Shown: positions 1-64,000 of the stretch, one piece after another
Position numbering within the stretch: position 1 is the first letter of the stretch
Layout of the letters: each line of letters opens with the position of its first letter
NCBI RefSeq assembly: GCF_000970285.1
Contig: NZ_CP009516.1
Span: 248,001-312,000, forward strand
Direction: 5' to 3'
DNA length: 64,000 bases
Source: Methanosarcina horonobensis HB-1 = JCM 15518
Lineage (GTDB): Archaea > Halobacteriota > Methanosarcinia > Methanosarcinales > Methanosarcinaceae
Notes under the pieces: model-generated
Database searches by the model: none
Seen by the model: the letters and a program-made list of their open reading frames with translations, nothing else
Told to the model about the DNA's origin: nothing
Position numbers and translations under genes: made by a program

Positions 1-1004
1 TGGTTTTCTTCACCTATGCTTATCGTACCGTTGCCTTCTCCTATAAGGGTCTGGATTTCAGTTGTTAGCTCATCTTTGTTGAACTTGGATTCGTAGTTTG
101 TTGAGTTGATATCGAACTCATTTATGATATCTATCCCGTTCACAAATATATCTGTCCCGGCTCTCGTTCCATTGGAACTGACATTTACTTCTGCACGATA
201 GGCGTCCTCACTTATTAGCAGGGCTCCGTATGTGTAGCTTCCCTGGGCCGGAGCTTTTTTCAGATCCAGACTGACATCAAGGTTCTCGTGCTCTTTAAGG
301 TTATTTGGAGCTTTTATTTTAAGTTCGTACTCCACAACTTCAAAACAGGTTGCTGAAAGAACCTTCCTCGACTCGGGGTTTTCATCGCCTTCAAGCATTA
401 TGAGTATTCCATAGCTTCCAGCCTGAAGAGGGTCAAGAGTCAGGGTGGAAGGGAGATCCCCGTTTTCGTCCAGGGTCACAGCAGTTACCAGGGTCGTAGA
501 ATTTGTACTGTTATCAAAGACTTCCTTCAGGTTCACGGCGTTTCCGTCCCTAATGTCCGTGAAAGCCTCACCAAGGGAACTCAGGTTAAGCCCCTGAACA
601 AGATAAACATTTACATTCTGCTGTCCGAAAGCTGCAGGGCCTTTGTAGTCTACCTTCACTTTGTCTTTTTCAGCGTAAAAAGGATGAGTAGTGTACGGGT
701 ATGCAAGAACTATTTCAGTACCATCCCCGTACTCCCCTGGTTTCAGTTCAAGGGCAGCTCCTTCACTATTCAGGCTGTCTGTCCCTTTGTATGTGAAATT
801 AAGAGGCTGTGGGAGCCGGATCTCATCTCCTCCACTGAGAAGGATCCAGCCTCCTTCCGTAAGGCTTTCATTATGGTCTGCAAAATAAATACTATCTCCG
901 TTTTTCTCGATAACTGCAACCCATGGATCATCTTCAGAAATTGCTGCTGATGCCGAACTGAGTAGAAAAATCAGAGTTAAAACCATCAGGGTTAACTTGA
1001 ACAT
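1..1004 (-). CDS. Exported surface protein, C-terminus beyond window edge
   Basis: The reading frame stays open from an ATG at 1004 to the left edge, so only the first 334 residues are seen. The N-terminus is a clear Sec signal peptide: a short basic start (MFK), a hydrophobic run and an SSASA-type cleavage site near residue 20, followed by AISEDDPWVAVI. The mature part is acidic, Asn/Thr-rich with several N-glycosylation sequons, and looks all-beta. It recalls the Methanosarcina-restricted secreted proteins annotated with a TIGR04279-type domain, but I cannot confirm that assignment. The next gene on the same strand (ends at 1254) also encodes an exported protein. The role is unknown; a cell-envelope or extracellular location is the only safe statement. 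Confidence 0.75.
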   Translation of the reverse strand, partial: MFKLTLMVLTLIFLLSSASAAISEDDPWVAVIEKNGDSIYFADHNESLTEGGWILLSGGDEIRLPQPLNFTYKGTDSLNSEGAALELKPGEYGDGTEIVLAYPYTTHPFYAEKDKVKVDYKGPAAFGQQNVNVYLVQGLNLSSLGEAFTDIRDGNAVNLKEVFDNSTNSTTLVTAVTLDENGDLPSTLTLDPLQAGSYGILIMLEGDENPESRKVLSATCFEVVEYELKIKAPNNLKEHENLDVSLDLKKAPAQGSYTYGALLISEDAYRAEVNVSSNGTRAGTDIFVNGIDIINEFDINSTNYESKFNKDELTTEIQTLIGEGNGTISIGEEN

Positions 1005-1253
1005 TCCACTATAAACTCCGTTATACATTCCTGTTCTTTTCTTCAATTATAGCACCCCTTAATGATGTTTTTCTTCTTAATTCCGGTTTTTTTCCTTTTT
1101 TAAGGAATTTAACCGTAAATATTATTCTAATCTAATGTCATTAGTGCTCATATATTTATTTAAACCGCTTGTTCGCCGTTAAAGACATCTGTAAAGGCTC
1201 TTCTAAACTTAAAGAGTTTAAAGGCTTTTTTTGCCTTGGAAACTTCCATAATT

Positions 1254-1946
1254 TTAATGCTTTTTAATCCTTGAATAAAGCAGGACCAATAACATTCCGG
1301 CCAGAATTCCTCCAATCCATATGCTCCAGGCTTTCCAATTTTTGGAAAAGTCCTTTTTTGATTCCTTTGTTTGATCTGATGAGAGTATTACATCTGAAGA
1401 CAGGTTTTCTGCCGGATGCAGGGTAACCTGCTTTGTAACGTCCTCGACCTTTATTTCAAAATTGCCTGCAGGTATGGATTTTGTGTTGTACTTATAGCTG
1501 AAATTTCCTGAGTCGACTTTTACCTGCTGAAGACCTGTGATCTTGAGTTTTACTTCAGGAGCACTTGACTTTCCATCGATCCTGATTCTGTAAGTCCCGG
1601 GGGGAACAGCAGACTGTGAAACTCTTGCAATTCCTCCTTCTGCTTTTGCAGTTCTGGATATCCACAGGATCATTTTTACCCTAACGTTCAGGTCGTCGGC
1701 TCCTTTTGCCTCTACACTAAAACGGTTATTGAACCCTGAGGGAATTTCCACGCCTTCAAGCAGATACTCGTATCTGCCGTCCGAGACCTGAACGTCTTTT
1801 TCAAAGGATACCAGCACTTTTGCTGTCTCTCCCGTGAAATTAGCTCCTTTTATCTCTATCACATTCCCAACCGCCGGGTTTTCAGGAACAAGTTCCCAAC
1901 TGCTGGCTGCGGCAGGAGGGAGGGCAGTCAGAGATATAAATAACAT
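1254..1946 (-). CDS. Surface protein with C-terminal membrane anchor; damaged signal-peptide start
   Basis: The protein has about 230 residues: a beta-rich ectodomain (an immunoglobulin-like fold is plausible) and one C-terminal transmembrane helix (WIGGILAGMLLVLLYS) followed by the basic tail RIKKH, typical of a surface protein held by its tail. The first ATG (1946) gives a signal peptide with no basic n-region and has no ribosome site upstream. Reading further upstream in frame gives KKRLKPLS, then TAG (1959-1961), then LCVF, which together would make a normal signal peptide, and a GGGGAG motif lies just before it. The start has therefore probably been altered, or translation begins in an unusual way. 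No function can be assigned from sequence. Confidence 0.6.
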   Translation of the reverse strand: MLFISLTALPPAAASSWELVPENPAVGNVIEIKGANFTGETAKVLVSFEKDVQVSDGRYEYLLEGVEIPSGFNNRFSVEAKGADDLNVRVKMILWISRTAKAEGGIARVSQSAVPPGTYRIRIDGKSSAPEVKLKITGLQQVKVDSGNFSYKYNTKSIPAGNFEIKVEDVTKQVTLHPAENLSSDVILSSDQTKESKKDFSKNWKAWSIWIGGILAGMLLVLLYSRIKKH

Positions 1947-2434
1947 AAATACACAAAGCTAAGACAGAGGTTTCAGCCTTTTTTTACTCCCCTGGTTCTG
2001 GAGAGAAGCGAAAACTAATTCCACGAAATCAATCCCTTTAGAAAGCAAGACCTTGAATCTCCTTTTTAACACCCAGAGTCTTTGATTTGAGTTATCACAC
2101 TATAAGGTAGTTTTAACAATAATATGTTCCAGGAAAGTCTATTTATATTTTATGTTGACTTTTTAAGGCTTTTTACTAATATATATATCTAAACGTTAAA
2201 AATGAATACATAGCTATCAGTTTAAAAATTGACATTGTTGACAATTAAATAGGACAGTTAGTAATAAAATCAATCAAAAGAGAGCGGAAATCGTATCCTA
2301 AATTAAAGGAACCTTCATCTTTTTAGAAAGCTAGTTAAAATTTAGATTTAGTTAAAAAACTTTTTTGTTTCTAAATTGTGAGGAAGGAATAGTCCGCTTT
2401 ATTTTGAGGCATTACCTGAGGGAGTTTGAGCTTT
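1947..2434. other. Intergenic region, AT-rich
   Basis: This 488-base gap holds the remnant signal-peptide codons of the surface protein (about 1950-1990) and then AT-rich sequence with several TATA-like stretches (for example near 2180). I see no RNA gene and no convincing ORF. Confidence 0.5.
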
Positions 2435-3943
2435 TTACGCTTTTCCCGGAGATTTGAATTCTTTTATTATCTTTTTTACCTGTCTATCTGTTTTCAATAT
2501 ATAAAGATAATAAACACAGATAATCAGTCCGGAGATTACAACAAGGAGAATCTGGTTTATTCCTGCGGTTTTGAGAGCTGTCAGCACTATTCCTGCAGGA
2601 ATGAAGAGGATAAGATTTGAAAATACTATTTTCAGGGCTTTTGAAGTCTTCACCCCTGAGTAATGCATCATTTTCAGGCATAGATATCCATACACCACAA
2701 TACCTGATATGGAAAAAAGGATAAGAGCTGTACGGGCGCTTCCAAGAATGCCGCCAATTGTAAGGGACAGGAAGCGGGTAGTCAGATTGAAAAAATTGTA
2801 ACTAAAACCGAAATGGTGTTCTTCTACTACAAGGTATATTGTGCTTAAAGGGGATGAAATAAACCATATGAAAGCCCAGAGGCTCAGGATTTGGGCATAA
2901 ACACCCGCTTCTGTCCAGGCACTCCCGAAAATCACAGTAAAGACATCACTTCCGACAATTGTCAGAATCAATATAGGGAACATGCCTATAATTACAAGCA
3001 TCCTGAAAACATTCTCAACAAGGGTGCTGAGGCTTCCCTCGGATACTGCCCGTGACGCCCTCTGGTAAAACACCTGTGAAATTGATCCTCCAATAAAACT
3101 CATAGGGAGCTGGAGCAAACGGAACCCGAGGGAATAAAAGCCAACCACTGCAGGAGCAAAAAACGCCGAAAGGAGAAAAGCCGGAAGCTGCCAGGAGATT
3201 GAGTTCATAAGGGCAGACCAGCTGTCTATGAGTGGGAGGTTGCGGTGCCTTACAGCTCCTTCATACATCTTTCTCCAGCTCAAGCTCTTTTTTATCAAGC
3301 TTCTATCATCTCTCCAGATCTGACCTCCAAGCACTAATGTTGCCACCGACTGGCCTGCAAGACTGCCGCCGATTAAACCAGCTGAAGTTGGAGGGCGTTC
3401 TGAAATCCCGAGGAGAATTTGTGTTGCAGTTGTAGAAACCGAACTGGAAACCCTTGAAAAGGAGAGCCTCTTGAAGAGCTTTGTTCTTGAATTCCACTGG
3501 TTGAGCGCGAGAAAAATCCCATTTACGAATACGAACGGAGACACAAGCCAGAGATAGTTCTCTATCTGCGGAGCATTTAGAAGGTCAACTATCTGGGCTT
3601 TGAAGTACCAGACAACTGGCGCAGTAAATCCGGTTATAGCCAGGACTGCGAGGACACTGAGACCCAAAAGATTTACTGCATCTTCATTTGATTCGGGCAG
3701 CATTATAGAATACTCATACCTCAGGCATGAAATAATGCTTATTATGCTGGTGATAGAGATATATAGAGCCCATACTCCAAAATCCTCAGGTCCGTAAAGG
3801 CGGGTCAGAACAGGGGCTGCCAGAATCGTAAGGATTTGAGCAAAGGTCGTTCCACCTGCAAGTGTCAGTACATCCGATACAAAACTTGCCTTTTTTTCTT
3901 TTTTGGATGGCTTTTTTGTTGCTTTTTGTTTATTTCTATCCAT
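2435..3943 (-). CDS. Wzx-like polysaccharide flippase
   Basis: A 502-residue polytopic membrane protein of the polysaccharide transporter/oligosaccharide flippase family. It should flip lipid-linked repeat units across the cytoplasmic membrane. After a basic cytoplasmic N-terminus (KKPSKKEKK) come about 12-14 hydrophobic helices. The first shows the family pattern LTRLYGPEDFGVWAL, followed by YEYSIMLPESNEDA. A TTG lies in frame at 3964, but the ATG at 3943 has an AAGG ribosome site at normal distance and is preferred. The flippase at 38056 is a clear paralogue (TRIYNPDDFGIFQL, IMLPKTEEDAANV) and sits in the same gene order. It points the same way as the deacetylase pseudogene and sugar genes upstream, but 549 bases separate them. 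Confidence 0.88.
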   Translation of the reverse strand: MDRNKQKATKKPSKKEKKASFVSDVLTLAGGTTFAQILTILAAPVLTRLYGPEDFGVWALYISITSIISIISCLRYEYSIMLPESNEDAVNLLGLSVLAVLAITGFTAPVVWYFKAQIVDLLNAPQIENYLWLVSPFVFVNGIFLALNQWNSRTKLFKRLSFSRVSSSVSTTATQILLGISERPPTSAGLIGGSLAGQSVATLVLGGQIWRDDRSLIKKSLSWRKMYEGAVRHRNLPLIDSWSALMNSISWQLPAFLLSAFFAPAVVGFYSLGFRLLQLPMSFIGGSISQVFYQRASRAVSEGSLSTLVENVFRMLVIIGMFPILILTIVGSDVFTVIFGSAWTEAGVYAQILSLWAFIWFISSPLSTIYLVVEEHHFGFSYNFFNLTTRFLSLTIGGILGSARTALILFSISGIVVYGYLCLKMMHYSGVKTSKALKIVFSNLILFIPAGIVLTALKTAGINQILLVVISGLIICVYYLYILKTDRQVKKIIKEFKSPGKA

Positions 3944-4492
3944 AGTAGCCAGTACCCTTAGCAAAGGAACTCGTTTTTCAGGCCAGACAGTTAGAAGTTT
4001 TTTAATTTCTGCAATAATTGTTTCAATTACATGATTAAATTTCTCTTTTTAAGAATCTTAATTTTTAATAGCTTCAGCACACTGACCTTCTGCTTACTTT
4101 TTACCCCATACCTTTTTCTCCCTTTTCAATTCCTATACACAAATTATCCTTTATAAACTCATCCGATTCGGCGGTATTTTTCTCCCATTAGTGATAATAC
4201 GTACCAGAAAAACATATAAGACACAGTACCTTTACAGACAGAACTCTGATTTTCTTTCCTCTTTCAAGAGACTTACAGTTCCCACTCTTACCGGATAAAA
4301 GAATTATTTAATTTTTAACAGAAAGTCACTGTTAACATTTTAACAGCTTAAACCCTTCAGACCAACATCAATCCGGTTAACCCGTCTGAGGCAGCTGCAC
4401 ATCTGATAAAAAAGAGTTCTCTTCAAGCTGCCGATTGATGTGTTTATTTTTTATAATGAAACCACATTTAGTCTTTTTACTGATCCTTGTTT
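3944..4492. other. Intergenic region
   Basis: This 549-base gap lies between the deacetylase pseudogene and the flippase. It probably holds the flippase promoter (AT-rich blocks around 4040-4200). Nothing else is recognised. Confidence 0.4.
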
Positions 4493-5267
4493 TCAGATTC
4501 CCGGTTCAATCTTACTGGTCCACCAGTTGTAGATTTCCTCTCCGCTGGTAATCCAGGCATTTTTACCGGCACAGTACTCAAGGACTTTTTCGTAATACTT
4601 AAGATTCTCTCCTTCAATGCACGTGTTATTATGCCAGAGGATAGTAATCACACCGTTATATTTCTCAACCGTATTGATAAGATGTTTCGTACATTCCCAG
4701 GCTTTCTTAACGCTAAGGCGCATGTAATCCCTCAAAAGTGAACGGTCCATGATTACCAGTGGAATTTCCATGATATCGATCTGGTACCCTTCGTTTAAAT
4801 TGAAAGGCCTGAATGGATGGCACATTCCGTTTCTAAAACCGGCACAGTCCGAATATCCGAGTGTGGTATCGTATTTGAAGCCTGCTTTACTTAATAATTC
4901 CCAGGTATCCGGTACTCTGAACCTTAAATAGTGATTTCTATACCCAATAACCTTTCTCCCTAAAACTTCCTCAAGACGCCTTTTTTTTTCTTTGATATCC
5001 TCAAGGCTGTTGTAAGACTCATGTCCGCCGTGCAGGCCTACTTCCCATCTCGTGTGTGAGGCAGACTGCAAATTTTTTTTCGTCCGGATATTGTGGCTTC
5101 AGCCCGTTTTCTACCAGAAATTTCGAAACTCTTGGCTCAAAAATGCTTCTATGATTGCTTAGATAGTAAGGAAACCTCTCATAACCATCGCGAAAGGTTA
5201 CGCTGTACTCCTCTTTCCTGGTAAAGAGATCCCAGAGCTCCTCGTTTTCTTTTAGTTTTTCAAACAT
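4493..5267 (-). pseudogene. Polysaccharide deacetylase-like gene with internal deletion and frameshift
   Basis: Two fragments in different frames match the front and back of the intact genes at 33613-34659 and 41769-42812. The first (ATG at 5267, GAGGAAC ribosome site) gives about 70 residues ending in FAVCLTHE. The second resumes at RWEVGLHGGHESYNSL and runs to the end of the family (NWWTSKIEPGI). Aligned with the 347-residue paralogue, residues of about 74-164 are missing. That removes the second metal/catalytic Asp of the THDxD motif and much of the NodB barrel, and the frame changes at the junction near 5050. No active enzyme is expected. The flanks are well conserved, so the loss looks recent. 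It lies 63 bases after the nucleotide-sugar dehydrogenase, as the last member of that operon. Confidence 0.88.
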
Positions 5268-5330
5268 GTTCCTCGCCTTTTTTCCCAGAATATAAAAGAT
5301 AGATCAATTTTAAAAAGGGGATTTCCCCCC

Positions 5331-6758
5331 TCACTTTATCTCATGTGAATTCTTGTCTCCCCTCCCAATTCCCTTATAAACGAACCCTTTTCCAGTAAAT
5401 TCATCCGGCTCAATAACATTTCTCCCGTCAACAATGACCGGATTTGCTTTTCCGGTTATTCTCTTTATCCAATCAGCTTTCAGGCCAGAGTATGCACTGT
5501 GCCCTGCAAGCACTACTACAGCGTCCGCGCCCTTTACAACCTCTTCCAGATTATCCGAAATCTCGACTCCAGGATAATTGACAACGTACGGGTCGTGCAC
5601 CATAACGCTGGCCCCGGCTTTCAGGCAGAGATCCCTGTAAGGTTCCGAGGGAGTGTTTCTGGCATCATCCGAGTCTTTGATAAATGCCCAGCCGAGCATT
5701 GCAACCTTTGAGCCTTCCATCTTCTTTCCAAGCCTATCAAGTGCAGCAGCAGTCAGGTTGTACATATGCACAGGCATGAAATCATTGACTTTCCTTGCAA
5801 GCACGTAAATTGAGTCCGAGCCTTCGGGATAGTCAAGCTCTCCCTTTCCAATCTTAACTCCCCTTTCCAGGTGGTATGTATCCTTGGTCAGGCAGTGGCC
5901 TCCAACCCCTGCTCCTGGCCAGAGGACAGCTCTTGTGATACCCTCACCTTTTAAGCTGTCAACTCCTGTCCTGACATCATAGACATTTATGCCCATAGCT
6001 TCACAGTAAAGGGCAAGCTGGTTGATTGCTGCGATCTGAAGATCGCGGAAAGTATTTTCTGCTGTTTTTGTAACCTCGGCTGCAGTTGCACTCATCGGGA
6101 TAACCTTTCCGACCGTAAGCACCGGGGAGTACAGCTCAACCGCCCTCTTTGTGCTTGCTTCATTGATTCCTCCCACGATCCTGTCATGTTCTCTGATATT
6201 CTTCAGAAGCCTGCCCACCATCACCCTTTCAGGTGCGTGTGCAAGGGCAAAATCTTCACCGGCTTTTAACCCGGACTCTTCTTCAAGGATCTGTTTTGCC
6301 ATTCCTTCGGTTGTCCCTGGAGTGATTGTGGATTCAAGGACTACAAGCATACCGGGTCTCAGATATTTTCCTGCATTCCTGATCCCTTCTATAAGAGCGC
6401 TGAAATCGGGTTCCAGATCTTTGGGATTTGCAAAAGGAGTTTGAATTGCGAGTGTAACTGCATCAAGTTCGGAGATCCTTGAGAAATCAGGTGTGCACTC
6501 AAACTTGCCGGCTTTTACAACCTTTCCAATCAGTTCTTCAAGGCCCGGCTCCTCTCCTTTGAGCGGGCTTTCTCCCCTGTTGAGCATGTCAATCTTGTAG
6601 CCTGAGCTTTTTGAGTTGCGCTGGAAGCCAAGGACTTTGTCAAAACAGGGAGCATCTGCAAAAAGGACAGCTGCAGGGATTCCCACATATCCCATGCCAA
6701 GCACACCCATTTTTTTTATAGGACCGCGTTCCTTCAGAAGTTTTTCTAATTTATTCAT
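5331..6758 (-). CDS. UDP-N-acetylhexosamine 6-dehydrogenase (WbpA/WecC type)
   Basis: A 475-residue NAD-dependent nucleotide-sugar dehydrogenase that should oxidise C6 of a UDP-HexNAc to the uronic acid in two steps. The three family domains are visible: an N-terminal Rossmann fold (VLGMGYVGIP), the central domain (AEVTKTAENTFRD) with the catalytic cysteine in GVGGHCLTKDTYHL, and the C-terminal domain (GWAFIKDSDDARNTPSEP). It differs from the UDP-glucose dehydrogenase at 30097 in length and motif detail and is closer to the UDP-GlcNAc/ManNAc branch. A GTG lies at 6767, but the ATG at 6758 follows a GGAAGTGAT ribosome site and is chosen. Context: last functional gene of a four-gene set with oxidoreductase, aminotransferase and acyltransferase, as in the WbpA-B-E-D pathway. 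Confidence 0.88.
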   Translation of the reverse strand: MNKLEKLLKERGPIKKMGVLGMGYVGIPAAVLFADAPCFDKVLGFQRNSKSSGYKIDMLNRGESPLKGEEPGLEELIGKVVKAGKFECTPDFSRISELDAVTLAIQTPFANPKDLEPDFSALIEGIRNAGKYLRPGMLVVLESTITPGTTEGMAKQILEEESGLKAGEDFALAHAPERVMVGRLLKNIREHDRIVGGINEASTKRAVELYSPVLTVGKVIPMSATAAEVTKTAENTFRDLQIAAINQLALYCEAMGINVYDVRTGVDSLKGEGITRAVLWPGAGVGGHCLTKDTYHLERGVKIGKGELDYPEGSDSIYVLARKVNDFMPVHMYNLTAAALDRLGKKMEGSKVAMLGWAFIKDSDDARNTPSEPYRDLCLKAGASVMVHDPYVVNYPGVEISDNLEEVVKGADAVVVLAGHSAYSGLKADWIKRITGKANPVIVDGRNVIEPDEFTGKGFVYKGIGRGDKNSHEIK

Positions 6759-6850
6759 GCTAATCACTTCCCATTGTTGTTTTTAAAACATTCTCTCGTT
6801 TTCCCTGAGGTTTTCGGATTTCTATTTTCTTCACCATTTCTTCATGCGCT

Positions 6851-7789
6851 TTACTGTCCTACTTCAATCAGTCTTTCTTCTTCGTAAGATCTGATTGCTG
6901 ACATTGCTACTTCAAGGGCATGTTTCCCATCTTCGCCACAGGGGCTCGGTTCTCTGCCTGTCCTGACACAGTCTATGAAATAAACAAGTTCGTTTTTCAG
7001 GGGTTCGCTTGGCTCGACTTTGGCTTTTCTTATCCAGCCATTATCATGCAGCTCAACTGTCTGGTCAATATAGTCCAGATAGGCTACACCCTTGACACCT
7101 ATTGCTGTCAACTGCCTTACCTTATGAGGGGTTAGCCAGTTTGTTTCTACAACACCTGCAAAATTGTGATCCATACGCAGGATAATTGAGGCATGGTCCT
7201 CAAAAGAATGAATATCTGCACCTGCAATGGCATAAACACCCCTTATCTTCTTGCCATAAAGGTATGAGATGACGTCTATATCATGAACACCTATATCCAG
7301 AATTACGCCGACATCCCTTATCCTCGGATTATAGGGACCTACTCTTCTGGTAGAAATAGAAACTATTTTCCCCAGAGTACCTGAATCTATGATCTCTTTG
7401 AGCCTTATGACTGCAGGATTGAAACGTTCTATATGCCCTACCATGAGAACCTTTCCTGCTTTCTTTGCCGCTTCGATCATCAGCTCTGCGTTTTCAACCG
7501 TGTCGGCAATTGGTTTTTCAACAAGGATATGAAGGCCTGCTTCCAGGGCATCAAGAACTACCTGTTTATGCAGCTTTGTGGGCACAACAATGCTTACTGC
7601 ATCAAGACCTTCTGCAAACATCTCTTTATAATCTGTAAAGGCTTTCGTTTTAAACTGGATAGCCATGGATTCAACTCTATTTTTGTCTACATCCGATATC
7701 CCGGCAAGTTCCACGCCTTCCATCTCGCTGTAGATTCGGACATGATTCTGACCCATGGCGCCAGTGCCTATTACTCCTACTCTGATCAA
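6851..7789 (-). CDS. Gfo/Idh/MocA oxidoreductase (WbpB-like, UDP-sugar 3-dehydrogenase)
   Basis: A 312-residue NAD(P)-dependent oxidoreductase. The N-terminal Rossmann motif is GVIGTGAMGQNH, the EKP motif is HILVEKPIADTVENA, and the helix with the usual catalytic region reads DVGVILDIGVHDID. In the WbpB pathway the enzyme oxidises C3 of the UDP-uronic acid so the neighbouring aminotransferase can act. The long ORF begins at 7837, but a TTG at 7789 follows GGAAGTG by seven bases and aligns with the start of the paralogue at 42941-43876 (MINVGVVGTGYMG), so TTG is used. The gene starts 44 bases after the aminotransferase. The exact substrate is inferred from context. Confidence 0.87.
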   Translation of the reverse strand: MIRVGVIGTGAMGQNHVRIYSEMEGVELAGISDVDKNRVESMAIQFKTKAFTDYKEMFAEGLDAVSIVVPTKLHKQVVLDALEAGLHILVEKPIADTVENAELMIEAAKKAGKVLMVGHIERFNPAVIRLKEIIDSGTLGKIVSISTRRVGPYNPRIRDVGVILDIGVHDIDVISYLYGKKIRGVYAIAGADIHSFEDHASIILRMDHNFAGVVETNWLTPHKVRQLTAIGVKGVAYLDYIDQTVELHDNGWIRKAKVEPSEPLKNELVYFIDCVRTGREPSPCGEDGKHALEVAMSAIRSYEEERLIEVGQ

Positions 7790-7833
7790 GGTTACACTTC
7801 CTTTCAAAAATGCAGCTGCAGCCTGGAAATTGT

Positions 7834-8916
7834 TCAAGCTTTTGCACAGAACTCTTTTACTTCTCTGATTATTTTTTGCACGTCGTCTTCGGATAAAGCC
7901 GGATGTACGGGAAGGGAGAGAACTTCCTCTGCTGCTTTTTCCGAAACCGGCAGGGAATCCCTGTACCCCAGCTCTTTATAGTAGGGTTGCTTATGGATGG
8001 GTACAGGATAATGTACTCCGGTACCTATTCCTTTTTCCTTCAGGAAATCTGCCAGCTCATCTCTTTTTTCAGCTCTGATTGTATACTGGTGGAAAACATG
8101 AGTGCGGCCGGGTTTTGTTATTACAGGTACGATCCCTGAAATGCCTTTGAGTCCGGCTGAAAGCATGGCTGCGTTTTTCTGCCTGGCGGCTGTAAACCCA
8201 TCCAGTTTTTCGAGCTGGACAAGCCCGATTGCTGCTGCAATATCAGTCATGCGCAGATTAAAGCCAAGCATTTCGTGCAGGTAGCGAATTTTTGAGCCGT
8301 GAGCCCTGATCATTTTTGCTTTTTCTGCGATTTCCCTGTCACTGGTTGTGATCATCCCGCCTTCACTCGTTGTCATGTTTTTGGTCGGATAGAAGCTGAA
8401 TCCTCCTGTGCCAAAACTGCCAACTTTTTTCCCGAGGTATTCTGCTCCATGGGACTGACAGGCATCTTCGATCACGACAAGTTTGCGGTCTTCAGCTATT
8501 TCCATTATAGCTTTCATATCTGCAGACTGCCCGTAAAGGTGAACAGGCATAATGGCTTTTGTTTTTGAAGTAATCTTTTCCTGGATTCTATCGGGATCTA
8601 TATTGTATGTATCCGATTCAATGTCTACAAAAACAGGTTTTGCCCCGGTGTAAAGGATGCTGTTCGCAGTGGCAATAAATGTGAAAGGGCTTGTAATTAC
8701 TTCGTCCCCTTTTCCAATGCCGTGGGCAAGAAGTGCAATATGCAGGGCTGCGGTGCCGGAGTTCACCGCAACTGAATATTCGCAGCCCGTGTACCCGGAA
8801 AATGCAAGCTCAAATTCTTCTACTTTTGGTCCCTGTGCAATCATGCCTGAGCTCAGGACCTTCGTTACTGCATCAATCTCTTCCTTGCCCAGCAGGGGCT
8901 TGGCGATTGGGATCAT
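7834..8916 (-). CDS. DegT/DnrJ/EryC1/StrS sugar aminotransferase (WbpE-like)
   Basis: A 360-residue PLP-dependent sugar aminotransferase of full family length. The glycine and substrate loops ([30 protein letters not shown]), the Asp that holds the PLP ring ([13 protein letters not shown]) and the PLP-binding lysine in [15 protein letters not shown] are all present. It should transfer an amino group (usually from glutamate) to the 3-keto UDP-sugar made by the adjacent WbpB-like enzyme. The ATG at 8916 is preceded by a GAGGT ribosome site. It sits in the operon 61 bases after the acyltransferase and 44 bases before the oxidoreductase start. Confidence 0.9.
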
Positions 8917-8977
8917 TTTCGGACCTCATATTAATCTTAATAATTCTTTATAACTTCGATTTTGTTTTCCGATAGGC

Positions 8978-9646
8978 TTATATTTGGTTCAACTCTTTAA
9001 GATCTTCAGGTAGTTCCTGTATTCTGGCAGGCACACCGAGTGCCAGTTTCCATGGGGGCACGTCTTTTGTCACAAGAGCTCCTCCGGCAACCATTGCTCC
9101 TTCTCCGATTTCCACTCCAGGAAGCAGAGTTGCGTTAGCGCCAATAGATGCTCCTTTCCTCAAAACAGGCCCTTTAAGTTCGTACTTTTTACGTATGGGA
9201 TATTTATCATTAGCAAGAACAGCACATGGCCCAATAAATACATTGTCTTCGATAACTACATTTGTTGGAATATAGACATTCCCCTGGATACTGACATTAT
9301 TTCCTATTTTCACGTTTCCGTCTATGATAACGTTCGTTCCGATAAGTACATTGTCCCCGATTTGCGTATTTTCCCTTATCATTACGTTATGTCCGGTTTT
9401 GAAGTTTTTTCCGGTTTTTACGCTGGAGAAAATTGTAGAACCTGCTCTTATGATAGAGTTTGGACCTATATTGCAGCCCGGAAAATCGAAGTCCTCTATT
9501 TCCATATCCTTTTTGAGAATCTCCGTGAGGACTTTGTGCTCTGGATACCCCAGTATTACATTCTCCAGAACTACCGTATCTTTTCCGACTATAGAATTAC
9601 CGTAAATCTTGGAAGAACCATGGATTTTGAATTGTTTTGAATTCAT
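8978..9646 (-). CDS. Left-handed beta-helix acyltransferase (WbpD-like N-acetyltransferase)
   Basis: A 222-residue hexapeptide-repeat transferase. Repeated [IV]G.N..I-type hexads run through residues of about 15-200 (IGDNVLIGTNVIIDGNVKI, IGNNVSIQGNVYI), with the C-terminal VTKDVPPWKLALGVPAR typical of sugar O/N-acetyltransferases. As first gene of the four-gene set it should acetylate the new 3-amino group with acetyl-CoA, giving a 2,3-diacetamido uronic acid. AAAGGG lies just before the ATG at 9646. A TATATATA block lies very close upstream (about 9658-9667), too near the start for the ribosome site to be in a transcript made from it, so the true promoter may lie further out. Confidence 0.85.
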   Translation of the reverse strand: MNSKQFKIHGSSKIYGNSIVGKDTVVLENVILGYPEHKVLTEILKKDMEIEDFDFPGCNIGPNSIIRAGSTIFSSVKTGKNFKTGHNVMIRENTQIGDNVLIGTNVIIDGNVKIGNNVSIQGNVYIPTNVVIEDNVFIGPCAVLANDKYPIRKKYELKGPVLRKGASIGANATLLPGVEIGEGAMVAGGALVTKDVPPWKLALGVPARIQELPEDLKELNQI

Positions 9647-10255
9647 ATTGTTACCCTTTTATATATACCTTTTAATTTATTCGAAAGGTTTAGGACGGAA
9701 TCAAAACATCGTTAATAATTTTTACACCTTCAATTTATGTACTCAGTTACACACTTGTTTTCGTTCTCCGGATTATCTGACTATCTATTGTTCCAGATTA
9801 TCCGGGACTATTTTAATTTCTCTATTCTCTCTACTCACTCCCTGCAGTTTTGTAACTATGTGAATTTTTGTTCGAATACACTGTATAATTATTTAACTGA
9901 TTTGGTTTGTCTTCTACCTGCTATTTCTCCGTTTTTTCTTTGATAAAGTAATTTGATTTGCCGTAGCAATTCAACATAAATTTTCTTTCCAGGCTTAAAC
10001 TGATCTAATACATGCTTTCCACTTTCGTGGAGAAACCGGTTACTTATGGTTTCAATGTTTAAAATCAATCTAAAGGTTATGGAATTGGTCTTCTTTGCTT
10101 TTTATCTTTTATAAGGTTAGCCTTTTTCCTTTCCTCTCGGGACAGGATTTTTGGTTTTTAATGGTCATGTGCTCTCTTTTTTATTTCTATTTCCTGTTAT
10201 ATGGCTTTAGTTCGGGAAATTAAATGGAGGAGAATTTTTATATAAGATTGCATAT
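9647..10255. other. Intergenic region between divergent genes
   Basis: About 600 bases separate the minus-strand sugar operon from the plus-strand small membrane protein. The sequence is AT-rich and pyrimidine-rich. Short frames here start from weak codons and look random. It should contain the operon promoter; no repeat or RNA gene is recognised. Confidence 0.4.
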
Positions 10256-10549
10256 TTGTTCCTCTTATATATACATGAATTAACCAAAGGAGTTCTAGTT
10301 ACGCTTACAAGTTTAATTCCATCAACTTCCGCTTCTTCGGATGTGTTCACAATTATGACCACACCCGGGGTCCCTGAAGGTGCATCAGTAGCTGTAGCAG
10401 TTTTGCTTTTACTCTTACTTTTCAGAGACTTTCTCCCTCTGTCAAAGCACTGGGGAGATTCTGTGCAAACTTCTTTAAACATGGGAATCCTTCCACTTCT
10501 GTTTTCCTTCGGCGCAATTATTCTTTACAAGCTTGTAGCTCTCTTCTAA
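10256..10549 (+). CDS. Small two-helix membrane protein
   Basis: Up to 97 residues with two strongly hydrophobic segments (VAVAVLLLLLLF and MGILPLLFSFGAIILYKLVALF) joined by a short charged loop (RDFLPLSKHWGD). The start is uncertain. The first in-frame start is TTG at 10256 with no ribosome site at normal distance, although an AAAGGAG occurs inside the frame near 10288. The block SASSDVFTIMTTPGVPEG before helix 1 is probably outside the cell. The protein at 31618 has the same plan and aligns over both helices (GIP, then a K/R-E/D-x-L loop, then MGI..LL), so the two are paralogues. I do not know a function; both sit next to glycan genes. Confidence 0.6.
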   Translation: MFLLYIHELTKGVLVTLTSLIPSTSASSDVFTIMTTPGVPEGASVAVAVLLLLLLFRDFLPLSKHWGDSVQTSLNMGILPLLFSFGAIILYKLVALF

Positions 10550-10789
10550 TATCTGGGGAACTCTTTTAAGTTTGAACTTAAAGCATCGAGAGAAAAAATA
10601 TTTTAAAAAAGTTTATGAAAGTAATTTTTTCCTATCCAGTTACTAAAAATAAGTTTTCCTGCTTTCTTTTCTGCCTGCTCACTTTCATGCACTACCTTTC
10701 TCTCTTTTTCCCTTTCGCTTGCATTTCTTCTCTTCAAGCAGAATCTTACAGCAGGATACATACATGTCTGAAAAGGAAACGGATCTGGA

Positions 10790-10960
10790 AAATGTACACT
10801 TGTGAACTACCCCTCCCTGCTTTCTGATGAAAGCGAGGAAGTGGCTTCTTGCTTCATCCCTCGAACTACCGTTCGCAAGTCCACAAGCTCATCCCCTACG
10901 TTCCATAGGTGTCAGATAACTATAAGATTTTGATCTTGAAGAGAGAACTTTTTGATATTG
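10790..10960 (-). ncRNA. Candidate TnpB guide (omega/re) RNA
   Basis: In IS200/IS605 elements the guide RNA overlaps the tnpB 3' end and runs through the right end into flanking DNA. Here that is the minus strand from inside the tnpB end (10912) to about 10790. It includes a second stem region near 10850-10900 and the terminal hairpin at 10810-10841; the first bases past GTAGTTCAC (below 10802) would be the guide. The position is inferred from the family; the hairpins are seen. Confidence 0.4.
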
Positions 10961-12027
10961 ATTGCAGCATTTATGTCTCTGTCATGCTTTGTTTTGCAAT
11001 CAGGACACGTCCACTCTCTAACATCAAGAGTTAGATTGGAATTGTGATACCCACAAACATTGCATAATTTAGAAGATGGCTCAAATCTTCCTATTCGTAA
11101 AATGGTTTTTCCCAACCATTCAGCTTTATACTCTAATTTTGTTACAAAACTACTCAACGAAGCATCGGAAATAGACTGAGCCAGACAATGATTTTTTACC
11201 ATACCTTTAACATTCAGAGTTTCCAGCGCAATAGCTTGGTTCTCGCTAATCAGTCTAAAAGAGAGTTGATGCTGGAAATTATTTCTCTGATTGCTAATAG
11301 TTTCATGGATTTTTGAAAGATGCTGTCTAGCCTTATTCCTATTCTTAGAGCCTTTAACTTTTCTCGATACTCTTTTTTGCAAACATTTCATTCTTTTTAG
11401 AGAATTTTTAAGGTATTTTGGATTTTCAACCTTTTCTCCATTTGATAGAACTGCAAAATCTTTGATGCCTGCATCAATACCTATTGTAGTTGATTCTGAA
11501 AAGTTCTGCTTTTCAGGAATATCTTTTTCATTATCTACAAGGATACTGATATAATATTTTCCTGTACTTGATCTTGAAATTGTTGCGGTTTTAAGTTTGC
11601 CTTCAAACCTTCTATGAAGTATGGTTTTAACTTCACCTATTTTAGGAAGCTTAATTATCTGCTTCTCAAAATCTACCGCATAATGTTGAGGCATTTGATA
11701 TGATTGAACCGGATTTTTCTTAGACTTGAACTTAGGAAATCCGGATTTCTCTCTAAAGAATTTAGTAAATGCTGATTCTACATTTACTAAAGAGGCAAGT
11801 AGAGCCTGTGAATTAGCTTCTTTTAACCATTCGTTAGAAGGTTTTACTTCATGGACTAAAATGTGCTGTAAATCAAACCTCGATATTGATTTCCTAGTTT
11901 GTTCATAAGTTTTTATCTTTTGTTCTAAAGCCCAGTTATAGACAAATCTACATGCACCAAAATGAACTTGTATCATTTCCTTTTGTTTTTTGCTAGGGTA
12001 GATTCGATATTTGTAGGCTTTTAACAT
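10912..12027 (-). CDS. tnpB: TnpB RNA-guided nuclease
   Basis: A 371-residue TnpB. An N-terminal helix-turn-helix/wedge region (MLKAYKYRIYPSKKQKEMI, FVYNWALEQK) is followed by a complete RuvC nuclease: first Asp in IGIDAGIKDFAVL, Glu in IALETLNVKGM, last Asp in HDRDINAAINI. Between the last two lies a four-cysteine zinc ribbon (CNVCG ... CPDC). All catalytic residues are intact, so it is probably an active guided nuclease that keeps its element in place, not a relic. There is no ribosome site, and a TATA box about 27 bases before the ATG points to a leaderless mRNA. The guide RNA is expected from the 3' end of this gene and the element end. Confidence 0.9.
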   Translation of the reverse strand: MLKAYKYRIYPSKKQKEMIQVHFGACRFVYNWALEQKIKTYEQTRKSISRFDLQHILVHEVKPSNEWLKEANSQALLASLVNVESAFTKFFREKSGFPKFKSKKNPVQSYQMPQHYAVDFEKQIIKLPKIGEVKTILHRRFEGKLKTATISRSSTGKYYISILVDNEKDIPEKQNFSESTTIGIDAGIKDFAVLSNGEKVENPKYLKNSLKRMKCLQKRVSRKVKGSKNRNKARQHLSKIHETISNQRNNFQHQLSFRLISENQAIALETLNVKGMVKNHCLAQSISDASLSSFVTKLEYKAEWLGKTILRIGRFEPSSKLCNVCGYHNSNLTLDVREWTCPDCKTKHDRDINAAINIKKFSLQDQNLIVI

Positions 12028-12049
12028 ACTATATATTATGCGTTTTAAA

Positions 12050-12058
12050 GAGATATAT
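12050..12058 (-). promoter_or_regulatory. TATA box of tnpB
   Basis: Minus-strand CTATATATC is centred about 27 bases from the tnpB ATG at 12027. This places the transcription start at or next to the start codon and agrees with the missing ribosome site. Confidence 0.5.
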
Positions 12059-12168
12059 AGGTTTTGTTAAACTTAATATAGTGAAGTTGACGGCTTTCAT
12101 CCCCCACCTGTCGCTTCGCTCCGAGGAAGGGGACTTCACGCCTTAAAGTTAAAAAATGAATTTAGAAT

Positions 12169-13035
12169 TTAGAGTAGATGTGGTATAACCCCAAAGAGAA
12201 ATACATTTATGAAACCGTGAATCATTGCGACCAGAGGGAGACTCCGGGTTTTATAGAATATATATCCTATGATAAAACCTACTAATAAGGCATAGAACAC
12301 TTCAATTACATTCCCATACACGGAATGCATTAGTCCGAACAGGACACTTGTGATTATCAGGCCTTCCCTACTTCCGAGAAACACTTCGAGCCTGTTCTGC
12401 AGAATGGACCTGAAGATGATCTCTTCAATTAGACCTACTAAAAAGACCATAGTAAGAGTAAGTATCAGGAGGCTGAAAATTGATAGATCGGGAATCAGGT
12501 AGTTTGTCCCTATTATAATGTATTCTCCAGCTCCAAGAAGAAGACCTACAATTATCGATAGCGGAATATATATACCTATTTTTTTGAAGGTTATTCCAAG
12601 TTGTTCCTGGGTAAATCCCTGATGGGTGAGTGCGATGGTTACCGGAATTGTAAGGAGCCCGTAGATAAAGACAAACGAGTAAAGCGTTATCTCATAAAAT
12701 GCCGGCATTGAGAGATTTACAAGTCGCAGGACCGGGAGCAGAAGAAGGGCCTGGTAAGTCTTCTGGATCTCGTCGTCCTTTATATATAACATGGAAAGAG
12801 AAAGTCCAAGCAGGAGAACTGCGTGTACTTCCATAGCTTCTACAACTTTTCCAGAATATATCATAAATTCCGCAAAAGCGATGGCTATAATGGGAATAAT
12901 CAGGTAAAGTGCTTTGTTTTTTATAGCAGGCTCTTGTACTGACCTGCTTTCGGGCACATACATTTCTCCGTATTCAGGCGTTTGCATTTCTTTATTTTCG
13001 GGTACTTTTATCTCCTGATTTTCATATATCTCCAT
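12169..13035 (-). CDS. CPBP-family intramembrane protease (CAAX protease-like)
   Basis: A 288-residue polytopic membrane protein, about eight helices after a hydrophilic N-terminus rich in PE/GE repeats. The CPBP/Abi signature is complete: EEIIFRSILQNRL (EExxxR motif), a histidine in FGLMHSVYGN, and HGFINVFLF near the C-terminus. Members are intramembrane glutamate proteases; substrates in archaea are mostly unknown. The ATG at 13035 lies two bases after the stop of the DUF1616 gene, and its GAGGAGG ribosome site is inside that gene, so the two are co-transcribed and probably coupled. The pairing suggests they act on the same envelope proteins, which is inference. Confidence 0.85.
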   Translation of the reverse strand: MEIYENQEIKVPENKEMQTPEYGEMYVPESRSVQEPAIKNKALYLIIPIIAIAFAEFMIYSGKVVEAMEVHAVLLLGLSLSMLYIKDDEIQKTYQALLLLPVLRLVNLSMPAFYEITLYSFVFIYGLLTIPVTIALTHQGFTQEQLGITFKKIGIYIPLSIIVGLLLGAGEYIIIGTNYLIPDLSIFSLLILTLTMVFLVGLIEEIIFRSILQNRLEVFLGSREGLIITSVLFGLMHSVYGNVIEVFYALLVGFIIGYIFYKTRSLPLVAMIHGFINVFLFGVIPHLL

Positions 13036-13037
13036 CT

Positions 13038-13925
13038 TCAGGCCTCCTCGGTAACGTTTATCCAGAGGCGCAGGTCCCTGTAAGGTACATCCTTTTCAGT
13101 ATCATTGAAAAGCAGGAACTGAAGCTCCATGTTCTCCCCTTCAAAAGAGGGGGTTATCTCAAGCGGCTCTTCCAGGGTCGTATTGTCTTCAAGCTGTATA
13201 TTCTTCAGGTTCTCAGGCAGAGCCAGAGATCTATTCTCTAGTCTGACATCCATCGTATAGTTTACTGTTCTATGTTCATGATTTACGACCCCTATGATGA
13301 CCGTTCCGCTGTCTCCCTGTATGTACTCTGTAGTATAGTTATTAGCTGTCTTATCGGGTCCGAGAATATAGAACTCTGTAAATGGTTCCTGTTCGTGTGG
13401 GATTATAGATACATAGGCCAGGCTTCCAACTAAAGCCATAACAGAAATCGCCAGAAAAACCCGGAGGATTTTTTCTGTTGATGATTCTGGTTTTCCCAGA
13501 ATTTCAACTAATAGAGAGTGGGCAGAAGCTTTGAAAGAGACTCCAAAGGCTTTATCTTCTGGAAGCTGTCTCCTGCGGACATATGCTGCTGCACATGTAA
13601 GGATGATGAGCAAAGAGAGGCTTGCAAGAAGAGGCATTTCTCTGATCCCGAATGATGTGTTATTAAGTACAAGTCCTATAAGAGGTACAGTTGCAACACT
13701 CATTCCGACAGAAAGTGCTGCCCTCTCAATTCCTTCAAGTCCGTTATTTGCTGGAAATAGTAAGGCTACAAGGGCATACCCTGGTAGAAACAGGACCAGT
13801 GGCAGGCCAAGGACTGTGCGAATAAAACTCTCACTGAGTACAGGGATGAGTACGAAAATATCCGTAAGAATTACGAGACCTATCACAAACAGCAGGTCAG
13901 ATGGAAACTTCTGGTTTCCGGCCAT
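13038..13925 (-). CDS. DUF1616 membrane protein
   Basis: A 295-residue protein with the DUF1616 layout: four N-terminal helices (LLFVIGLVILTDIFVLIPVL, LGLPLVLFLPGYALVALLFP, AALSVGMSVATVPLIGLVL, LLASLSLLIILTCAAAYV), a cytoplasmic stretch, a fifth helix near residue 165, and a C-terminal extracellular beta domain with many NxS/T sequons. DUF1616 proteins occur in archaeal envelope and glycosylation loci; no biochemical activity is known to me. The long frame starts at 13937, but the ATG at 13925 has GAGGAG at good spacing and is chosen. Co-transcribed with the downstream CPBP protease. Confidence 0.85.
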   Translation of the reverse strand: MAGNQKFPSDLLFVIGLVILTDIFVLIPVLSESFIRTVLGLPLVLFLPGYALVALLFPANNGLEGIERAALSVGMSVATVPLIGLVLNNTSFGIREMPLLASLSLLIILTCAAAYVRRRQLPEDKAFGVSFKASAHSLLVEILGKPESSTEKILRVFLAISVMALVGSLAYVSIIPHEQEPFTEFYILGPDKTANNYTTEYIQGDSGTVIIGVVNHEHRTVNYTMDVRLENRSLALPENLKNIQLEDNTTLEEPLEITPSFEGENMELQFLLFNDTEKDVPYRDLRLWINVTEEA

Positions 13926-14829
13926 ATGACTCCTCATAAAACGGTTTTAATGTTTTTCTGGTTTTCCAGCTTTATTTTTCGTGTATTCAGGCTTATCTGC
14001 TTATTTCATTATCTATTGGCAGGCTTTTCAAAAACCTTTCTGGCTGTTTTTCCGGCTGGTCTGCTATATCTTCTACTACGAAGAGTTGAGAACCGGAAGA
14101 TTGGGGATTAGTCCTTGGTTTCAATTCAGGATTCGATTCTTGATTTAGTAAAGCATTCGTTCTTGAATAGTTAATATTTTTTTCAATAATGTTTTTAATT
14201 CGATCTACTCAAATTCTCTTTTTATATAAAATATCTTTCCTTTTTCCTGCTTTGTTATTATAAAAATGTATTTCTTTTTTATGGTCTTTCTCAGAACTTC
14301 TACTTCTCAGAGTAAGTTTGACATTTTTTTGAAAATCATTTCTTGGATAAGTTTACACTTTTTTGATTATGTTAGTCTGAGTTACAGAAATCTCTGTTTA
14401 CTTAACTATCTGTATAAACTTTTATATTTATATTAGAATATATGAAATTTTATTTGAAGCCATCTAAGGGGCTTTTAAGGCCAAAGGGCTTTTTAACGAG
14501 GCTTAACTGTTTTTCGTCATCGGGGGCACTGCTGAACTATTTTTTGTGCCTAAATGCTTATATAGCTCATATATTAAAACAAATACACGTCTTATTCAGA
14601 ACTACTAACTTGCTTGCAGAGCATCTCTCCTTTCCCTAAAAGGAGACAAAAGCCCCCCAATGATGCGCTGTAAGTCCGATTATAGATTATCCTTAGAAAC
14701 CCTTTAAAAATTGTGGAGCGATGACTCTGAAAAATGTATTCACTGTATTTGACATTCTCGCCAATTTCTCTATAGAATGGCGGTTTATAGAGAATTCTGA
14801 ATTTTTTTATCAAAGAGGTAGATGATTGC
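13926..14829. other. Long intergenic/leader region
   Basis: This 900-base gap lies between divergent genes. A TATA box at 14421-14430 would start a transcript near 14453, giving the glycosyltransferase at 14830 a 5' leader of roughly 375 bases. The segment 14458-14500 repeats AAGGGGCTTTTAAGG / AAAGGGCTTTTTAA and may fold. The small frame at 14442 begins before the likely transcription start and is not called. Confidence 0.45.
14421..14430 (+). promoter_or_regulatory. Candidate TATA box for the glycosyltransferase gene
   Basis: TTTATATTTA in a T-rich stretch is the best TATA match upstream of the GT2 gene. It implies a long untranslated leader, a frequent feature of Methanosarcina mRNAs. Confidence 0.35.
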
Positions 14830-15726
14830 ATGACCATTACTATTGCAGCCATGCCTGCCTACAACGAAGCCCATGCCATTGCAGAGGTTATTCAGGGCTG
14901 CAAAAAATATGTGGACAGGGTGGTGGTTGTGGATGATGGGAGTACGGATGACACTGTTAACATCGCCGAGTCTCTTGGTGCATACGTAGTCCGCCATGAA
15001 ATAAACAAAGGATATGGAGCAGCCCTCAGGAACTGTTTTGAAACCGCCCGTAACCTTGGCGCAGGTGCCATGGTTATAATCGATTCCGATGGTCAGCACG
15101 ATCCTTCTGAAATCCCCAAACTTCTTGAACCTTTAAAGCAGGGATTTGATCTTGTTATTGGTTCAAGATTCGTCAACGGCAACGGAAAAAATGTCCCTAT
15201 TTACCGTAAGTTTGGAATGAAAGTCCTTGATATCGCAACCTACATAGCAGGCGGTCTCAATGTCACCGATTCCCAGAGTGGTTTTCGGGCATACGGCAGA
15301 AAAGCCATTGAAAACATAAATCTGAATGGCACTGACATGTCTGCAGGTTCCGAGATTCTTATTCAGGCAAGGGATCACAAACTTAAGTTTACTGAAGTAG
15401 AAATCCACTGTAGATATGATCTTGAAGACTGCTCCAGCGAGCATCCTTTTATACATGGTCCCAGGGTTCTGTTTCAGCTTCTTAAAGATATGGAGTACAG
15501 GCGGCCTTTATACTACTTTGCTGTCCCCGGGCTGATTATGGTATCTGCAGGCGTCCTTATGGGGCTTAAGTTTTTGCAGGATTATATTCTTGGGGGATAT
15601 CTGCGTTTCGGACCTACCCTTCTTATGGTAATGCTGACAATTATAGGGGCTTTCATGGTATTTACGGGAATAATACTGCATGCCATTTCAAGAATGATAT
15701 TTCTGAATGAACAGATGCGGAAATAA
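14830..15726 (+). CDS. GT2 glycosyltransferase, polyprenyl-phosphate sugar synthase type
   Basis: A 298-residue membrane-attached family 2 glycosyltransferase of the dolichyl-phosphate mannose/glucose synthase type. The catalytic domain covers residues 1-220: AMPAYNEAHAIAEVI, VVDDGSTDDT, IDSDGQHDP (DxD metal site) and SQSGFRAYGRKAI. Two C-terminal helices follow (PGLIMVSAGVLMGL, LLMVMLTIIGAFMVFTGIIL). Such enzymes move one sugar from UDP- or GDP-sugar to dolichyl phosphate, which then serves GT-C transferases. GAGGT stands before the ATG. The next GT2 gene follows after 25 bases on the same strand. Donor and acceptor are not readable from sequence. Confidence 0.88.
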   Translation: MTITIAAMPAYNEAHAIAEVIQGCKKYVDRVVVVDDGSTDDTVNIAESLGAYVVRHEINKGYGAALRNCFETARNLGAGAMVIIDSDGQHDPSEIPKLLEPLKQGFDLVIGSRFVNGNGKNVPIYRKFGMKVLDIATYIAGGLNVTDSQSGFRAYGRKAIENINLNGTDMSAGSEILIQARDHKLKFTEVEIHCRYDLEDCSSEHPFIHGPRVLFQLLKDMEYRRPLYYFAVPGLIMVSAGVLMGLKFLQDYILGGYLRFGPTLLMVMLTIIGAFMVFTGIILHAISRMIFLNEQMRK

Positions 15727-15751
15727 TAACGATTAAATTGGGTGTCATTTT

Positions 15752-16765
15752 ATGGAATATCCTTTTGTTTCGGTTGTAGTAGGTATTCGCAACGAAGAGA
15801 GATTTATTGAAGAATGCATCGAGTCTCTTCTTTGTCTGAATTACCCTCAGGATTCTTATGAGATTCTTATAGTCGATGGAATGTCCACCGATAAAACCCG
15901 GGAACTCGTACAGAAGTACCCGGTAAGGCTCCTTCTTAATGAAAGAAAAAATGTTGCGGCAGCAAGGAACCTTGGCGTGGAAAACTCTCGGGGGGATCTC
16001 GTCGCATTTACGGACGGAGACTGCAAGGCCGATCCCCTGTGGTTAATAACACTTGTCAATGAAATGAAAACCGCTCCTGAAGACGTAGCATGTGTTGGCG
16101 GGCCTAACTTAATATTTGATACTGACCCTGTTTTTGGTAGGGTGGTAGGGCATGCCCAGGAAACATTTCTGGGGTCTGGAGGCTCTGCCCAGTCTAAGAA
16201 TTCGACAAAGAAGCATTACGTCAGTTCTCTTCCTAACTGCAATGCGCTGTATAAAAAAAATACAATCAAGGAAGCCGGGTATTTTGACGAGCGATTTGTT
16301 GTAGGTCAGGACGGAGACCTCAATTACAGAATAAACAAAAAAGGTTATAAATTTTTGTATATTCCGGAAGCAAAAGTATTGCACCACAGAAGGGGAACTC
16401 TCAAATCATTTTCAGTAAGAATGTTTAAGTACGGTATGTGGATGGCTGAGCTTTTCAAAAAACACGGCGAATTTGTTCGCTGGTATGCATTTCTGCCCTC
16501 GATTGCCATCCTTTTTGCAGTCCTTTCGCTTGTTATTTCTCCTGTATATACAGCGCCGATAATAATTCTGCTCTTAATGGGAATTTTATATTTCATTCTG
16601 GTCCTTGTTACCTCAATTCAGGTAACATATAAAATGAAATCAAAATACGGCCTTTTTGCCCTTTTTGTGATTCCTGTGCAGCATATTACTTATGGACTGG
16701 GGTTTTTGTACAGTTTTATAAACTCCCTTTTCCTTTCAAAAGCCAAATCTCTTTCGAATAGTTAA
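15752..16765 (+). CDS. GT2 glycosyltransferase with C-terminal membrane helices
   Basis: A 337-residue family 2 glycosyltransferase. The N-terminal GT-A domain shows VSVVVGIRNEERFIEECI, VDGMSTDKTREL, the DxD-type metal site FTDGDCKAD and the acceptor-side acidic motif VVGQDGDLNYRI. A C-terminal membrane part (about residues 245-330) has three helices. It probably adds a sugar to a lipid-linked oligosaccharide on the cytoplasmic face. A GGGTGTC ribosome site precedes the ATG. It is co-directional with the GT2 gene 25 bases upstream and likely in the same operon. Confidence 0.86.
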   Translation: MEYPFVSVVVGIRNEERFIEECIESLLCLNYPQDSYEILIVDGMSTDKTRELVQKYPVRLLLNERKNVAAARNLGVENSRGDLVAFTDGDCKADPLWLITLVNEMKTAPEDVACVGGPNLIFDTDPVFGRVVGHAQETFLGSGGSAQSKNSTKKHYVSSLPNCNALYKKNTIKEAGYFDERFVVGQDGDLNYRINKKGYKFLYIPEAKVLHHRRGTLKSFSVRMFKYGMWMAELFKKHGEFVRWYAFLPSIAILFAVLSLVISPVYTAPIIILLLMGILYFILVLVTSIQVTYKMKSKYGLFALFVIPVQHITYGLGFLYSFINSLFLSKAKSLSNS

Positions 16766-16788
16766 AATTTTACAATTTATCGATTCTA

Positions 16789-16870
16789 GTGTCGCGTCAA
16801 TCCTGAAGGACCGAATGATTCTGAATGGTTGTAGCCAAGTTTATACGACATTTAATCGTTGAAGCGACAC
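16789..16870. repeat. 82-bp element with terminal inverted repeats (MITE-like)
   Basis: GTGTCGCGTCAA at 16789-16800 is matched in reverse by TTGAAGCGACAC at 16859-16870, 11 of 12 bases. The inside has no coding capacity. The size and terminal repeats fit a miniature inverted-repeat element or the fused ends of an insertion sequence. No clear target duplication is seen at the borders. Confidence 0.5.
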
Positions 16871-17030
16871 CAGTACAGCTTTCCTTAAAGTAAATTTAAT
16901 AAATTACTGGATAAATTGAATCTGACCTGGAGTATAAGTTGGAGCAAAAAATTCTTAACCAATATAGACCTCACTGTAACCCTGTTGGTTTCAAACAAAA
17001 AATCGGAGCCATTTTTCAGGTTCAGTCCTG

Positions 17031-17113
17031 AATCCTTATTCAGAGTAATCCCAAATCCTTATTCAGAGTAATTCTGAATCCTTATTCAGAGTAATCCCGA
17101 ATCCCTGTTCAGA
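17031..17113. repeat. 23-bp direct tandem repeats
   Basis: The unit AATCCTTATTCAGAGTAAT plus four bases begins at 17031, 17054 and 17077, with a diverged fourth copy at 17100. The exact 23-base period keeps one helical face. It lies 70-150 bases before the membrane-protein gene at 17183 and may be slippage DNA or a multi-site binding region. Confidence 0.7.
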
Positions 17114-17182
17114 TTCAATTCTGAACTCTTTATTTCAAATTCAATACATGAAATTATGATCGCTTAAGGTTATGGAGATAGT

Positions 17183-19204
17183 ATGTTCGGATTGAGCGAA
17201 GAGACGGGACTCACGTACGTGGGTAACACTCGTTTAATGAAGGTAATTTCCTTTCTATTCCCGATAGCAATAATTCTTGCAGTTATACTCACTTTCGTGT
17301 GGATGTTTGCAACGGAAAAGCCAGCTTATGCAATTCGCGGACTCTTCACAGGAGTCCCTGCAGTAGTTTCCTGCTTTTTCATATTGTATATTTACAGAAA
17401 AGATGTAAGCCTGCATGATATAGACAGTTTCCCGTCGATAAACATCAGGTCTCTTACATACGTATTCGGTATATTTTATCTTGGCTCAATAGCTGCGCTT
17501 TTGCTATCTTCCGGAAGCAGGCCCTGGTACTATTTTGTGTTTATTCTGGTGACATATCTTTCGGTTTTCCTGCAAATTTTCTCTGAAAAGGTAAAGCCCT
17601 CATCTGTTCTTCTGGAGTCTTTTTTGATTATGGTAAACCTTACTTATAGTGTTACCTTAAATTATGACTTCTATTTTGGGACAACTGACATCTTGCCTCA
17701 TATTTTTCTTTCGGAATTTACCGCAGTAACAGGACAGACAATTCCCATTTCCTTAAGTGATTATGCGTTTTTCCCTCTGTATCATATACTTGTTGCCGAA
17801 TCCTCTCAAATTATGAATCTCAGTACAAAAACTTCACTTTTCCTGATAACAGCACCAATTTATGCGATAACAATAGTTTTTCTTTACTATCTCTTTAATT
17901 ATATTACGCATAACAGACAAATCTCCCTGCTTTCCTGCCTGCTTTTCTCTGCAAGTTCTATTGTGCTCTACTACAGTACAAACGTTATTACACGTACAAT
18001 GTCATTTGTAGCGTTTATTATACTACTATATCTGATTTACAGCGTTAATTTTAAGGAAGAAAAATTCTCTTTAAAAACTCTTTCAATAATAGTTTTACTG
18101 TTTCTAACCCTGGTACATAATGTTTCCATACTCCAATTTGTTTTACTAATTATTATCATGCTTGCCTCGGAATATATTATAGGGTCTGCCAATTACGTAA
18201 GCAAGCCTTTCTTCTTACTTTTAAATGTTACTTTCACTTCTTACTGGTTCTTTGCCGCTTACCTGTTCATGCAGAGAAGTCTGACTCCTCGCTTACAGAG
18301 CCATTTATTGGACTCTATAGTTTTAACTGCCGGAGGTTCTGATGTTCTTGAAGAAGGACTTATCAGTCTGATAGGACTCCTGGACAAATCTGTCTTTTTA
18401 TTTTTTGCCCTTATAGGAATAGGCTTTCTTCTGAAAAACTACAGGAAAAACTATGCTTCAGTTTTCGGACTGTTTGCCCTGCTAACCCTCATGTTCTATA
18501 TCCCGAATCCTCTCAATACTATCTGGCAGTTTAAGGTTCTGTTCAGAGTTGACCGATTTATGCTTTTCGTCAGTCCTTTTATGGCCTTTGTGATGGGATA
18601 TGGAATCTATGTATTCTGGAACTATATGGACAAATACGGTCCTAAGAAATTCAATACAGTATCCTTTGTGGTCGTGCTATTCTCCATTTTTGTCCTTATC
18701 TCTTCAGTCTTTAGTATTTCGGATCTGGACATGCTTGGCCAGAGTTCAAAGCAGGAATATTTCACTGATCATGAATTGAGTAGTTTCGAACATGTTTATA
18801 ACTACGTTCCTGAGGGCTCCGCCGTCTATTCGGACTACTATACTACAAGGTATTTTTATCTCCCGTCGATTCCTGAGAAGTCTTCGGGCATGAATTTCTC
18901 AATTTACAACAATTACAGAATCGATAACGTCAGTGAATTATCCAGTTACAGGGGTTATGTGATATTCCGGACTGGAGAGTTTCTCAAGAATGGTTTATAT
19001 TTTGGCACCGATGAAAGCAGTACTAAAGAAACTTCCAATTACTTCTACAGGAATACTCCAGAAAACAGGATTGATCTTGAAGCTAATCTGACAGGAATAA
19101 ATAAAATCTACTCAAATCCGGCAACGGATATCTTTGCTCCAGGTCCGGCTTTAAAGAAACCTATCAGAAGTTCTAACCTTAACAGCACTCTTACAGGCAT
19201 CTAA
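17183..19204 (+). CDS. Large polytopic membrane protein, GT-C-like
   Basis: A 673-residue protein with about 12-14 helices and a C-terminal soluble part of about 130 residues. Its layout recalls GT-C transferases and O-antigen-type polymerases: acidic residues after an early helix (NYDFYFGTTDILPHIF) and a second loop SDYAFFPLYHILVAESSQI before further helices. The proteins at 39606 (GYDAYFHAGMSKLI ... YYPLAHIFVSMTQL) and 56457 share this plan. It likely uses lipid-linked sugars outside the membrane, for transfer or polymerisation; this is inference from topology and context. GGAGAT precedes the ATG. A hairpin terminator overlaps its stop. Confidence 0.75.
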   Translation: MFGLSEETGLTYVGNTRLMKVISFLFPIAIILAVILTFVWMFATEKPAYAIRGLFTGVPAVVSCFFILYIYRKDVSLHDIDSFPSINIRSLTYVFGIFYLGSIAALLLSSGSRPWYYFVFILVTYLSVFLQIFSEKVKPSSVLLESFLIMVNLTYSVTLNYDFYFGTTDILPHIFLSEFTAVTGQTIPISLSDYAFFPLYHILVAESSQIMNLSTKTSLFLITAPIYAITIVFLYYLFNYITHNRQISLLSCLLFSASSIVLYYSTNVITRTMSFVAFIILLYLIYSVNFKEEKFSLKTLSIIVLLFLTLVHNVSILQFVLLIIIMLASEYIIGSANYVSKPFFLLLNVTFTSYWFFAAYLFMQRSLTPRLQSHLLDSIVLTAGGSDVLEEGLISLIGLLDKSVFLFFALIGIGFLLKNYRKNYASVFGLFALLTLMFYIPNPLNTIWQFKVLFRVDRFMLFVSPFMAFVMGYGIYVFWNYMDKYGPKKFNTVSFVVVLFSIFVLISSVFSISDLDMLGQSSKQEYFTDHELSSFEHVYNYVPEGSAVYSDYYTTRYFYLPSIPEKSSGMNFSIYNNYRIDNVSELSSYRGYVIFRTGEFLKNGLYFGTDESSTKETSNYFYRNTPENRIDLEANLTGINKIYSNPATDIFAPGPALKKPIRSSNLNSTLTGI

Positions 19205-19217
19205 ATGCCTGTATTTT
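19193..19217 (+). terminator. Hairpin terminator over the stop codon
   Basis: ACAGGCAT and ATGCCTGT form a perfect 8-bp stem around the loop CTAA, which contains the TAA stop, followed by ATTTT. It separates the plus-strand membrane protein from the convergent GT4 gene. Confidence 0.6.
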
Positions 19218-19225
19218 GAAGGGCT

Positions 19226-20416
19226 TTAAATAAGTTCTGAGTATATGTCTACCGTTTTCTTTGCATGGGCTTCCCATGTAAGCCCTCGCTGGATTATGCT
19301 CGTGCGTCCGAATTTTCCCATTTTTTCTCTTCTGCTTTCGTCTTCAAGCAGCTTATTTATCTTTTCTGATAGTTTTTCAGGGTTTTTTGCAGGGACAAGA
19401 TAGCCTGTTTCCCCTTCAGTCATAATCTCCGGGATCCCTCCAACATCAGTTGCTACAACAGGAACTTCGCAGGAAAGGGCTTCAAGAACGACATTTGGTC
19501 TTCCCTCCGAAAGAGAAGGCAGGACAAGCATGTCAGATGCTGAAATCCAGAGAGGAATATCCTCATGATTTACAGGTCCCGTAAATTTGATGGAGCGAGC
19601 AATCTTGAGTTCTTCTGCCCTCTTCTCCAGGCTTTTTCTTAGTCCATCGTCCCTGCCTACTACGTAGAGGTCAGTGTTCGTATCCACAAAACTTTTCGCA
19701 GCTTCAATAAGATAGTCCACGCCTTTTATTTTTCTCAGGGCTCCTATAAACAGGACAATGTTCTTTTCCTGAGGCAGGTTTAAGACCTTTCTTGCATGTT
19801 CTCTTCCGGCAGACTTGAATTTCGCCGTATCAACGCCGTTAGGGACCACATGTACTTTCCTTTCGTCTATCCCGAGATTGGTTATATGAAGCTTGAGGTC
19901 TTCACTGACAGAAAGAATCTTATCTGCAAAATTCATGGCTTCTATGATCTTTTTTGAAGTATGGGACCCTTCATAGGCAACTTTTCTTTCTATCGTACCA
20001 AGGGCACTTATTACCAGAGGAACTTTCCATCTCTTTGCCAGGCCCATCATTCCATAACCATCGGGATACGAAAAATGTGCGTGAATCAGGTCCGGTTCTG
20101 GCTTTATATTTTTTATGGCATACCTGGAAACGAAATGGGCATATGAAATGCCGGTTATAGGATAAAAGTACTTTTTGGGAACAGCATAAATGTAACGTGG
20201 ATAATGAAGATCGTATTTTTCTGTATGCTCAATCCTGGGCAGTTTAGAAAAATTGTGATACGGAAACGCAGAAAAAGGAAGCACAAAAGCCTTTGGAGAA
20301 ATAACCATTAAGTCTATTCCCTGATCTGCGATTGAGTCTATGCTCTGCTTTATAAATGTTCCAAGCTGGGGATAATACCTGTTAGGTAACTCCTGACACA
20401 CTTCCAGTACTCTCAT
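19226..20416 (-). CDS. GT4 glycosyltransferase
   Basis: A 396-residue retaining GT-B glycosyltransferase of family 4. The N-terminal acceptor domain contains HAHFSYPDGYGMMGLA and the hinge VHVVPNGVDTAKF. The C-terminal donor domain shows LFIGALRKIKGVDYLIEA, the acidic motif PSLSEGRPNVVLEALSCEVPVVAT (E-x7-E) and VGGIPEIMTEGETGYL. It transfers a sugar from a nucleotide donor onto a cytoplasmic lipid-linked acceptor. The open frame begins at 20455, but the ATG at 20416 follows AAAGGA at eight bases and gives the normal family start MRVLEVCQ. It stands alone, convergent with the membrane protein and divergent from the next GT4 gene. Confidence 0.9.
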   Translation of the reverse strand: MRVLEVCQELPNRYYPQLGTFIKQSIDSIADQGIDLMVISPKAFVLPFSAFPYHNFSKLPRIEHTEKYDLHYPRYIYAVPKKYFYPITGISYAHFVSRYAIKNIKPEPDLIHAHFSYPDGYGMMGLAKRWKVPLVISALGTIERKVAYEGSHTSKKIIEAMNFADKILSVSEDLKLHITNLGIDERKVHVVPNGVDTAKFKSAGREHARKVLNLPQEKNIVLFIGALRKIKGVDYLIEAAKSFVDTNTDLYVVGRDDGLRKSLEKRAEELKIARSIKFTGPVNHEDIPLWISASDMLVLPSLSEGRPNVVLEALSCEVPVVATDVGGIPEIMTEGETGYLVPAKNPEKLSEKINKLLEDESRREKMGKFGRTSIIQRGLTWEAHAKKTVDIYSELI

Positions 20417-20615
20417 AATTTTTTTCCTTTTTCGATTCGGATGCCTCAAAAACACACAAAGGAGAGAATTTCTCCTATAAATATTTCTCTATAAAATACA
20501 AATTTATTTTTCAGATCCTAAACTCCTAATCAGTTCTTCCATACGTGTAAAATTAATTATTTGAGTCCTGGGATAAACTAATTAACTACTTTTTACTATT
20601 CAGGTAACGGCAATT

Positions 20616-21800
20616 ATGTTTAATAAAATAAATAATATTTTTCTGGTCTATTACGGTTCTTTCAACACAAAATCAGGTTCGAATATACATATACTCGAGC
20701 TCTTAAGAAATCTGAAAAAATATTCTGACGTAGTTATGTTTGCACCAGGTCAGAAAGGTGTAGAACACGTCTCTTCCGGAATAATATATGTACCTGTAAT
20801 AGACAATAAGTATCTTGTACAGCCTTTTTACGAATTCATGCTATCCTTTTATCTTCTTTACTCATGTATAACAAACAGGCCTGACGTGCTTTATCTCCGT
20901 CAGAACTCTTTTCCGTTCTTCCCAATTGCTCTGTGCAAACTCATAGGAATTCCTTCGATAGTTGAGGTTAACGGACTGGTTATGGATGAACTCAAGGTAA
21001 GTCCGGATTCGAAGTCATTCGCATACAGGGTTTTTTCCTCTCTAGCACTCCGTTCTGAAAGGTTCAATTATAGGTACTGTGATAGGATAGTTTCCGTGAC
21101 CGATAAGTTAAAAGACGAACTTGTAAGGCTATACTCGGTTCCTGCAGAAAAAGTTCTTGTAATTAACAACGGAGCAAACACCGACATTTTCAAACCCATG
21201 GACCAGAAGCAGGCAAGAGCTGGGCTCGGACTTGACGATTCAAAGAAATATGTATGTTTTGTAGGACACCTTGCAGCCTGGCAGGGAGTTGAATTTCTAA
21301 TCCGTTCGGCTCCTTTCATTTTGGAAAAACTCCCTGATGTTCGTTTCCTCGTAGTCGGGGACGGAGTCATGAGGGATAAACTGATGGAAATAGCCTCAGA
21401 GATGGGAATTTCGGATAAATTCACTTTCACCGGAAGAGTTCCCTATGAGAACGTCCCTGTATATATTAATGCAGCCGATGTCTGCGTTGCTCCTTTTATA
21501 CAGGAAAGAAACTCAAAGATAGGACTCTCTGCCTTAAAAACATATGAATATCTCGCATGTGGAAAGCCTATTGTGGCGAGCAGTATACCAGGTGTAAAAG
21601 ACTTGATCGACCTTTCAGGTGGAGGTATTTCAGTGCCTCCTGAGAACCCCGGAGAACTCGCTAATGCAGTGGTAAAGCTGATTTCCGATCAAAAGATACG
21701 GAATATAATGGGAGAACAGGGCCGTAAATATGTCATTGAGAACCACAGCTGGGATGGGGTTGCAAGAAAGATTCTTGATATATGCCACGAAATTATCTGA
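20616..21800 (+). CDS. GT4 glycosyltransferase
   Basis: A 394-residue family 4 GT-B enzyme. Seen are the N-terminal glycine-containing start (YYGSFNTKSGSNIHILELL), the linker LVINNGANTDIFKP, the donor-domain start VCFVGHLAAWQGVEFL, and EYLACGKPIVASSIPGVKDLI. The protein at 35614 is a close paralogue; both share GDGVM, GRVPYENVPVYINAADVC-like and GGISVPPENPGELA-like blocks, so they probably use related substrates. The ribosome site before the ATG is weak. A hairpin terminator follows at 21903. Confidence 0.9.
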   Translation: MFNKINNIFLVYYGSFNTKSGSNIHILELLRNLKKYSDVVMFAPGQKGVEHVSSGIIYVPVIDNKYLVQPFYEFMLSFYLLYSCITNRPDVLYLRQNSFPFFPIALCKLIGIPSIVEVNGLVMDELKVSPDSKSFAYRVFSSLALRSERFNYRYCDRIVSVTDKLKDELVRLYSVPAEKVLVINNGANTDIFKPMDQKQARAGLGLDDSKKYVCFVGHLAAWQGVEFLIRSAPFILEKLPDVRFLVVGDGVMRDKLMEIASEMGISDKFTFTGRVPYENVPVYINAADVCVAPFIQERNSKIGLSALKTYEYLACGKPIVASSIPGVKDLIDLSGGGISVPPENPGELANAVVKLISDQKIRNIMGEQGRKYVIENHSWDGVARKILDICHEII

Positions 21801-21902
21801 TGTTGTTTTCCAGGTTTCGTAACACTTTCAGTTTCATTAGCGGCTAATTTCTCTCCTTTTCTTTATTTGAATTTACCGGAAATTATTGAATTATCTCTTT
21901 TT

Positions 21903-21925
21903 CCGGCTTTTTTGCCGGGCTTTTT
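21903..21925 (+). terminator. Hairpin terminator
   Basis: CCGGC and GCCGG pair around six T residues and are followed by GCTTTTTATT. It lies about 100 bases after the GT4 stop. Confidence 0.65.
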
Positions 21926-22230
21926 ATTATTCGTTTATTGCTTTTACTTTCGATTTCTAGCTTCTATAACTATTCCTGCTTCATACTTTATTTTTTTATT
22001 TCTTCAATCTATGTTCTCGGGAAATGATAGATCTTAAACCGCTTATACTGGGAACTCTCTAAAAATTATCCTATATGCAAAAGTCCTGAAATTTTCTAAT
22101 AAGTATTTACTTCTCATAACTTTTAATAATAAGCTTCATTCTGCTTGTTTCTATTCTCGAATAATGTTCAACTTTTTATTCTATTTGTTTATAAGTTTCT
22201 AAAAATATTTAAAAACTCCGCACAAATACT

Positions 22231-22240
22231 TTTATAATAT
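22231..22240 (+). promoter_or_regulatory. Candidate TATA box of the disaggregatase-like gene
   Basis: TTTTATAATA is the strongest TATA-like site upstream of 22635 and lies 36 bases before a long palindrome. Confidence 0.4.
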
Positions 22241-22275
22241 AATGATCTAATTTACAATGCTGACTATAGAAATTT

Positions 22276-22298
22276 AATTAGAACATAATGTTCTAATT
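22276..22298. promoter_or_regulatory. Palindromic operator candidate
   Basis: AATTAGAACAT and ATGTTCTAATT are perfect 11-base arms around one central A. The site sits just after the predicted transcription start, where a bound dimeric regulator would block transcription. Confidence 0.45.
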
Positions 22299-22634
22299 TA
22301 GTTTCAATGTAGTCATGGGGGGAATTCATGTATATTGGAGGTAAATTGCCTTAAAAAGGGAGTTAATTCTGAATCCATTATTCTTCTCGTCTAACAGGAT
22401 TCAGTAACTGCTGAACTTTACTTTTCCCAGGACTTACTTAGGGTCTTGAACATTTAGAGAGTTGATGTTATTATTAAGTCCTGTCAGTTGACTTTGAATA
22501 ATGGACAAAGAAATTTCTCAAAAATTGGATTAACAGCGTAAACATTTATTGAGAATTCCCGGCAATTTGGAGTGAACTTCTACCTTTATGAACATAATAA
22601 AAAATTGTATTATGGCCAATCCCAGGTGATAGCA

Positions 22635-25391
22635 ATGCTAAAACGAGAATTGGGAGTCCTCTTCCTGGTAGGGTGCTTTATATTTTCAAGTGTTCCTATG
22701 GCTTCATGCCGGACTGCTGCACCTATGATTTATGTTGCAGGAGATGGGAGTGGGGACTTTAACTGTGATGGAAAAGACGATCATGTACAGATAAACCAGG
22801 CCCTTAAATTCGTGGCAGAAAATTCTGCATATACAACTGTCCACCTCAAAGGGCCTTTTACGTATGATATTGGCGATACACTTCTGATTGGAAGCAATAC
22901 TATCCTTGAAGGAGATTCGAATGCTGTAATCAGGCTGCATAATAATGCAGGTTGGGCTACTATGAAACCTCTTATCCAGCAGATGAGCAGTTCAGGGAAC
23001 ACCAATATTACGATAAGAGGTTTCGAAGTTGATGTGAATCACGATGGCAACAGTGAACTTGCCAAAGGTAAAGGCTACTACAATGTGATTTACTTCCTCT
23101 ACACCAGCAATGTAACCGTCCACGACATGTATATGCATGATGGACACGGGGACGGGCTGAGGATAAAGTACGGCAGTAATATCCGGTTTTATAACAATAC
23201 AATTTATATGCTCGGACACGACGGGCTTTTTGCAATCGAGTGCTCTAACGTAGAAGCCTGGAACAACACGATAACCTGCAGGACCAATAGCGCTTTAAGA
23301 GTATGGAATTCAAACAATGTAAAGTTCCATGATAACTTTATTGATTCCTTTTACCACTGGAGCGCAGGCGGGCCCGGAATTCAGGTTGAGAGATCCGCAG
23401 GTGATATGAATAATATTGAGATCTATGATAATGTGATTACGAACACCTATGGTCCAGGTATCTGGCTTATAGGAACTGCCGGAGCATACGATAAGAGCTT
23501 ATCAAGTGTGCATATCTACCACAACATCTTCTATGGTTCCGGTACTAATCCGAGCATAGAATGGGTTGGCGGGGTTCTTGGTAGCGGATTCCACAATGTC
23601 CTGATTGAAAATAACGTCTTTGACGGAGTCCACAATGCAGCAGTTGTAAACATGTATTCAACTGATGACAATGCAGGACCTTCAGGCACAGGGTTCACTA
23701 CCACTGTCCGTAATAACATAATTGTTAATACTGTCCCCAGAACCACAAAAGGGACCGGTACCGGATATGGTGTTTCAAACTGCCTTCCCAAATCACATAC
23801 TATGGTGCTGGAATATAATTGTGTCTACAATAATTCGGCTGGCAATTATAAAAACGTCGTCCATCCAACGGACATCAATGTTGATCCTCTCTTTGTAGAC
23901 TCGAAAAATCATGATTACCACCTGAAGTCCGTGGCTGGTCGCTGGACCGGGACAGCATGGGTAAAGGATAGCACTGGTTCTTCGTGTATTGATGCCGGAT
24001 CCGCTTCTTCTGATTACTCAAATGAGCCGGAGGACAATGGAAACAGAATCAATATCGGAAGGTATGGAAACACTATATACGCATCTCTCTCAGGGATTGC
24101 TCCTGATGATACATCTTCTGATGATACATCTTCTGATGATACATCTTCTGATGATTCGTCTTCTGATAGTACAACTCCTGAAGAGCCTGTGTTTGATGAA
24201 ACTATCGTTTCCGAAGTTGCCGTATATGACAACAGGCTGCGTGAAGCTTCTCCTTCCACAGTCTATCAGAGTTCTCCTTTCATTGACCTGGGTGGGATGA
24301 ACAGTGTCAGGTACAGGGATGTAATAGGATTCAACTTGAGTGAATATACGGATGCCTCTCAGATTGGAGCTGCTACCCTTTCGCTCTACTGGTATTATCC
24401 TGAAGGAGGTACCAGACCTCAGGATACTGTAATTGAGGTTTACAGACCTGCTTCTGCCTGGAACTCAAACTATGTAAGCTGGACCAGGAGAGACAATGGG
24501 GTTGCCTGGAAAAATGCTGGTGGAGACTGGTATGATAAAAATGGCGTCTTGCAGGGCAGTACTCCGTATGCCACAATTACAATTAAAGGTAGCACCCTTC
24601 CTGACAACAAGTACTATCAGCTCAATGTAACCGATCTCGTAAAAGAATATGTCAGTGGAAAGTACAAAAATACTGGATTCCTGATAAAAGTAAAAACTGA
24701 AAGTGACAATTACATTGCATTCTACAGCAATGACTGCGGAAACGAAAATCAGGAGCCAAAGCTTAACATAATAACTAAAGTGCCTGCAGTAACCGTACCT
24801 GTGGTCACTGTAAATGTGACCCTTAATGGTGAAAAGGATAACAGGCTGCGTGAAGCTTCTCCTGATGTAGTCTATCAGGACAGCTCTTTTATTGATATAG
24901 GAGGAATGAACGGTGTCAGGTACAGGGACGCAATCCGGTTTAATCTGAGCGAGTATAATGGCTCTGAAGTTACTAATGCGACCCTTTCTCTATACTGGTA
25001 TTATCCTGAAGGAAGCTCAAGGCCTCAGGATACCGTAATTGAGATTTACAGGCCTGCTTCTGCCTGGAACTCAAATTACATAAGCTGGAATAAAAGAGAT
25101 AAAGGTGTCTCATGGAAAAATCCCGGAGGAGACTGGTACGATAAAAATGGTGTTTCTCAGGGAAGCACTCCTTATGCTACACTTACCATTAAAGGCAGTG
25201 CCCTTCCTGACAACAAATACTATGAGCTGAATGTTACGGATCTCGTAAAAGAGTACGTCAGTGGCAAGTACGAAAACACGGGATTTCTGATAAAAGCCCG
25301 CAGTGAGAGTAACAACTATATTGCATTCTACAGCAATGATATCGGGAAGATAAATCAGGTGCCAAAACTTCAACTTGTATACAACGCCTGA
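22635..25391 (+). CDS. Exported beta-helix protein with two disaggregatase-type repeats
   Basis: A 918-residue secreted protein. Signal peptide residues 1-27 (MLKRELGVLFLVGCF...), then a D-rich calcium-like loop (GDGSGDFNCDGKDD) and a right-handed parallel beta-helix (about 40-480) with many N-x-I/V turns (NIRFYNNTIY, NVLIENNVFDGV). A DDTSS linker follows (from residue 491), then two C-terminal repeats of about 185 residues starting DNRLREASP at 532 and 735; these match the repeat family of Methanosarcina disaggregatase-related proteins. The beta-helix may cleave or bind an extracellular polysaccharide and the repeats may bind it. The open frame starts at GTG 22572, but ATG 22635 has GGTGAT at ideal spacing and starts the signal peptide. 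A terminator follows at 25451. Confidence 0.85.
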   Translation: MLKRELGVLFLVGCFIFSSVPMASCRTAAPMIYVAGDGSGDFNCDGKDDHVQINQALKFVAENSAYTTVHLKGPFTYDIGDTLLIGSNTILEGDSNAVIRLHNNAGWATMKPLIQQMSSSGNTNITIRGFEVDVNHDGNSELAKGKGYYNVIYFLYTSNVTVHDMYMHDGHGDGLRIKYGSNIRFYNNTIYMLGHDGLFAIECSNVEAWNNTITCRTNSALRVWNSNNVKFHDNFIDSFYHWSAGGPGIQVERSAGDMNNIEIYDNVITNTYGPGIWLIGTAGAYDKSLSSVHIYHNIFYGSGTNPSIEWVGGVLGSGFHNVLIENNVFDGVHNAAVVNMYSTDDNAGPSGTGFTTTVRNNIIVNTVPRTTKGTGTGYGVSNCLPKSHTMVLEYNCVYNNSAGNYKNVVHPTDINVDPLFVDSKNHDYHLKSVAGRWTGTAWVKDSTGSSCIDAGSASSDYSNEPEDNGNRINIGRYGNTIYASLSGIAPDDTSSDDTSSDDTSSDDSSSDSTTPEEPVFDETIVSEVAVYDNRLREASPSTVYQSSPFIDLGGMNSVRYRDVIGFNLSEYTDASQIGAATLSLYWYYPEGGTRPQDTVIEVYRPASAWNSNYVSWTRRDNGVAWKNAGGDWYDKNGVLQGSTPYATITIKGSTLPDNKYYQLNVTDLVKEYVSGKYKNTGFLIKVKTESDNYIAFYSNDCGNENQEPKLNIITKVPAVTVPVVTVNVTLNGEKDNRLREASPDVVYQDSSFIDIGGMNGVRYRDAIRFNLSEYNGSEVTNATLSLYWYYPEGSSRPQDTVIEIYRPASAWNSNYISWNKRDKGVSWKNPGGDWYDKNGVSQGSTPYATLTIKGSALPDNKYYELNVTDLVKEYVSGKYENTGFLIKARSESNNYIAFYSNDIGKINQVPKLQLVYNA
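24105..24164 (+). repeat. 15-bp coding repeats (DDTSS linker)
   Basis: GATGATACATCTTCT occurs at 24105, 24120 and 24135, with a changed copy at 24150. It encodes an acidic Ser/Thr linker between the beta-helix and the C-terminal repeats; the near-identical copies suggest slippage and length variation. Confidence 0.85.
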
Positions 25392-25450
25392 ACTTACCTG
25401 CGAGAAACTACTCAACTTTAAGGGTTTATCTAAGAATTTTCAGTAAACAA

Positions 25451-25478
25451 AGTACCTTAATAAGGTACTTTTACTTTT
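25451..25478 (+). terminator. Hairpin terminator after the beta-helix gene
   Basis: AGTACCTT and AAGGTACT form a perfect 8-bp stem with a three-base loop, followed by TTTTACTTTT. It lies 60 bases after the stop. Confidence 0.75.
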
Positions 25479-25746
25479 AGTTTTTTATCTATTATCTTTG
25501 CAGGCTCTATTTTAACTATGACAAGTGACTTTATCATACCCTGAGATCTTCACTTAAACTGACAATCTTCTAGATCTTCTTATTTCTATCTTAAAGCCAA
25601 ACTTTTTTATTTACTTTACATATTCTGTTCTGATTCTTTATACGCTCTTCTTAAATTTTTATTCAATCTATTCTCTCTACCAATAAATTCCTTTTTCTAG
25701 AAGTCTGTTTATCTACATAGTTAACTATCATAAAAATTTATTTAAA

Positions 25747-25769
25747 CACAAAGGCTTTTATCCTTTGTG
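25747..25769. promoter_or_regulatory. Inverted repeat in promoter-like DNA
   Basis: CACAAAGG (25747-25754) and CCTTTGTG (25762-25769) are perfect arms with a seven-base spacer, directly after the TATA-like TTTATTTAAA (from about 25738). It may be an operator or an RNA hairpin in the leader of the small ORFs and flippase. Confidence 0.4.
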
Positions 25770-25909
25770 GAAATCTTTTATTTGGGTGAGAAGGAGCCCG
25801 ATTTCTTTAAAAGAGAACGATGTTCAAATAGACTCAAAGTTAACGGTGAAAAATATCTCTTGATCTCCCATCTTTAAATTCAGGAATGTCCCAAATTAAA
25901 GGTGTTTCT

Positions 25910-25999
25910 ATGAATCACAATTATTGTGCCCCTATTATAAGAATAAAGTTAACACTGAGAATAAATAAAATTTTTTCAGGCTTTCTCCCTTACAATTAA
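25910..25999 (+). CDS. Small ORF, 29 residues (possible leader peptide)
   Basis: ATG at 25910 follows AAAGGTG at seven bases, an excellent ribosome site, and reads MNHNYCAPIIRIKLTL... to TAA at 25997. The product is short and basic with no known domain. The stop overlaps an AATTAAAGGTG block that serves the next small ORF, and the same block stands before this one. The repeated ribosome site and tight spacing suggest the two are translated together, perhaps as leader peptides for the flippase at 26217. Confidence 0.35.
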   Translation: MNHNYCAPIIRIKLTLRINKIFSGFLPYN

Positions 26000-26009
26000 A
26001 GGTGTTTTA

Positions 26010-26168
26010 ATGATAATAAACAAATTCGCTCTGGTTATAGAAAAACAATTAATATATGGGCTAAGACCTGAGCCGGATAATCAATGGCGTTCAAAAGGAT
26101 TTATATACCGAGCATTAATTAATAAACCGGGTCGTGCTATGGAAAAGATCTTTCGCGCGACTATCTAA
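26010..26168 (+). CDS. Small ORF, 52 residues
   Basis: ATG at 26010 follows AAAGGTG by seven bases. The product is basic and mostly hydrophilic (MIINKFALVIEKQLIYGL, PEPDNQWRSKGFIYRALI) with no domain I recognise. It ends 48 bases before the flippase start, which has its own GGTGAT. Codon use looks ordinary for the region and a composition-neutral frame of this length is not rare, so it rests mainly on the ribosome site and the paired layout with the 25910 ORF. Confidence 0.4.
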   Translation: MIINKFALVIEKQLIYGLRPEPDNQWRSKGFIYRALINKPGRAMEKIFRATI

Positions 26169-26216
26169 TAAATCCTTCATTAAAAACGGAAAGGAGACAG
26201 TTCTTTTTAGGGTGAT

Positions 26217-27689
26217 ATGATGTCATATCAAAAATTTGCAAGGGATGTCGGCTTTATCGGGACAGTTCAGATACTTACAAGCCTGAGCACCTTTTTTTTA
26301 CTTCCTATTATCACAAAAACTCTTGGAGCATACGATTACGGACTCTGGGCACAGATCAATATTACAGTATCTTTAATCTCTTCCCTTGCACTTATGGGAC
26401 TTTCGATGAGTTTCGTCAGATTTTTATCTTCCGAAACCGATACGAAAAAAATAAGGGAAGCAGTTTACTCAATCCTTTTTTTTGTTATGGTCTCAGGCTT
26501 TCTGGCTTCATTCGTATTGTATATGTTTGCAGAACCACTTGCAACTTTTGGTTTTAAGGACCCCGCAGCAACCTATTTTGTCAAGGCAGGTTCCCTCCTA
26601 ATTCTTGTGAACGTAATCGAGTCCATATCCCTTTTTTACTTCAGAGTTTTCAGGCAGATTGAAAAATTCTCTTATTTTACTCTTTTTGAAACCTTTGGAA
26701 AACTCTTATTCATATTGATTTTCCTTAAAATGGGGTACGGACTCCTTGGAGTAATAACTGCCACTTTAATGGTTCAGGGTCTGATTTTTTCAATCACCCT
26801 CATTACTATAATTTCACAGATCGGATTTGTCATACCACGGTTTACTTATATCAGAGAGTATTTGCAGTTTTCTCTTCCTCTAACTCCGAACGCACTTATT
26901 AGATGGGTTACGGAATCGAGTGACAGATATATGGTCACTTACTTCCTCGGTCTCGGCAGTGTAGGTGTATATTCTGCGGCATGTTCGATCGGGAACCTTA
27001 TTCAGCTTTTTGTAAGCCCGCTTCAGCTTATTCTCTTTCCCGAGCTTTCGAAGCTATTTGATCAGAATAGGATGGATGAAGTAAGAATCTACATGTCTCA
27101 TTCTCTGAGATACTTCCTTATTATCGCCATTCCGGCAGTTTTTGGACTTTCAGCCCTTGCAAAGCCTTTGCTTGGGGTTCTTACCACTCAAGATTTTATT
27201 TCCGGCTGGTTTGTAATCCCTATTATTGCTTTTGCCGGGCTTATGGCAGGAATATTCCAGATCTTTGTAAATACGATGTTCCTTATAAAGGAAACGAGAC
27301 CTGCCACTTATATTAACATTGTTGCCGCGGTTTCAAACGTACTGATTAACCTCATTCTCATTCCTTCAGTAGGCATTATCGGGGCTGCTATTTCAACGCT
27401 TGTTTCCTATTTTTTGATGGCTATGTTTTGCGTGCGTACATCCCTGAAACATTTTAAACTCGATTTTTTTTATCTGGACATTGCAAAAAGTATTCTGTCG
27501 TCAATGGCCATGTATTTCTTTGTTTCCAGTTTCGCTATCTCAGGCATACTTGAGCTTTTCGAAGCAGTGGGAGCGGGCACGTTTATTTATCTGGTTGTGA
27601 TGTTTCTGATAGGCGGCTTTACCAACCATGAAATGTCTTTAATAAAAAGATATTTATTCAAGTCAGAGGCTAGTCCAAATAGCAAATAA
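26217..27689 (+). CDS. Wzx-like polysaccharide flippase
   Basis: A 490-residue polytopic protein (12-14 helices) of the polysaccharide transporter family. The start FARDVGFIGTVQILTSLSTFFLLPIITKTLGAYDYGLWAQ is the family signature region, and the charged TM7 neighbourhood reads RWVTESSDRYMVTYFLG. It should export a lipid-linked oligosaccharide. Two ATG codons stand in a row (26217 and 26220); the second is better spaced from GGTGAT. It is more distant from the other two flippases here than they are from each other, which suggests a different repeat unit or lipid carrier. Confidence 0.88.
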   Translation: MMSYQKFARDVGFIGTVQILTSLSTFFLLPIITKTLGAYDYGLWAQINITVSLISSLALMGLSMSFVRFLSSETDTKKIREAVYSILFFVMVSGFLASFVLYMFAEPLATFGFKDPAATYFVKAGSLLILVNVIESISLFYFRVFRQIEKFSYFTLFETFGKLLFILIFLKMGYGLLGVITATLMVQGLIFSITLITIISQIGFVIPRFTYIREYLQFSLPLTPNALIRWVTESSDRYMVTYFLGLGSVGVYSAACSIGNLIQLFVSPLQLILFPELSKLFDQNRMDEVRIYMSHSLRYFLIIAIPAVFGLSALAKPLLGVLTTQDFISGWFVIPIIAFAGLMAGIFQIFVNTMFLIKETRPATYINIVAAVSNVLINLILIPSVGIIGAAISTLVSYFLMAMFCVRTSLKHFKLDFFYLDIAKSILSSMAMYFFVSSFAISGILELFEAVGAGTFIYLVVMFLIGGFTNHEMSLIKRYLFKSEASPNSK

Positions 27690-27927
27690 CCAGCTCTCTA
27701 TTCTCGGTATCGAGCAAATATAGATTAGCTGATTATTCAAGTAGTTGAATAAATTTTGAACAGATTCTCAGTATGTTGCTCCCGGTTAACCATAGGAGCT
27801 TTCTAATCTCTTCTCTAACTGTAGTCCTCTATTTTCCCACAACTTTCTAATTGCGGTATAAAAAATTAAATTAAGAAAAAGAACTGGGTTTATTCTTGAA
27901 GATGAATTGTCCCAGAGTAATAAATCC

Positions 27928-28878
27928 TCAGTTTCCGGTAAGCAGTGACCTGGCAGTCTCTCTCACGCTTTTCTCCGAGGTATAGGCAGGCTTCCATCCT
28001 ATGGCTTTTAACTTCTCAATTCCGAGCCTCATCCTTGGAACATCGCCTTTCCAGCCTCTGCTCCCTCCGGTATATGTAAACTCTACGTCCGAAAGCCCCA
28101 TTTCTTCCACAACAACTTTTCCTATGCCTGTAGCACTGATAGTATCTTCAGAGCCAATATTGAAGATATTTACCTCTTCTTTACTTTTTTCTATTGCAAA
28201 AAGGATCCCATTAACACATTCCGAGACATGAAGATAGGATTTTTCCTGTTTTCCGTCCCCGAGAATCTCGAGCCGGCGGGGATTTTCCTTCAGCTTGTTT
28301 ATAAAATCGACAGTAATCCCATGTGTGCTGCGAGGTCCGACAATGTTTGCAAAACGGAAAATCCATGCCTGCATGTCGAAGGTATGAGTGTATGAAGTAA
28401 TGAGAGCTTCACAGGCAAGCTTTGAGGCTCCATAGAGGGATATAGGAATAAGGGGTCCGTAGTTCTCCGGAGTGGGCATAATACTTGCTTCCCCATAGAC
28501 CGTAGATGTGGAGGTAAATGCAATTCTTTTTGCACTGCCTTTTCTCATGGCTTCAAGAAGATTATAGGTTGCCAGAATATTCTGGTCCAGATGGACTTTC
28601 GTATCCGAGGCTCCAAGTTTGACGTCAGGATTTGCGGCTACATGGCATACCATATCAGCATCCTTACAGGCGCTTTCGATCGCTTCAGGATCAAGAAGGT
28701 CTCCCTTTACAAAGGAAAAATCCGGGTTTTCAAGGTGGTGTTCTATAAATTCCATTTTACCGGAACTTAGATTGTCGAAAACGATAACCTTATTTCCTTT
28801 TTCCAAAAGGCAGTCTATGAGATTGCTCCCTATAAAACCGGCTCCTCCGGTCACAAGTATTCTGTTCTTTGCAGGCAT
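27928..28878 (-). CDS. NAD-dependent nucleotide-sugar epimerase (GalE-like)
   Basis: A 316-residue extended short-chain dehydrogenase/reductase. The NAD site is VTGGAGFIGSNL, the catalytic serine region is FTSTSTVYGEA and the catalytic pair is YGASK. The C-terminus (GSRGWKGDVPRMRLGIEKLKAIGW) is typical of UDP-glucose/UDP-GlcNAc 4-epimerases and related enzymes. It probably interconverts UDP-Glc/UDP-Gal or the N-acetyl forms, supplying galacto-sugars for the matrix. Two earlier in-frame starts exist (TTG 28890, ATG 28884); the ATG at 28878 is best spaced from GGGG. It is divergent from galU, 189 bases apart. Confidence 0.85.
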   Translation of the reverse strand: MPAKNRILVTGGAGFIGSNLIDCLLEKGNKVIVFDNLSSGKMEFIEHHLENPDFSFVKGDLLDPEAIESACKDADMVCHVAANPDVKLGASDTKVHLDQNILATYNLLEAMRKGSAKRIAFTSTSTVYGEASIMPTPENYGPLIPISLYGASKLACEALITSYTHTFDMQAWIFRFANIVGPRSTHGITVDFINKLKENPRRLEILGDGKQEKSYLHVSECVNGILFAIEKSKEEVNIFNIGSEDTISATGIGKVVVEEMGLSDVEFTYTGGSRGWKGDVPRMRLGIEKLKAIGWKPAYTSEKSVRETARSLLTGN

Positions 28879-29066
28879 ATACATCCCCAAATAATCTTCC
28901 TCTCTTTATTAATATTTTACACTATTTAGGAAAATGGTTTAATTCTTTGTGTACTATTGAACTTTGCGGAGAAGTAAGGGAAAAATTAAAGAGATAGGGT
29001 GAAAAGTACTTTAACTTAGTAAGAATACATCTTTATAGAATTTTTCCTTTTATCGGAGAGTTAACC

Positions 29067-29960
29067 TTGACTATCAAAAAAGCACTCATTCCGGCAGCCG
29101 GTCTTGGAACCCGCTTTCTGCCGGCTACCAAGTCAATGCCAAAAGAGATGCTTCCTATCATTGACACACCTGTGATTCAGTATGTAGTAGAGGAAGCTAT
29201 TGTCTCTGGAATCGAAGACATTATCATTATTACAGGCAGGGGCAAAAGAGCAATTGAGGATTATTTCGACGATTCTCCTGAGCTTGAGATGCACCTTGCA
29301 AAAAAACACCAGACAGACATGCTGAAGCTTGTCAGGGATATCTCTTCCCTTGTGGATATCCACTACATCCGACAGAAAGAGCCCAATGGGCTTGGAGATG
29401 CAGTCCTCAGGGCAGAGAACCATATAGGAGACGAGCCTTTTGCAGTGCTTCTCGGAGACGATATTATCGTCAATAATAAACCCTGTACTGCCCAGCTTAT
29501 TGAGAACTTTACGAAGTATGGGAGGTCGACAATAGCAGTTGAAGAGGTGCCTTACGAAAAACTGAACAGCTACGGAATTATAAAGGGCAGGCCTCTGGAC
29601 GACTCCCTGTACGTGCTTGAGGACATAGTAGAAAAGCCAGCGCCTGAAGATGCTCCTTCCAATATAGGGGCAATCGGACGCTATGTTTTCACTCCGGAAA
29701 TTTTTGACTGCATAAAGCAAGCCGGAACAGGTGTTGGAAGCGAGATACAGCTCACAGACGGGATCAGACTCCTGAACAAATCCCAGATGATCTATGCCTG
29801 CAGGTTCAAAGGAAAAAGATTCGATACCGGAGACCGACTTGGATATGTAAAGTCCATAGTGGATTTTGCTCTTCAAAACGAAAGTCTCAGAGACGATGTA
29901 CTTGAATACCTTCGGGAAATACTTGCAGTTAATAAGATTCCCGCAGAAAGGAAAGAGTAA
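29067..29960 (+). CDS. galU: UTP-glucose-1-phosphate uridylyltransferase
   Basis: A 297-residue nucleotidyltransferase making UDP-glucose from UTP and glucose-1-phosphate. The N-terminal signature is complete (IPAAGLGTRFLPATKSMPKEM), followed by IQYVVEEAI, GDAVLRAENHIGDEPFAVLLGDD and the VEKP motif in DIVEKPAPEDAPS. Length and motifs are typical of bacterial and archaeal GalU. Translation starts at TTG (29067) after a GGAGAG ribosome site; the family start TIKKALIPAAG supports it. It faces the convergent UDP-glucose dehydrogenase, and the pair gives UDP-glucuronate. Confidence 0.93.
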   Translation: MTIKKALIPAAGLGTRFLPATKSMPKEMLPIIDTPVIQYVVEEAIVSGIEDIIIITGRGKRAIEDYFDDSPELEMHLAKKHQTDMLKLVRDISSLVDIHYIRQKEPNGLGDAVLRAENHIGDEPFAVLLGDDIIVNNKPCTAQLIENFTKYGRSTIAVEEVPYEKLNSYGIIKGRPLDDSLYVLEDIVEKPAPEDAPSNIGAIGRYVFTPEIFDCIKQAGTGVGSEIQLTDGIRLLNKSQMIYACRFKGKRFDTGDRLGYVKSIVDFALQNESLRDDVLEYLREILAVNKIPAERKE

Positions 29961-30086
29961 AAGTAGTAAATGAACCGAGAGAACCTGAAATGACCAGAAT
30001 AAAAAAAGTATCGGTTAAGATAAACAGAGATAAATAGATTGGAGAAAGACGGCCAAAAACTACATCAGTTATATTCAAGGGTAATC

Positions 30087-30106
30087 CTGCTGGTTCTCAC
30101 CAGCAG
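30087..30106. terminator. Hairpin between convergent galU and Ugd genes
   Basis: CTGCTGG and CCAGCAG form a perfect 7-bp stem that contains the dehydrogenase stop in its loop. No strong T-run follows on the minus strand, so its role as terminator is tentative. Confidence 0.45.
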
Positions 30107-31380
30107 AGCCCTTCATAATCAATATTTTTAGCTTTAATTACCCGCCTTCCATCAATAACTGTTTTTCCTTTCATGTTCTGGAATTCGGAATCAAGATTCC
30201 TGAACTCGTCCCATTCTGTCATCACAAGACAGGCGTCTGCATCTTTAAGCGCATCGGAAGCCTTACTACAATACTCAATTGCAGGAAAGATACGCTTCAT
30301 ATTCTCCACTGCCATCGGGTCATAAGCCGAAACTCTTGCCCCAAGTCTGAGAAGTTCAGCAATAACGGGAATTGATCTGGATTCTCTTATATCGTCAGTT
30401 TCATTTTTGAAGGCAAGGCCCAGGACTGCAATCTTTTTCTCCGCAAAGTCTCCGATTTTCCTCTGCAGAATTTCGGTCATAAGAAGGGGCTGTCTCTCGT
30501 TTACACTTATTACTGATTCAAGGAGCACAGGAGAGTACCCTATTGCTTTTGCCTTTCCTATAAGAGCTTTAACATCCTTAGGGAAACATGAACCTCCAAA
30601 ACCTGCTCCTGAGTTCAGGAACTTTGGGGAAATTCTAAAGTCCTTACCCACAGCTTCCATGACCTCATAGGTATCGATTCCCAGTTTTTTGCAAATATTT
30701 CCTATTTCATTGGCAAAAGAGATCTTGGTTGCAAGCAGGGAATTGTTCGCATATTTTATCATCTCTGCAGTTGCCGGACCCGTACGTGTGACTTCACATT
30801 CAAAAGTCCGATAAAGCTCAGATACAAGGTCTCCTGATCTTCTGTCGATTGCTCCGATTACTATTTTATCAGGATGCATGAAGTCATGGACTGCCTTTCC
30901 TTCCCTCAGGAACTCCGGATTCATCGCAACACCGAAATCTTTTCCGGCTATCTTCCCTGACGCCTCCTCAAGAACAGGGAGAACGAATTTCTCTGTCGTT
31001 TCGGGGACTACTGTGCTTTTTACTACCACTACATGATACCTTTCTTTTTTTCCAAGGGCTGCACCAATACTTGCTGCTGCTGCTTTAACAATTGAAAGGT
31101 CTATACTTCCATCCTCTGCCGAAGGGGTTCCTACACAAATAAAGGAAATATCTGTTTCATTGACCGCAAATTCATAATCAGTAGTTGCTATGAGCTTTTT
31201 TCCTGCATATTTTTGCAAAAGCTCTTCAAGTCCTTCTTCGTATATGGGGGGAATGCCTGCGTTTATCTGCTCTGTTTTTTTCCTGTCGATATCTACGCAG
31301 ATAACTTCATGTCCTACTTCTGCAAAACAGGCTGCAGTGACCGAACCTACATACCCTGAACCTATAACAGAAACTTTCAT
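30097..31380 (-). CDS. UDP-glucose 6-dehydrogenase
   Basis: A 427-residue NAD-dependent enzyme oxidising UDP-glucose to UDP-glucuronate. The Rossmann start MKVSVIGSGYVGSVTAACFAEVGHEV, the middle-domain lysine/asparagine block AEMIKYANNSLLATKISFANE, the catalytic cysteine in GFGGSCFPKDVKAL and the C-terminal GLAFKNETDDIRESRSI are all intact. This is the standard Ugd/AglM type, distinct from the HexNAc dehydrogenase at 5331. With GalU opposite, it provides GlcA, one of the two sugars of methanochondroitin. The TGA stop lies in the loop of the hairpin 30087-30106. Confidence 0.93.
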   Translation of the reverse strand: MKVSVIGSGYVGSVTAACFAEVGHEVICVDIDRKKTEQINAGIPPIYEEGLEELLQKYAGKKLIATTDYEFAVNETDISFICVGTPSAEDGSIDLSIVKAAAASIGAALGKKERYHVVVVKSTVVPETTEKFVLPVLEEASGKIAGKDFGVAMNPEFLREGKAVHDFMHPDKIVIGAIDRRSGDLVSELYRTFECEVTRTGPATAEMIKYANNSLLATKISFANEIGNICKKLGIDTYEVMEAVGKDFRISPKFLNSGAGFGGSCFPKDVKALIGKAKAIGYSPVLLESVISVNERQPLLMTEILQRKIGDFAEKKIAVLGLAFKNETDDIRESRSIPVIAELLRLGARVSAYDPMAVENMKRIFPAIEYCSKASDALKDADACLVMTEWDEFRNLDSEFQNMKGKTVIDGRRVIKAKNIDYEGLCW

Positions 31381-31524
31381 AGTCTTACCTCTTTCTCGTG
31401 AATTGAATAAGTAATCGATCCTAGTTCTTATTTAATTTTTTGATGAGTTCTTCATCATTTCCAAATCTTTAAGGTTCTCGCTTTCAGGCTTTCACATACT
31501 TATCCTTTTCGTACCCATTTAAAT

Positions 31525-31533
31525 ATTTATATA
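31525..31533 (+). promoter_or_regulatory. Candidate TATA box for the small membrane protein
   Basis: ATTTATATA lies about 90 bases before the GTG start at 31618, giving a leader of roughly 60 bases. Confidence 0.4.
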
Positions 31534-31617
31534 GTTTAACAGTTTATAAGTTTCTATAGTTAGAATTTAGTACATGTTCTGACAATACCTTTACCGCGAT
31601 AATTTGGGGGATTTTTA

Positions 31618-31908
31618 GTGCTTTCTATGTTGATCCTGGGTACAGAAAAGCTCACTCTGGGAAATAGTTTTCCCGGTTCAGGCGTCTGTTTTGTTTATAC
31701 GGACTTTGGAATTCCTGCATATTACAGGATAACAGTCCTGGGATTGATTGTCCTTCTGGGAATGAAAGAAATGCTTCTGGTTTCCAGAAAAGAAGATCGT
31801 TTTTCAATCGATTCTATTGAGATGGGGATATACTCACTACTAATATGTTTTGTTGCCAATTTCCTCTTTGCAGGGATAGAAATTATTTTCATAGGGTTGG
31901 CCCCTTAA
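31618..31908 (+). CDS. Small two-helix membrane protein (paralogue of 10256 product)
   Basis: A 96-residue protein with two hydrophobic helices (YYRITVLGLIVLLGMKEMLL and MGIYSLLICFVANFLFAGIEIIFIG) separated by a charged loop SRKEDRFSID. It starts at GTG (31618), eight bases after GGGGGAT. It shares its plan and several positions with the protein at 10256 (GIP/GVP before helix 1, S....MGI at the start of helix 2), which supports both as real genes. Function unknown. Neighbours are the UDP-glucose dehydrogenase and a DUF354 gene, so a role with the glycan machinery is possible but not shown. Confidence 0.65.
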   Translation: MLSMLILGTEKLTLGNSFPGSGVCFVYTDFGIPAYYRITVLGLIVLLGMKEMLLVSRKEDRFSIDSIEMGIYSLLICFVANFLFAGIEIIFIGLAP

Positions 31909-32040
31909 ATCTTTTAATTTTTTTATAATCTGACTATTTTCTTCCTTCATTAAAGAAAGTTGTCCTATTGAAATGTCAAGGAGTAAAAACAGGTTATTTT
32001 TTCTCATTTGTGAAGCTGTAGGAAAATCAGAATTATTCAT
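31840..32040 (-). CDS. Possible small protein, doubtful
   Basis: A 66-residue frame from ATG 32040 with a weak ribosome site (GGGGAAG about 14 bases upstream). It has a hydrophilic, possibly coiled segment (QLSLMKEENSQIIKKLKDL), then runs antisense into the end of the small membrane protein gene. No family is recognised; it may be chance. Confidence 0.25.
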   Translation of the reverse strand: MNNSDFPTASQMRKNNLFLLLDISIGQLSLMKEENSQIIKKLKDLRGQPYENNFYPCKEEIGNKTY

Positions 32041-32159
32041 GTTTTAAACTTCTTCCCCATCCTTAGTTCAGAATTTTACCTCCCAAAACTATTTATTTAT
32101 GAACTATTTATTCTTTAATATAATAGTATTTGTTAGCGATCCTATCAGAATAAAAAATT

Positions 32160-32390
32160 TAGGTTTAAGGAGGCGCTATAATAGGGTGGGGCTATGGCCG
32201 GGGGGGCCAGAGTTGCTGCTACCCTGTTGTCCATAACAGGGAGATTTTAGGGACATTAAGTCTTAAAGGACGTTAAGTCTTAAAGGACGTTAAGTCTTAC
32301 AGCAAGGTTAGGAAAAGAGACTTAGGAAGAATCAGGGTCCTATCTACTGCTTCTCTACAAACGAAGTAGAAAGACTCCCTGATTTCTTGA
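32160..32390 (+). other. Stem-rich intergenic region, possible structured RNA
   Basis: Within 230 bases lie a GGCC/GGCC stem (near 32189-32205), a perfect hairpin CCCTGTT/AACAGGG (32222-32241), three 17-bp repeats (32251-32300) and a long stem AATCAGGG/CCCTGATT (32330-32384) with an inner CTA..CTTC/GAAGTAG stem. GC content is above the surroundings. It may be a noncoding RNA or the leader of the DUF354 operon; the strand is assumed from the downstream gene. Confidence 0.35.
32251..32300. repeat. Three 17-bp repeats each with an 11-bp palindrome
   Basis: GGAC(A/G)TTAAGTCTTAAA starts at 32251, 32268 and 32285. The core TTAAGTCTTAA is palindromic around T; the last copy ends TTAC. The layout resembles clustered regulator binding sites about 235-285 bases before the next gene. 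Confidence 0.65.
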
Positions 32391-32534
32391 AACATCTTGC
32401 CTTATTTGTTTCCGGATTTGGCATATGTTTTCGCTTCTTATCTTCTTTTCTACTGCTGCCTTCCTGTAAGAAAAACTGCTCTTTTCCCTGAATGCGTACA
32501 TTTATAAGTGGGGACCAGTTAGGGAGTGAAAATC

Positions 32535-33620
32535 TTGAGGATCATCGTTGATATAGGGCATCCTGCCCATGTTCATTTTTTCAAAAACACTATATGGAAC
32601 CTTGAAAAGAAAGGACACCAGGTTGTGGTTGTCTCAAGGGATAAAGATGTCGTAATAGAATTATTAAATGCTTATAAAATTCCGCATACAGTTCTAAGTA
32701 AGGTTAAACCGGGAAAAGTTCACCTGTTTGAAGAGTGGTTTGTAAGAGAATCCAAGCTTTATAAAATCGCCCGTGAGTTTAACCCTGACCTTATTATAGG
32801 CATTCTTTCTCCTCCTGTTGCTCACGTTGCATGGGCGTTGGGAAAGAAATCCATAATCTTTAATGACACTGAACATGCAGAAATAGCCCAGAAAATGACC
32901 TATCCTTTCTGCAATATTATCTGCACTCCCACATCCTTTAACAGAGACGCAGGTAAAAAGCAGATCAGGTATAGAGGTTACCATGAACTGGCATATCTTC
33001 ATCCAGCTTATTTCTCCCCGAATCCTGAGGTTTTACGGGAACTCGATGTGGAGATGGGCGAACCGTTCGTGATTCTGCGATTTGTTTCATGGAGCGCGCA
33101 CCATGATGTAGGGCAGCACGGAATTGGTAATAAGCTAATACTTATTCAGGAACTCGAAAAATACGGGAAGGTCTTCATTTCTTCAGAAGGAAAAATGGCA
33201 GAAGAATTTGACCGGTACAGAATCAAGGTTCCCCCTGAAAAGATCCATAGTCTTCTTTATTATGCTACCTTATGCGTAGGTGAGGGTGCAACCATGGCTG
33301 TCGAAAGCGCACTCCTTGGGACTCCGTCAATCTATGTCTCTTCTCTTGCGGGAACTATGGGAAACTTCTCGGAACTCGAAGAGAAGTATGGTTTGCTTTT
33401 CAATTACAGTGATTCAGAAGCTGCTCTGAAAAAGGCTGTAGAACTTCTCAAGGACCCTGAACTTAAGAAAACCTGGAATCTCAAGAGAGCCGAGCTTCTC
33501 AAGGATAAAATCGACGTAACCGAATTCATGATAAAACTCATAGAGGGGACTCCTGGAAAAAGGCAGGGGAAAAAGCAAGGAGTATCCTTATCTGCGGTTT
33601 CGGATGAGAGCTATGCATGA
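32535..33620 (+). CDS. DUF354 protein, GT-B-like
   Basis: A 361-residue protein of the DUF354 family, which has a GT-B fold related to UDP-GlcNAc 2-epimerase and MurG. The N-terminal signature is VDIGHPAHVHFFKNTI, and the back half shows YYATLCVGEGATMAVESALLGTPSIY, equivalent to the nucleotide-sugar site of GT-B enzymes. Members occur in archaeal and bacterial polysaccharide clusters, probably as glycosyltransferases. A GTG at 32526 is possible, but TTG 32535, eight bases after AGGGAGTG, gives the family start MRIIVDIGHPAH. It overlaps the deacetylase gene (ATG 33613) by eight bases and heads the five-gene run 32535-37930. Confidence 0.85.
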   Translation: MRIIVDIGHPAHVHFFKNTIWNLEKKGHQVVVVSRDKDVVIELLNAYKIPHTVLSKVKPGKVHLFEEWFVRESKLYKIAREFNPDLIIGILSPPVAHVAWALGKKSIIFNDTEHAEIAQKMTYPFCNIICTPTSFNRDAGKKQIRYRGYHELAYLHPAYFSPNPEVLRELDVEMGEPFVILRFVSWSAHHDVGQHGIGNKLILIQELEKYGKVFISSEGKMAEEFDRYRIKVPPEKIHSLLYYATLCVGEGATMAVESALLGTPSIYVSSLAGTMGNFSELEEKYGLLFNYSDSEAALKKAVELLKDPELKKTWNLKRAELLKDKIDVTEFMIKLIEGTPGKRQGKKQGVSLSAVSDESYA

Positions 33621-34659
33621 ATTATTGAAGCAAAAAGCAGGAATCTGGGACCTTTTCACCAGAAAAGAAGAATACCATTCTAATAAGCTTGACGAGCACG
33701 GCCGTTTCCTTTTTGCTGAAGAATACATGAGAAATGCCTCTAAACCTGAGGTTTCCAGATACCTGGTAGAAAACGGGATGGAGATTGAATTCCCGGAAAA
33801 CAAAACCTTTGCTGTGTGCTTGACTCATGACATGGATGATATTTATCCTCCTCTTTCTCACAGCCTGCTGTCCTCATCCTGTTGCCTGAAAAATCTGGAC
33901 TTTCGGGGTTTGGCAACTCAGTTTCTCTGGAAGTTCCGGGGATCTGAGTACTCCCCTTACCTTAATTTTTCCAAAATAATGGATCTTGAGGAAGATTTCG
34001 GGGCAAAATCTTCTTTTTATTTTATTGCCAGCAGAGAAGATCCCAATAGGTTCAGATACGATATAGAGGATTTGGAAAGCCGTCTGGGAGAGATTTCCGA
34101 CAGAGGGTGGGAAGCTGGTTTGCACGGGGGATATTATTCATACGACAGTTCTGAAGCTATAAAAAATGAAAAAGAAAGGCTGGAAAAAGTATTGGGTAAA
34201 AAAGTCCTGGGATTTCGCAACCATTATCTCAGGTTCAAAACCCCGGAGACCTGGGAATCGCTGGCAGAAGCAGGTTTCAGTTATGACTCCACTTTCGGAT
34301 TCAGCGAATCGGTAGGTTTCAGGAATGGTATGTGTCATCCTTTTAGACCGTATAATGTGAACAAAGACAGGGAGATAGACATCCTGGAAATTCCGCTTAC
34401 TTTAATGGATGTCGCTCTCTTTAAGACTTCCAGATCTTTTGAAGAAGCCTGGAGACGCACAAAGGATTTGATAGACACAACAGCAAGGCTCAATGGAGTC
34501 ATTACTCTGTTATGGCATAACTTCGTTTTCGGATGCAATTTCCGAGATGATTGGATCAAACTCTACGAAAAAGCACTGCACTACTGTTACGATAAAGGGG
34601 CATGGATGACAAGCGGGGAAGAGATTTACAGGTGGTGGGGAAATGAATTCCGATTTTAA
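33613..34659 (+). CDS. Polysaccharide deacetylase-like protein
   Basis: A 348-residue protein with a conserved N-terminal block (IWDLFTRKEEYHSNKLDEHGRF) and a NodB-like domain. The Asp motif is LTHDMDD (D73, D75); the third motif is GFRNHYLRF, then YDSTFGFSESVGFRNGMCHPF and LLWHNFVF. In the paralogue at 41769 the His motif reads HGGHEAY; here it is HGGYYSY, so the second metal-binding histidine position has become Tyr and activity may be altered. It should deacetylate a lipid-linked or exported sugar chain. ATG 33613 aligns with the paralogue start. It overlaps the genes on both sides, so it is tightly co-translated. Confidence 0.82.
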   Translation: MHELLKQKAGIWDLFTRKEEYHSNKLDEHGRFLFAEEYMRNASKPEVSRYLVENGMEIEFPENKTFAVCLTHDMDDIYPPLSHSLLSSSCCLKNLDFRGLATQFLWKFRGSEYSPYLNFSKIMDLEEDFGAKSSFYFIASREDPNRFRYDIEDLESRLGEISDRGWEAGLHGGYYSYDSSEAIKNEKERLEKVLGKKVLGFRNHYLRFKTPETWESLAEAGFSYDSTFGFSESVGFRNGMCHPFRPYNVNKDREIDILEIPLTLMDVALFKTSRSFEEAWRRTKDLIDTTARLNGVITLLWHNFVFGCNFRDDWIKLYEKALHYCYDKGAWMTSGEEIYRWWGNEFRF

Positions 34660-35569
34660 AAGGAAGTACCTGCTGATTACACCTGCAAGGAACGAAGAAA
34701 AAAACCTGCCAGAGGTTTCGGAGTCTGTAGCCGGGCAGAAAATAACACCTGCACTCTGGATCATAGTAGACGATGGAAGTACGGATGACACTCCCAAAAT
34801 TCTCGGAGTCCTGAAGGCAAAATACCCCTGGATTCAGAGTATAAGGCTTCCTCCAAGGCCAAGGGATATAACCTTCCACTATAGCTACGTCTGCAAGCAG
34901 GGATTTGATTATTCGCTGGAATACTGCAGGGAAAATGGAATTGAGTATGAGTACATAGGTCTTCTTGATGCCGATACTGTACTCGAAGAAAATTATTTTG
35001 GAAAATTGATGGATGAATTTGAGAAAAACTCTTCTCTTGGGATTGCAAGCGGAGGGGTTTACTATGATGTGGACGGCAAGCTTTCACGAGAAGTAACAGA
35101 TATAAATCTGCCTCGAGGCACTGGAAGGCTCTGGAGAAAAGCCTGTTTCCTCGAGACCGAAGGCTATCAGATAGAACCTTCTCCTGATTCTATTTCCAAT
35201 ACTAAAGCTCTCCTTAGGGGCTGGCAGCTAAGGCAGTATGCAGATGTGATCGAGACCCAGAAAAGAAAAACGAGTGCCGGAGAGGGGCTCTGGAAAGGGT
35301 ATGCCAAAAATGGCTGGATGGCCTATTATGTGGATAAAAGCCTGTCTATGGTTCTATTCAATATTCTTTATCGTTCCCTGAAATCTCCATATTACCCGGG
35401 TATCGCATACTTCTATGGATATTTGAGTTCGGCTATTAAAAGGGAGAAAAAAATTCAGGACCCGGAGATAAGGAGTTACTATAAAAATCAGAATCTGGGG
35501 TTTTTGTTTTCCAGAATTTCGGGAGCCTTCAGCCGCAACTCTATGGACCTCAAACAGGGAGAGCAATAA
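34643..35569 (+). CDS. GT2 glycosyltransferase
   Basis: A 308-residue family 2 enzyme: YLLITPARNEEKNLPEV, VDDGSTDDTPKIL and the metal site LLDADTVLEENYFGK. There is no clear membrane helix, so it probably acts from the cytoplasm on a lipid-linked acceptor. The ATG at 34643 lies 17 bases inside the deacetylase gene and follows GGTGGTGGGG, a very strong ribosome site. Part of the 32535-37930 run. Confidence 0.88.
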   Translation: MNSDFKRKYLLITPARNEEKNLPEVSESVAGQKITPALWIIVDDGSTDDTPKILGVLKAKYPWIQSIRLPPRPRDITFHYSYVCKQGFDYSLEYCRENGIEYEYIGLLDADTVLEENYFGKLMDEFEKNSSLGIASGGVYYDVDGKLSREVTDINLPRGTGRLWRKACFLETEGYQIEPSPDSISNTKALLRGWQLRQYADVIETQKRKTSAGEGLWKGYAKNGWMAYYVDKSLSMVLFNILYRSLKSPYYPGIAYFYGYLSSAIKREKKIQDPEIRSYYKNQNLGFLFSRISGAFSRNSMDLKQGEQ

Positions 35570-35613
35570 ACGAATTAAATATTTTGAGACAACTCTGATT
35601 TAAAAGTGATAGT

Positions 35614-36825
35614 ATGAAGTTGCTCTTTCTGGATATAGTGTGGCCCCTTTACCTGGCTGATGGTTCGCTTATTCACAGGCATGAACTTGTAAGCAACCTT
35701 GCAAAGCTGGAGAATGAAGTTCATATCTTCACCACTGATACCTCTACTCTTTCTCATCTGGATAACATCCGCAGTCACTACGTACGTCCTGGAAGCCTGC
35801 TTTCTCTCACAATCAATTATTTCAGGAGTTCTGCAGGTCTGGTCGGCTCTGGAAGTTTTGATGTGCTATATACCAGAAATCCGAATTTTGGCTTTCTTGC
35901 CGGGCTCTTTTGCAGGGGCCGATACAAAGCTCTTGTTTACGAATTAAATGGAATTCCAGAGGATGAAACTAGCCTTATTAAATTAAGACACGGTGAAGAT
36001 AATTTACAGGGAAGAGGGACAGGAGAGCTATTAAGATATTTTTCTTCTGCAAAATCCAGGTTAAAGATTTTTATTCTGAGAAACGCTCTCGGGTTTTCGG
36101 ATAAAATTATCGCAGTGACTCCTGGAATTAAAGCGAACCTTGAGAGTGCTTATCTAATTCCTGGAGAAAAAATAACCGTTGTACCTAACGGAGCAAATAC
36201 CTCGCTGTTCAAACCTCTTGCTCAGGACGCCTGTAGAAAAGAGCTTGGGCTTGACCCGGAAGCCCCTTATATTTGTTTTGTGGGAAACCTCGCTCCCTGG
36301 CAGGGAGTCGAGTATCTTGTAAAGGCAGCTCCTTCAATACTCTCCAGATATCCTGGGTGCCGTTTTCTTATTGTCGGGGACGGGGTTATGAAAAATGAGC
36401 TCTTAAACCTTTCAAGAGAGCTCGGGATCGAAGACAGGTTTATTTTTACAGGTGTGGTTCCTTATGACCGCGTACCGGCTTACATCAATGCAAGCGATGT
36501 CTGCGCTGCACCCTTTATTTTGGCAAGGAATGCAAAAATAGGGCTTTCCCCTCTGAAGTTATACGAGTATATGGCTTGCGGAAAGCCTGTTGTTGCAAGT
36601 GCTATCAGTGGGGTTGCTGATGCACTTGAGGCTTCGAAAGGAGGAATTTCCGTCCTTCCGGAAAATCCGGAAGCTCTTGCAGGGGCTATCTTAAAGCTGC
36701 TTGAAAATAAGGAATTGAGAGCGAGTATGGGCTCAAAAGGTTTAAGTTATGTTACTGAAAATTACAGCTGGTACAGTGTTGCGAGACAGGTAGACGGAGT
36801 CTGCAAATCAGGGCTCAAGGACTGA
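35614..36825 (+). CDS. GT4 glycosyltransferase
   Basis: A 403-residue GT-B family 4 enzyme, closely similar to the one at 20616. Key parts: DGSLIHRHELVSNLAKL, VVPNGANTSLFKPLA, ICFVGNLAPWQGVEYLVKAAPSIL, LIVGDGVMKNELL, GLSPLKLYEYMACGKPVVASAI and GGISVLPENPEALAGA. It should add a sugar to the growing repeat unit. AAGTGATAGT before the ATG is the ribosome site. It lies 44 bases after the GT2 gene. Confidence 0.9.
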   Translation: MKLLFLDIVWPLYLADGSLIHRHELVSNLAKLENEVHIFTTDTSTLSHLDNIRSHYVRPGSLLSLTINYFRSSAGLVGSGSFDVLYTRNPNFGFLAGLFCRGRYKALVYELNGIPEDETSLIKLRHGEDNLQGRGTGELLRYFSSAKSRLKIFILRNALGFSDKIIAVTPGIKANLESAYLIPGEKITVVPNGANTSLFKPLAQDACRKELGLDPEAPYICFVGNLAPWQGVEYLVKAAPSILSRYPGCRFLIVGDGVMKNELLNLSRELGIEDRFIFTGVVPYDRVPAYINASDVCAAPFILARNAKIGLSPLKLYEYMACGKPVVASAISGVADALEASKGGISVLPENPEALAGAILKLLENKELRASMGSKGLSYVTENYSWYSVARQVDGVCKSGLKD

Positions 36826-36850
36826 ACATTAAAAGCTGTCTTTCTATTAA

Positions 36851-36892
36851 TACTATAATTTATTGAATAACTACTATAATTTATTGAATATC
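36851..36892 (+). repeat. Two 21-bp direct repeats containing a TATA-like core
   Basis: TACTATAATTTATTGAATAAC at 36851 is followed directly by the same sequence (19 of 21 bases) at 36872. Each contains TATAATTTA. The pair lies 30-70 bases before the FemAB-like gene and may be a doubled promoter element or a slippage event. Confidence 0.6.
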
Positions 36893-36922
36893 TAAATTAT
36901 TATCTGTCAAACGGGGCTTAAA

Positions 36923-37930
36923 ATGGACGAAGTTGAAGTTAGAGAATTAATGCCGTCTGAATACAAAGAATGGGATTTGCTTGTGGAAAAAGCTCAACCC
37001 GGTACGCTCTTTCACACAAGTGACTGGCTGGAAATCTGCAGGGATGTCCTTTCCAGAGACTTTAAGATTTATGGATGTTTTAGAAACGGCGAGCTTGTGG
37101 GTGGATGTCCCATTTTCGTTAAAAACATTAAAGGTATGTTGAAAATAGCTTCCTCTACCTGTAATATGACCGATTATTGCGGTCCCCTTATAAAAGAAGG
37201 AGCCAGCTCTAAAGCCAGCAAACGTATGCAGGATACGCATGAGATTCTTGGGGCCCTCAGGGAATTTCTCTGCAAGCAGGGGTTCGATAGTATTCACCTC
37301 ACCCTCTCTCCTGGGCTTGAAGACGTAAGACCTTTTACCTGGAAAGGATGGGAGTCAAGCGTGCGATACACTCATCATCTGGACCTTAAAGAAAACGTAG
37401 ACAGCAACCTTTCGAGAAAAATCCGGAGGGAACTTAAGAGCGCAGAAGAAGCAGGGCTTAAAACGAGATCTTCAAACGATCCTGAGACTTATTACCACCT
37501 GCTTTCCCTTGTCTATGAGAAACAAAATCTGGAACCTCCTGTGCCAAAGGGATTCTTTGAAAGAGTATTTAAATTGATCCAGGAGAAAGATGCTGGCTAT
37601 ATGTTTGTCTCGGAGACTCCCGAAGGAGAAGTAGTTGCATCTCATCTTAACCTGTATGGTAAGAAATGTACTGTTACCTGGTCTTCAGCCCTGAACCCCG
37701 AATTCGGCAGAATGGGTCCCAATGCACTTCTATATTATAACGAGTTTCTCGACCTCAAGGCCAGAAATTTCGAATATATGAATGTAATGGCAGCAAACAT
37801 TCCAAGATTTGCGGACTTTATTATGGGTTTTTCCCCGAAGATTGTCCCTTATTATACTGTAACCCTGCGCAGCAAAAAGTATTCCCTCATGAGAATATTG
37901 TATCAGGCTACGCATGAAGAAACTGAATGA
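36923..37930 (+). CDS. FemAB/GNAT-like aminoacyl- or acyltransferase
   Basis: A 335-residue protein of the FemAB-like group (two GNAT folds). Seen are the start WDLLVEKAQPGTLFHTSDWLEI, the repeated central feature NLSRKIRRELKSAEEAGLKT, VASHLNLYGKKCTVTWSSAL and MGPNALLYYNEFLDLKARNFEYMNVM. Relatives attach amino acids from tRNA to peptidoglycan precursors or occur with polysaccharide and sortase systems. Methanosarcina lacks peptidoglycan, so here it more likely modifies a sugar chain with an amino acid or acyl group (inference). GGGG precedes the ATG. It is the last gene of the 32535-37930 run, though a promoter-like repeat precedes it. Confidence 0.8.
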   Translation: MDEVEVRELMPSEYKEWDLLVEKAQPGTLFHTSDWLEICRDVLSRDFKIYGCFRNGELVGGCPIFVKNIKGMLKIASSTCNMTDYCGPLIKEGASSKASKRMQDTHEILGALREFLCKQGFDSIHLTLSPGLEDVRPFTWKGWESSVRYTHHLDLKENVDSNLSRKIRRELKSAEEAGLKTRSSNDPETYYHLLSLVYEKQNLEPPVPKGFFERVFKLIQEKDAGYMFVSETPEGEVVASHLNLYGKKCTVTWSSALNPEFGRMGPNALLYYNEFLDLKARNFEYMNVMAANIPRFADFIMGFSPKIVPYYTVTLRSKKYSLMRILYQATHEETE

Positions 37931-38055
37931 TGAGCAGAAATCCTCTTTCCCGAAACTTTATCTTCCTGAATCTTTTTTCTCACAAGGCTTCGTAGAAGCT
38001 CTTAGAATAATAGCTTCTATCGAACCCATTCCTGAGTAAAAGATTTAATTCTCCT

Positions 38056-39516
38056 TCAGCTCCTATTTTTTACTTTTACAAGAAAAGATGAGAACATTTT
38101 TCTGAACATAGGATCTTCATGAAGGGCTATTAAGTAATACACAACTGTTACGACTACAGCTACAAACATTATTACATAAAAGTTCGAAGAAATCAATTCT
38201 ATCAGAATTAACGGGGTCGAAACGATGAGGCTTATTACCGCGTATTTCACAAGAACTCCTATACTTTCTTTCTTGCTAATTCCTGCAAGCCCAAGGAGGT
38301 ATGCATTGTTCCAGAGCCAGAACGCTATCCCTGTAAAACTGTACAGGGCAAGGGCGAATTCAGGAGTTCCATGACTTCCTCCGATGATCAGTGCTATTAT
38401 CCTTGAAGCAAGAAGAGCTATGCTAAAGATGAGCCAGACTTTCTGCTTTTCAAATACGTTATAGAGAGTTGTTATAGGCGAAGAAAGAAAGACAAGGAAT
38501 ATCCAGGGGACAAGGATTCTCACATATATACCTGAAATACCCCACTCTTCTCCGAAAGCAAATGTGAAGATCTGCTCCCCAAGAAGCATCAGGAGTATCA
38601 TAGGGAAAAGACCTATTGAAATCAGTTTATTATAAACTTCGCTAACTATAGTCTTCATGTTTCCTTCCCCATTCCCGTTCTTAACCTCGCTTACCTTCTG
38701 GAAAAAGACCTGCCCTATAGCGCTGCCGACAATCCCCATTGGCAGGTTTACAACCTGATTTGCAAGTGAGAAATGTCCTACAACCGAGGTGCTGTAAAAG
38801 TATGCAAGCAAAAAAGCAGGGACCTGTGGGGAAATAGTGTTCGCGATCGACGACCAGAAGCTGAATAAAGGAAAATCTTTGTATTGAATAGCCAATTCTT
38901 TCATTCTTTTTATTGATACTTTTTTGAAAACCTGAATATCTTTTTTTACGCCTTTAAGCATGAAGAGGTCTGCAAATGCGAATCCCGCAATATATCCTCC
39001 TATCAGGCCAAATGGAGTAACACTCGACTTCGCAAGCCCTATTTGAAGTACCTTTGTTGTTAGGGTGTTTGAAACTCTGGACCCTGCGATAACCCCGAAT
39101 CGGGTCTTTCTTGAAAGCCAGTAGTTTTGCACAAAAAATATCCCATTAAGGAATACTATCAGTGGAAGAAGAGGCAGGTACTTCGAAATCCCGGGCGTAT
39201 TAAATATATCATCGATATTTCCCGGAGCAAGTAACACTACGACACCTACAAGTAAAGATGTAATAGTTACCAGTATAGTGCACATAGAGGTAACATTTGC
39301 AGCGTCTTCCTCTGTTTTAGGTAGCATGATTGCAAGTTGATATGAAAAAGTAGAAACTATCACAAGTATGCCTGAGATTGAAATAAAAAGCTGGAAAATT
39401 CCAAAATCATCTGGATTATAAATTCTTGTGATTATGGGTATGAGAAGTATTCCCAGAGCCTGTGCAGCAACACTTCCTGATACTAGTTTCAGTACATTAG
39501 TAATAAAGTTAGACAT
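38056..39516 (-). CDS. Wzx-like polysaccharide flippase
   Basis: A 486-residue polytopic transporter, paralogue of the protein at 2435: the first helix region LVSGSVAAQALGILLIPIITRIYNPDDFGIFQLFISIS and the block SYQLAIMLPKTEEDAANV correspond closely. It should flip a lipid-linked repeat unit. It heads away from the FemAB gene (convergent) and is first in map order of a minus-strand group with a membrane protein, deacetylase and Gfo/Idh/MocA enzyme that mirrors the group at 2435-7789. Confidence 0.88.
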   Translation of the reverse strand: MSNFITNVLKLVSGSVAAQALGILLIPIITRIYNPDDFGIFQLFISISGILVIVSTFSYQLAIMLPKTEEDAANVTSMCTILVTITSLLVGVVVLLAPGNIDDIFNTPGISKYLPLLPLIVFLNGIFFVQNYWLSRKTRFGVIAGSRVSNTLTTKVLQIGLAKSSVTPFGLIGGYIAGFAFADLFMLKGVKKDIQVFKKVSIKRMKELAIQYKDFPLFSFWSSIANTISPQVPAFLLAYFYSTSVVGHFSLANQVVNLPMGIVGSAIGQVFFQKVSEVKNGNGEGNMKTIVSEVYNKLISIGLFPMILLMLLGEQIFTFAFGEEWGISGIYVRILVPWIFLVFLSSPITTLYNVFEKQKVWLIFSIALLASRIIALIIGGSHGTPEFALALYSFTGIAFWLWNNAYLLGLAGISKKESIGVLVKYAVISLIVSTPLILIELISSNFYVIMFVAVVVTVVYYLIALHEDPMFRKMFSSFLVKVKNRS

Positions 39517-39605
39517 AGGGGTTCAACCTTTTAATTATATTAACTCAGTTCCAGTCATGGATAGGTGTTTTCACTCAAGCGATTTATATAATAGTTTCCA
39601 ATGGA

Positions 39606-41555
39606 TCATTCATTTTTTACTTCTTTACTCTCTTTAAGATAAGCAAGTACCTCTGCATTGTCATACACCAGAGCATACTCCGGAGCTTCGAAGCTGTTAA
39701 AGAACTCCACCGGTAATGGCTTGATTATGTTTACCCCGTATCTATTCGGATCATTTATGGATGTAGGCTCCTTAAGGGATGATCTTCTTAGCAGTATCAT
39801 ACGATCGCCGCTTATTTCTCCTGTCTCTATCTGGTTCGTATCAAAGTATGTTGCATTATTTGCATCGTATCCCGGATCCCTGTAAAAAATACAGCTGTCA
39901 TAAGGAGAATCCATTAAAATGCTTCCTGAGTACGCTCCAGTTAAGGTTTTCATAGCCTGAATTTCAATGTTCTTGAACTGGTTTCTTACGGTTGTATCTT
40001 TTCCTACCAGAGGGTTGTCTTTATTAATCCCCGGTGTGGTGACCATTACAAATGAGAATAATAGCAGTATAATAAAGACTGCAGGAATTTTTGCTTTTTT
40101 AGAGTTGAACAGGCTTACAAGTTTTAGTATATATGAAGCAGCTACAAGCACCAGAAATACTCCTATTAGAGGGAACCACCTGCTTGTGAGGAAATTTCTC
40201 ATACCCAGTAAAGGAATTCCGTAGGCTAAGCTGTAAAGAATTGCAACAACAATTGCAATTGAGAACTTATCTATTTTTTCGGCATCTCTCCGGGAAAACC
40301 AGGTCAGAACTCCTCCTATTGCGAAGAAAGGCAGGGCAAGGTAACTTATGTGAAGTATCAGTGTCTCCATCGGGTCCTGATTGGTTGCTGTTCCCGTGAT
40401 AAGTTCGTCACTCGAGTAACCGGACCCTGCCTGAAGTACCTCCACAAGAGGCCTGAAAATCATCTCAAAAAAGGAGGTATCCTGGGTAACATATGTAAAC
40501 ATCCAGTAGGTTTGAAGGCTAATTACAAAGAAAAGGATATAGTTAAAGCTGGCTGCTTCAACAGGCAAACTTCCATATAGGAGGTTATGAAGGTATTTCC
40601 CTGCTAATATTGATACTATAGCCAGAAAAACCACAAAAGTGGTCAACTGATGGGTCAGCACTATTAGAATCGTAGTCAGGAGAAGAAGACCTGTCTGCAC
40701 CAGACCCGGCTTTTCGCTGAAGATTGCATAGAGAATAATTATAAAGTAGCAGAGAACCAGGGAACCCGGAGTTATGTTAGCAATTCCAGTGACAATATTG
40801 TGGTTGTTCAGGTTTATTAGTAAAGCGGCAAGTAACCCCATCTGGGGACCTTCAAGTTTCTTCCCTATAAGGTAAATCCCTGCCGTGCTGAAGATATTGG
40901 CAAAACCTATAGAATAAAAGAAACTGTCTTTGACATCCAGTCCACCCATAAGCTGGGTCATCGAGACAAAAATATGTGCAAGAGGATAATAGAAATATTT
41001 ACTGCTGACTTCAATCGGAGGGACAGCCCCGGTGTCGGTAATCAGTTTTGACATACCTGCATGAAAGTAAGCATCATAGCCCATAAGGCTTGGAAAATTG
41101 TAATAGATTCCGGCTCTTATCAGAATTGAAAGCAGGAATATTTGCAGCAAGATCGGAGCTACCCTGTCTCCTTCTCTTACATAAAGGATTTCCGAGGCTA
41201 TGATACCTGCGAGCACGCATATAAGTATAAAATAAGATATTGGCCTGTAGTACAGGTTCATGCTGTAGATAAAGATACTTATCAGAAAGACAAGATAAAA
41301 GGAAAGGTTGAGTATATTCCTCAATCTGTCTTTTCCTGAGGAAATGGGGGCTTCGTTTTTAAACTTCTTCCTGAACACAGAGTAAATCAAGCAGGCAGAA
41401 AGAACAGCAATTCCAATGTCCTGCTGGTTTAAGTTGATCAGGTAATATAAAGAAACAATGAATAAGCCTAAACTGAATCCTGTGAAGCTGAGAATCGTGT
41501 CCAGATTCCCGGTAAACTTCTCTTTATATTTTTTTCCAATTTCCATATGACCCAC
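39606..41555 (-). CDS. Large polytopic membrane protein with GT-C-type acidic motif
   Basis: A 649-residue protein with about 13 helices and a C-terminal soluble end. After the first extracellular helix pair it has GYDAYFHAGMSKLITDTG, an acidic D-x-Y-F-H motif of the kind that binds metal and lipid-phosphate donor in GT-C enzymes such as STT3/AglB, followed by YFYYPLAHIFVSMTQLMGG. It is probably a membrane glycosyltransferase or polymerase acting outside; the exact role is not known. The frame starts at GTG 41555; ATG 41546 is an alternative with no better ribosome site. Related in plan to 17183 and 56457. Confidence 0.75.
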   Translation of the reverse strand: MGHMEIGKKYKEKFTGNLDTILSFTGFSLGLFIVSLYYLINLNQQDIGIAVLSACLIYSVFRKKFKNEAPISSGKDRLRNILNLSFYLVFLISIFIYSMNLYYRPISYFILICVLAGIIASEILYVREGDRVAPILLQIFLLSILIRAGIYYNFPSLMGYDAYFHAGMSKLITDTGAVPPIEVSSKYFYYPLAHIFVSMTQLMGGLDVKDSFFYSIGFANIFSTAGIYLIGKKLEGPQMGLLAALLINLNNHNIVTGIANITPGSLVLCYFIIILYAIFSEKPGLVQTGLLLLTTILIVLTHQLTTFVVFLAIVSILAGKYLHNLLYGSLPVEAASFNYILFFVISLQTYWMFTYVTQDTSFFEMIFRPLVEVLQAGSGYSSDELITGTATNQDPMETLILHISYLALPFFAIGGVLTWFSRRDAEKIDKFSIAIVVAILYSLAYGIPLLGMRNFLTSRWFPLIGVFLVLVAASYILKLVSLFNSKKAKIPAVFIILLLFSFVMVTTPGINKDNPLVGKDTTVRNQFKNIEIQAMKTLTGAYSGSILMDSPYDSCIFYRDPGYDANNATYFDTNQIETGEISGDRMILLRRSSLKEPTSINDPNRYGVNIIKPLPVEFFNSFEAPEYALVYDNAEVLAYLKESKEVKNE

Positions 41556-41768
41556 GACATAATAAATTTTCTTTGAGATTAAATAGTTTCCCGATGAATT
41601 ATTTTTCTCTTACAAACAGAACTATCTTACTTATCGGTCTGCGGTTTCTTTTACTCGCTCCTTTCAAGCTTTATTTTTAAGCTTTAATATCTGTCTTTTC
41701 TCCCCTTTTCCCTCTAATTAATCACGCTTTTTAAATTGATATCTCTTTTACTTTTTTTAGATTTATAA

Positions 41769-42812
41769 TTATCCTTGACTGTCGTATTCTTCTTTCCACC
41801 AGTTACAAATCTGAATTCCCGGAGCCATCCATGCTCCTTTTTCGGAACAGTGCTGCAAGAGTTTTTTATAAAATACCAGGTATTCTCCCTGCATATACGT
41901 ATTATGCCAGAGAACCGTCAGGACTCCTCTGCAGCGTTCAACTGTAAGGATTAACATTTCCGTAAGAGCCCATGCGTGCTCGAAGTCCAGACGCATCTGA
42001 CTTTGAAAAAGAGTTGTATCCATTATAGTTAACGGGAGTTCCAGGATATTGATTTCTTTTCCGGTTTTAAGGTTATATGGTTTGAAAGGATGGCACATCC
42101 CGTTTCTGAAACCTGCGCAGTCATGGTATCCGAAAGTTGAGTCATAGCTGAAGCCGGCATCTGCCAGCAGTTCCCAGGTTTCCGGAGTTTTGAACCTGAG
42201 ATAATGGTTTCTGTATCCCATTACTTTTTCTCCGAGGACTTTTTCCAGCTTTTGTTTTTTCTTTTTTATCTCAATCAGGTTGTTGTAAGCTTCATGCCCT
42301 CCGTGAAGTCCTACTTCCCATCCTTCTTCAAGAATGTAGCCAAGTTCTCCTTCAAGTTCTTCAATACTAAAGGTGAAATCTTCATTTCCCGGATCAAGGG
42401 TCAGAAAATAGAAAGTAGATTTTGCCCCGTATTTTTCTTCAAGATCCATTATACGCCTGAAATTCCATAAAGGGTTCCACGTTTTATTTATTCTTGAAAA
42501 CGGAAGCATTGAAGCTTCCGCAAACTGCCCTCTTTTGAGAGCCTTTACGGTCCTTGCCGCAGTGTTTAACGTGTCAATGTACACAAAATCAATATCATGA
42601 GTAAGACATACGGCAAATTTTTTCCCTTCGGGATACTCCGGATTCAGTCCGTTTTTCAACAAAAACTCTGAAACCTCAGGCTCAAAAACGTTTCTTTGCC
42701 TGCTCAGGTAATAAGGAAATCTTCCATACTTATCCAGCAAGGCAGCATTGTATTCCTCCTTTTTCGTAAATAACTCCCATAAATCTCTGTTCTGCTCTAC
42801 CTTCTTAAGCAC
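41769..42812 (-). CDS. Polysaccharide deacetylase-like protein
   Basis: A 347-residue protein, the most complete member of the three here. The N-terminal block RDLWELFTKKEEYNAALLDKYGRF is followed by a NodB-like domain: LTHDIDF (D73, D75), GLHGGHEAYNN (H170, H173), YRNHYLRF, YDSTFGYHDCAGFRNGMCHPF and VLWHNTYM. All expected metal and catalytic positions are present, so it should be active on an N-acetyl sugar chain. It shares the order flippase-deacetylase-Gfo/Idh/MocA with the left-hand group, where the deacetylase is broken. The Gfo/Idh/MocA gene lies 128 bases upstream. Confidence 0.85.
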   Translation of the reverse strand: MLKKVEQNRDLWELFTKKEEYNAALLDKYGRFPYYLSRQRNVFEPEVSEFLLKNGLNPEYPEGKKFAVCLTHDIDFVYIDTLNTAARTVKALKRGQFAEASMLPFSRINKTWNPLWNFRRIMDLEEKYGAKSTFYFLTLDPGNEDFTFSIEELEGELGYILEEGWEVGLHGGHEAYNNLIEIKKKKQKLEKVLGEKVMGYRNHYLRFKTPETWELLADAGFSYDSTFGYHDCAGFRNGMCHPFKPYNLKTGKEINILELPLTIMDTTLFQSQMRLDFEHAWALTEMLILTVERCRGVLTVLWHNTYMQGEYLVFYKKLLQHCSEKGAWMAPGIQICNWWKEEYDSQG

Positions 42813-42940
42813 TTCATCAGCCTCGAAATTACTGCTCGCTTTTCTATGATTTTTTAAATGATGTTTTCATTCCTTTTCTATCTGCAAACAAAAGCAATTT
42901 AATGAGAAATTCCACGGAGATTGCTCCATCTTGCTGCAGT

Positions 42941-43876
42941 TCAGATCTCAATCATTCTTTCTTCTCTATATGACCGGATTGCAGCCAGAGCAACTTCCAG
43001 AGCATGCTTTCCTTCTTCTCCTGAAGGTCTGGGGCAGGTTCCGTCTCTTGAACAGCCGATAAAATGAGAAAGTTCTTTTTGAAGGGGTTCGGCTCTTTCT
43101 ACCTTGGCTTTCCAGACCCAGCTGTCGTCGTGAAGCTCAACACTTTGATCAAGATAGTCCAGGTACGCAACTCCCTTCAGACCAACAGCCGTAAGCTTTC
43201 GGATTTTGTGGGGGGTAAGCCAGTTCGTTTCTAAAAGGCCTGAGTACTCATGGTTCAGGCGCAGGTGAACAGTTGCATGATCCTCAGATGAATGAATATC
43301 TGATCCCGCTACGGCATAAACCTGTTTTATCTTCATTCCGTAAACAAAAGAGATTATATCTATGTCATGGACTCCAATATCCAGGATTACTCCCACATCT
43401 CTTATTCTTGGATTGTAAGGTCCGACTCTTCTGGTTGAAATTGAGACTATCTTCCCCAGGATTCCAGAATTAATGATCTCTTTTAATTTTAGAACGGCAG
43501 GATTAAATCTCTCTATATGTCCTACCATCAGATGTCTGTCCATCTCTTCAGCAGATTCGATCATTGCAGTTGCATTTTCTACGCTGTCTGCAATGGGCTT
43601 CTCTACAAGCACGTCTATTCCTGCTTCAAGAGCATCAAGCACTATAGGGCAGTGAAGAGTAGTAGGAGCTGCAATACTTATTGCGTCAAGCTTTATTTTC
43701 TCGAACATCTTTTTATGGTCTGCAAAAGGTAGTGTATCATATCTTGCCGCAAGCTCTTTTACCCTTGAAGAATTGGGATCTGATATCCCTGTTAGTCTCA
43801 CATCTTCCATTTCACTATAGATCCTGATGTGATTCTCCCCCATGTAACCGGTTCCAACTACTCCTACATTTATCAA
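42941..43876 (-). CDS. Gfo/Idh/MocA oxidoreductase, second copy
   Basis: A 311-residue paralogue of the WbpB-like enzyme at 6851, with long identical runs (GHIERFNPAV, SISTRRVGPYNPRIRDVG, TNWLTPHK) and the same Rossmann motif (GVVGTGYMGENH) and EKP motif (DVLVEKPIADSVENA). It likely oxidises the same or a related UDP-sugar at C3. It starts at TTG 43876 after GGGGGT. No aminotransferase or acetyltransferase is adjacent, so it would depend on those at 7834-9646 or serve a different step. Confidence 0.87.
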   Translation of the reverse strand: MINVGVVGTGYMGENHIRIYSEMEDVRLTGISDPNSSRVKELAARYDTLPFADHKKMFEKIKLDAISIAAPTTLHCPIVLDALEAGIDVLVEKPIADSVENATAMIESAEEMDRHLMVGHIERFNPAVLKLKEIINSGILGKIVSISTRRVGPYNPRIRDVGVILDIGVHDIDIISFVYGMKIKQVYAVAGSDIHSSEDHATVHLRLNHEYSGLLETNWLTPHKIRKLTAVGLKGVAYLDYLDQSVELHDDSWVWKAKVERAEPLQKELSHFIGCSRDGTCPRPSGEEGKHALEVALAAIRSYREERMIEI

Positions 43877-45141
43877 TCTTTTACCCCCACTAATAATACA
43901 TCAAGCGCTTTTTCCTTAACTTCCCCAATATCCTGAAAAAGCGTAATACTTTAACACGGATAGTATGCTATGAATAAAATAAAAACCCATTCTTCAAAAA
44001 TAGGCATTAAGTTCTTGCTTCTTTCTCAGATGACCCCGGTTCAGTTTTTCTTTATTCTTCCTTTCATTGTATGGAAAAATTCTCGGAACACATGCAAACT
44101 AAATTTCAAGTTCTCTTACCCCAGTTGACGGCATAATGTTTTAACAGTATGCGGTCTCTCTCTAAATGAACAAGTATTATTATAATGTAAGTTTGAGCCC
44201 TGTATTAGTATTTTTTATCAGTTTACTCTAACTATCTGAATATTCCAGCCTTCTCTGCTTAATTTTTTAAAGCCTATTGACACTTTCATATATTTTGCCT
44301 TTATTTCTCTCAACCAAATAACTCCAATAACTGCTTCATTCCTCGTAGAACAGAGCTGTGCAGGTGAATTTTTTTATCCCTTTTATAATCCCACATCTCT
44401 TTCTTTTCCTTATATCCGGAGGAATAAATAAGCTTCCTATCGATGTATTATTTTTCTTAATGCTATTGTGAGAGATCCAGGAGTTTTTACAGTGCTTATT
44501 ATATACTCTTCTTAAATCAGGAACAATATTATTCTTATAATGGACGATTACTGCCTTTCACAGTACTTTTTCACCCTTTCGATCTCGCAAGTCGGTAAAA
44601 TCCTTAAATTATCGATCCATGAAAGCTATGCTGCGACAGATAATTAAGTTCGAGCACATCACTGCAGTTTATTCTCTCTTCTTAGAATAATTTATACAGT
44701 AATTTTCCAGACTGATGTGCCATCAAAAAAGCTATTCTGGGGCAACATTTCTTTATTTTTGCAGAAATGAGCTGTTTTTTTGCATTTGCTGTTAACACGT
44801 AAATTGCAGGGAATTAATTACCTCTTATCGCAAATTTACCTGTTAAATATATTCTTTTTCCAAATATTCAGAAATGTACCTCGATTTTGTAATATTCCGG
44901 ATATTTAAAAGTCAGAATAATAAAAATTATAATTCTTATTTATGTATTAGCAAATTTCTATCTAATGAAAGGAAAATTCCAGTAAATTGTTAATATTTTA
45001 ACAAATTATTTTCAGTTGGATCGCAATTATATAAACATTTTTATCAAAATATTTTTTAAATGATAGCCTTTAATAATTTTGTTTTTATACACATACAGGG
45101 GGTTATATTATAATTCATGCTTATAAGGGGGTGGAGAGGGT
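43877..45141. other. Long AT-rich intergenic region
   Basis: About 1.27 kb without a convincing ORF, between divergent genes. A TATA box at 45027-45036 serves the tandem GT2 gene. I see no RNA gene, repeat family or mobile element. Several frames are short and lack ribosome sites. Confidence 0.5.
45027..45036 (+). promoter_or_regulatory. Candidate TATA box of the tandem GT2 gene
   Basis: TTATATAAAC lies about 110 bases before the TTG start at 45142, implying a leader of roughly 85 bases. Confidence 0.4.
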
Positions 45142-46737
45142 TTGTATTCAGCCCTTACACTTTGTCTTAATTCTCTAATTTCCGATCCTATCAGTATAGT
45201 CTCATCGCCATCTCAACTTTCAGATAGGCCTCTAAAACACGAATTCACGGTCTTGATTCCAGCTCAAAATGAAGAGGCTTCCATCGGGAGTAAAGTCCTG
45301 CTTGCGGCGAGTTACGCGGACCGTGTACTTGTGCTTGATAAAGGTTCTACTGACCGAACTATGGAAGTGGCAGCTCTTGGTGGAGCAAGAGTCGTTCCTC
45401 TGGCAGGAGGAGAGGAAGCATTGCTCAAAATCCTTTACAGGGCATCCCTCGATTCGGAGCTCGTTGTTCTTATCTATCCTGATTGCATGCAGGACATAGA
45501 TCTGCTTTCTCATGTCCTTGAGCCTCTGAAGCAGGGTTTTGACCTTTCGGTGGGTTCCTGGCCCTGCCGCGTTTCCTGTGAGCAGGAGACAGTTATGCTT
45601 CTGAACGGGAAAAGTACCTTCAAGGAAAAGATTGGCTTCCTTGCCGTAACATCAAGAGCGCTTCAAAACATTAGCTCGGGCAAAGAACATCTTTCTTTGA
45701 AATCCCTGCTTTCTGCTGCGAAAACCGAAAAACTTAATGTTAACTACCTGAGCTTTGACGTTGACCCGGCATTCAGGAAGCTTGAAAGTACCCGAATAGG
45801 GATCGTAGTACCTGCCTATAACGAGGAATTGCTTATCGGTGAAACCCTGAGTGGGATTCCAGAGTACGTGGATCGGATTTATGTTATCGATGACGGGAGT
45901 ACTGACCGGACAGGAGAAATTGTAAAAAAGTTCGGAGATTCAAGAATTGTTTATCTGCGCCACGAAGTAAACAAAGGTGTCGGGGCAGGTATAATTGACG
46001 GGTATAAGCTTGCTCTAAAAGACGAAATGGACATTGTAGCAGTTATGGCCGGGGATAATCAGATGGATCCTGCCCATCTTCCCAGGTTGATTTTTCCGAT
46101 TATTGAGGGGCTGGCTGACTACACAAAGGGTAACCGTCTTCTCTCTGATAATTTTATGACCGGGATGAGCAGGTGGCGATCCTTTGGAAACCTTCTGCTG
46201 AGTTTCCTGACTAAAATAGGTAGTGGATACTGGCACGTCATGGATCCGCAGAACGGGTATACAGCTATTTCCAGGCAGGCCCTTGAGGTTATCGATCTGG
46301 ATTCGGTTTATCCTTATTACGGCTATTGTAACGACCTGTTAATCAAGCTTAACGCCTTTGGAATGAGGGTTATGGATATAGTGATTCCTGCCCGTTACGG
46401 CAGAGAGAAGTCCTCTATAAAGTACAGTAAGTATATCCGTAAGATTTCACCCATGCTCTTCAGGGGCTTTCTCTGGAGGCTAAGGATCAAGTACACAGTC
46501 CTTGATTTCCATCCTCTAGTTCTTTTCTATTTCCTTGGGATGCTTGCTTTACCTCTGAGTGTCTTTCTTGGTTTCTGGGGATTGTTGCAGATACTGCTTC
46601 AAAATCCACTTCCGTCCTATTACCCACTGCTCGGTTTTCTCGTACTGGGCACCGGGCTTCAAATGCTCCTGTTCGGAATGCTTTTTGATATGCAGGTTGA
46701 AAAGAAAAGGAGTGAAAGAGTAGGACTTGCTCGTTAA
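45142..46737 (+). CDS. Tandem GT2 protein: degenerate copy plus intact glycosyltransferase domain
   Basis: 531 residues. The C-terminal domain (about 215-450) is a complete GT2 of the dolichyl-phosphate sugar synthase type: GIVVPAYNEELLIGETL, IDDGSTDRTGEIV, AVMAGDNQMDP and DPQNGYTAISRQALEVI, followed by two membrane helices. The N-terminal part (about 32-205) has the same order but broken motifs: LDKGSTDRT for VDDGSTDDT, IYPDCMQD for the DxD site, and a remnant EPLKQGFDLSVGSW and GFLAVTSRALQNI that match the enzyme at 14830. It should be one active domain with a non-catalytic partner. It starts at TTG 45142 after GGTGGAGAGGG. The domain split is inferred from alignment by eye. Confidence 0.8.
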   Translation: MYSALTLCLNSLISDPISIVSSPSQLSDRPLKHEFTVLIPAQNEEASIGSKVLLAASYADRVLVLDKGSTDRTMEVAALGGARVVPLAGGEEALLKILYRASLDSELVVLIYPDCMQDIDLLSHVLEPLKQGFDLSVGSWPCRVSCEQETVMLLNGKSTFKEKIGFLAVTSRALQNISSGKEHLSLKSLLSAAKTEKLNVNYLSFDVDPAFRKLESTRIGIVVPAYNEELLIGETLSGIPEYVDRIYVIDDGSTDRTGEIVKKFGDSRIVYLRHEVNKGVGAGIIDGYKLALKDEMDIVAVMAGDNQMDPAHLPRLIFPIIEGLADYTKGNRLLSDNFMTGMSRWRSFGNLLLSFLTKIGSGYWHVMDPQNGYTAISRQALEVIDLDSVYPYYGYCNDLLIKLNAFGMRVMDIVIPARYGREKSSIKYSKYIRKISPMLFRGFLWRLRIKYTVLDFHPLVLFYFLGMLALPLSVFLGFWGLLQILLQNPLPSYYPLLGFLVLGTGLQMLLFGMLFDMQVEKKRSERVGLAR

Positions 46738-46742
46738 GATCT

Positions 46743-46768
46743 GGAAGGTAAACTTCCGGATTTTTTAT
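46743..46768 (+). terminator. Hairpin terminator after the tandem GT2 gene
   Basis: GGAAG and CTTCC pair around GTAAA, followed by GGATTTTTTAT a few bases after the stop. Short stem with a good T-run. Confidence 0.55.
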
Positions 46769-46800
46769 ATGCTACAAACTTCAGTGCTTTTCGGATTGTA

Positions 46801-48912
46801 TTATTCGTCTGCATATTCTATAATAAGTTTGGGCCTCTGGCTTTTGTTTTGCCATTCCGAACTGTAAAAGGCAATATAATTACTGCTTTCTTCTCTGGCT
46901 TTTATAAGGAAGCCGGTATTTTCATAATTTCCGCTGGCGTATTCCTGAACAAGTTTTGTTACGTCCAGTTCACAGTATCTGTCATCCGGAAGATTGCTTC
47001 CCTTGATAGTTATTGTAGCATACGGCGTATCCCCCTGAGAAACACCGTTTTTATCGTACCAGTCTCCTCCCGAGTTCTGCCAGAGAGTTCCTGTTTCTCT
47101 TGATTCCCAGGTAACATGTTCTTCACACCATTTTTCCGGCCTGTATACTTCCAGAATAGTATCTTCCGGCCTGGTCTCATCAGGGTAATACCAGAACATA
47201 AAAAGGGTTGCTTTCTCAATTTCATATGTTTTTCTTAGCTGGCTCAGATCAAACAGTATGACATCCCTGTACTTTCCACTTTCTGGCCTTTCTCCCACAT
47301 CTATATACTCAGTTTCCCTGAATGTCGTATTAGAAGATTCTTCTTTTAATCTGTTATCTGAGACGACCGAAGGCAAAGCAATTTTAAGACCTTCATTATC
47401 AGATCCTCCCGAAGTAAAGCCTGAAAAGATACTTTTCACGAATCTTATAATCTCTGAGATAACTCTTTTAATAGCCGACTCAAGACCTTCTTCCTGCCCT
47501 TCTTCCTGTTCTATATCAATGCCATCATCGTTTATCTCATAAGATAATCCCTGCGGTCCGGCTTTTATAGCCTCTGCACAAGGTAAGTTATCCGGCACCG
47601 AAGATCCATTTTTATCCAGCTGTTCTATAAGTGCAGGATCCACTTCTATATCCGATGTAGAGCTGGCATACATATAGTTCCCACCAGCATTGTTTAAGAG
47701 ACAGTTGTTTTGAAGAATGAATGAGTGAGTGTCTTTTAACTCATTATTGAAAGCATAACCTTCTCCTGCTGCAGGACTTGACTGGCTATTAATTATTATA
47801 TTATTTCTTGCAATGGTTGTATATCCTGACCCTGAAGATGAAAACTCGCCGTCTACCTCTTTGTGAGCAATTGCCGCTCCGTAGCACCCGTCGAATATAT
47901 TATTTTCTATCAGAGTATCGTAAAAACCATTGAGAACTACACCCCCGGACCAGTCAGCACCGGGATTAATGCCGGTTTTGTAAAACTTATTATTGTGGAT
48001 GCGCACATTTTTTGCAGAGTCTTTCGAATATGCAGACCCATAACCTGTAATCCAGACCCCTGCGGCATTAGTTTCATATAGCAGATTATTGAAGATTTCA
48101 ATATCATCCATTACTGTGGAAGAACCTGCTTTCTGGATTTCAATTCCGGCTCCTCCTTCTCCCTCGGAATTAATAATGTTATTATAGAATTTCACATGAT
48201 TTCCATTATATATCCTGAGTCCGCTGTTTGTTCTACACGTTATTTTATTATTCCATGCCTCTACGTTTGAGGAGTAAATAATATAAAGAGCATCATGTCC
48301 GAGTTTATATATTGTGTTATTATAAAATTGGATATTGGAACCTTTCACCACTTTTAGCCCGTCTCCGTGGCTGTCGTGCATATACATATCATAAACGCTG
48401 ATATTTTTGCAGTTGAGGAAATGAATCAGGTTGTAGTACCCTTTTCCCCTGCCTTTTTCTTTGTTTCCATCATGGTTTCCGTCAATTTCAAAACCTCTTA
48501 CAGTAATGTTCTGGTTTCCCGAGCTATCTATCTGGGTAATCAGAGGCTTCTCTTCTGGCCAGCCTGCTTTATCCTCAAGTTTTATTACAGCTGTGTGGTC
48601 TCCTTCCAGGATAGTATTGCTTCCAATGAAAATGCTGCCTGAGATAACGTATGCGTTGGGGCCTTTCAAATAAACGGTTGTATACTCCGGATGTTCTGCA
48701 ACATATTCGAGGGCTTTATTGATCTCTACCTGATCATCAGTTCCATCACAATTAAAATCCCCGCTCCCATCAGTGTTTACATAAACTGTCATTTCAGACA
48801 AGGCATTTGAGAGGGCAACAGTTGCACTTGCAATCAGAATAATCAGAGTTAAGATCAGGATTCCCTTTTTCTTTTTTTCTCCCTGTCTATGTATCCACTG
48901 ACTTTTTATCAT
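46801..48912 (-). CDS. Exported beta-helix protein with one disaggregatase-type repeat
   Basis: A 703-residue protein. The N-terminus has a basic stretch and a hydrophobic signal or anchor (KKKKGILILTLIILIASATVAL), then GDGSGDFNCDGTDD and a right-handed beta-helix (about 45-430) with N-rich turns (NIQFYNNTIY, GGAGIEIQKAG, TLIENNIFDG). After a linker comes one C-terminal repeat of about 185 residues (DNRLKEESSNTTF to PKLIIEYADE). It is probably extracellular, binding or degrading the matrix polysaccharide. GGGGGT precedes the ATG at 48912. It has two beta-helix paralogues directly upstream and shares a conserved leader with the gene at 49297. Confidence 0.83.
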   Translation of the reverse strand: MIKSQWIHRQGEKKKKGILILTLIILIASATVALSNALSEMTVYVNTDGSGDFNCDGTDDQVEINKALEYVAEHPEYTTVYLKGPNAYVISGSIFIGSNTILEGDHTAVIKLEDKAGWPEEKPLITQIDSSGNQNITVRGFEIDGNHDGNKEKGRGKGYYNLIHFLNCKNISVYDMYMHDSHGDGLKVVKGSNIQFYNNTIYKLGHDALYIIYSSNVEAWNNKITCRTNSGLRIYNGNHVKFYNNIINSEGEGGAGIEIQKAGSSTVMDDIEIFNNLLYETNAAGVWITGYGSAYSKDSAKNVRIHNNKFYKTGINPGADWSGGVVLNGFYDTLIENNIFDGCYGAAIAHKEVDGEFSSSGSGYTTIARNNIIINSQSSPAAGEGYAFNNELKDTHSFILQNNCLLNNAGGNYMYASSTSDIEVDPALIEQLDKNGSSVPDNLPCAEAIKAGPQGLSYEINDDGIDIEQEEGQEEGLESAIKRVISEIIRFVKSIFSGFTSGGSDNEGLKIALPSVVSDNRLKEESSNTTFRETEYIDVGERPESGKYRDVILFDLSQLRKTYEIEKATLFMFWYYPDETRPEDTILEVYRPEKWCEEHVTWESRETGTLWQNSGGDWYDKNGVSQGDTPYATITIKGSNLPDDRYCELDVTKLVQEYASGNYENTGFLIKAREESSNYIAFYSSEWQNKSQRPKLIIEYADE

Positions 48913-49296
48913 TTTGTACCCCCAATACCCTTAATATAACTCTCTAAGCTTAAAAAAAGTTATCTGTTATGATTTATAAAAAATTTTTAAAGTAAATGTT
49001 TGGATATCCTTTATAGCTTGATGTCCGAAGAGCTTGATTTTTAGATAAATCACTTTTCAATTTCTATAAAGTTATTAACAGATATTCTATGATGATTTGT
49101 AAATCTTTGAGATGTAGTAAAGACCCGGTATGTGATAAGGATTTAGTATTCATCGGAGTTCAAAAAAGAGTTTTAAATTGGGTTTACTGAACCGGGGCGA
49201 ATTTAACTTTAGATATTAAAAACAAACCCCTGAAAGTTCAAGTCAAAACCTCTTTTAAGGACTAAAAATTAACCTTAGAGAGAACCTGAAAAAGCG
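48913..49296. other. Intergenic region with conserved leader
   Basis: On the minus strand a TATA-like TTTTTTATAAA (near 48974-48984) and the segment AACTTTTTTTAAGCTTAGA (48945-48963) precede the 48912 gene. The latter is nearly the same as the DNA before the 50907 start. Otherwise AT-rich, nothing recognised. Confidence 0.45.
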
Positions 49297-50907
49297 TTAA
49301 ATGTGAATTTTAAAGCAGAATAGAAGGAAGATTCTCAGGAGTATCCTGAATATCCTCCATTCAGGTGAAAATATCTGATTCCACCAGGCTATATATCCGG
49401 GCATAACTCCTGACCTGGAGGCTTCTTCAGTATTTCCGTACCTTCCGATATTGATTCTCTGTCCATTGTCTTCAGTCTCCTGTGAGTAATCAGAGGATGG
49501 ATACCCTGCATCAATACACGGAGAGCTCCGGATATCTTTTACCCACGTATTCCCGTTCCACCTGCCACCTGCTGACCTGAGATGGTAATCATTTTCTTTC
49601 TGATTTACGAAAAGGGGGTTTGCATAAATATCGCTTGTTGATGTTGCATTTCTATACTCTCCTGCCGCATTATCGTAAAAGCAGTTATTTTCCAGTACGA
49701 AACTATGGGTTTCCGGGAGATAATTGACAACACCAAATCCTGTCCCGCTCGACTCGCTTTTGCGCCGTTCAGTATTTGTAATAATGTTATTACGGACAAT
49801 TGTAGTGTATCCTGTACCTTTAGGTGAGAGATCTGTAGAGTAGCCTGTAGGGTACATAAGGACGATGGCAGAATGATACGTGCCGTCAAACACGTTATTT
49901 TCAATCAGGGTATTGTTAAATCCGCTGGTTACAATACCTCCTACCCAGTCAATACTCGGGTTTGTGCCTGTGCTGTAGAGCGTATTGTGATGGATATGGA
50001 CACCCTGTGCTTCTGCCACAGGGTAACTGCCATAAGCCACCAGCCAGATGCCAGGACCATAAGTGTTGTGGATTGTATTGTTATATACTTCTACATCATC
50101 CATGATGGCTGAAGATTTTTGAATCTGAATTCCGGGCCCGCCTGCGCTCCAGTGATAAAAAGAACTAATAGTATTGTCATGAAATTTTACATGATTTGAG
50201 TTCCACACTCTAAGCCCACTGTTAGTCCTGCAGGTTATTGTATTATTCCAGGCTTCTATATTTTGAGACTGGATCCCATAAAGGCCGTCGTGTCCGAGCT
50301 TATACACTACATTATTGTAAAATTGAATATTTGAGCTGTTTTCTATTTTCAGTCCGTCTCCATGACTATCATGCATATACATATCATGAACCTGAATATT
50401 CTTCGAGCTGGTAAAGTAGATCAGGTTATAATATCCGGCACCTCTCTTTTTTTCTGCATTGCCGTCATGGTTTCCGTCTATCTCAAAGCCCTTTATAGTA
50501 ATATTACTAATCCCTGCATTATCTGTCTGTGTGATCAGGGATTGGTTCCATGACCAGTCTGCTTTGTCTTTAAGCTTTATCACAGCTGTAGGGTCTCCCT
50601 GCAGGATAACATCACTTCCGACAAAGATGCTCTCTGAGATAACGTATGTGTTAGGACCTTTCAAATAAACGGTTGTATACTCCGGGTTCTCTGCTATGTA
50701 TGCAAGGGCTTTATTGATCTCTACCTGGTCGTCAGTTCCATCACAGTTAAAGTTCCCACTCCCGTCTCCAGCCACATAAACCGTCATGCCTGATGGTGTA
50801 GTGGATAAGGTAGTCGTCACCATTATAATCAGGAACATACAAACTGCAATGTAAACTCCTGTTTTTTTCCTTTTTCCCCATGTGTTTATAAGGTCCTTTC
50901 CTTTCAT
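49297..50907 (-). CDS. Exported beta-helix protein without the C-terminal repeat
   Basis: A 536-residue protein. The N-terminal signal/anchor (KKTGVYIAVCMFLIIMVTTT) is followed by GDGSGNFNCDGTDDQ and a right-handed beta-helix (about 45-480) very similar to those at 22635 and 46801 (NIQFYNNVVYKLGHDGLY, GGPGIQIQKSS, NTLIENNVFDGT). It then ends in a hydrophobic/aromatic tail (IAWWNQIF..RIFLLFCFKIHI) where its relatives have the disaggregatase repeat. I see no repeat-like codons after the stop, so it looks truncated or naturally helix-only. The tail could sit in the membrane. GGGAT precedes the ATG. It lies between two relatives. Confidence 0.82.
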   Translation of the reverse strand: MKGKDLINTWGKRKKTGVYIAVCMFLIIMVTTTLSTTPSGMTVYVAGDGSGNFNCDGTDDQVEINKALAYIAENPEYTTVYLKGPNTYVISESIFVGSDVILQGDPTAVIKLKDKADWSWNQSLITQTDNAGISNITIKGFEIDGNHDGNAEKKRGAGYYNLIYFTSSKNIQVHDMYMHDSHGDGLKIENSSNIQFYNNVVYKLGHDGLYGIQSQNIEAWNNTITCRTNSGLRVWNSNHVKFHDNTISSFYHWSAGGPGIQIQKSSAIMDDVEVYNNTIHNTYGPGIWLVAYGSYPVAEAQGVHIHHNTLYSTGTNPSIDWVGGIVTSGFNNTLIENNVFDGTYHSAIVLMYPTGYSTDLSPKGTGYTTIVRNNIITNTERRKSESSGTGFGVVNYLPETHSFVLENNCFYDNAAGEYRNATSTSDIYANPLFVNQKENDYHLRSAGGRWNGNTWVKDIRSSPCIDAGYPSSDYSQETEDNGQRINIGRYGNTEEASRSGVMPGYIAWWNQIFSPEWRIFRILLRIFLLFCFKIHI

Positions 50908-51354
50908 TTTTTATCCCTGTACCCTGGAGATATAAAACCTTCCAAACTTGAAAAAAGTTTATTGCTGGAAGGAAGGTACTGCCAATGGAGTTTTTAAAAA
51001 GCCTGATCTTTTCAGTCATTTCGCAGGTTAAATTTTTGCAATAATTCAAAATGATTCTTTTAACGTCTTCGTTTTTTCTTGGATATACGGGTTACTACAT
51101 AAAGATACTAGTCATTGATTACGGCAGTATACAAAAAGCTTATGTGCTTAAAATTATCACAATTGTGTAGTAAACTCTGTTTAGAGGGATTCCTCACTAT
51201 TATTGATTCTTTAAATATGTAGTCTGGTTCCACAGTTCAAACTGGAAATTCCTCATGAAAAAATAGGTCAGAAGAACTGAAAGACTCGGGTAGGAGGCCT
51301 TTTATTACCTCCATACTTCCAGCCTCTTAAGTTTTCTTTATGAAGTTAGATTTG
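50908..51354. other. Intergenic region with conserved leader
   Basis: Contains the minus-strand promoter of the 50907 gene: TATA-like TTTTTAAAAA (50991-51000) and AACTTTTTTCAAGTTTGGA (about 50942-50960), matching the leader of the 48912 gene. The rest shows no gene. Confidence 0.45.
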
Positions 51355-53046
51355 TTAAACTGTTTCCTTTTCTTCTATAGTCAGCTTTGGACGCTGGTTT
51401 TCATTTTCGACCTCGCTACTGTAGAATGCTATATAATCCGCATTTTCGGTACGAGTTTTTATCAGGAACCCTGTGTTTTCATACTCACTGCTGACGTACT
51501 CTTTTACGAGTTCTGTTACGTTCAGCTCGTAGTATCTGTTGTCCGGTATATCGCTTCCGTTCAGAGTTATTGTAGCGTATGGTGCGTCTCCCTGAGAGAC
51601 ATTGTTCATGTCTAACCAATCTCCTCCAGGTTGTGTCCATAGTACTCCGTTATCCCTACTGTTCCAGGTTACGTTTTCCGGGTTCCATGCTGCAGCCGGC
51701 CTATATATCTCTATAATTGTGTCTTCTGGCCTTTCTATTCCATCGGGATAGTACCAGTAGAGAGACAGAGTAGCGTTGCTAATGTTTTCAGCATCGCCGT
51801 ATTCACTTAGATTAAATAAAAGCAGCTCTCTATACTTCCCGATCCCAGGTCTGCCTCCTATGTCGAGATATGCTTTGTCCTGATATGCTGTATCAGGAGA
51901 GGCTTCCCTAAGTCGATTGTCAATAACAGTGCCTGTAATATTCTCTTTTGCCAATGATGTGTTATGAGTCCCAACTACCTGTTCAGGAGCAGTCTCTGTT
52001 ACGGGAGTTTCACTAACTGCCGTCTGGGAATTTGATCCAGATATCGGATCTACAGTTGTTGTATCCTGTGTGCCTGATGCATTGTCAAGAGAGCCATATC
52101 CGTACCCTTTGGCTACCCAATTCTCAACACTGTGATCGGATGGGCCCAGTATGTTTGTGCCTGATCCTACCTCAACGTAAGGGGACACGTTCCACATAAC
52201 GTTATCATGAACGCTAATTGACCCTTTTGCATTCCAGTTTCCAATGCCTGCACTGCTGCTTGATCCTTTGTAATCATGCATAATGTTGTGATGGACATTC
52301 ACATTTGTCAGTGTATTTTCCAGCTCAACACAGCACCATCCGGACCCTGCGCTACCTGTGAAGGTATTATGGTCAACCTCAATATTTGCGCAGTTGTCTA
52401 CCCTGGCACCTGTGTTGGTCTGAACCTCAACATAACAGTTATACATTCTGGAATCCTTGGTGCCGGACAAAAATGATACGCCATCGTGTCCTGAGGACTG
52501 TATTCTGCAGTTATATACCTCTATTCCAGAACTCTTACTGATTCTAACACCATCACCATACAGATAGCGAGTAAGTAAGATATCATGTACTTTACTATCG
52601 GTTACAGATGTGAATTTTATGCAGTTTCGATAGGCTCCATGACCTCCATCACCAGGTCCGGTTGCTGTACTCTGAAATTGAAGATGGGATATTTCAACGT
52701 TAGAAACACCTGATCCGAATATATATGCAGGTGATCCTTCGGAATTGCAGACTGAACCTTTAGCAAAGATTATTGTACTGTCGCCTGCACCTTTCAGTAC
52801 TACATTGGATTTCAAAATTATAGGTGCACTTATCTCATAAGTGCCAGCACTGAGGATAACATATCCAGGGTTGCTTGCTGTTGCTCCTGATGCTACGGAA
52901 TTTATTGCGTTATTGATTGCAGTTTGGGCATCTGACCCGGAGGTCGGACTTACGGTTACTGTATTCTGTGCGCCTAACGCCGCGGGTACGGTTGTTAAAA
53001 TAAGGCATGCTGCTAGGAATAGGGTTCCTATCTGTCTTTTTAGCAT
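51355..53046 (-). CDS. Exported pectate-lyase-like beta-helix protein with one disaggregatase-type repeat
   Basis: A 563-residue protein. A standard signal peptide (MLKRQIGTLFLAACLILTTVPAALG) is followed by a beta-helix of another subtype (about 30-330; GYVILSAGTYEISAPIILKSNVVLKGAG, a pectate-lyase-type start, then GVRISKSSGIEVYNCRI), a T/E-rich linker and one C-terminal repeat (DNRLREASPDTAYQD to PKLTIEEK). It probably acts on the cell-surface polysaccharide. The frame starts at 53088, but ATG 53046 follows AAAGGTGATAC exactly as in the 22635 gene. A second, broken copy of this gene start lies upstream at 53130-53236. Confidence 0.83.
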   Translation of the reverse strand: MLKRQIGTLFLAACLILTTVPAALGAQNTVTVSPTSGSDAQTAINNAINSVASGATASNPGYVILSAGTYEISAPIILKSNVVLKGAGDSTIIFAKGSVCNSEGSPAYIFGSGVSNVEISHLQFQSTATGPGDGGHGAYRNCIKFTSVTDSKVHDILLTRYLYGDGVRISKSSGIEVYNCRIQSSGHDGVSFLSGTKDSRMYNCYVEVQTNTGARVDNCANIEVDHNTFTGSAGSGWCCVELENTLTNVNVHHNIMHDYKGSSSSAGIGNWNAKGSISVHDNVMWNVSPYVEVGSGTNILGPSDHSVENWVAKGYGYGSLDNASGTQDTTTVDPISGSNSQTAVSETPVTETAPEQVVGTHNTSLAKENITGTVIDNRLREASPDTAYQDKAYLDIGGRPGIGKYRELLLFNLSEYGDAENISNATLSLYWYYPDGIERPEDTIIEIYRPAAAWNPENVTWNSRDNGVLWTQPGGDWLDMNNVSQGDAPYATITLNGSDIPDNRYYELNVTELVKEYVSSEYENTGFLIKTRTENADYIAFYSSEVENENQRPKLTIEEKETV

Positions 53047-53129
53047 CGTATCACCTTTGGGTTGGATCTGGAATTTGAGTAGACTCAAAAAATTTCATAG
53101 GATTAGAGTCTATTTTTCCCAAAGCACAT

Positions 53130-53236
53130 ACGGCAGTTAAACTAAGACGTGTTGTCAGGAATAGGGTTTCCTGCTTCATTTTTAGCATCGTATCGCCTCT
53201 GGATTGGATTTAGAATTTGAGTAAACTCAAAAACTC
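53130..53236 (-). pseudogene. Duplicated 5' end of the adjacent beta-helix gene
   Basis: This segment repeats 52986-53093: the same palindrome, ribosome-site region (GGCGATACGATG) and signal-peptide codons (MLKMKQETLFL), then loses similarity. The palindrome TTTGAGT-N2-ACTCAAA occurs in both copies (53074-53089 and 53216-53231). It is a partial tandem duplication and cannot encode a full protein. Confidence 0.7.
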
Positions 53237-55027
53237 CAGGATAGTCGTATACTCTTTCCCGGATATTTCTCAAAATTCCATATTACGTACTCATAATGCT
53301 TTTCCGAACTATCTAATTAGACTGAGCCTGTATCAAATATCTAATTACGTCGGATCTATACGGTAATTCAAAATTCTAATTACGTCTGCGTAATATCTTT
53401 GAATCTATCCAATTCGGTTCTCTGCGTTTTGTGGGGCGGACACGATGCAGAGGATTTTCAACTCTGTATTTAATGTTAAAACACTGTTTTTCGGAGGCAA
53501 CCGGATCTGAGAAGCTCTGACTCTGGATTTCCTGTTAAAAACCTGTTGTTATAATTGCAGGATATTTCTTTTTCAAATCAGTATCTTCTGTTCTTCCTAG
53601 CCGTAGCTTTTAGCCCGGTAAACTCATCTGCGAAATTTTTGTTTACTTATTTAATAGGTGAGTTGATTCTGAAGTTTATGTGAATCTATTATAAATTATT
53701 TTTGGTATTTTTTAAATAATTTTATATTGTATTAGGAATCTTTATATTTTTGTGAGTCCTATGAGGCGGAAAAAACAATTTTTTAGAGGGAAAGTTGCAC
53801 AAATGTTCAAGCTTGAACCGGTAGAATAGAAGTGCACTACTGTTTTTAGATTCGACAGCAAATTTTAGCTAAATTATCTGTCTTTTTTCTTTTTCTCTTG
53901 CAAAATAAGAAAGGATGTAAATAAATTAATTTCCACTAGCTTGAATTTTACAAAATTCGTGGTTTTGTGAAATCTTTCTACTCACAAATTCAACATTTAA
54001 TTTATTTTTATCTTAACTAAAATCCTTATTAAATGTCTTTTATAGTTCTTATGGTCTATATCTACATCAAAGTTTTATTTATATTTACATCAGAGTTTTC
54101 GGGTAAATCCGGTGAGAAATTCTAAAATAAACCTTTAAATTGGAGAGAGAAAAATAAATAAAATAATAACTGAAGTCATCTAAGTTTTTCCACATGACTT
54201 ATTCTATGTTTATAATGAAGTCTCTCATTTTCTTATCCAATCGACTTTTCTACCATTTCCCTCAATCACTTTTTTTAAAATTTCAACTAAATATAGTATT
54301 AAGGATAATGTAAATAGCCCCTGGAGCTGAAAAATCTCTTTTTTAAATTATATGTATCCTCTCTAAAAATAGAGATGTTTTTTCTGGCATGCCTGTAAAC
54401 CGGATAATCTGAAATTGAAGATGAAGGTCGTTACAATAGTATTTTTTCTCTATATAACAGAACAAACAATATCTAGAAATTTGAAAGGGAGGTTTCTTAG
54501 AGCCCGTTTTTATGAGATAAAAACGAACTCGATTTAATACGAGATAATATTAAAAAAAGAATCAATTTACCAATTGGTTTTAACTTAAAAATTACTTTGA
54601 TTTCGGGACTAAATAATAAGTACAACTCAAAAACTATTCTTAATTATTTTCCTAAAAAGTCCACAATCCTTTTTTCTCTATAATACAACTGAAATTATGA
54701 CTCCGTATCTTCAAATAAAGTCAATAAATATTAATTATGTTATGAAAAGACAATATTTAGTAATCGTCTCATATTTATATTTATGCTCTTAGTAAAAATT
54801 ATTTTTTTTGTTCTCGCTGTTAAGGAGTTATTTCTTTAATCCAGTATTTCATAGTCCTTTTTTTTCTGAGGATATCTAGAAAAATCTTTTATACTCTTAG
54901 TGTGTCCTTTTAGTTGGGGGGCTTTCTAAGCTTAGTGGGGACTCGCGTAGTTGCTAACTTCCCATTTCGTGAAAAACTTCCAATCTAGTTTCACGATATT
55001 ATAAAAACGATCGAGTGAGGGGATTCC
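53237..55027. other. 1.8-kb AT-rich intergenic region
   Basis: There is no convincing ORF, RNA gene or mobile element. CTAATTACGTC-type blocks repeat around 53340-53390, and CTACATCA/TTACATCA blocks around 54062-54095. A TATA-like CTTTTATAC at 54886-54894 probably serves the deacetylase at 55028. Confidence 0.45.
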
Positions 55028-55933
55028 ATGAACAGTAGTCTTTCGGTTACGGTAGATCTTGAAGACTGGTATCATATTCCTTCCGTCTGCAGTTCCCCAT
55101 TTTCGGTTTACAGGAGTGTGGACGAATTCTTCAAGAACTGGAATGGCAGGTATGATTTCTTAAGCGAACCTACAAAAAGAGTACTGGATATTCTTGATGA
55201 GTTCAATGTAAATGCTACTTTCTTTGTAGTTGCAGATACCATTGAACACTACCCGGGATTGGTAGAGTCAATTGTAGATAGAGGACATGAACTTGCCTGT
55301 CATGGGCTGAGCCATGCCTGTAAGATTGATCCTGAAACAAAAAAACAATTGATGAGTGTAGAAGATTTTGAGCAAAGGACTTTAACTGCAAAGAAAATGC
55401 TCGAAAAAATCAGCGGAGAAAAGTTGATAGGCTACAGGGCACCAAATGCTCTGGTAAGCGGATGGATGATTGATTCCCTTGAAAGGATGGGATTTAAATA
55501 CGATTCCTCTGTCTCGGTAAACTCCATATATAACAAAACTGATTCGGCCCTTAGCACAGTTTCGTCTTTCCCTTACTATCCCGCAAAAAGCGAACTCGAA
55601 GTGGGTGATGACAGAGACTTTATTGAGTTCCCATGGGCCTATTCTCAACATGGACTGAAACTTCCTGCATCAGGTGGCCCTATGCTCCGATTCCTGGGGT
55701 CATCATTTATACTTGATGGGCTTATGCAGAGTCTTAAAAGGGGGCACACCATATTCTATTTCCATCCACTGGATATTTCCTGTGCAAAGTTTCCATCTCT
55801 TGGAAACAAAAGGCCATTTTACTGGTGCATAAAAGGGAGGTTTGTTGAAAAAAGAATCAGGCACATCCTGAATAAACTAAGTGAAGTTGAGAAAATATGT
55901 TTGAGGGATTATTCGGAAGTGTCATGTGTTTAA
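55028..55933 (+). CDS. Polysaccharide deacetylase, DUF3473 type
   Basis: A 301-residue NodB-type deacetylase of the DUF3473 group, common in exopolysaccharide loci. The catalytic start is SVTVDLEDWYHI (TVDxED), the metal motif is ELACHGLSHACKI (HxxxH type), the arginine motif is IGYRAPNALVSG, and the DUF3473 part reads GGPMLRFLGSSFILDGL and FYFHPLDI. It removes N-acetyl groups from a surface polymer or its precursor and is not closely related to the three other deacetylase genes here. GAGGGGAT precedes the ATG. It stands alone between long intergenic regions. Confidence 0.88.
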   Translation: MNSSLSVTVDLEDWYHIPSVCSSPFSVYRSVDEFFKNWNGRYDFLSEPTKRVLDILDEFNVNATFFVVADTIEHYPGLVESIVDRGHELACHGLSHACKIDPETKKQLMSVEDFEQRTLTAKKMLEKISGEKLIGYRAPNALVSGWMIDSLERMGFKYDSSVSVNSIYNKTDSALSTVSSFPYYPAKSELEVGDDRDFIEFPWAYSQHGLKLPASGGPMLRFLGSSFILDGLMQSLKRGHTIFYFHPLDISCAKFPSLGNKRPFYWCIKGRFVEKRIRHILNKLSEVEKICLRDYSEVSCV

Positions 55934-56456
55934 ATTATACTTCCTGATGTTTAACGTAGGTTCAGGATTCTACTTTCTGTACTCTGAATGTGCCTGAGTT
56001 TTAATATTTTAGCAAAAAGGTGTATAGTCAGGAAGTCTAAAAAGGCGTAGGGTTCGTAAGAATATCGAATTCCTGCCCTCAAAATTCAATTTATGGGTAA
56101 TTACTTTCTGAACTTGAGCAGTATTCTCTTCCTGTTTTTCAGGCTTCAACTTCCATAACTTTTTCTTTCCTGTGAATAACGTCTTACTGTCACATCTATA
56201 TGTCTTAAAAGTACTGGAAACGTCTTAAATATCTACATTTATCTCTTTGAAAGCCCGAAAGCCTTTAATTCTTGAGGATTTTTATTTATGGGAACACCAA
56301 CTACTTGAGGAGGGAATATCAACCTGGCACCGGATGCAACGATTAATTATTTATTAAGCGATTGCATACACGAAAAATAAAAAGGAGAAAAATAATAAAA
56401 AATTCTTAGATATAAGGAAATTTCGAGAAAGAAAGTTCCCTTATTGCAGACTGCCT
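55934..56456. other. Intergenic region
   Basis: This 520-base AT-rich gap contains TATA-like stretches near 56220 and 56340. No gene or repeat is recognised. Confidence 0.4.
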
Positions 56457-58340
56457 GTGAAAGCAGATTCTAAGAAAACAATAGAGGGCTGTCTCAATGC
56501 TATCCTTGAATATAAGTGTGGGAACTGGACTCTGCAACTTTCCGGAAGGATGGGGGACACATTGTCTAAACTCAATAATAATATCTTAAATCTGGTAACC
56601 TCGATTTCTCTGCTGCTACTTGTTTACAGTCTCTTTATTCTTAGAGAAATCCAGCCTGGAGGATACATAGTTAATATCTATGATCAGCTTCCTTTCCGCT
56701 TCTACCTGATCCTGCTCTTATGTTACCTGTCCGCCTGCTTTCTACTTCTTGCATATAGAAAGATTAGTGCGGTTTTCATACTGCTATTTGTTCATGTTAT
56801 CGTAATGATAATTCCCTATATGCTAGGCTACGCTTCAGTAGGTAGAGGAGATGAATTCTTATACCCGGGCCTGGCAGTAAATACAGGAATTTCAGAAACT
56901 TCAGGTTTGTCCGCATTCTCAGATCTCTCCCCCACCGGTCCTTTGTTAGTTTCAACTCTGGCTCTTGCCTCAGGTATGAATATACAGGCACTATCTCACT
57001 TTTTGCCGGTTTTCTTTTCGATTATATTTATTGCCGGCATGTTTCTGTTCTATCGGGGCTTTATGAGCCGGGAAAAGCTGGTCTCAGTAACATTTCTTTC
57101 TTCAGTTATTCCATATTTCGGGCATTTCCAGGTATCCTCGGTCTCATATTACCTCACTTTTTGCCTTGTTCCTATCTATCTCCTCTTGCTGTGGAATGCA
57201 GTATCCGATAAAAACAGAGCTGCAATGGTTGCCTGTCTGCTCTTTATGATACCTTTGATCCCATTGGCCCATCCTTTTATCTTTGCCTATCTCTTGTGCT
57301 TCACCCTGCTTCTGACTCTTGCGGGTAGAGTAACGCAGTCAGGCCTCCTTAAAAAAGCTCTCAGTCTTAAAAGCCTGGTTCGAAATCCACTTTCCAGCTC
57401 TTCAGGAAAAATAGTTCCCCTATTTATTTTCCTTTCATTTACTTCAGTCGGCTTCTTGCTCTTCGCAAAGTATGCTTCAGAGTTTTTTGATATTTTTCTT
57501 CCATCTCTTGTCTGGCGTATTGAGACCCTCACCGTAGCGGGTTTTGCTACAATTCCAAGCATGGAACCAGGAATTTTCGAATTTATACATCTCTTCAATC
57601 TTTACTATGGTAAATACTATATTCCATTAATTTTTGTTGTAATCAACACAATTATCGTATGGCAAAATCGCAAACGATTCTGTCATCATTTTGTCCGCAG
57701 GTATCCCCGCTTTTTACTCCTATATATAGCCTCGTTTTTCCTTGAACTGGGCTTTCTCTTAAACCCTTTCATACCCTATCCTCCGGATAGATTTGTAAAC
57801 CTGAGCTTCATTATCTTTGCCCAGATTCCTTTGCTGGGATACTCTCTCTATATTGTCCTTCTCAGGAAGGGGTATGCGACCGGTCTTGGCGCTACGATCC
57901 TTATACTGGGCTTTCTATGGACTTTAGGTTTTTTCAGCTGTTTCAGTTCCCCGTGTACCGGCGGAATCTCGGAAGCTATTCCACAAAACGAAGTGGAAGG
58001 AGTTCAATGGCTGATAGAGTCAAAAGCAGCATACCCGTATATTATATCTTCCGGAGAAAAAGAAGGTTACACTTTCTCAGGAAACACTTCCGAAGCTTCT
58101 GCGAAGTTCGGGTCAACCCCTGCAGACCATAGTGAGGATGTAAAATTTTTTAAGAGTAATACTACGGATAACTCATTCTACTTTATAGCGACAACCTTTT
58201 CAGAGGCTCTAGGCCTTGAAAAGTCAGCAGGGTCCATAGGCTACTCTTCAGCTAGAAATAGCTCTGGAAACCAGGACGATAATCTTCTGTGCCAGATTTA
58301 TGACTCTCTTGACATAAAAATCTACAAGCATACCGCTTGA
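56457..58340 (+). CDS. Large polytopic membrane protein, GT-C-like
   Basis: Up to 627 residues with about 12 helices and a C-terminal soluble domain of about 120 residues. An acidic loop after the third helix (GRGDEFLYPGLAVNTG) stands where GT-C enzymes have their metal/donor motif; the later part (RFVNLSFIIFAQIPLLG) fits an oligosaccharide-transferring membrane enzyme. It resembles the proteins at 17183 and 39606 in plan more than in sequence. The start is uncertain: GTG 56457 has no ribosome site, while ATG 56550 (residue 32) follows GGAAGG closely. A hairpin-rich terminator region follows. Confidence 0.7.
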   Translation: MKADSKKTIEGCLNAILEYKCGNWTLQLSGRMGDTLSKLNNNILNLVTSISLLLLVYSLFILREIQPGGYIVNIYDQLPFRFYLILLLCYLSACFLLLAYRKISAVFILLFVHVIVMIIPYMLGYASVGRGDEFLYPGLAVNTGISETSGLSAFSDLSPTGPLLVSTLALASGMNIQALSHFLPVFFSIIFIAGMFLFYRGFMSREKLVSVTFLSSVIPYFGHFQVSSVSYYLTFCLVPIYLLLLWNAVSDKNRAAMVACLLFMIPLIPLAHPFIFAYLLCFTLLLTLAGRVTQSGLLKKALSLKSLVRNPLSSSSGKIVPLFIFLSFTSVGFLLFAKYASEFFDIFLPSLVWRIETLTVAGFATIPSMEPGIFEFIHLFNLYYGKYYIPLIFVVINTIIVWQNRKRFCHHFVRRYPRFLLLYIASFFLELGFLLNPFIPYPPDRFVNLSFIIFAQIPLLGYSLYIVLLRKGYATGLGATILILGFLWTLGFFSCFSSPCTGGISEAIPQNEVEGVQWLIESKAAYPYIISSGEKEGYTFSGNTSEASAKFGSTPADHSEDVKFFKSNTTDNSFYFIATTFSEALGLEKSAGSIGYSSARNSSGNQDDNLLCQIYDSLDIKIYKHTA

Positions 58341-58353
58341 GTCTGCTTTTCTT

Positions 58354-58439
58354 CCCGAGTTTCGCTTCGGCACCCGAGTTTCGCTTCGGCACCCGAGTTT
58401 CGCTTCGGGAGCACGAGGTCCTTTTCGCTTCGCTCAAGA
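58354..58439 (+). terminator. Tandem hairpin-forming repeats, terminator-like
   Basis: CCCGAGTTTCGCTTCGGCA is repeated at 58354, 58373 and 58392 (last copy ending GGGA), period 19; each copy can pair CCGA with TCGG. A second stem GTCCT...AGGAC (about 58419-58443) follows. The block starts 14 bases after the stop of the membrane protein. Confidence 0.6.
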
Positions 58440-58720
58440 GGACTACTTTATAGATTATTAGCAGTAAGCTGAGCTCTAGAGGACTAATTTGGAAGTTATG
58501 ATAGTGAAATCTTCTCAAAGCACAGAAAAACTAATTCACAATATTTTGATCCTTACAACCGTACTCGCTATATTGAGTCGTTTATCTTCATTTGGTCGGC
58601 TGCAAGGCAGACTGGCTTGGGCGCTTTATTTGCCTGTGAACTGGAATATGACCTCCCGTCAAGAAAAATATTTTTCGGCCAGAAGCAGGTCCTTTTCGGA
58701 GAATAAAGCACTACGTTTTA

Positions 58721-59287
58721 TTATTCCTGCTCTGCTTCCTTTTTCATTACTTGAGAGCTTATGTGATTTCCTTTAGCTTTTGACCTGATATAGCTGCCTG
58801 CAAACAGGAGAATGATCCCTAACCCTATTATTTCCGAGATAAATACACTTGAATAAGCCGGGTTGTACGAGTTATTTAAAATCCTCATGAAGTACTCAAT
58901 AAAACTTCCGGAAAATGTATCTCTTGGAAACTCCCATCCGAGTAGCGGCCAGAAAAATGCTCTCGGTGAGTTCCACATCTGGTCCTCAAGCAGGTGACAG
59001 AACGAAGCACCTGCAATAACAAGAGGTACCTTCCAGCCCTTTTGGTAGAAGTTGTAATATGCGGCCAGTCCAAGCAGGATTGCGAAGATAAGGGTATGAG
59101 CAAATATCCTCCCGCTTCCTACGGCTTCAGCAAGGATTATTCTGCCAAGGGGTTTGTCAATTAAGTCCGGAAGGAGTGCTCCAAAAGCGATCCATTTTAT
59201 GTCTACCGGAATGTTCTTCCCCGGAAATAGACGGCTAAGGAAATAGAAAATTCCCAGGGTTATACCTATATGCCCGAAAATAAACAT
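58721..59287 (-). CDS. YdjM/DUF457-family membrane protein
   Basis: A 188-residue polytopic protein of the YdjM-type putative membrane-bound metal-dependent hydrolase family. Seen are the N-terminal FGHIGITLGIFYFL, a second metal-type motif ALLPDLIDKPLG, and HTLIFAILLGL and CHLLEDQMWNSP with conserved His/Asp/Glu. About five helices. The biochemical role in archaea is unknown. There is no ribosome site before the ATG at 59287; a TATA-like AATTATACAT lies about 25 bases upstream, so it may be leaderless. A small plus-strand frame overlapping its end is not accepted. Confidence 0.8.
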   Translation of the reverse strand: MFIFGHIGITLGIFYFLSRLFPGKNIPVDIKWIAFGALLPDLIDKPLGRIILAEAVGSGRIFAHTLIFAILLGLAAYYNFYQKGWKVPLVIAGASFCHLLEDQMWNSPRAFFWPLLGWEFPRDTFSGSFIEYFMRILNNSYNPAYSSVFISEIIGLGIILLFAGSYIRSKAKGNHISSQVMKKEAEQE

Positions 59288-59324
59288 CAGATTAAAAAAG
59301 TAAATGATGTATAATTATTTTTTG

Positions 59325-59350
59325 GCTGGCTGCCTCAAAGGCATGCCAGC
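59325..59350. other. Hairpin downstream of mfnB
   Basis: GCTGGC-TGCC and GGCA-T-GCCAGC pair into a stem of about ten base pairs with a five-base loop. No T-run follows on the mfnB strand, so it may be an mRNA 3'-end stabiliser. Confidence 0.4.
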
Positions 59351-59392
59351 GCAAATTCCGACGTTATGTGATTTTGCTGGTACACAGGATTT

Positions 59393-60097
59393 TCAGGCCT
59401 GACACTCAGCCACGAGTTTTTCTACAAGTTCCTGTCTGATTGCAGTTCTTCGGTCTCCGCCGCAGACCATACCCCTGACCCCAATTATGTCGGGACCTAT
59501 CCTTTCGAGTACAGGAAGGTCCTCAAATTTCAGGGACCCGGCAATTGCATTTTCAAGCCCGTACTTATGAGCAAGATCGGTAAATTCTTTCAGCTCCTTT
59601 TCATCCATGAATTCAAAGGTAGATTTTCCGTCCTTAATGCCTGTGTCTACCATAACAACGTCTACCCCTGCTTCTGCGGCAACTGCGGGGAGTAAAACAG
59701 GAGAAATCGAATTAATGCGTCTGTAGTCCGAATATCCTGAGGCAACAACCTTTTTTGACGGGTCATAGTCTTTTACGGCCCGCGTAACCTTTGTGAGCAG
59801 TTCAAGAGCCTGTGCTTCAGTCTGGATATCATAAAGACCTACTTTTATATAGTCTGCTCCTGCGACTGCTGCCCCAAGGGCTGCAAGGGCGGCAGTTCCG
59901 GGTTTGTAGTTAAAATCTCCGATTGTTGCGCTTATCGGCTGCCTGCCGTTTACAACCGCTTTAACTTCTCTGATAATCCAGGGGAAATTGGCTCCGAGGG
60001 AACCTTCCTTGGGGTTTTTGACATCCACAATGTCCGCGCCGCCTATAGAAGCGATGATCGCCTCCTCTCTGTTAATTGGACTCACAAGCAGTTTCAT
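59393..60097 (-). CDS. mfnB: (5-formylfuran-3-yl)methyl phosphate synthase
   Basis: A 234-residue TIM-barrel enzyme that forms the furan precursor of methanofuran from two molecules of glyceraldehyde-3-phosphate. The family is unmistakable: DIVDVKNPKEGSLGANFPW near the start and GVDVVMVDTGIKDGKSTFEFM later. D25, K27, K85 and K155, which I recall as the active-site residues of the Methanocaldococcus enzyme, fall at exactly those positions here. Methanofuran is needed for the first step of CO2 reduction. AGAGG precedes the ATG. The divergent neighbour is a HisA-related protein. Confidence 0.93.
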   Translation of the reverse strand: MKLLVSPINREEAIIASIGGADIVDVKNPKEGSLGANFPWIIREVKAVVNGRQPISATIGDFNYKPGTAALAALGAAVAGADYIKVGLYDIQTEAQALELLTKVTRAVKDYDPSKKVVASGYSDYRRINSISPVLLPAVAAEAGVDVVMVDTGIKDGKSTFEFMDEKELKEFTDLAHKYGLENAIAGSLKFEDLPVLERIGPDIIGVRGMVCGGDRRTAIRQELVEKLVAECQA

Positions 60098-60210
60098 ATA
60101 AAGCCTCTAGTCAAGCATGAAATTAAATCTTTAACGATGTATATTCTTCCTTTTATACAATAAGGTTTATTTTATATTTTTTTATAGGATGATGAAACTA
60201 TCGAATAAGT

Positions 60211-60951
60211 ATGTTCCGAGTAGTCTTTGTAATGGATATATTTAATCGTAACGTGGTTCTTGCAAAAGGCGGAATAAGGGAGAATTACCGCCCGGTCTCG
60301 GATTCGAGTGCTGTATGCGGGACTTCAATTCCCCTGGAAATACTTGAATTTTTACATCCCGGAGAAGTTTATATTGCCGATCTCAATGCTCTGCAGGGCA
60401 AAGATCCTATTGACATTAATTCGGAGATTATCCGGGAAGTAAGTTCAAAAGCGGATACGATGCTTGATTTTGGAATATCTTCTCTAAGGGATGTAGATAA
60501 AGCCCTTTCTATTGCAGGAATTGCGATTATAGGTACGGAGACAGGCACGCTTGCAATAATTAAGGATGCAGCTTCCAGAAACCCGGGACGTATCAGTGTC
60601 AGTATCGATATCAAGCACGGAAAGATTCTGAAACGGGATTCTGAGATTCCTGAAGACCCTTTTGAAATCGTGAAACTTCTTAATGGACTTCCTTTAAAAG
60701 ACCTGATTTTTCTTGATCTTGACAGAGTCGGCACAGCTTCAGGTTTTGATCCCGAGTTCCTGCGCAAACTGGCTGAGGCTTCAGTGCACGACGTCCTGCT
60801 TGCAGGGGGGGTCAGGGGTATGGAGGACCTTTTTGCTCTTGAAAGAATCGGTATAAAGGGCGCTCTGGTGGCAACTGCAATCCACTCAGGTTCGGTTCCT
60901 CCGGAAGTGATGACAGGAGGACTTGAGAAGGCTAAGAATACTGATCAATGA
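60211..60951 (+). CDS. HisA-related TIM-barrel protein (COG1411 type)
   Basis: A 246-residue beta/alpha barrel related to phosphoribosyl isomerase HisA/HisF. It has DIFNRNVVLAKGGIRENY at the start, FLDLDRVGTASGFDPEFL and VLLAGGVRGMEDLFALERIGIKGALVATAIHSG at the phosphate-binding end. It is too divergent to be the histidine enzyme; the COG1411 group is mostly archaeal and uncharacterised. The position next to mfnB suggests, without proving, a part in methanofuran or other C1-carrier synthesis. The ribosome site is weak; a T-rich TATA-like block 25-40 bases upstream would allow a leaderless mRNA. ATG 60232 is an alternative start. Confidence 0.82.
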   Translation: MFRVVFVMDIFNRNVVLAKGGIRENYRPVSDSSAVCGTSIPLEILEFLHPGEVYIADLNALQGKDPIDINSEIIREVSSKADTMLDFGISSLRDVDKALSIAGIAIIGTETGTLAIIKDAASRNPGRISVSIDIKHGKILKRDSEIPEDPFEIVKLLNGLPLKDLIFLDLDRVGTASGFDPEFLRKLAEASVHDVLLAGGVRGMEDLFALERIGIKGALVATAIHSGSVPPEVMTGGLEKAKNTDQ

Positions 60952-61101
60952 GTGCACGGGAGGGCTTTATGCTCTATCTTATGCCTCTGGTATATAAAGT
61001 ATTGAGTATCTTATATAACTCTACAGGCATAACCCAATTAGCAGACTTATGTTCGGATTATTAGATTTTACCTAAATACAACAAATTTATGAGGTTACAG
61101 C

Positions 61102-61374
61102 ATGGCAACAAGAAAGGTAACTGAGGAAAGTATTGAAGAGCCAGTTGATGAGAGTGCAGGAGGAAGCAGCGGAGACGGTTATGTGGAGATCAAGATGGGA
61201 GGCGGCTGGTACATGACTATCTCCCTGGCCCACAGTGACAGATTTGAAAAAGAATACGTAGAGCTCGCAAAAGAGCGCGGAGGCATGAAAAAGTCACGTT
61301 TCAATCTCAATCCTTCGCACGTTCGGATGCTCGGGGAAGCCCTGATTAAGTTTGCGGATGATAACGGGCTCTAA
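61102..61374 (+). CDS. Small conserved protein, possible nucleic-acid binder
   Basis: A 90-residue protein. The first 25 residues are acidic and flexible (EESIEEPVDESAGGSSG); the rest is one compact domain beginning GYVEIKMGGGWYMTISLAHSDRFEKEY and ending KKSRFNLNPSHVRMLGEALIKFADD. The alternating strands and final helix recall PC4/PUR-type single-strand binding folds, but that is weak. A TATA box (60991-60998) lies upstream, and GAGGTTACAGC is its ribosome site. The T-rich region after it is a terminator, so it is probably transcribed alone. Confidence 0.78.
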   Translation: MATRKVTEESIEEPVDESAGGSSGDGYVEIKMGGGWYMTISLAHSDRFEKEYVELAKERGGMKKSRFNLNPSHVRMLGEALIKFADDNGL

Positions 61375-61383
61375 CCGGAATTT

Positions 61384-61430
61384 TCTCTTTCTTTTTTATT
61401 TTTCTTTCTTTTTTTATTTTTATATTCCTA
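61384..61430 (+). terminator. T-rich archaeal terminator
   Basis: Four runs of five to seven T residues (TTTCTTTTTTATTTTTCTTTC type) follow the small gene within 50 bases, the usual oligo-T signal of archaeal RNA polymerase. Confidence 0.65.
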
Positions 61431-61478
61431 TCGTCTGGTTATCGGGCGCCCAGTTCATATTATTTCACAACATATCGT

Positions 61479-62096
61479 TTAATCTTTTTTAATAAACTCA
61501 ATAATTTTTTGTACAACTTCTTTTTCAACCTTTTCAGGGGAGGAGGAGGCATCAATTACAACGAAGCGATTCGGCTCTTCTTTGGCGAGACTGAGGAAAT
61601 TTCCTCTGACCTTTTGTAAGAATTCTATTTTTTCGAACTTGGTCTGTTCTCCTCGCTTTCCGCAGCGTTCAACTGCAGTTTCAGGTTCAATGTCGAAAAG
61701 AAAAGTAAGATCCGGAACAATAGTCCACTCTCTATGCAGGCTCTTTACCCATTCCAGAGGATTTTCAAGCCGGTCTTTAAGAGTCACTCCCTGGTAAGCG
61801 TAACGGCTGTCAGAGTAACGGTCAGAAATTACGGTTTTCCCATTCTCAAGTGCAGGTTTTATAAGCTTTGCCAGATGCTCGGCATGGTCAGCTGTAAAAA
61901 GGAAGAGTTCGGCAAGCTGGTCGGTTTCAGACTGGATAGCATTTTCGACAGCATTTCCGGTAAGGGTGCCTCTGGTAGGCTCTCTTGTAAAGACCGGTTC
62001 AAAGAGACGAATTTCAGAGTTTTCCTGGAGCTTTTTTGCAACCGTGCTTTTGCCTGAACCATCAATACCTTCAAGTGTTATCAGTTTGCCTTTCAT
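61479..62096 (-). CDS. tmk: Thymidylate kinase
   Basis: A 205-residue P-loop kinase making dTDP from dTMP. The Walker A motif EGIDGSGKSTVAKKL lies near residue 9, the DRY-type motif is ISDRYSDSRYAYQG, substrate residues are FTREPTRGTLTGNAV, and the LID-region arginines are in CGKRGEQTKFE. Length is normal. It is transcribed alone on the minus strand, with divergent DUF166 upstream. Confidence 0.92.
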   Translation of the reverse strand: MKGKLITLEGIDGSGKSTVAKKLQENSEIRLFEPVFTREPTRGTLTGNAVENAIQSETDQLAELFLFTADHAEHLAKLIKPALENGKTVISDRYSDSRYAYQGVTLKDRLENPLEWVKSLHREWTIVPDLTFLFDIEPETAVERCGKRGEQTKFEKIEFLQKVRGNFLSLAKEEPNRFVVIDASSSPEKVEKEVVQKIIEFIKKD

Positions 62097-62220
62097 AAGG
62101 ACTGCCTCTTCAATTTTTCTTTTAACAGGTTTTATTGAAATGCACTATCAGTATTTATAGCCTATACAGGTCGCGGGTAGCTGACAGGTTAGGGCAGTAG
62201 TTCCGGATAAAATGAGCATC

Positions 62221-62230
62221 TATTTATGTA
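62221..62230 (+). promoter_or_regulatory. TATA box of a probably leaderless DUF166 mRNA
   Basis: TATTTATGTA is centred 27 bases before the ATG at 62252, and no ribosome site is present, so transcription probably starts at the ATG. Confidence 0.45.
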
Positions 62231-62251
62231 AACATTAAAAATAGCTTAGTA

Positions 62252-62914
62252 ATGACTGTAATAGGAGTTATCACACGGGGCAAGTACGGGCACCGCCTTA
62301 TTGAATCTATAAAGGAGCACAGTGATTTTTCGGTTGTAACTACCGACCTTCCCGAGTTTGTGCCTGCATTCATCGAGGATCCAGATGAATTTCTGGAAAA
62401 CCTGGATTTCGACAGGCATGTCTTTTCTGCCGATATCGTAGTTAGCTATGCTCTGCATCCTGACCTGACATCTTCAATTGCAAAGCTTGCTGCAGAAGCT
62501 GGTGTACGCTCTTTAATCGTGCCAGGAGGGCCTTCCAGGGCATCGGTTCCTGAACTTAAAAATATTTCTGAAGCTTCCGGAATGGATATTGAAGTGGACG
62601 AGATTTGCTGCACCCTCGAACCCAATTCCTGCAACCGGCCTTTTACTGAGATTTTTGGGTCTCCCATCCTAAAAGTTAAGACAAAGGACGGGAAAATAGC
62701 CGAGGTTGAGGTTATAAAAGGTGCTCCCTGCGGAAGCACATGGTATATGGCAAAGGAAATCATTGGAGTGCCGGTAAAGGATGCCCCTCCTAAAGCCGGA
62801 TTGCTGGTTCAGCATTATCCCTGTCGGGCTTCAAGAGGTGATATGGGAGGAATTCACGAGTCTGGAGAATTGCACAAGCAGGCGTTAATAAAAGCACTTG
62901 AGAACGAGGAGTGA
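62252..62914 (+). CDS. DUF166 protein
   Basis: A 220-residue protein of the archaeal DUF166 family. It has a Rossmann-like first half (MTVIGVITRGKYGHRLIESI, ADIVVSYALHPDLT) and conserved cysteines in ICCTLEPNSCN, GAPCGSTWYMAKEI and HYPCRASRGDMGGIHESGELH, which look able to bind a metal or iron-sulphur cluster. No firm biochemical role is known to me. It is probably co-transcribed with the DUF2111 gene, which starts 57 bases later. Confidence 0.85.
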   Translation: MTVIGVITRGKYGHRLIESIKEHSDFSVVTTDLPEFVPAFIEDPDEFLENLDFDRHVFSADIVVSYALHPDLTSSIAKLAAEAGVRSLIVPGGPSRASVPELKNISEASGMDIEVDEICCTLEPNSCNRPFTEIFGSPILKVKTKDGKIAEVEVIKGAPCGSTWYMAKEIIGVPVKDAPPKAGLLVQHYPCRASRGDMGGIHESGELHKQALIKALENEE

Positions 62915-62971
62915 TTATATATTCTTTGGAAAAATATAATCTAAATATGGCAGAAAAATGGGGCTAAGTTT

Positions 62972-63418
62972 TTGATTTCTGAGGTTCCTGTTTTTGCCTG
63001 TACCGATTGCCAAATACTTTCTGGGGGTGAAAACATTATTTCCCTATCTATATCCGAAGATTCAGGGCCTGAAGACCTTGAGCCAATAGCAGTTGCAATA
63101 CATTCTCTAACCGGCCTCCCTACTACTATCAGAAGCGTTAAAAGAAGAGGGCTCCGTCTGGAAAAGGGAAAAGTCCTTGACAGGGATTATACAGGACCTG
63201 TACTTGAAGAGGTATTAAAGACTAATAAAGTCGCCCACGAAGTTCCCACAGAAGGCGTGTACCGTGGAAAACATGTTGTAGTTGCTCCCATCCGTTCAAA
63301 GGAAGGGAAAGTTGTTGCAGCTCTCGGAATCGTGGATCTTCTGGCTACGATTGATCTTCCGTCTGTCTTTCAGGAATATACCTCCGTACTGGAAGAAGTT
63401 GAAGATGCAAAAAAATGA
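62972..63418 (+). CDS. DUF2111 protein
   Basis: A 148-residue protein of the methanogen-associated DUF2111 family. It starts at TTG 62972 (ISEVPVFACTDCQILS), with the body LEPIAVAIHSLTGLPTTIRSVKRRGLRLEKGKV and GKHVVVAPIRSKEGKVVAALGIVDLLATIDLP, which resembles a small sensor or GAF/PAS-like fold. Function is unknown. It lies between DUF166 (same strand) and mtd (opposite strand, convergent), close to C1-metabolism genes. Confidence 0.83.
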   Translation: MISEVPVFACTDCQILSGGENIISLSISEDSGPEDLEPIAVAIHSLTGLPTTIRSVKRRGLRLEKGKVLDRDYTGPVLEEVLKTNKVAHEVPTEGVYRGKHVVVAPIRSKEGKVVAALGIVDLLATIDLPSVFQEYTSVLEEVEDAKK

Positions 63419-63515
63419 GATAGAAGAAGGTTTAAAAAGTAGCAGCTTATAAAAAGCATCCTTAAAGACTATATAGAAAAGATAAAGGATAATTTGTAGT
63501 TTTGTTGGAGGATTT

Positions 63516-63557
63516 TGTCCCTCACCTACTTTTCAAGGTTTGAGAGGGACATTTTTC
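63516..63557. terminator. Terminator hairpin between DUF2111 and mtd
   Basis: TGTCCCTC (63516-63523) pairs with GAGGGACA (63544-63551) over a 20-base loop and is followed by TTTTT on the plus strand. It separates the convergent genes. Confidence 0.6.
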
Positions 63558-63622
63558 CAGTTCCTCCAGTTGCTAATGAGATCCAGGATTATGTTTTAGA
63601 GCTGAAAAACTTTTTCCAGCGT

Positions 63623-64000
63623 TTACTCTGGCTTTTCGTATAACCTGACTTTTTTCAACAGGGCTCCGCTCTTTGCGTGGGGCTGCCTGAAGACGGTGTC
63701 ATTGGATTTTTCGATTTCTCTCGCCTGAGTTGCAAGCTGGGCTGCAGCTCCCATGATCTCATGTCCAGCTGCGGCTGTGAGGCATACCTGGTCGATTTCC
63801 TTTAACATGAAGCAAGCAGGGAAGTTAACCTGTGCGACTTTCTCAGCCATGTGAAGGGCAGCAAGAGCTTTTGCTTTTGCATAGGGATTTGCAAAGCCTG
63901 CATGTTCTACACATTTCTCGGGTTTTGCGAAGATGTGCGGAAGTTCCAGATCCTTTCCTGACTTTCCGGATGCTACCTGTTCGGTTACTTTATCGAGCTC
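63623..64000 (-). CDS. mtd: F420-dependent methylene-H4MPT dehydrogenase, C-terminal 125 residues
   Basis: The frame is open to the right window edge, so only the C-terminus is seen. ELPHIFAKPEKCVEHAGFANPYAKAKALAALHMAEKVAQVNFPACFMLKEIDQVCLTA is characteristic of Mtd, which oxidises and reduces methylene-tetrahydromethanopterin (or -sarcinapterin) with coenzyme F420 in methanogenesis. The end HAKSGALLKKVRLYEKPE is also typical. The start and promoter lie outside the window. This gene is among the strongest evidence for a methanogen. Confidence 0.93.
   Translation of the reverse strand, partial: ELDKVTEQVASGKSGKDLELPHIFAKPEKCVEHAGFANPYAKAKALAALHMAEKVAQVNFPACFMLKEIDQVCLTAAAGHEIMGAAAQLATQAREIEKSNDTVFRQPHAKSGALLKKVRLYEKPE

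Follow-up and report, generated by a model that had tools for sequence, protein, structure and literature searches.

Near the start of bacterial polysaccharide operons, elements such as EAR RNA and JUMPstart/ops help transcription to go through. Among archaea, few leader RNAs that act in cis are known once the widespread riboswitch classes are set aside. For the methanosarcinal CO dehydrogenase/acetyl-CoA synthase (cdh) operon, the 5' leader has reportedly been tested experimentally, in work by Anderson et al. (2009, J Bacteriol 191:7123) that PMC5112694 and PMC3600222 list among their references.

Here we describe a locus from a window of 64,000 nucleotides of the Methanosarcina horonobensis HB-1 = JCM 15518 genome. 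An earlier note had pointed to positions 32160-32390 of this window, upstream of an operon that begins with a DUF354 gene, as a stem-rich stretch with palindromic repeats that could be a new regulatory RNA or a cluster of operator sites. Comparison of related genomes makes it fairly probable that this stretch forms the structured part of a 5' leader of about 420 nt that acts in cis on a polysaccharide operon. The leader is present in nearly the whole genus, before an operon that may make extracellular polysaccharide.

Results

The locus has the following features, given with their positions in the window.

31618-31908, + strand: 96-aa ORF before the leader (56-89% identity in 16 of the 16 orthologous loci compared)
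32063-32096, + strand: promoter-like block, a conserved pattern of the upstream motif TTAGTTCAG, a BRE-like element (CCCAAAA) and a TATA-like box (CTATTTAT)
32115-32534, + strand: 5' leader RNA predicted for the DUF354 operon (aligns in clade A, and as blocks in other species)
32175-32234, + strand: P1 hairpin, arms 32175-32189 and 32219-32234 (RNAalifold consensus, 11 species)
32251-32299, + strand: tandem 17-bp repeat, 2.9 copies (TRF score 91, 96% matches)
32305-32323, + strand: P2, a small hairpin, arms 32305-32309 and 32318-32323 (clade-A consensus structure)
32325-32389, + strand: P3 hairpin (covariation, 25 species)
32535-33620, + strand: DUF354 gene, first of the operon (Pfam PF04007, 2.8e-26)
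33604-37930, + strand: rest of the operon, with deacetylase-like, GT2, GT4 and FemAB/GNAT-like genes (Pfam, NCBIfam)

The operon is about 5.4 kb long, and its DUF354 gene starts with TTG at 32535 following GGGAGTGA, a start context that is conserved in 28 species. Comparison of 16 orthologous loci showed a conserved order of epimerase, galU, UDP-glucose dehydrogenase, 96-aa ORF, leader, DUF354, deacetylase, GT2, GT4, FemAB and flippase, within the reach of their contigs. The 96-aa ORF had no NCBIfam match. The predicted operon proteins suggest a role in the synthesis of an extracellular (cell-surface) polysaccharide. N-acetylgalactosamine and glucuronic acid are constituents of methanochondroitin (PMC9723798), and the adjacent UDP-glucose dehydrogenase would fit the latter; a link between the operon and methanochondroitin is speculation.

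A BLAST search with the M. horonobensis element gave matches in 11 of 60 related genomes, and a search with the longer leader of a relative (L025) gave matches in 30 of the 31 Methanosarcina genomes. In 30 of these 31 species genomes the element precedes the orthologous DUF354 gene; the leader match adjoins the gene within one assembled stretch in 28 of the 30, the leader parts are separated by an insertion in G018, and different contigs hold the promoter match and the DUF354 gene in G024. The sole genome without a match (G026) lacks the operon, and its DUF354 genes are all more distant (56%). We distinguished clade A, comprising 11 species including M. horonobensis, in which the leader is alignable throughout, from clade B with 17 further species, in most of which the promoter-like block, the UCUGACAG..GGUUCGG stretch and P3 are alignable. 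The covariance search across Methanosarcina that the earlier note had called for was run with a P2-P3 model and placed the element at the DUF354 locus in 27 of the 31 genomes, 20 of which had supplied model sequences and match by construction. The same model found nothing in 81 genomes of 13 other Methanosarcinaceae genera, many of which encode DUF354 relatives, and no paralogues were found in the M. horonobensis genome. A marginal second match to the model (E = 0.013) was observed away from the operon in one genome (G005:C33:3220-3323). The element is thus genus-specific, and it is tied to one operon.

At about 32063 the conservation jumps from about 0.5 to 0.8, coinciding with the promoter-like block. 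This pattern was present in 25 of the 31 Methanosarcina genomes, a count that misses variants with other spacing, and at the DUF354 locus in 24 of these; reversed-pattern controls gave 0 matches. There is one such block per genome at this locus, and weaker matches elsewhere, with two to three mismatches, were seen only in G026 and for one of the two matches in G010. A regulon sharing the promoter motif was considered and rejected, as the motif is otherwise confined to the DUF354 locus. We infer that the block at 32063-32096 probably acts as a promoter, and the leader RNA would start about 25 nt past the TATA-like box. The conserved stretch from this block to the DUF354 start measures approximately 420 nt, and in clade A the conservation of most of the leader, outside the repeat, was 0.64-0.85 versus 0.51-0.63 in the adjacent upstream spacer. 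No conserved alternative promoter was found near DUF354. There was no conserved T run before or after P3, and hence no conserved U-tract terminator of the kind on which an attenuator with an intrinsic terminator would depend, which leaves room for factor-dependent termination. In 25 species P3 ends 131-147 nt before the start codon, with a variable sequence in between.

The GC content is 0.50 at 32160-32279 and 0.25-0.30 just upstream, in keeping with the higher-GC DNA in an AT-rich gap described before. The several stems seen earlier in 32160-32390 were likewise borne out. On the + strand, 32150-32400 folded better than its dinucleotide shuffles (z -2.5, 1/200). The - strand of the same stretch was also better than its dinucleotide shuffles (z -2.7). 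None of 4227 Rfam families reached its gathering score within the window, and sub-threshold matches at the element were implausible, in agreement with the view that no known riboswitch or RNA class fits. The stems do lie within the originally marked limits, but the conserved block is larger, from about 32063 to at least 32460.

The clade-A consensus structure comprises 40 pairs, and 94% of its cells are paired. Its variation is largely one-sided (G-U type), and its covariation as a whole was not clearly above shuffles (45/500 reached the score). In P1, 92% of cells are paired in clade A and the variation is mostly one-sided and of the G-U type, with little true covariation; its outermost pairs are broken in M. 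horonobensis, and in clade B its covariation was not above shuffles. P2 has 96.9% of cells paired and no double changes in clade A, and is partly disrupted in M. horonobensis. The outer helix of P3 pairs AAUCAGGG at 32330-32337 with CCCUGAUU at 32377-32384, and the inner helix pairs 32347-32353 with 32363-32369. Among 25 species, five of the eight pairs of the outer helix showed both-sided changes. The covariation score of P3, its paired cells, its doubly changed cells and its pair types were reached by 0 of 500 shuffles each, and 7 of the 500 reached its count of doubly changed pairs; slid versions of the pairing scored lower, with one measure tied. Covarying stems in relatives, whose absence the earlier note would have counted against it, are therefore present in the form of P3. 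Among the leader helices only P3 is supported by covariation, whereas P1 and P2 are not above shuffles.

With column-shuffled alignments of the clade-A + strand, the alifold energy had z -3.8 (0/60, SCI 1.01) and the mean folding energy z -5.8 (0/60), and the consensus fold of P2-P3 from 20 species had z -4.9 (0/100). The - strand was weaker in both column-shuffle tests (z -2.2 and -3.3), and for this reason the + strand is favoured for the folded element. P3 alone is indecisive on the strand, as a frequent C-A mismatch is a G-U pair on the - strand. A K-turn in P3 was looked for by eye and rejected; tandem G-A occurs in clade B with unsuitable spacing.

P3 is lost or shortened in G015, G021 and G023, and the downstream spacer is missing too in these three. 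For a riboswitch one would look for a highly conserved ligand-binding core; many species keep a UCUGACAG..AAGGUUCGGAA-like stretch, and three have lost P3. The leader of G018 carries an insertion between its promoter-like block and its P3 region: a HEARO RNA (RF02033, E 1.1e-33; L064:429-2007, minus strand), after which a 438-aa IscB-like protein is encoded. As P3 is missing in three species and the IscB-like insertion is found in one, part of the leader structure is dispensable.

The 17-bp repeat was confirmed with 2.9 copies, and the claim that all three contain TTAAGTCTTAA had to be corrected: this sequence is exact in copies 1 and 2, while copy 3 reads TTAAGTCTTAC. The other clade-A species each have one unit, and few of them keep the palindrome. 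The proposed search for the unit elsewhere came out negative: even with two mismatches allowed, the 17-mer matched no place in the genome besides the three copies at 32251-32299. The tandem repeat is a recent local duplication that is specific to the M. horonobensis genome and is not the conserved feature. Stems and repeat are two different things, of which the stems belong to the conserved element, and the part of the leader that holds the repeat tolerates insertions. Independent duplications were also observed in G018 (L064 about 255-345, minus strand), with about three copies of a unit of roughly 38 bp, and in the leaders of G015 and G021 (L052, L049), with about three copies of GGGGACGTTTGAGC-like units; these are at other places of the leader than the M. 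horonobensis repeat. Other TRF tandem repeats in the window are located at 17026-17134 (23-bp unit), 24103-24181 (15-bp unit) and 58354-58408 (19-bp unit).

Discussion

What stands of the earlier suggestion of a new regulatory RNA is the structured leader, for which P3 covariation, folding, synteny and the lack of an Rfam match speak; its regulatory role is what we infer. In relatives the element sits between the promoter-like block and the gene, and P3 is kept by compensatory changes, as would be the case for a leader RNA.

The other suggestion was a cluster of operator sites on the DNA, with a regulator bound at the three palindromic repeats. The palindromes (TTAAG-T-CTTAA/C) are in phase with a spacing of 17 bp, which would suit such a cluster, but the array lies some 150 bp past the TATA-like box, on its downstream side. 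As relatives have one unit, the palindrome is not generally conserved and the unit is found nowhere else in the genome, this explanation is not supported and we regard it as very improbable. We give hardly any credence to a translated leader peptide either, encoded by an upstream ORF after AAGGAGG. This Shine-Dalgarno-like motif is suitably spaced in several clade-A species, and 6 of the 11 have an ATG with frames such as MGWGYTRGAVAAILLSVAG; the other five, M. horonobensis included, have ATA or ATT, however, the frame is broken or stopped in several species, and indels are not multiples of three. The leader preserves no reading frame.

An independent small RNA, transcribed from the conserved promoter, ending before the operon and acting in trans, is unlikely. 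The element comes with a conserved promoter-like block of its own and with a compactly folded core, and 208 sRNAs, mostly intergenic, have been reported in M. mazei (PMC3600222). Against it, no conserved U-tract or terminator was found after P3, and DUF354 has no separate conserved promoter close to it. A leader in cis is favoured over a free small RNA because the element has a fixed position next to the operon, occurs as a single copy, is absent where the operon is absent and has no terminator. It is also rather doubtful that the stretch is just a long 5' UTR of which the folds set basal mRNA stability or translation without a regulated switch. Long 5' UTRs are reported to be general in M. 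mazei (PMC3600222), insertions, duplications and P3 loss are tolerated, and Shine-Dalgarno pairing is not consistent. Against this, most of the clade-A leader is more conserved than its upstream spacer, and compensatory change maintains P3.

For the cis-acting leader, we propose that leader and operon would be transcribed as one RNA, with the promoter-like block at 32063-32096 as promoter, and that the P1, P2 and P3 folds may change the amount of full-length or stable mRNA. The step most likely to be affected would be either the read-through of RNA polymerase in the leader or the stability of the mRNA there; we prefer these because the methanosarcinal cdh 5' leader is reported to regulate expression. 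Sequestration of the Shine-Dalgarno sequence was considered and rejected, since the predicted partners differ by species, even though CUCCCU of P3 can pair with AGGGAG. In its boldest form, the proposal would be an undescribed, Methanosarcina-restricted RNA switch or antitermination-like leader, which senses a sugar nucleotide or other signal via UCUGACAG..GGUUCGG and P3, and which controls a surface polysaccharide tied to the aggregated lifestyle. We consider this improbable, and the plasticity of the leader, with P3 loss, insertion and duplications, argues against a finely tuned switch.

The known systems resemble this leader to different degrees. M. mazei sRNA154 and sRNA162 (PMC3177094, PMC3510493) are, like the element, intergenic non-coding RNAs of Methanosarcina; they were studied as small RNAs, whereas the element is fixed to one operon and has no conserved terminator. 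EAR RNA and JUMPstart/ops share with it the position near the start of polysaccharide operons, but they are bacterial, while the DUF354 leader has no Rfam match and precedes a short operon. The cdh leader comes from the same genus, is also a long 5' leader before an operon and reportedly acts post-initiation. It belongs to a different operon and was reportedly studied by experiment, whereas the DUF354 leader is described here from sequence. The proposed DUF354 leader would be a new leader RNA that is restricted to one genus and belongs to a general kind already known.
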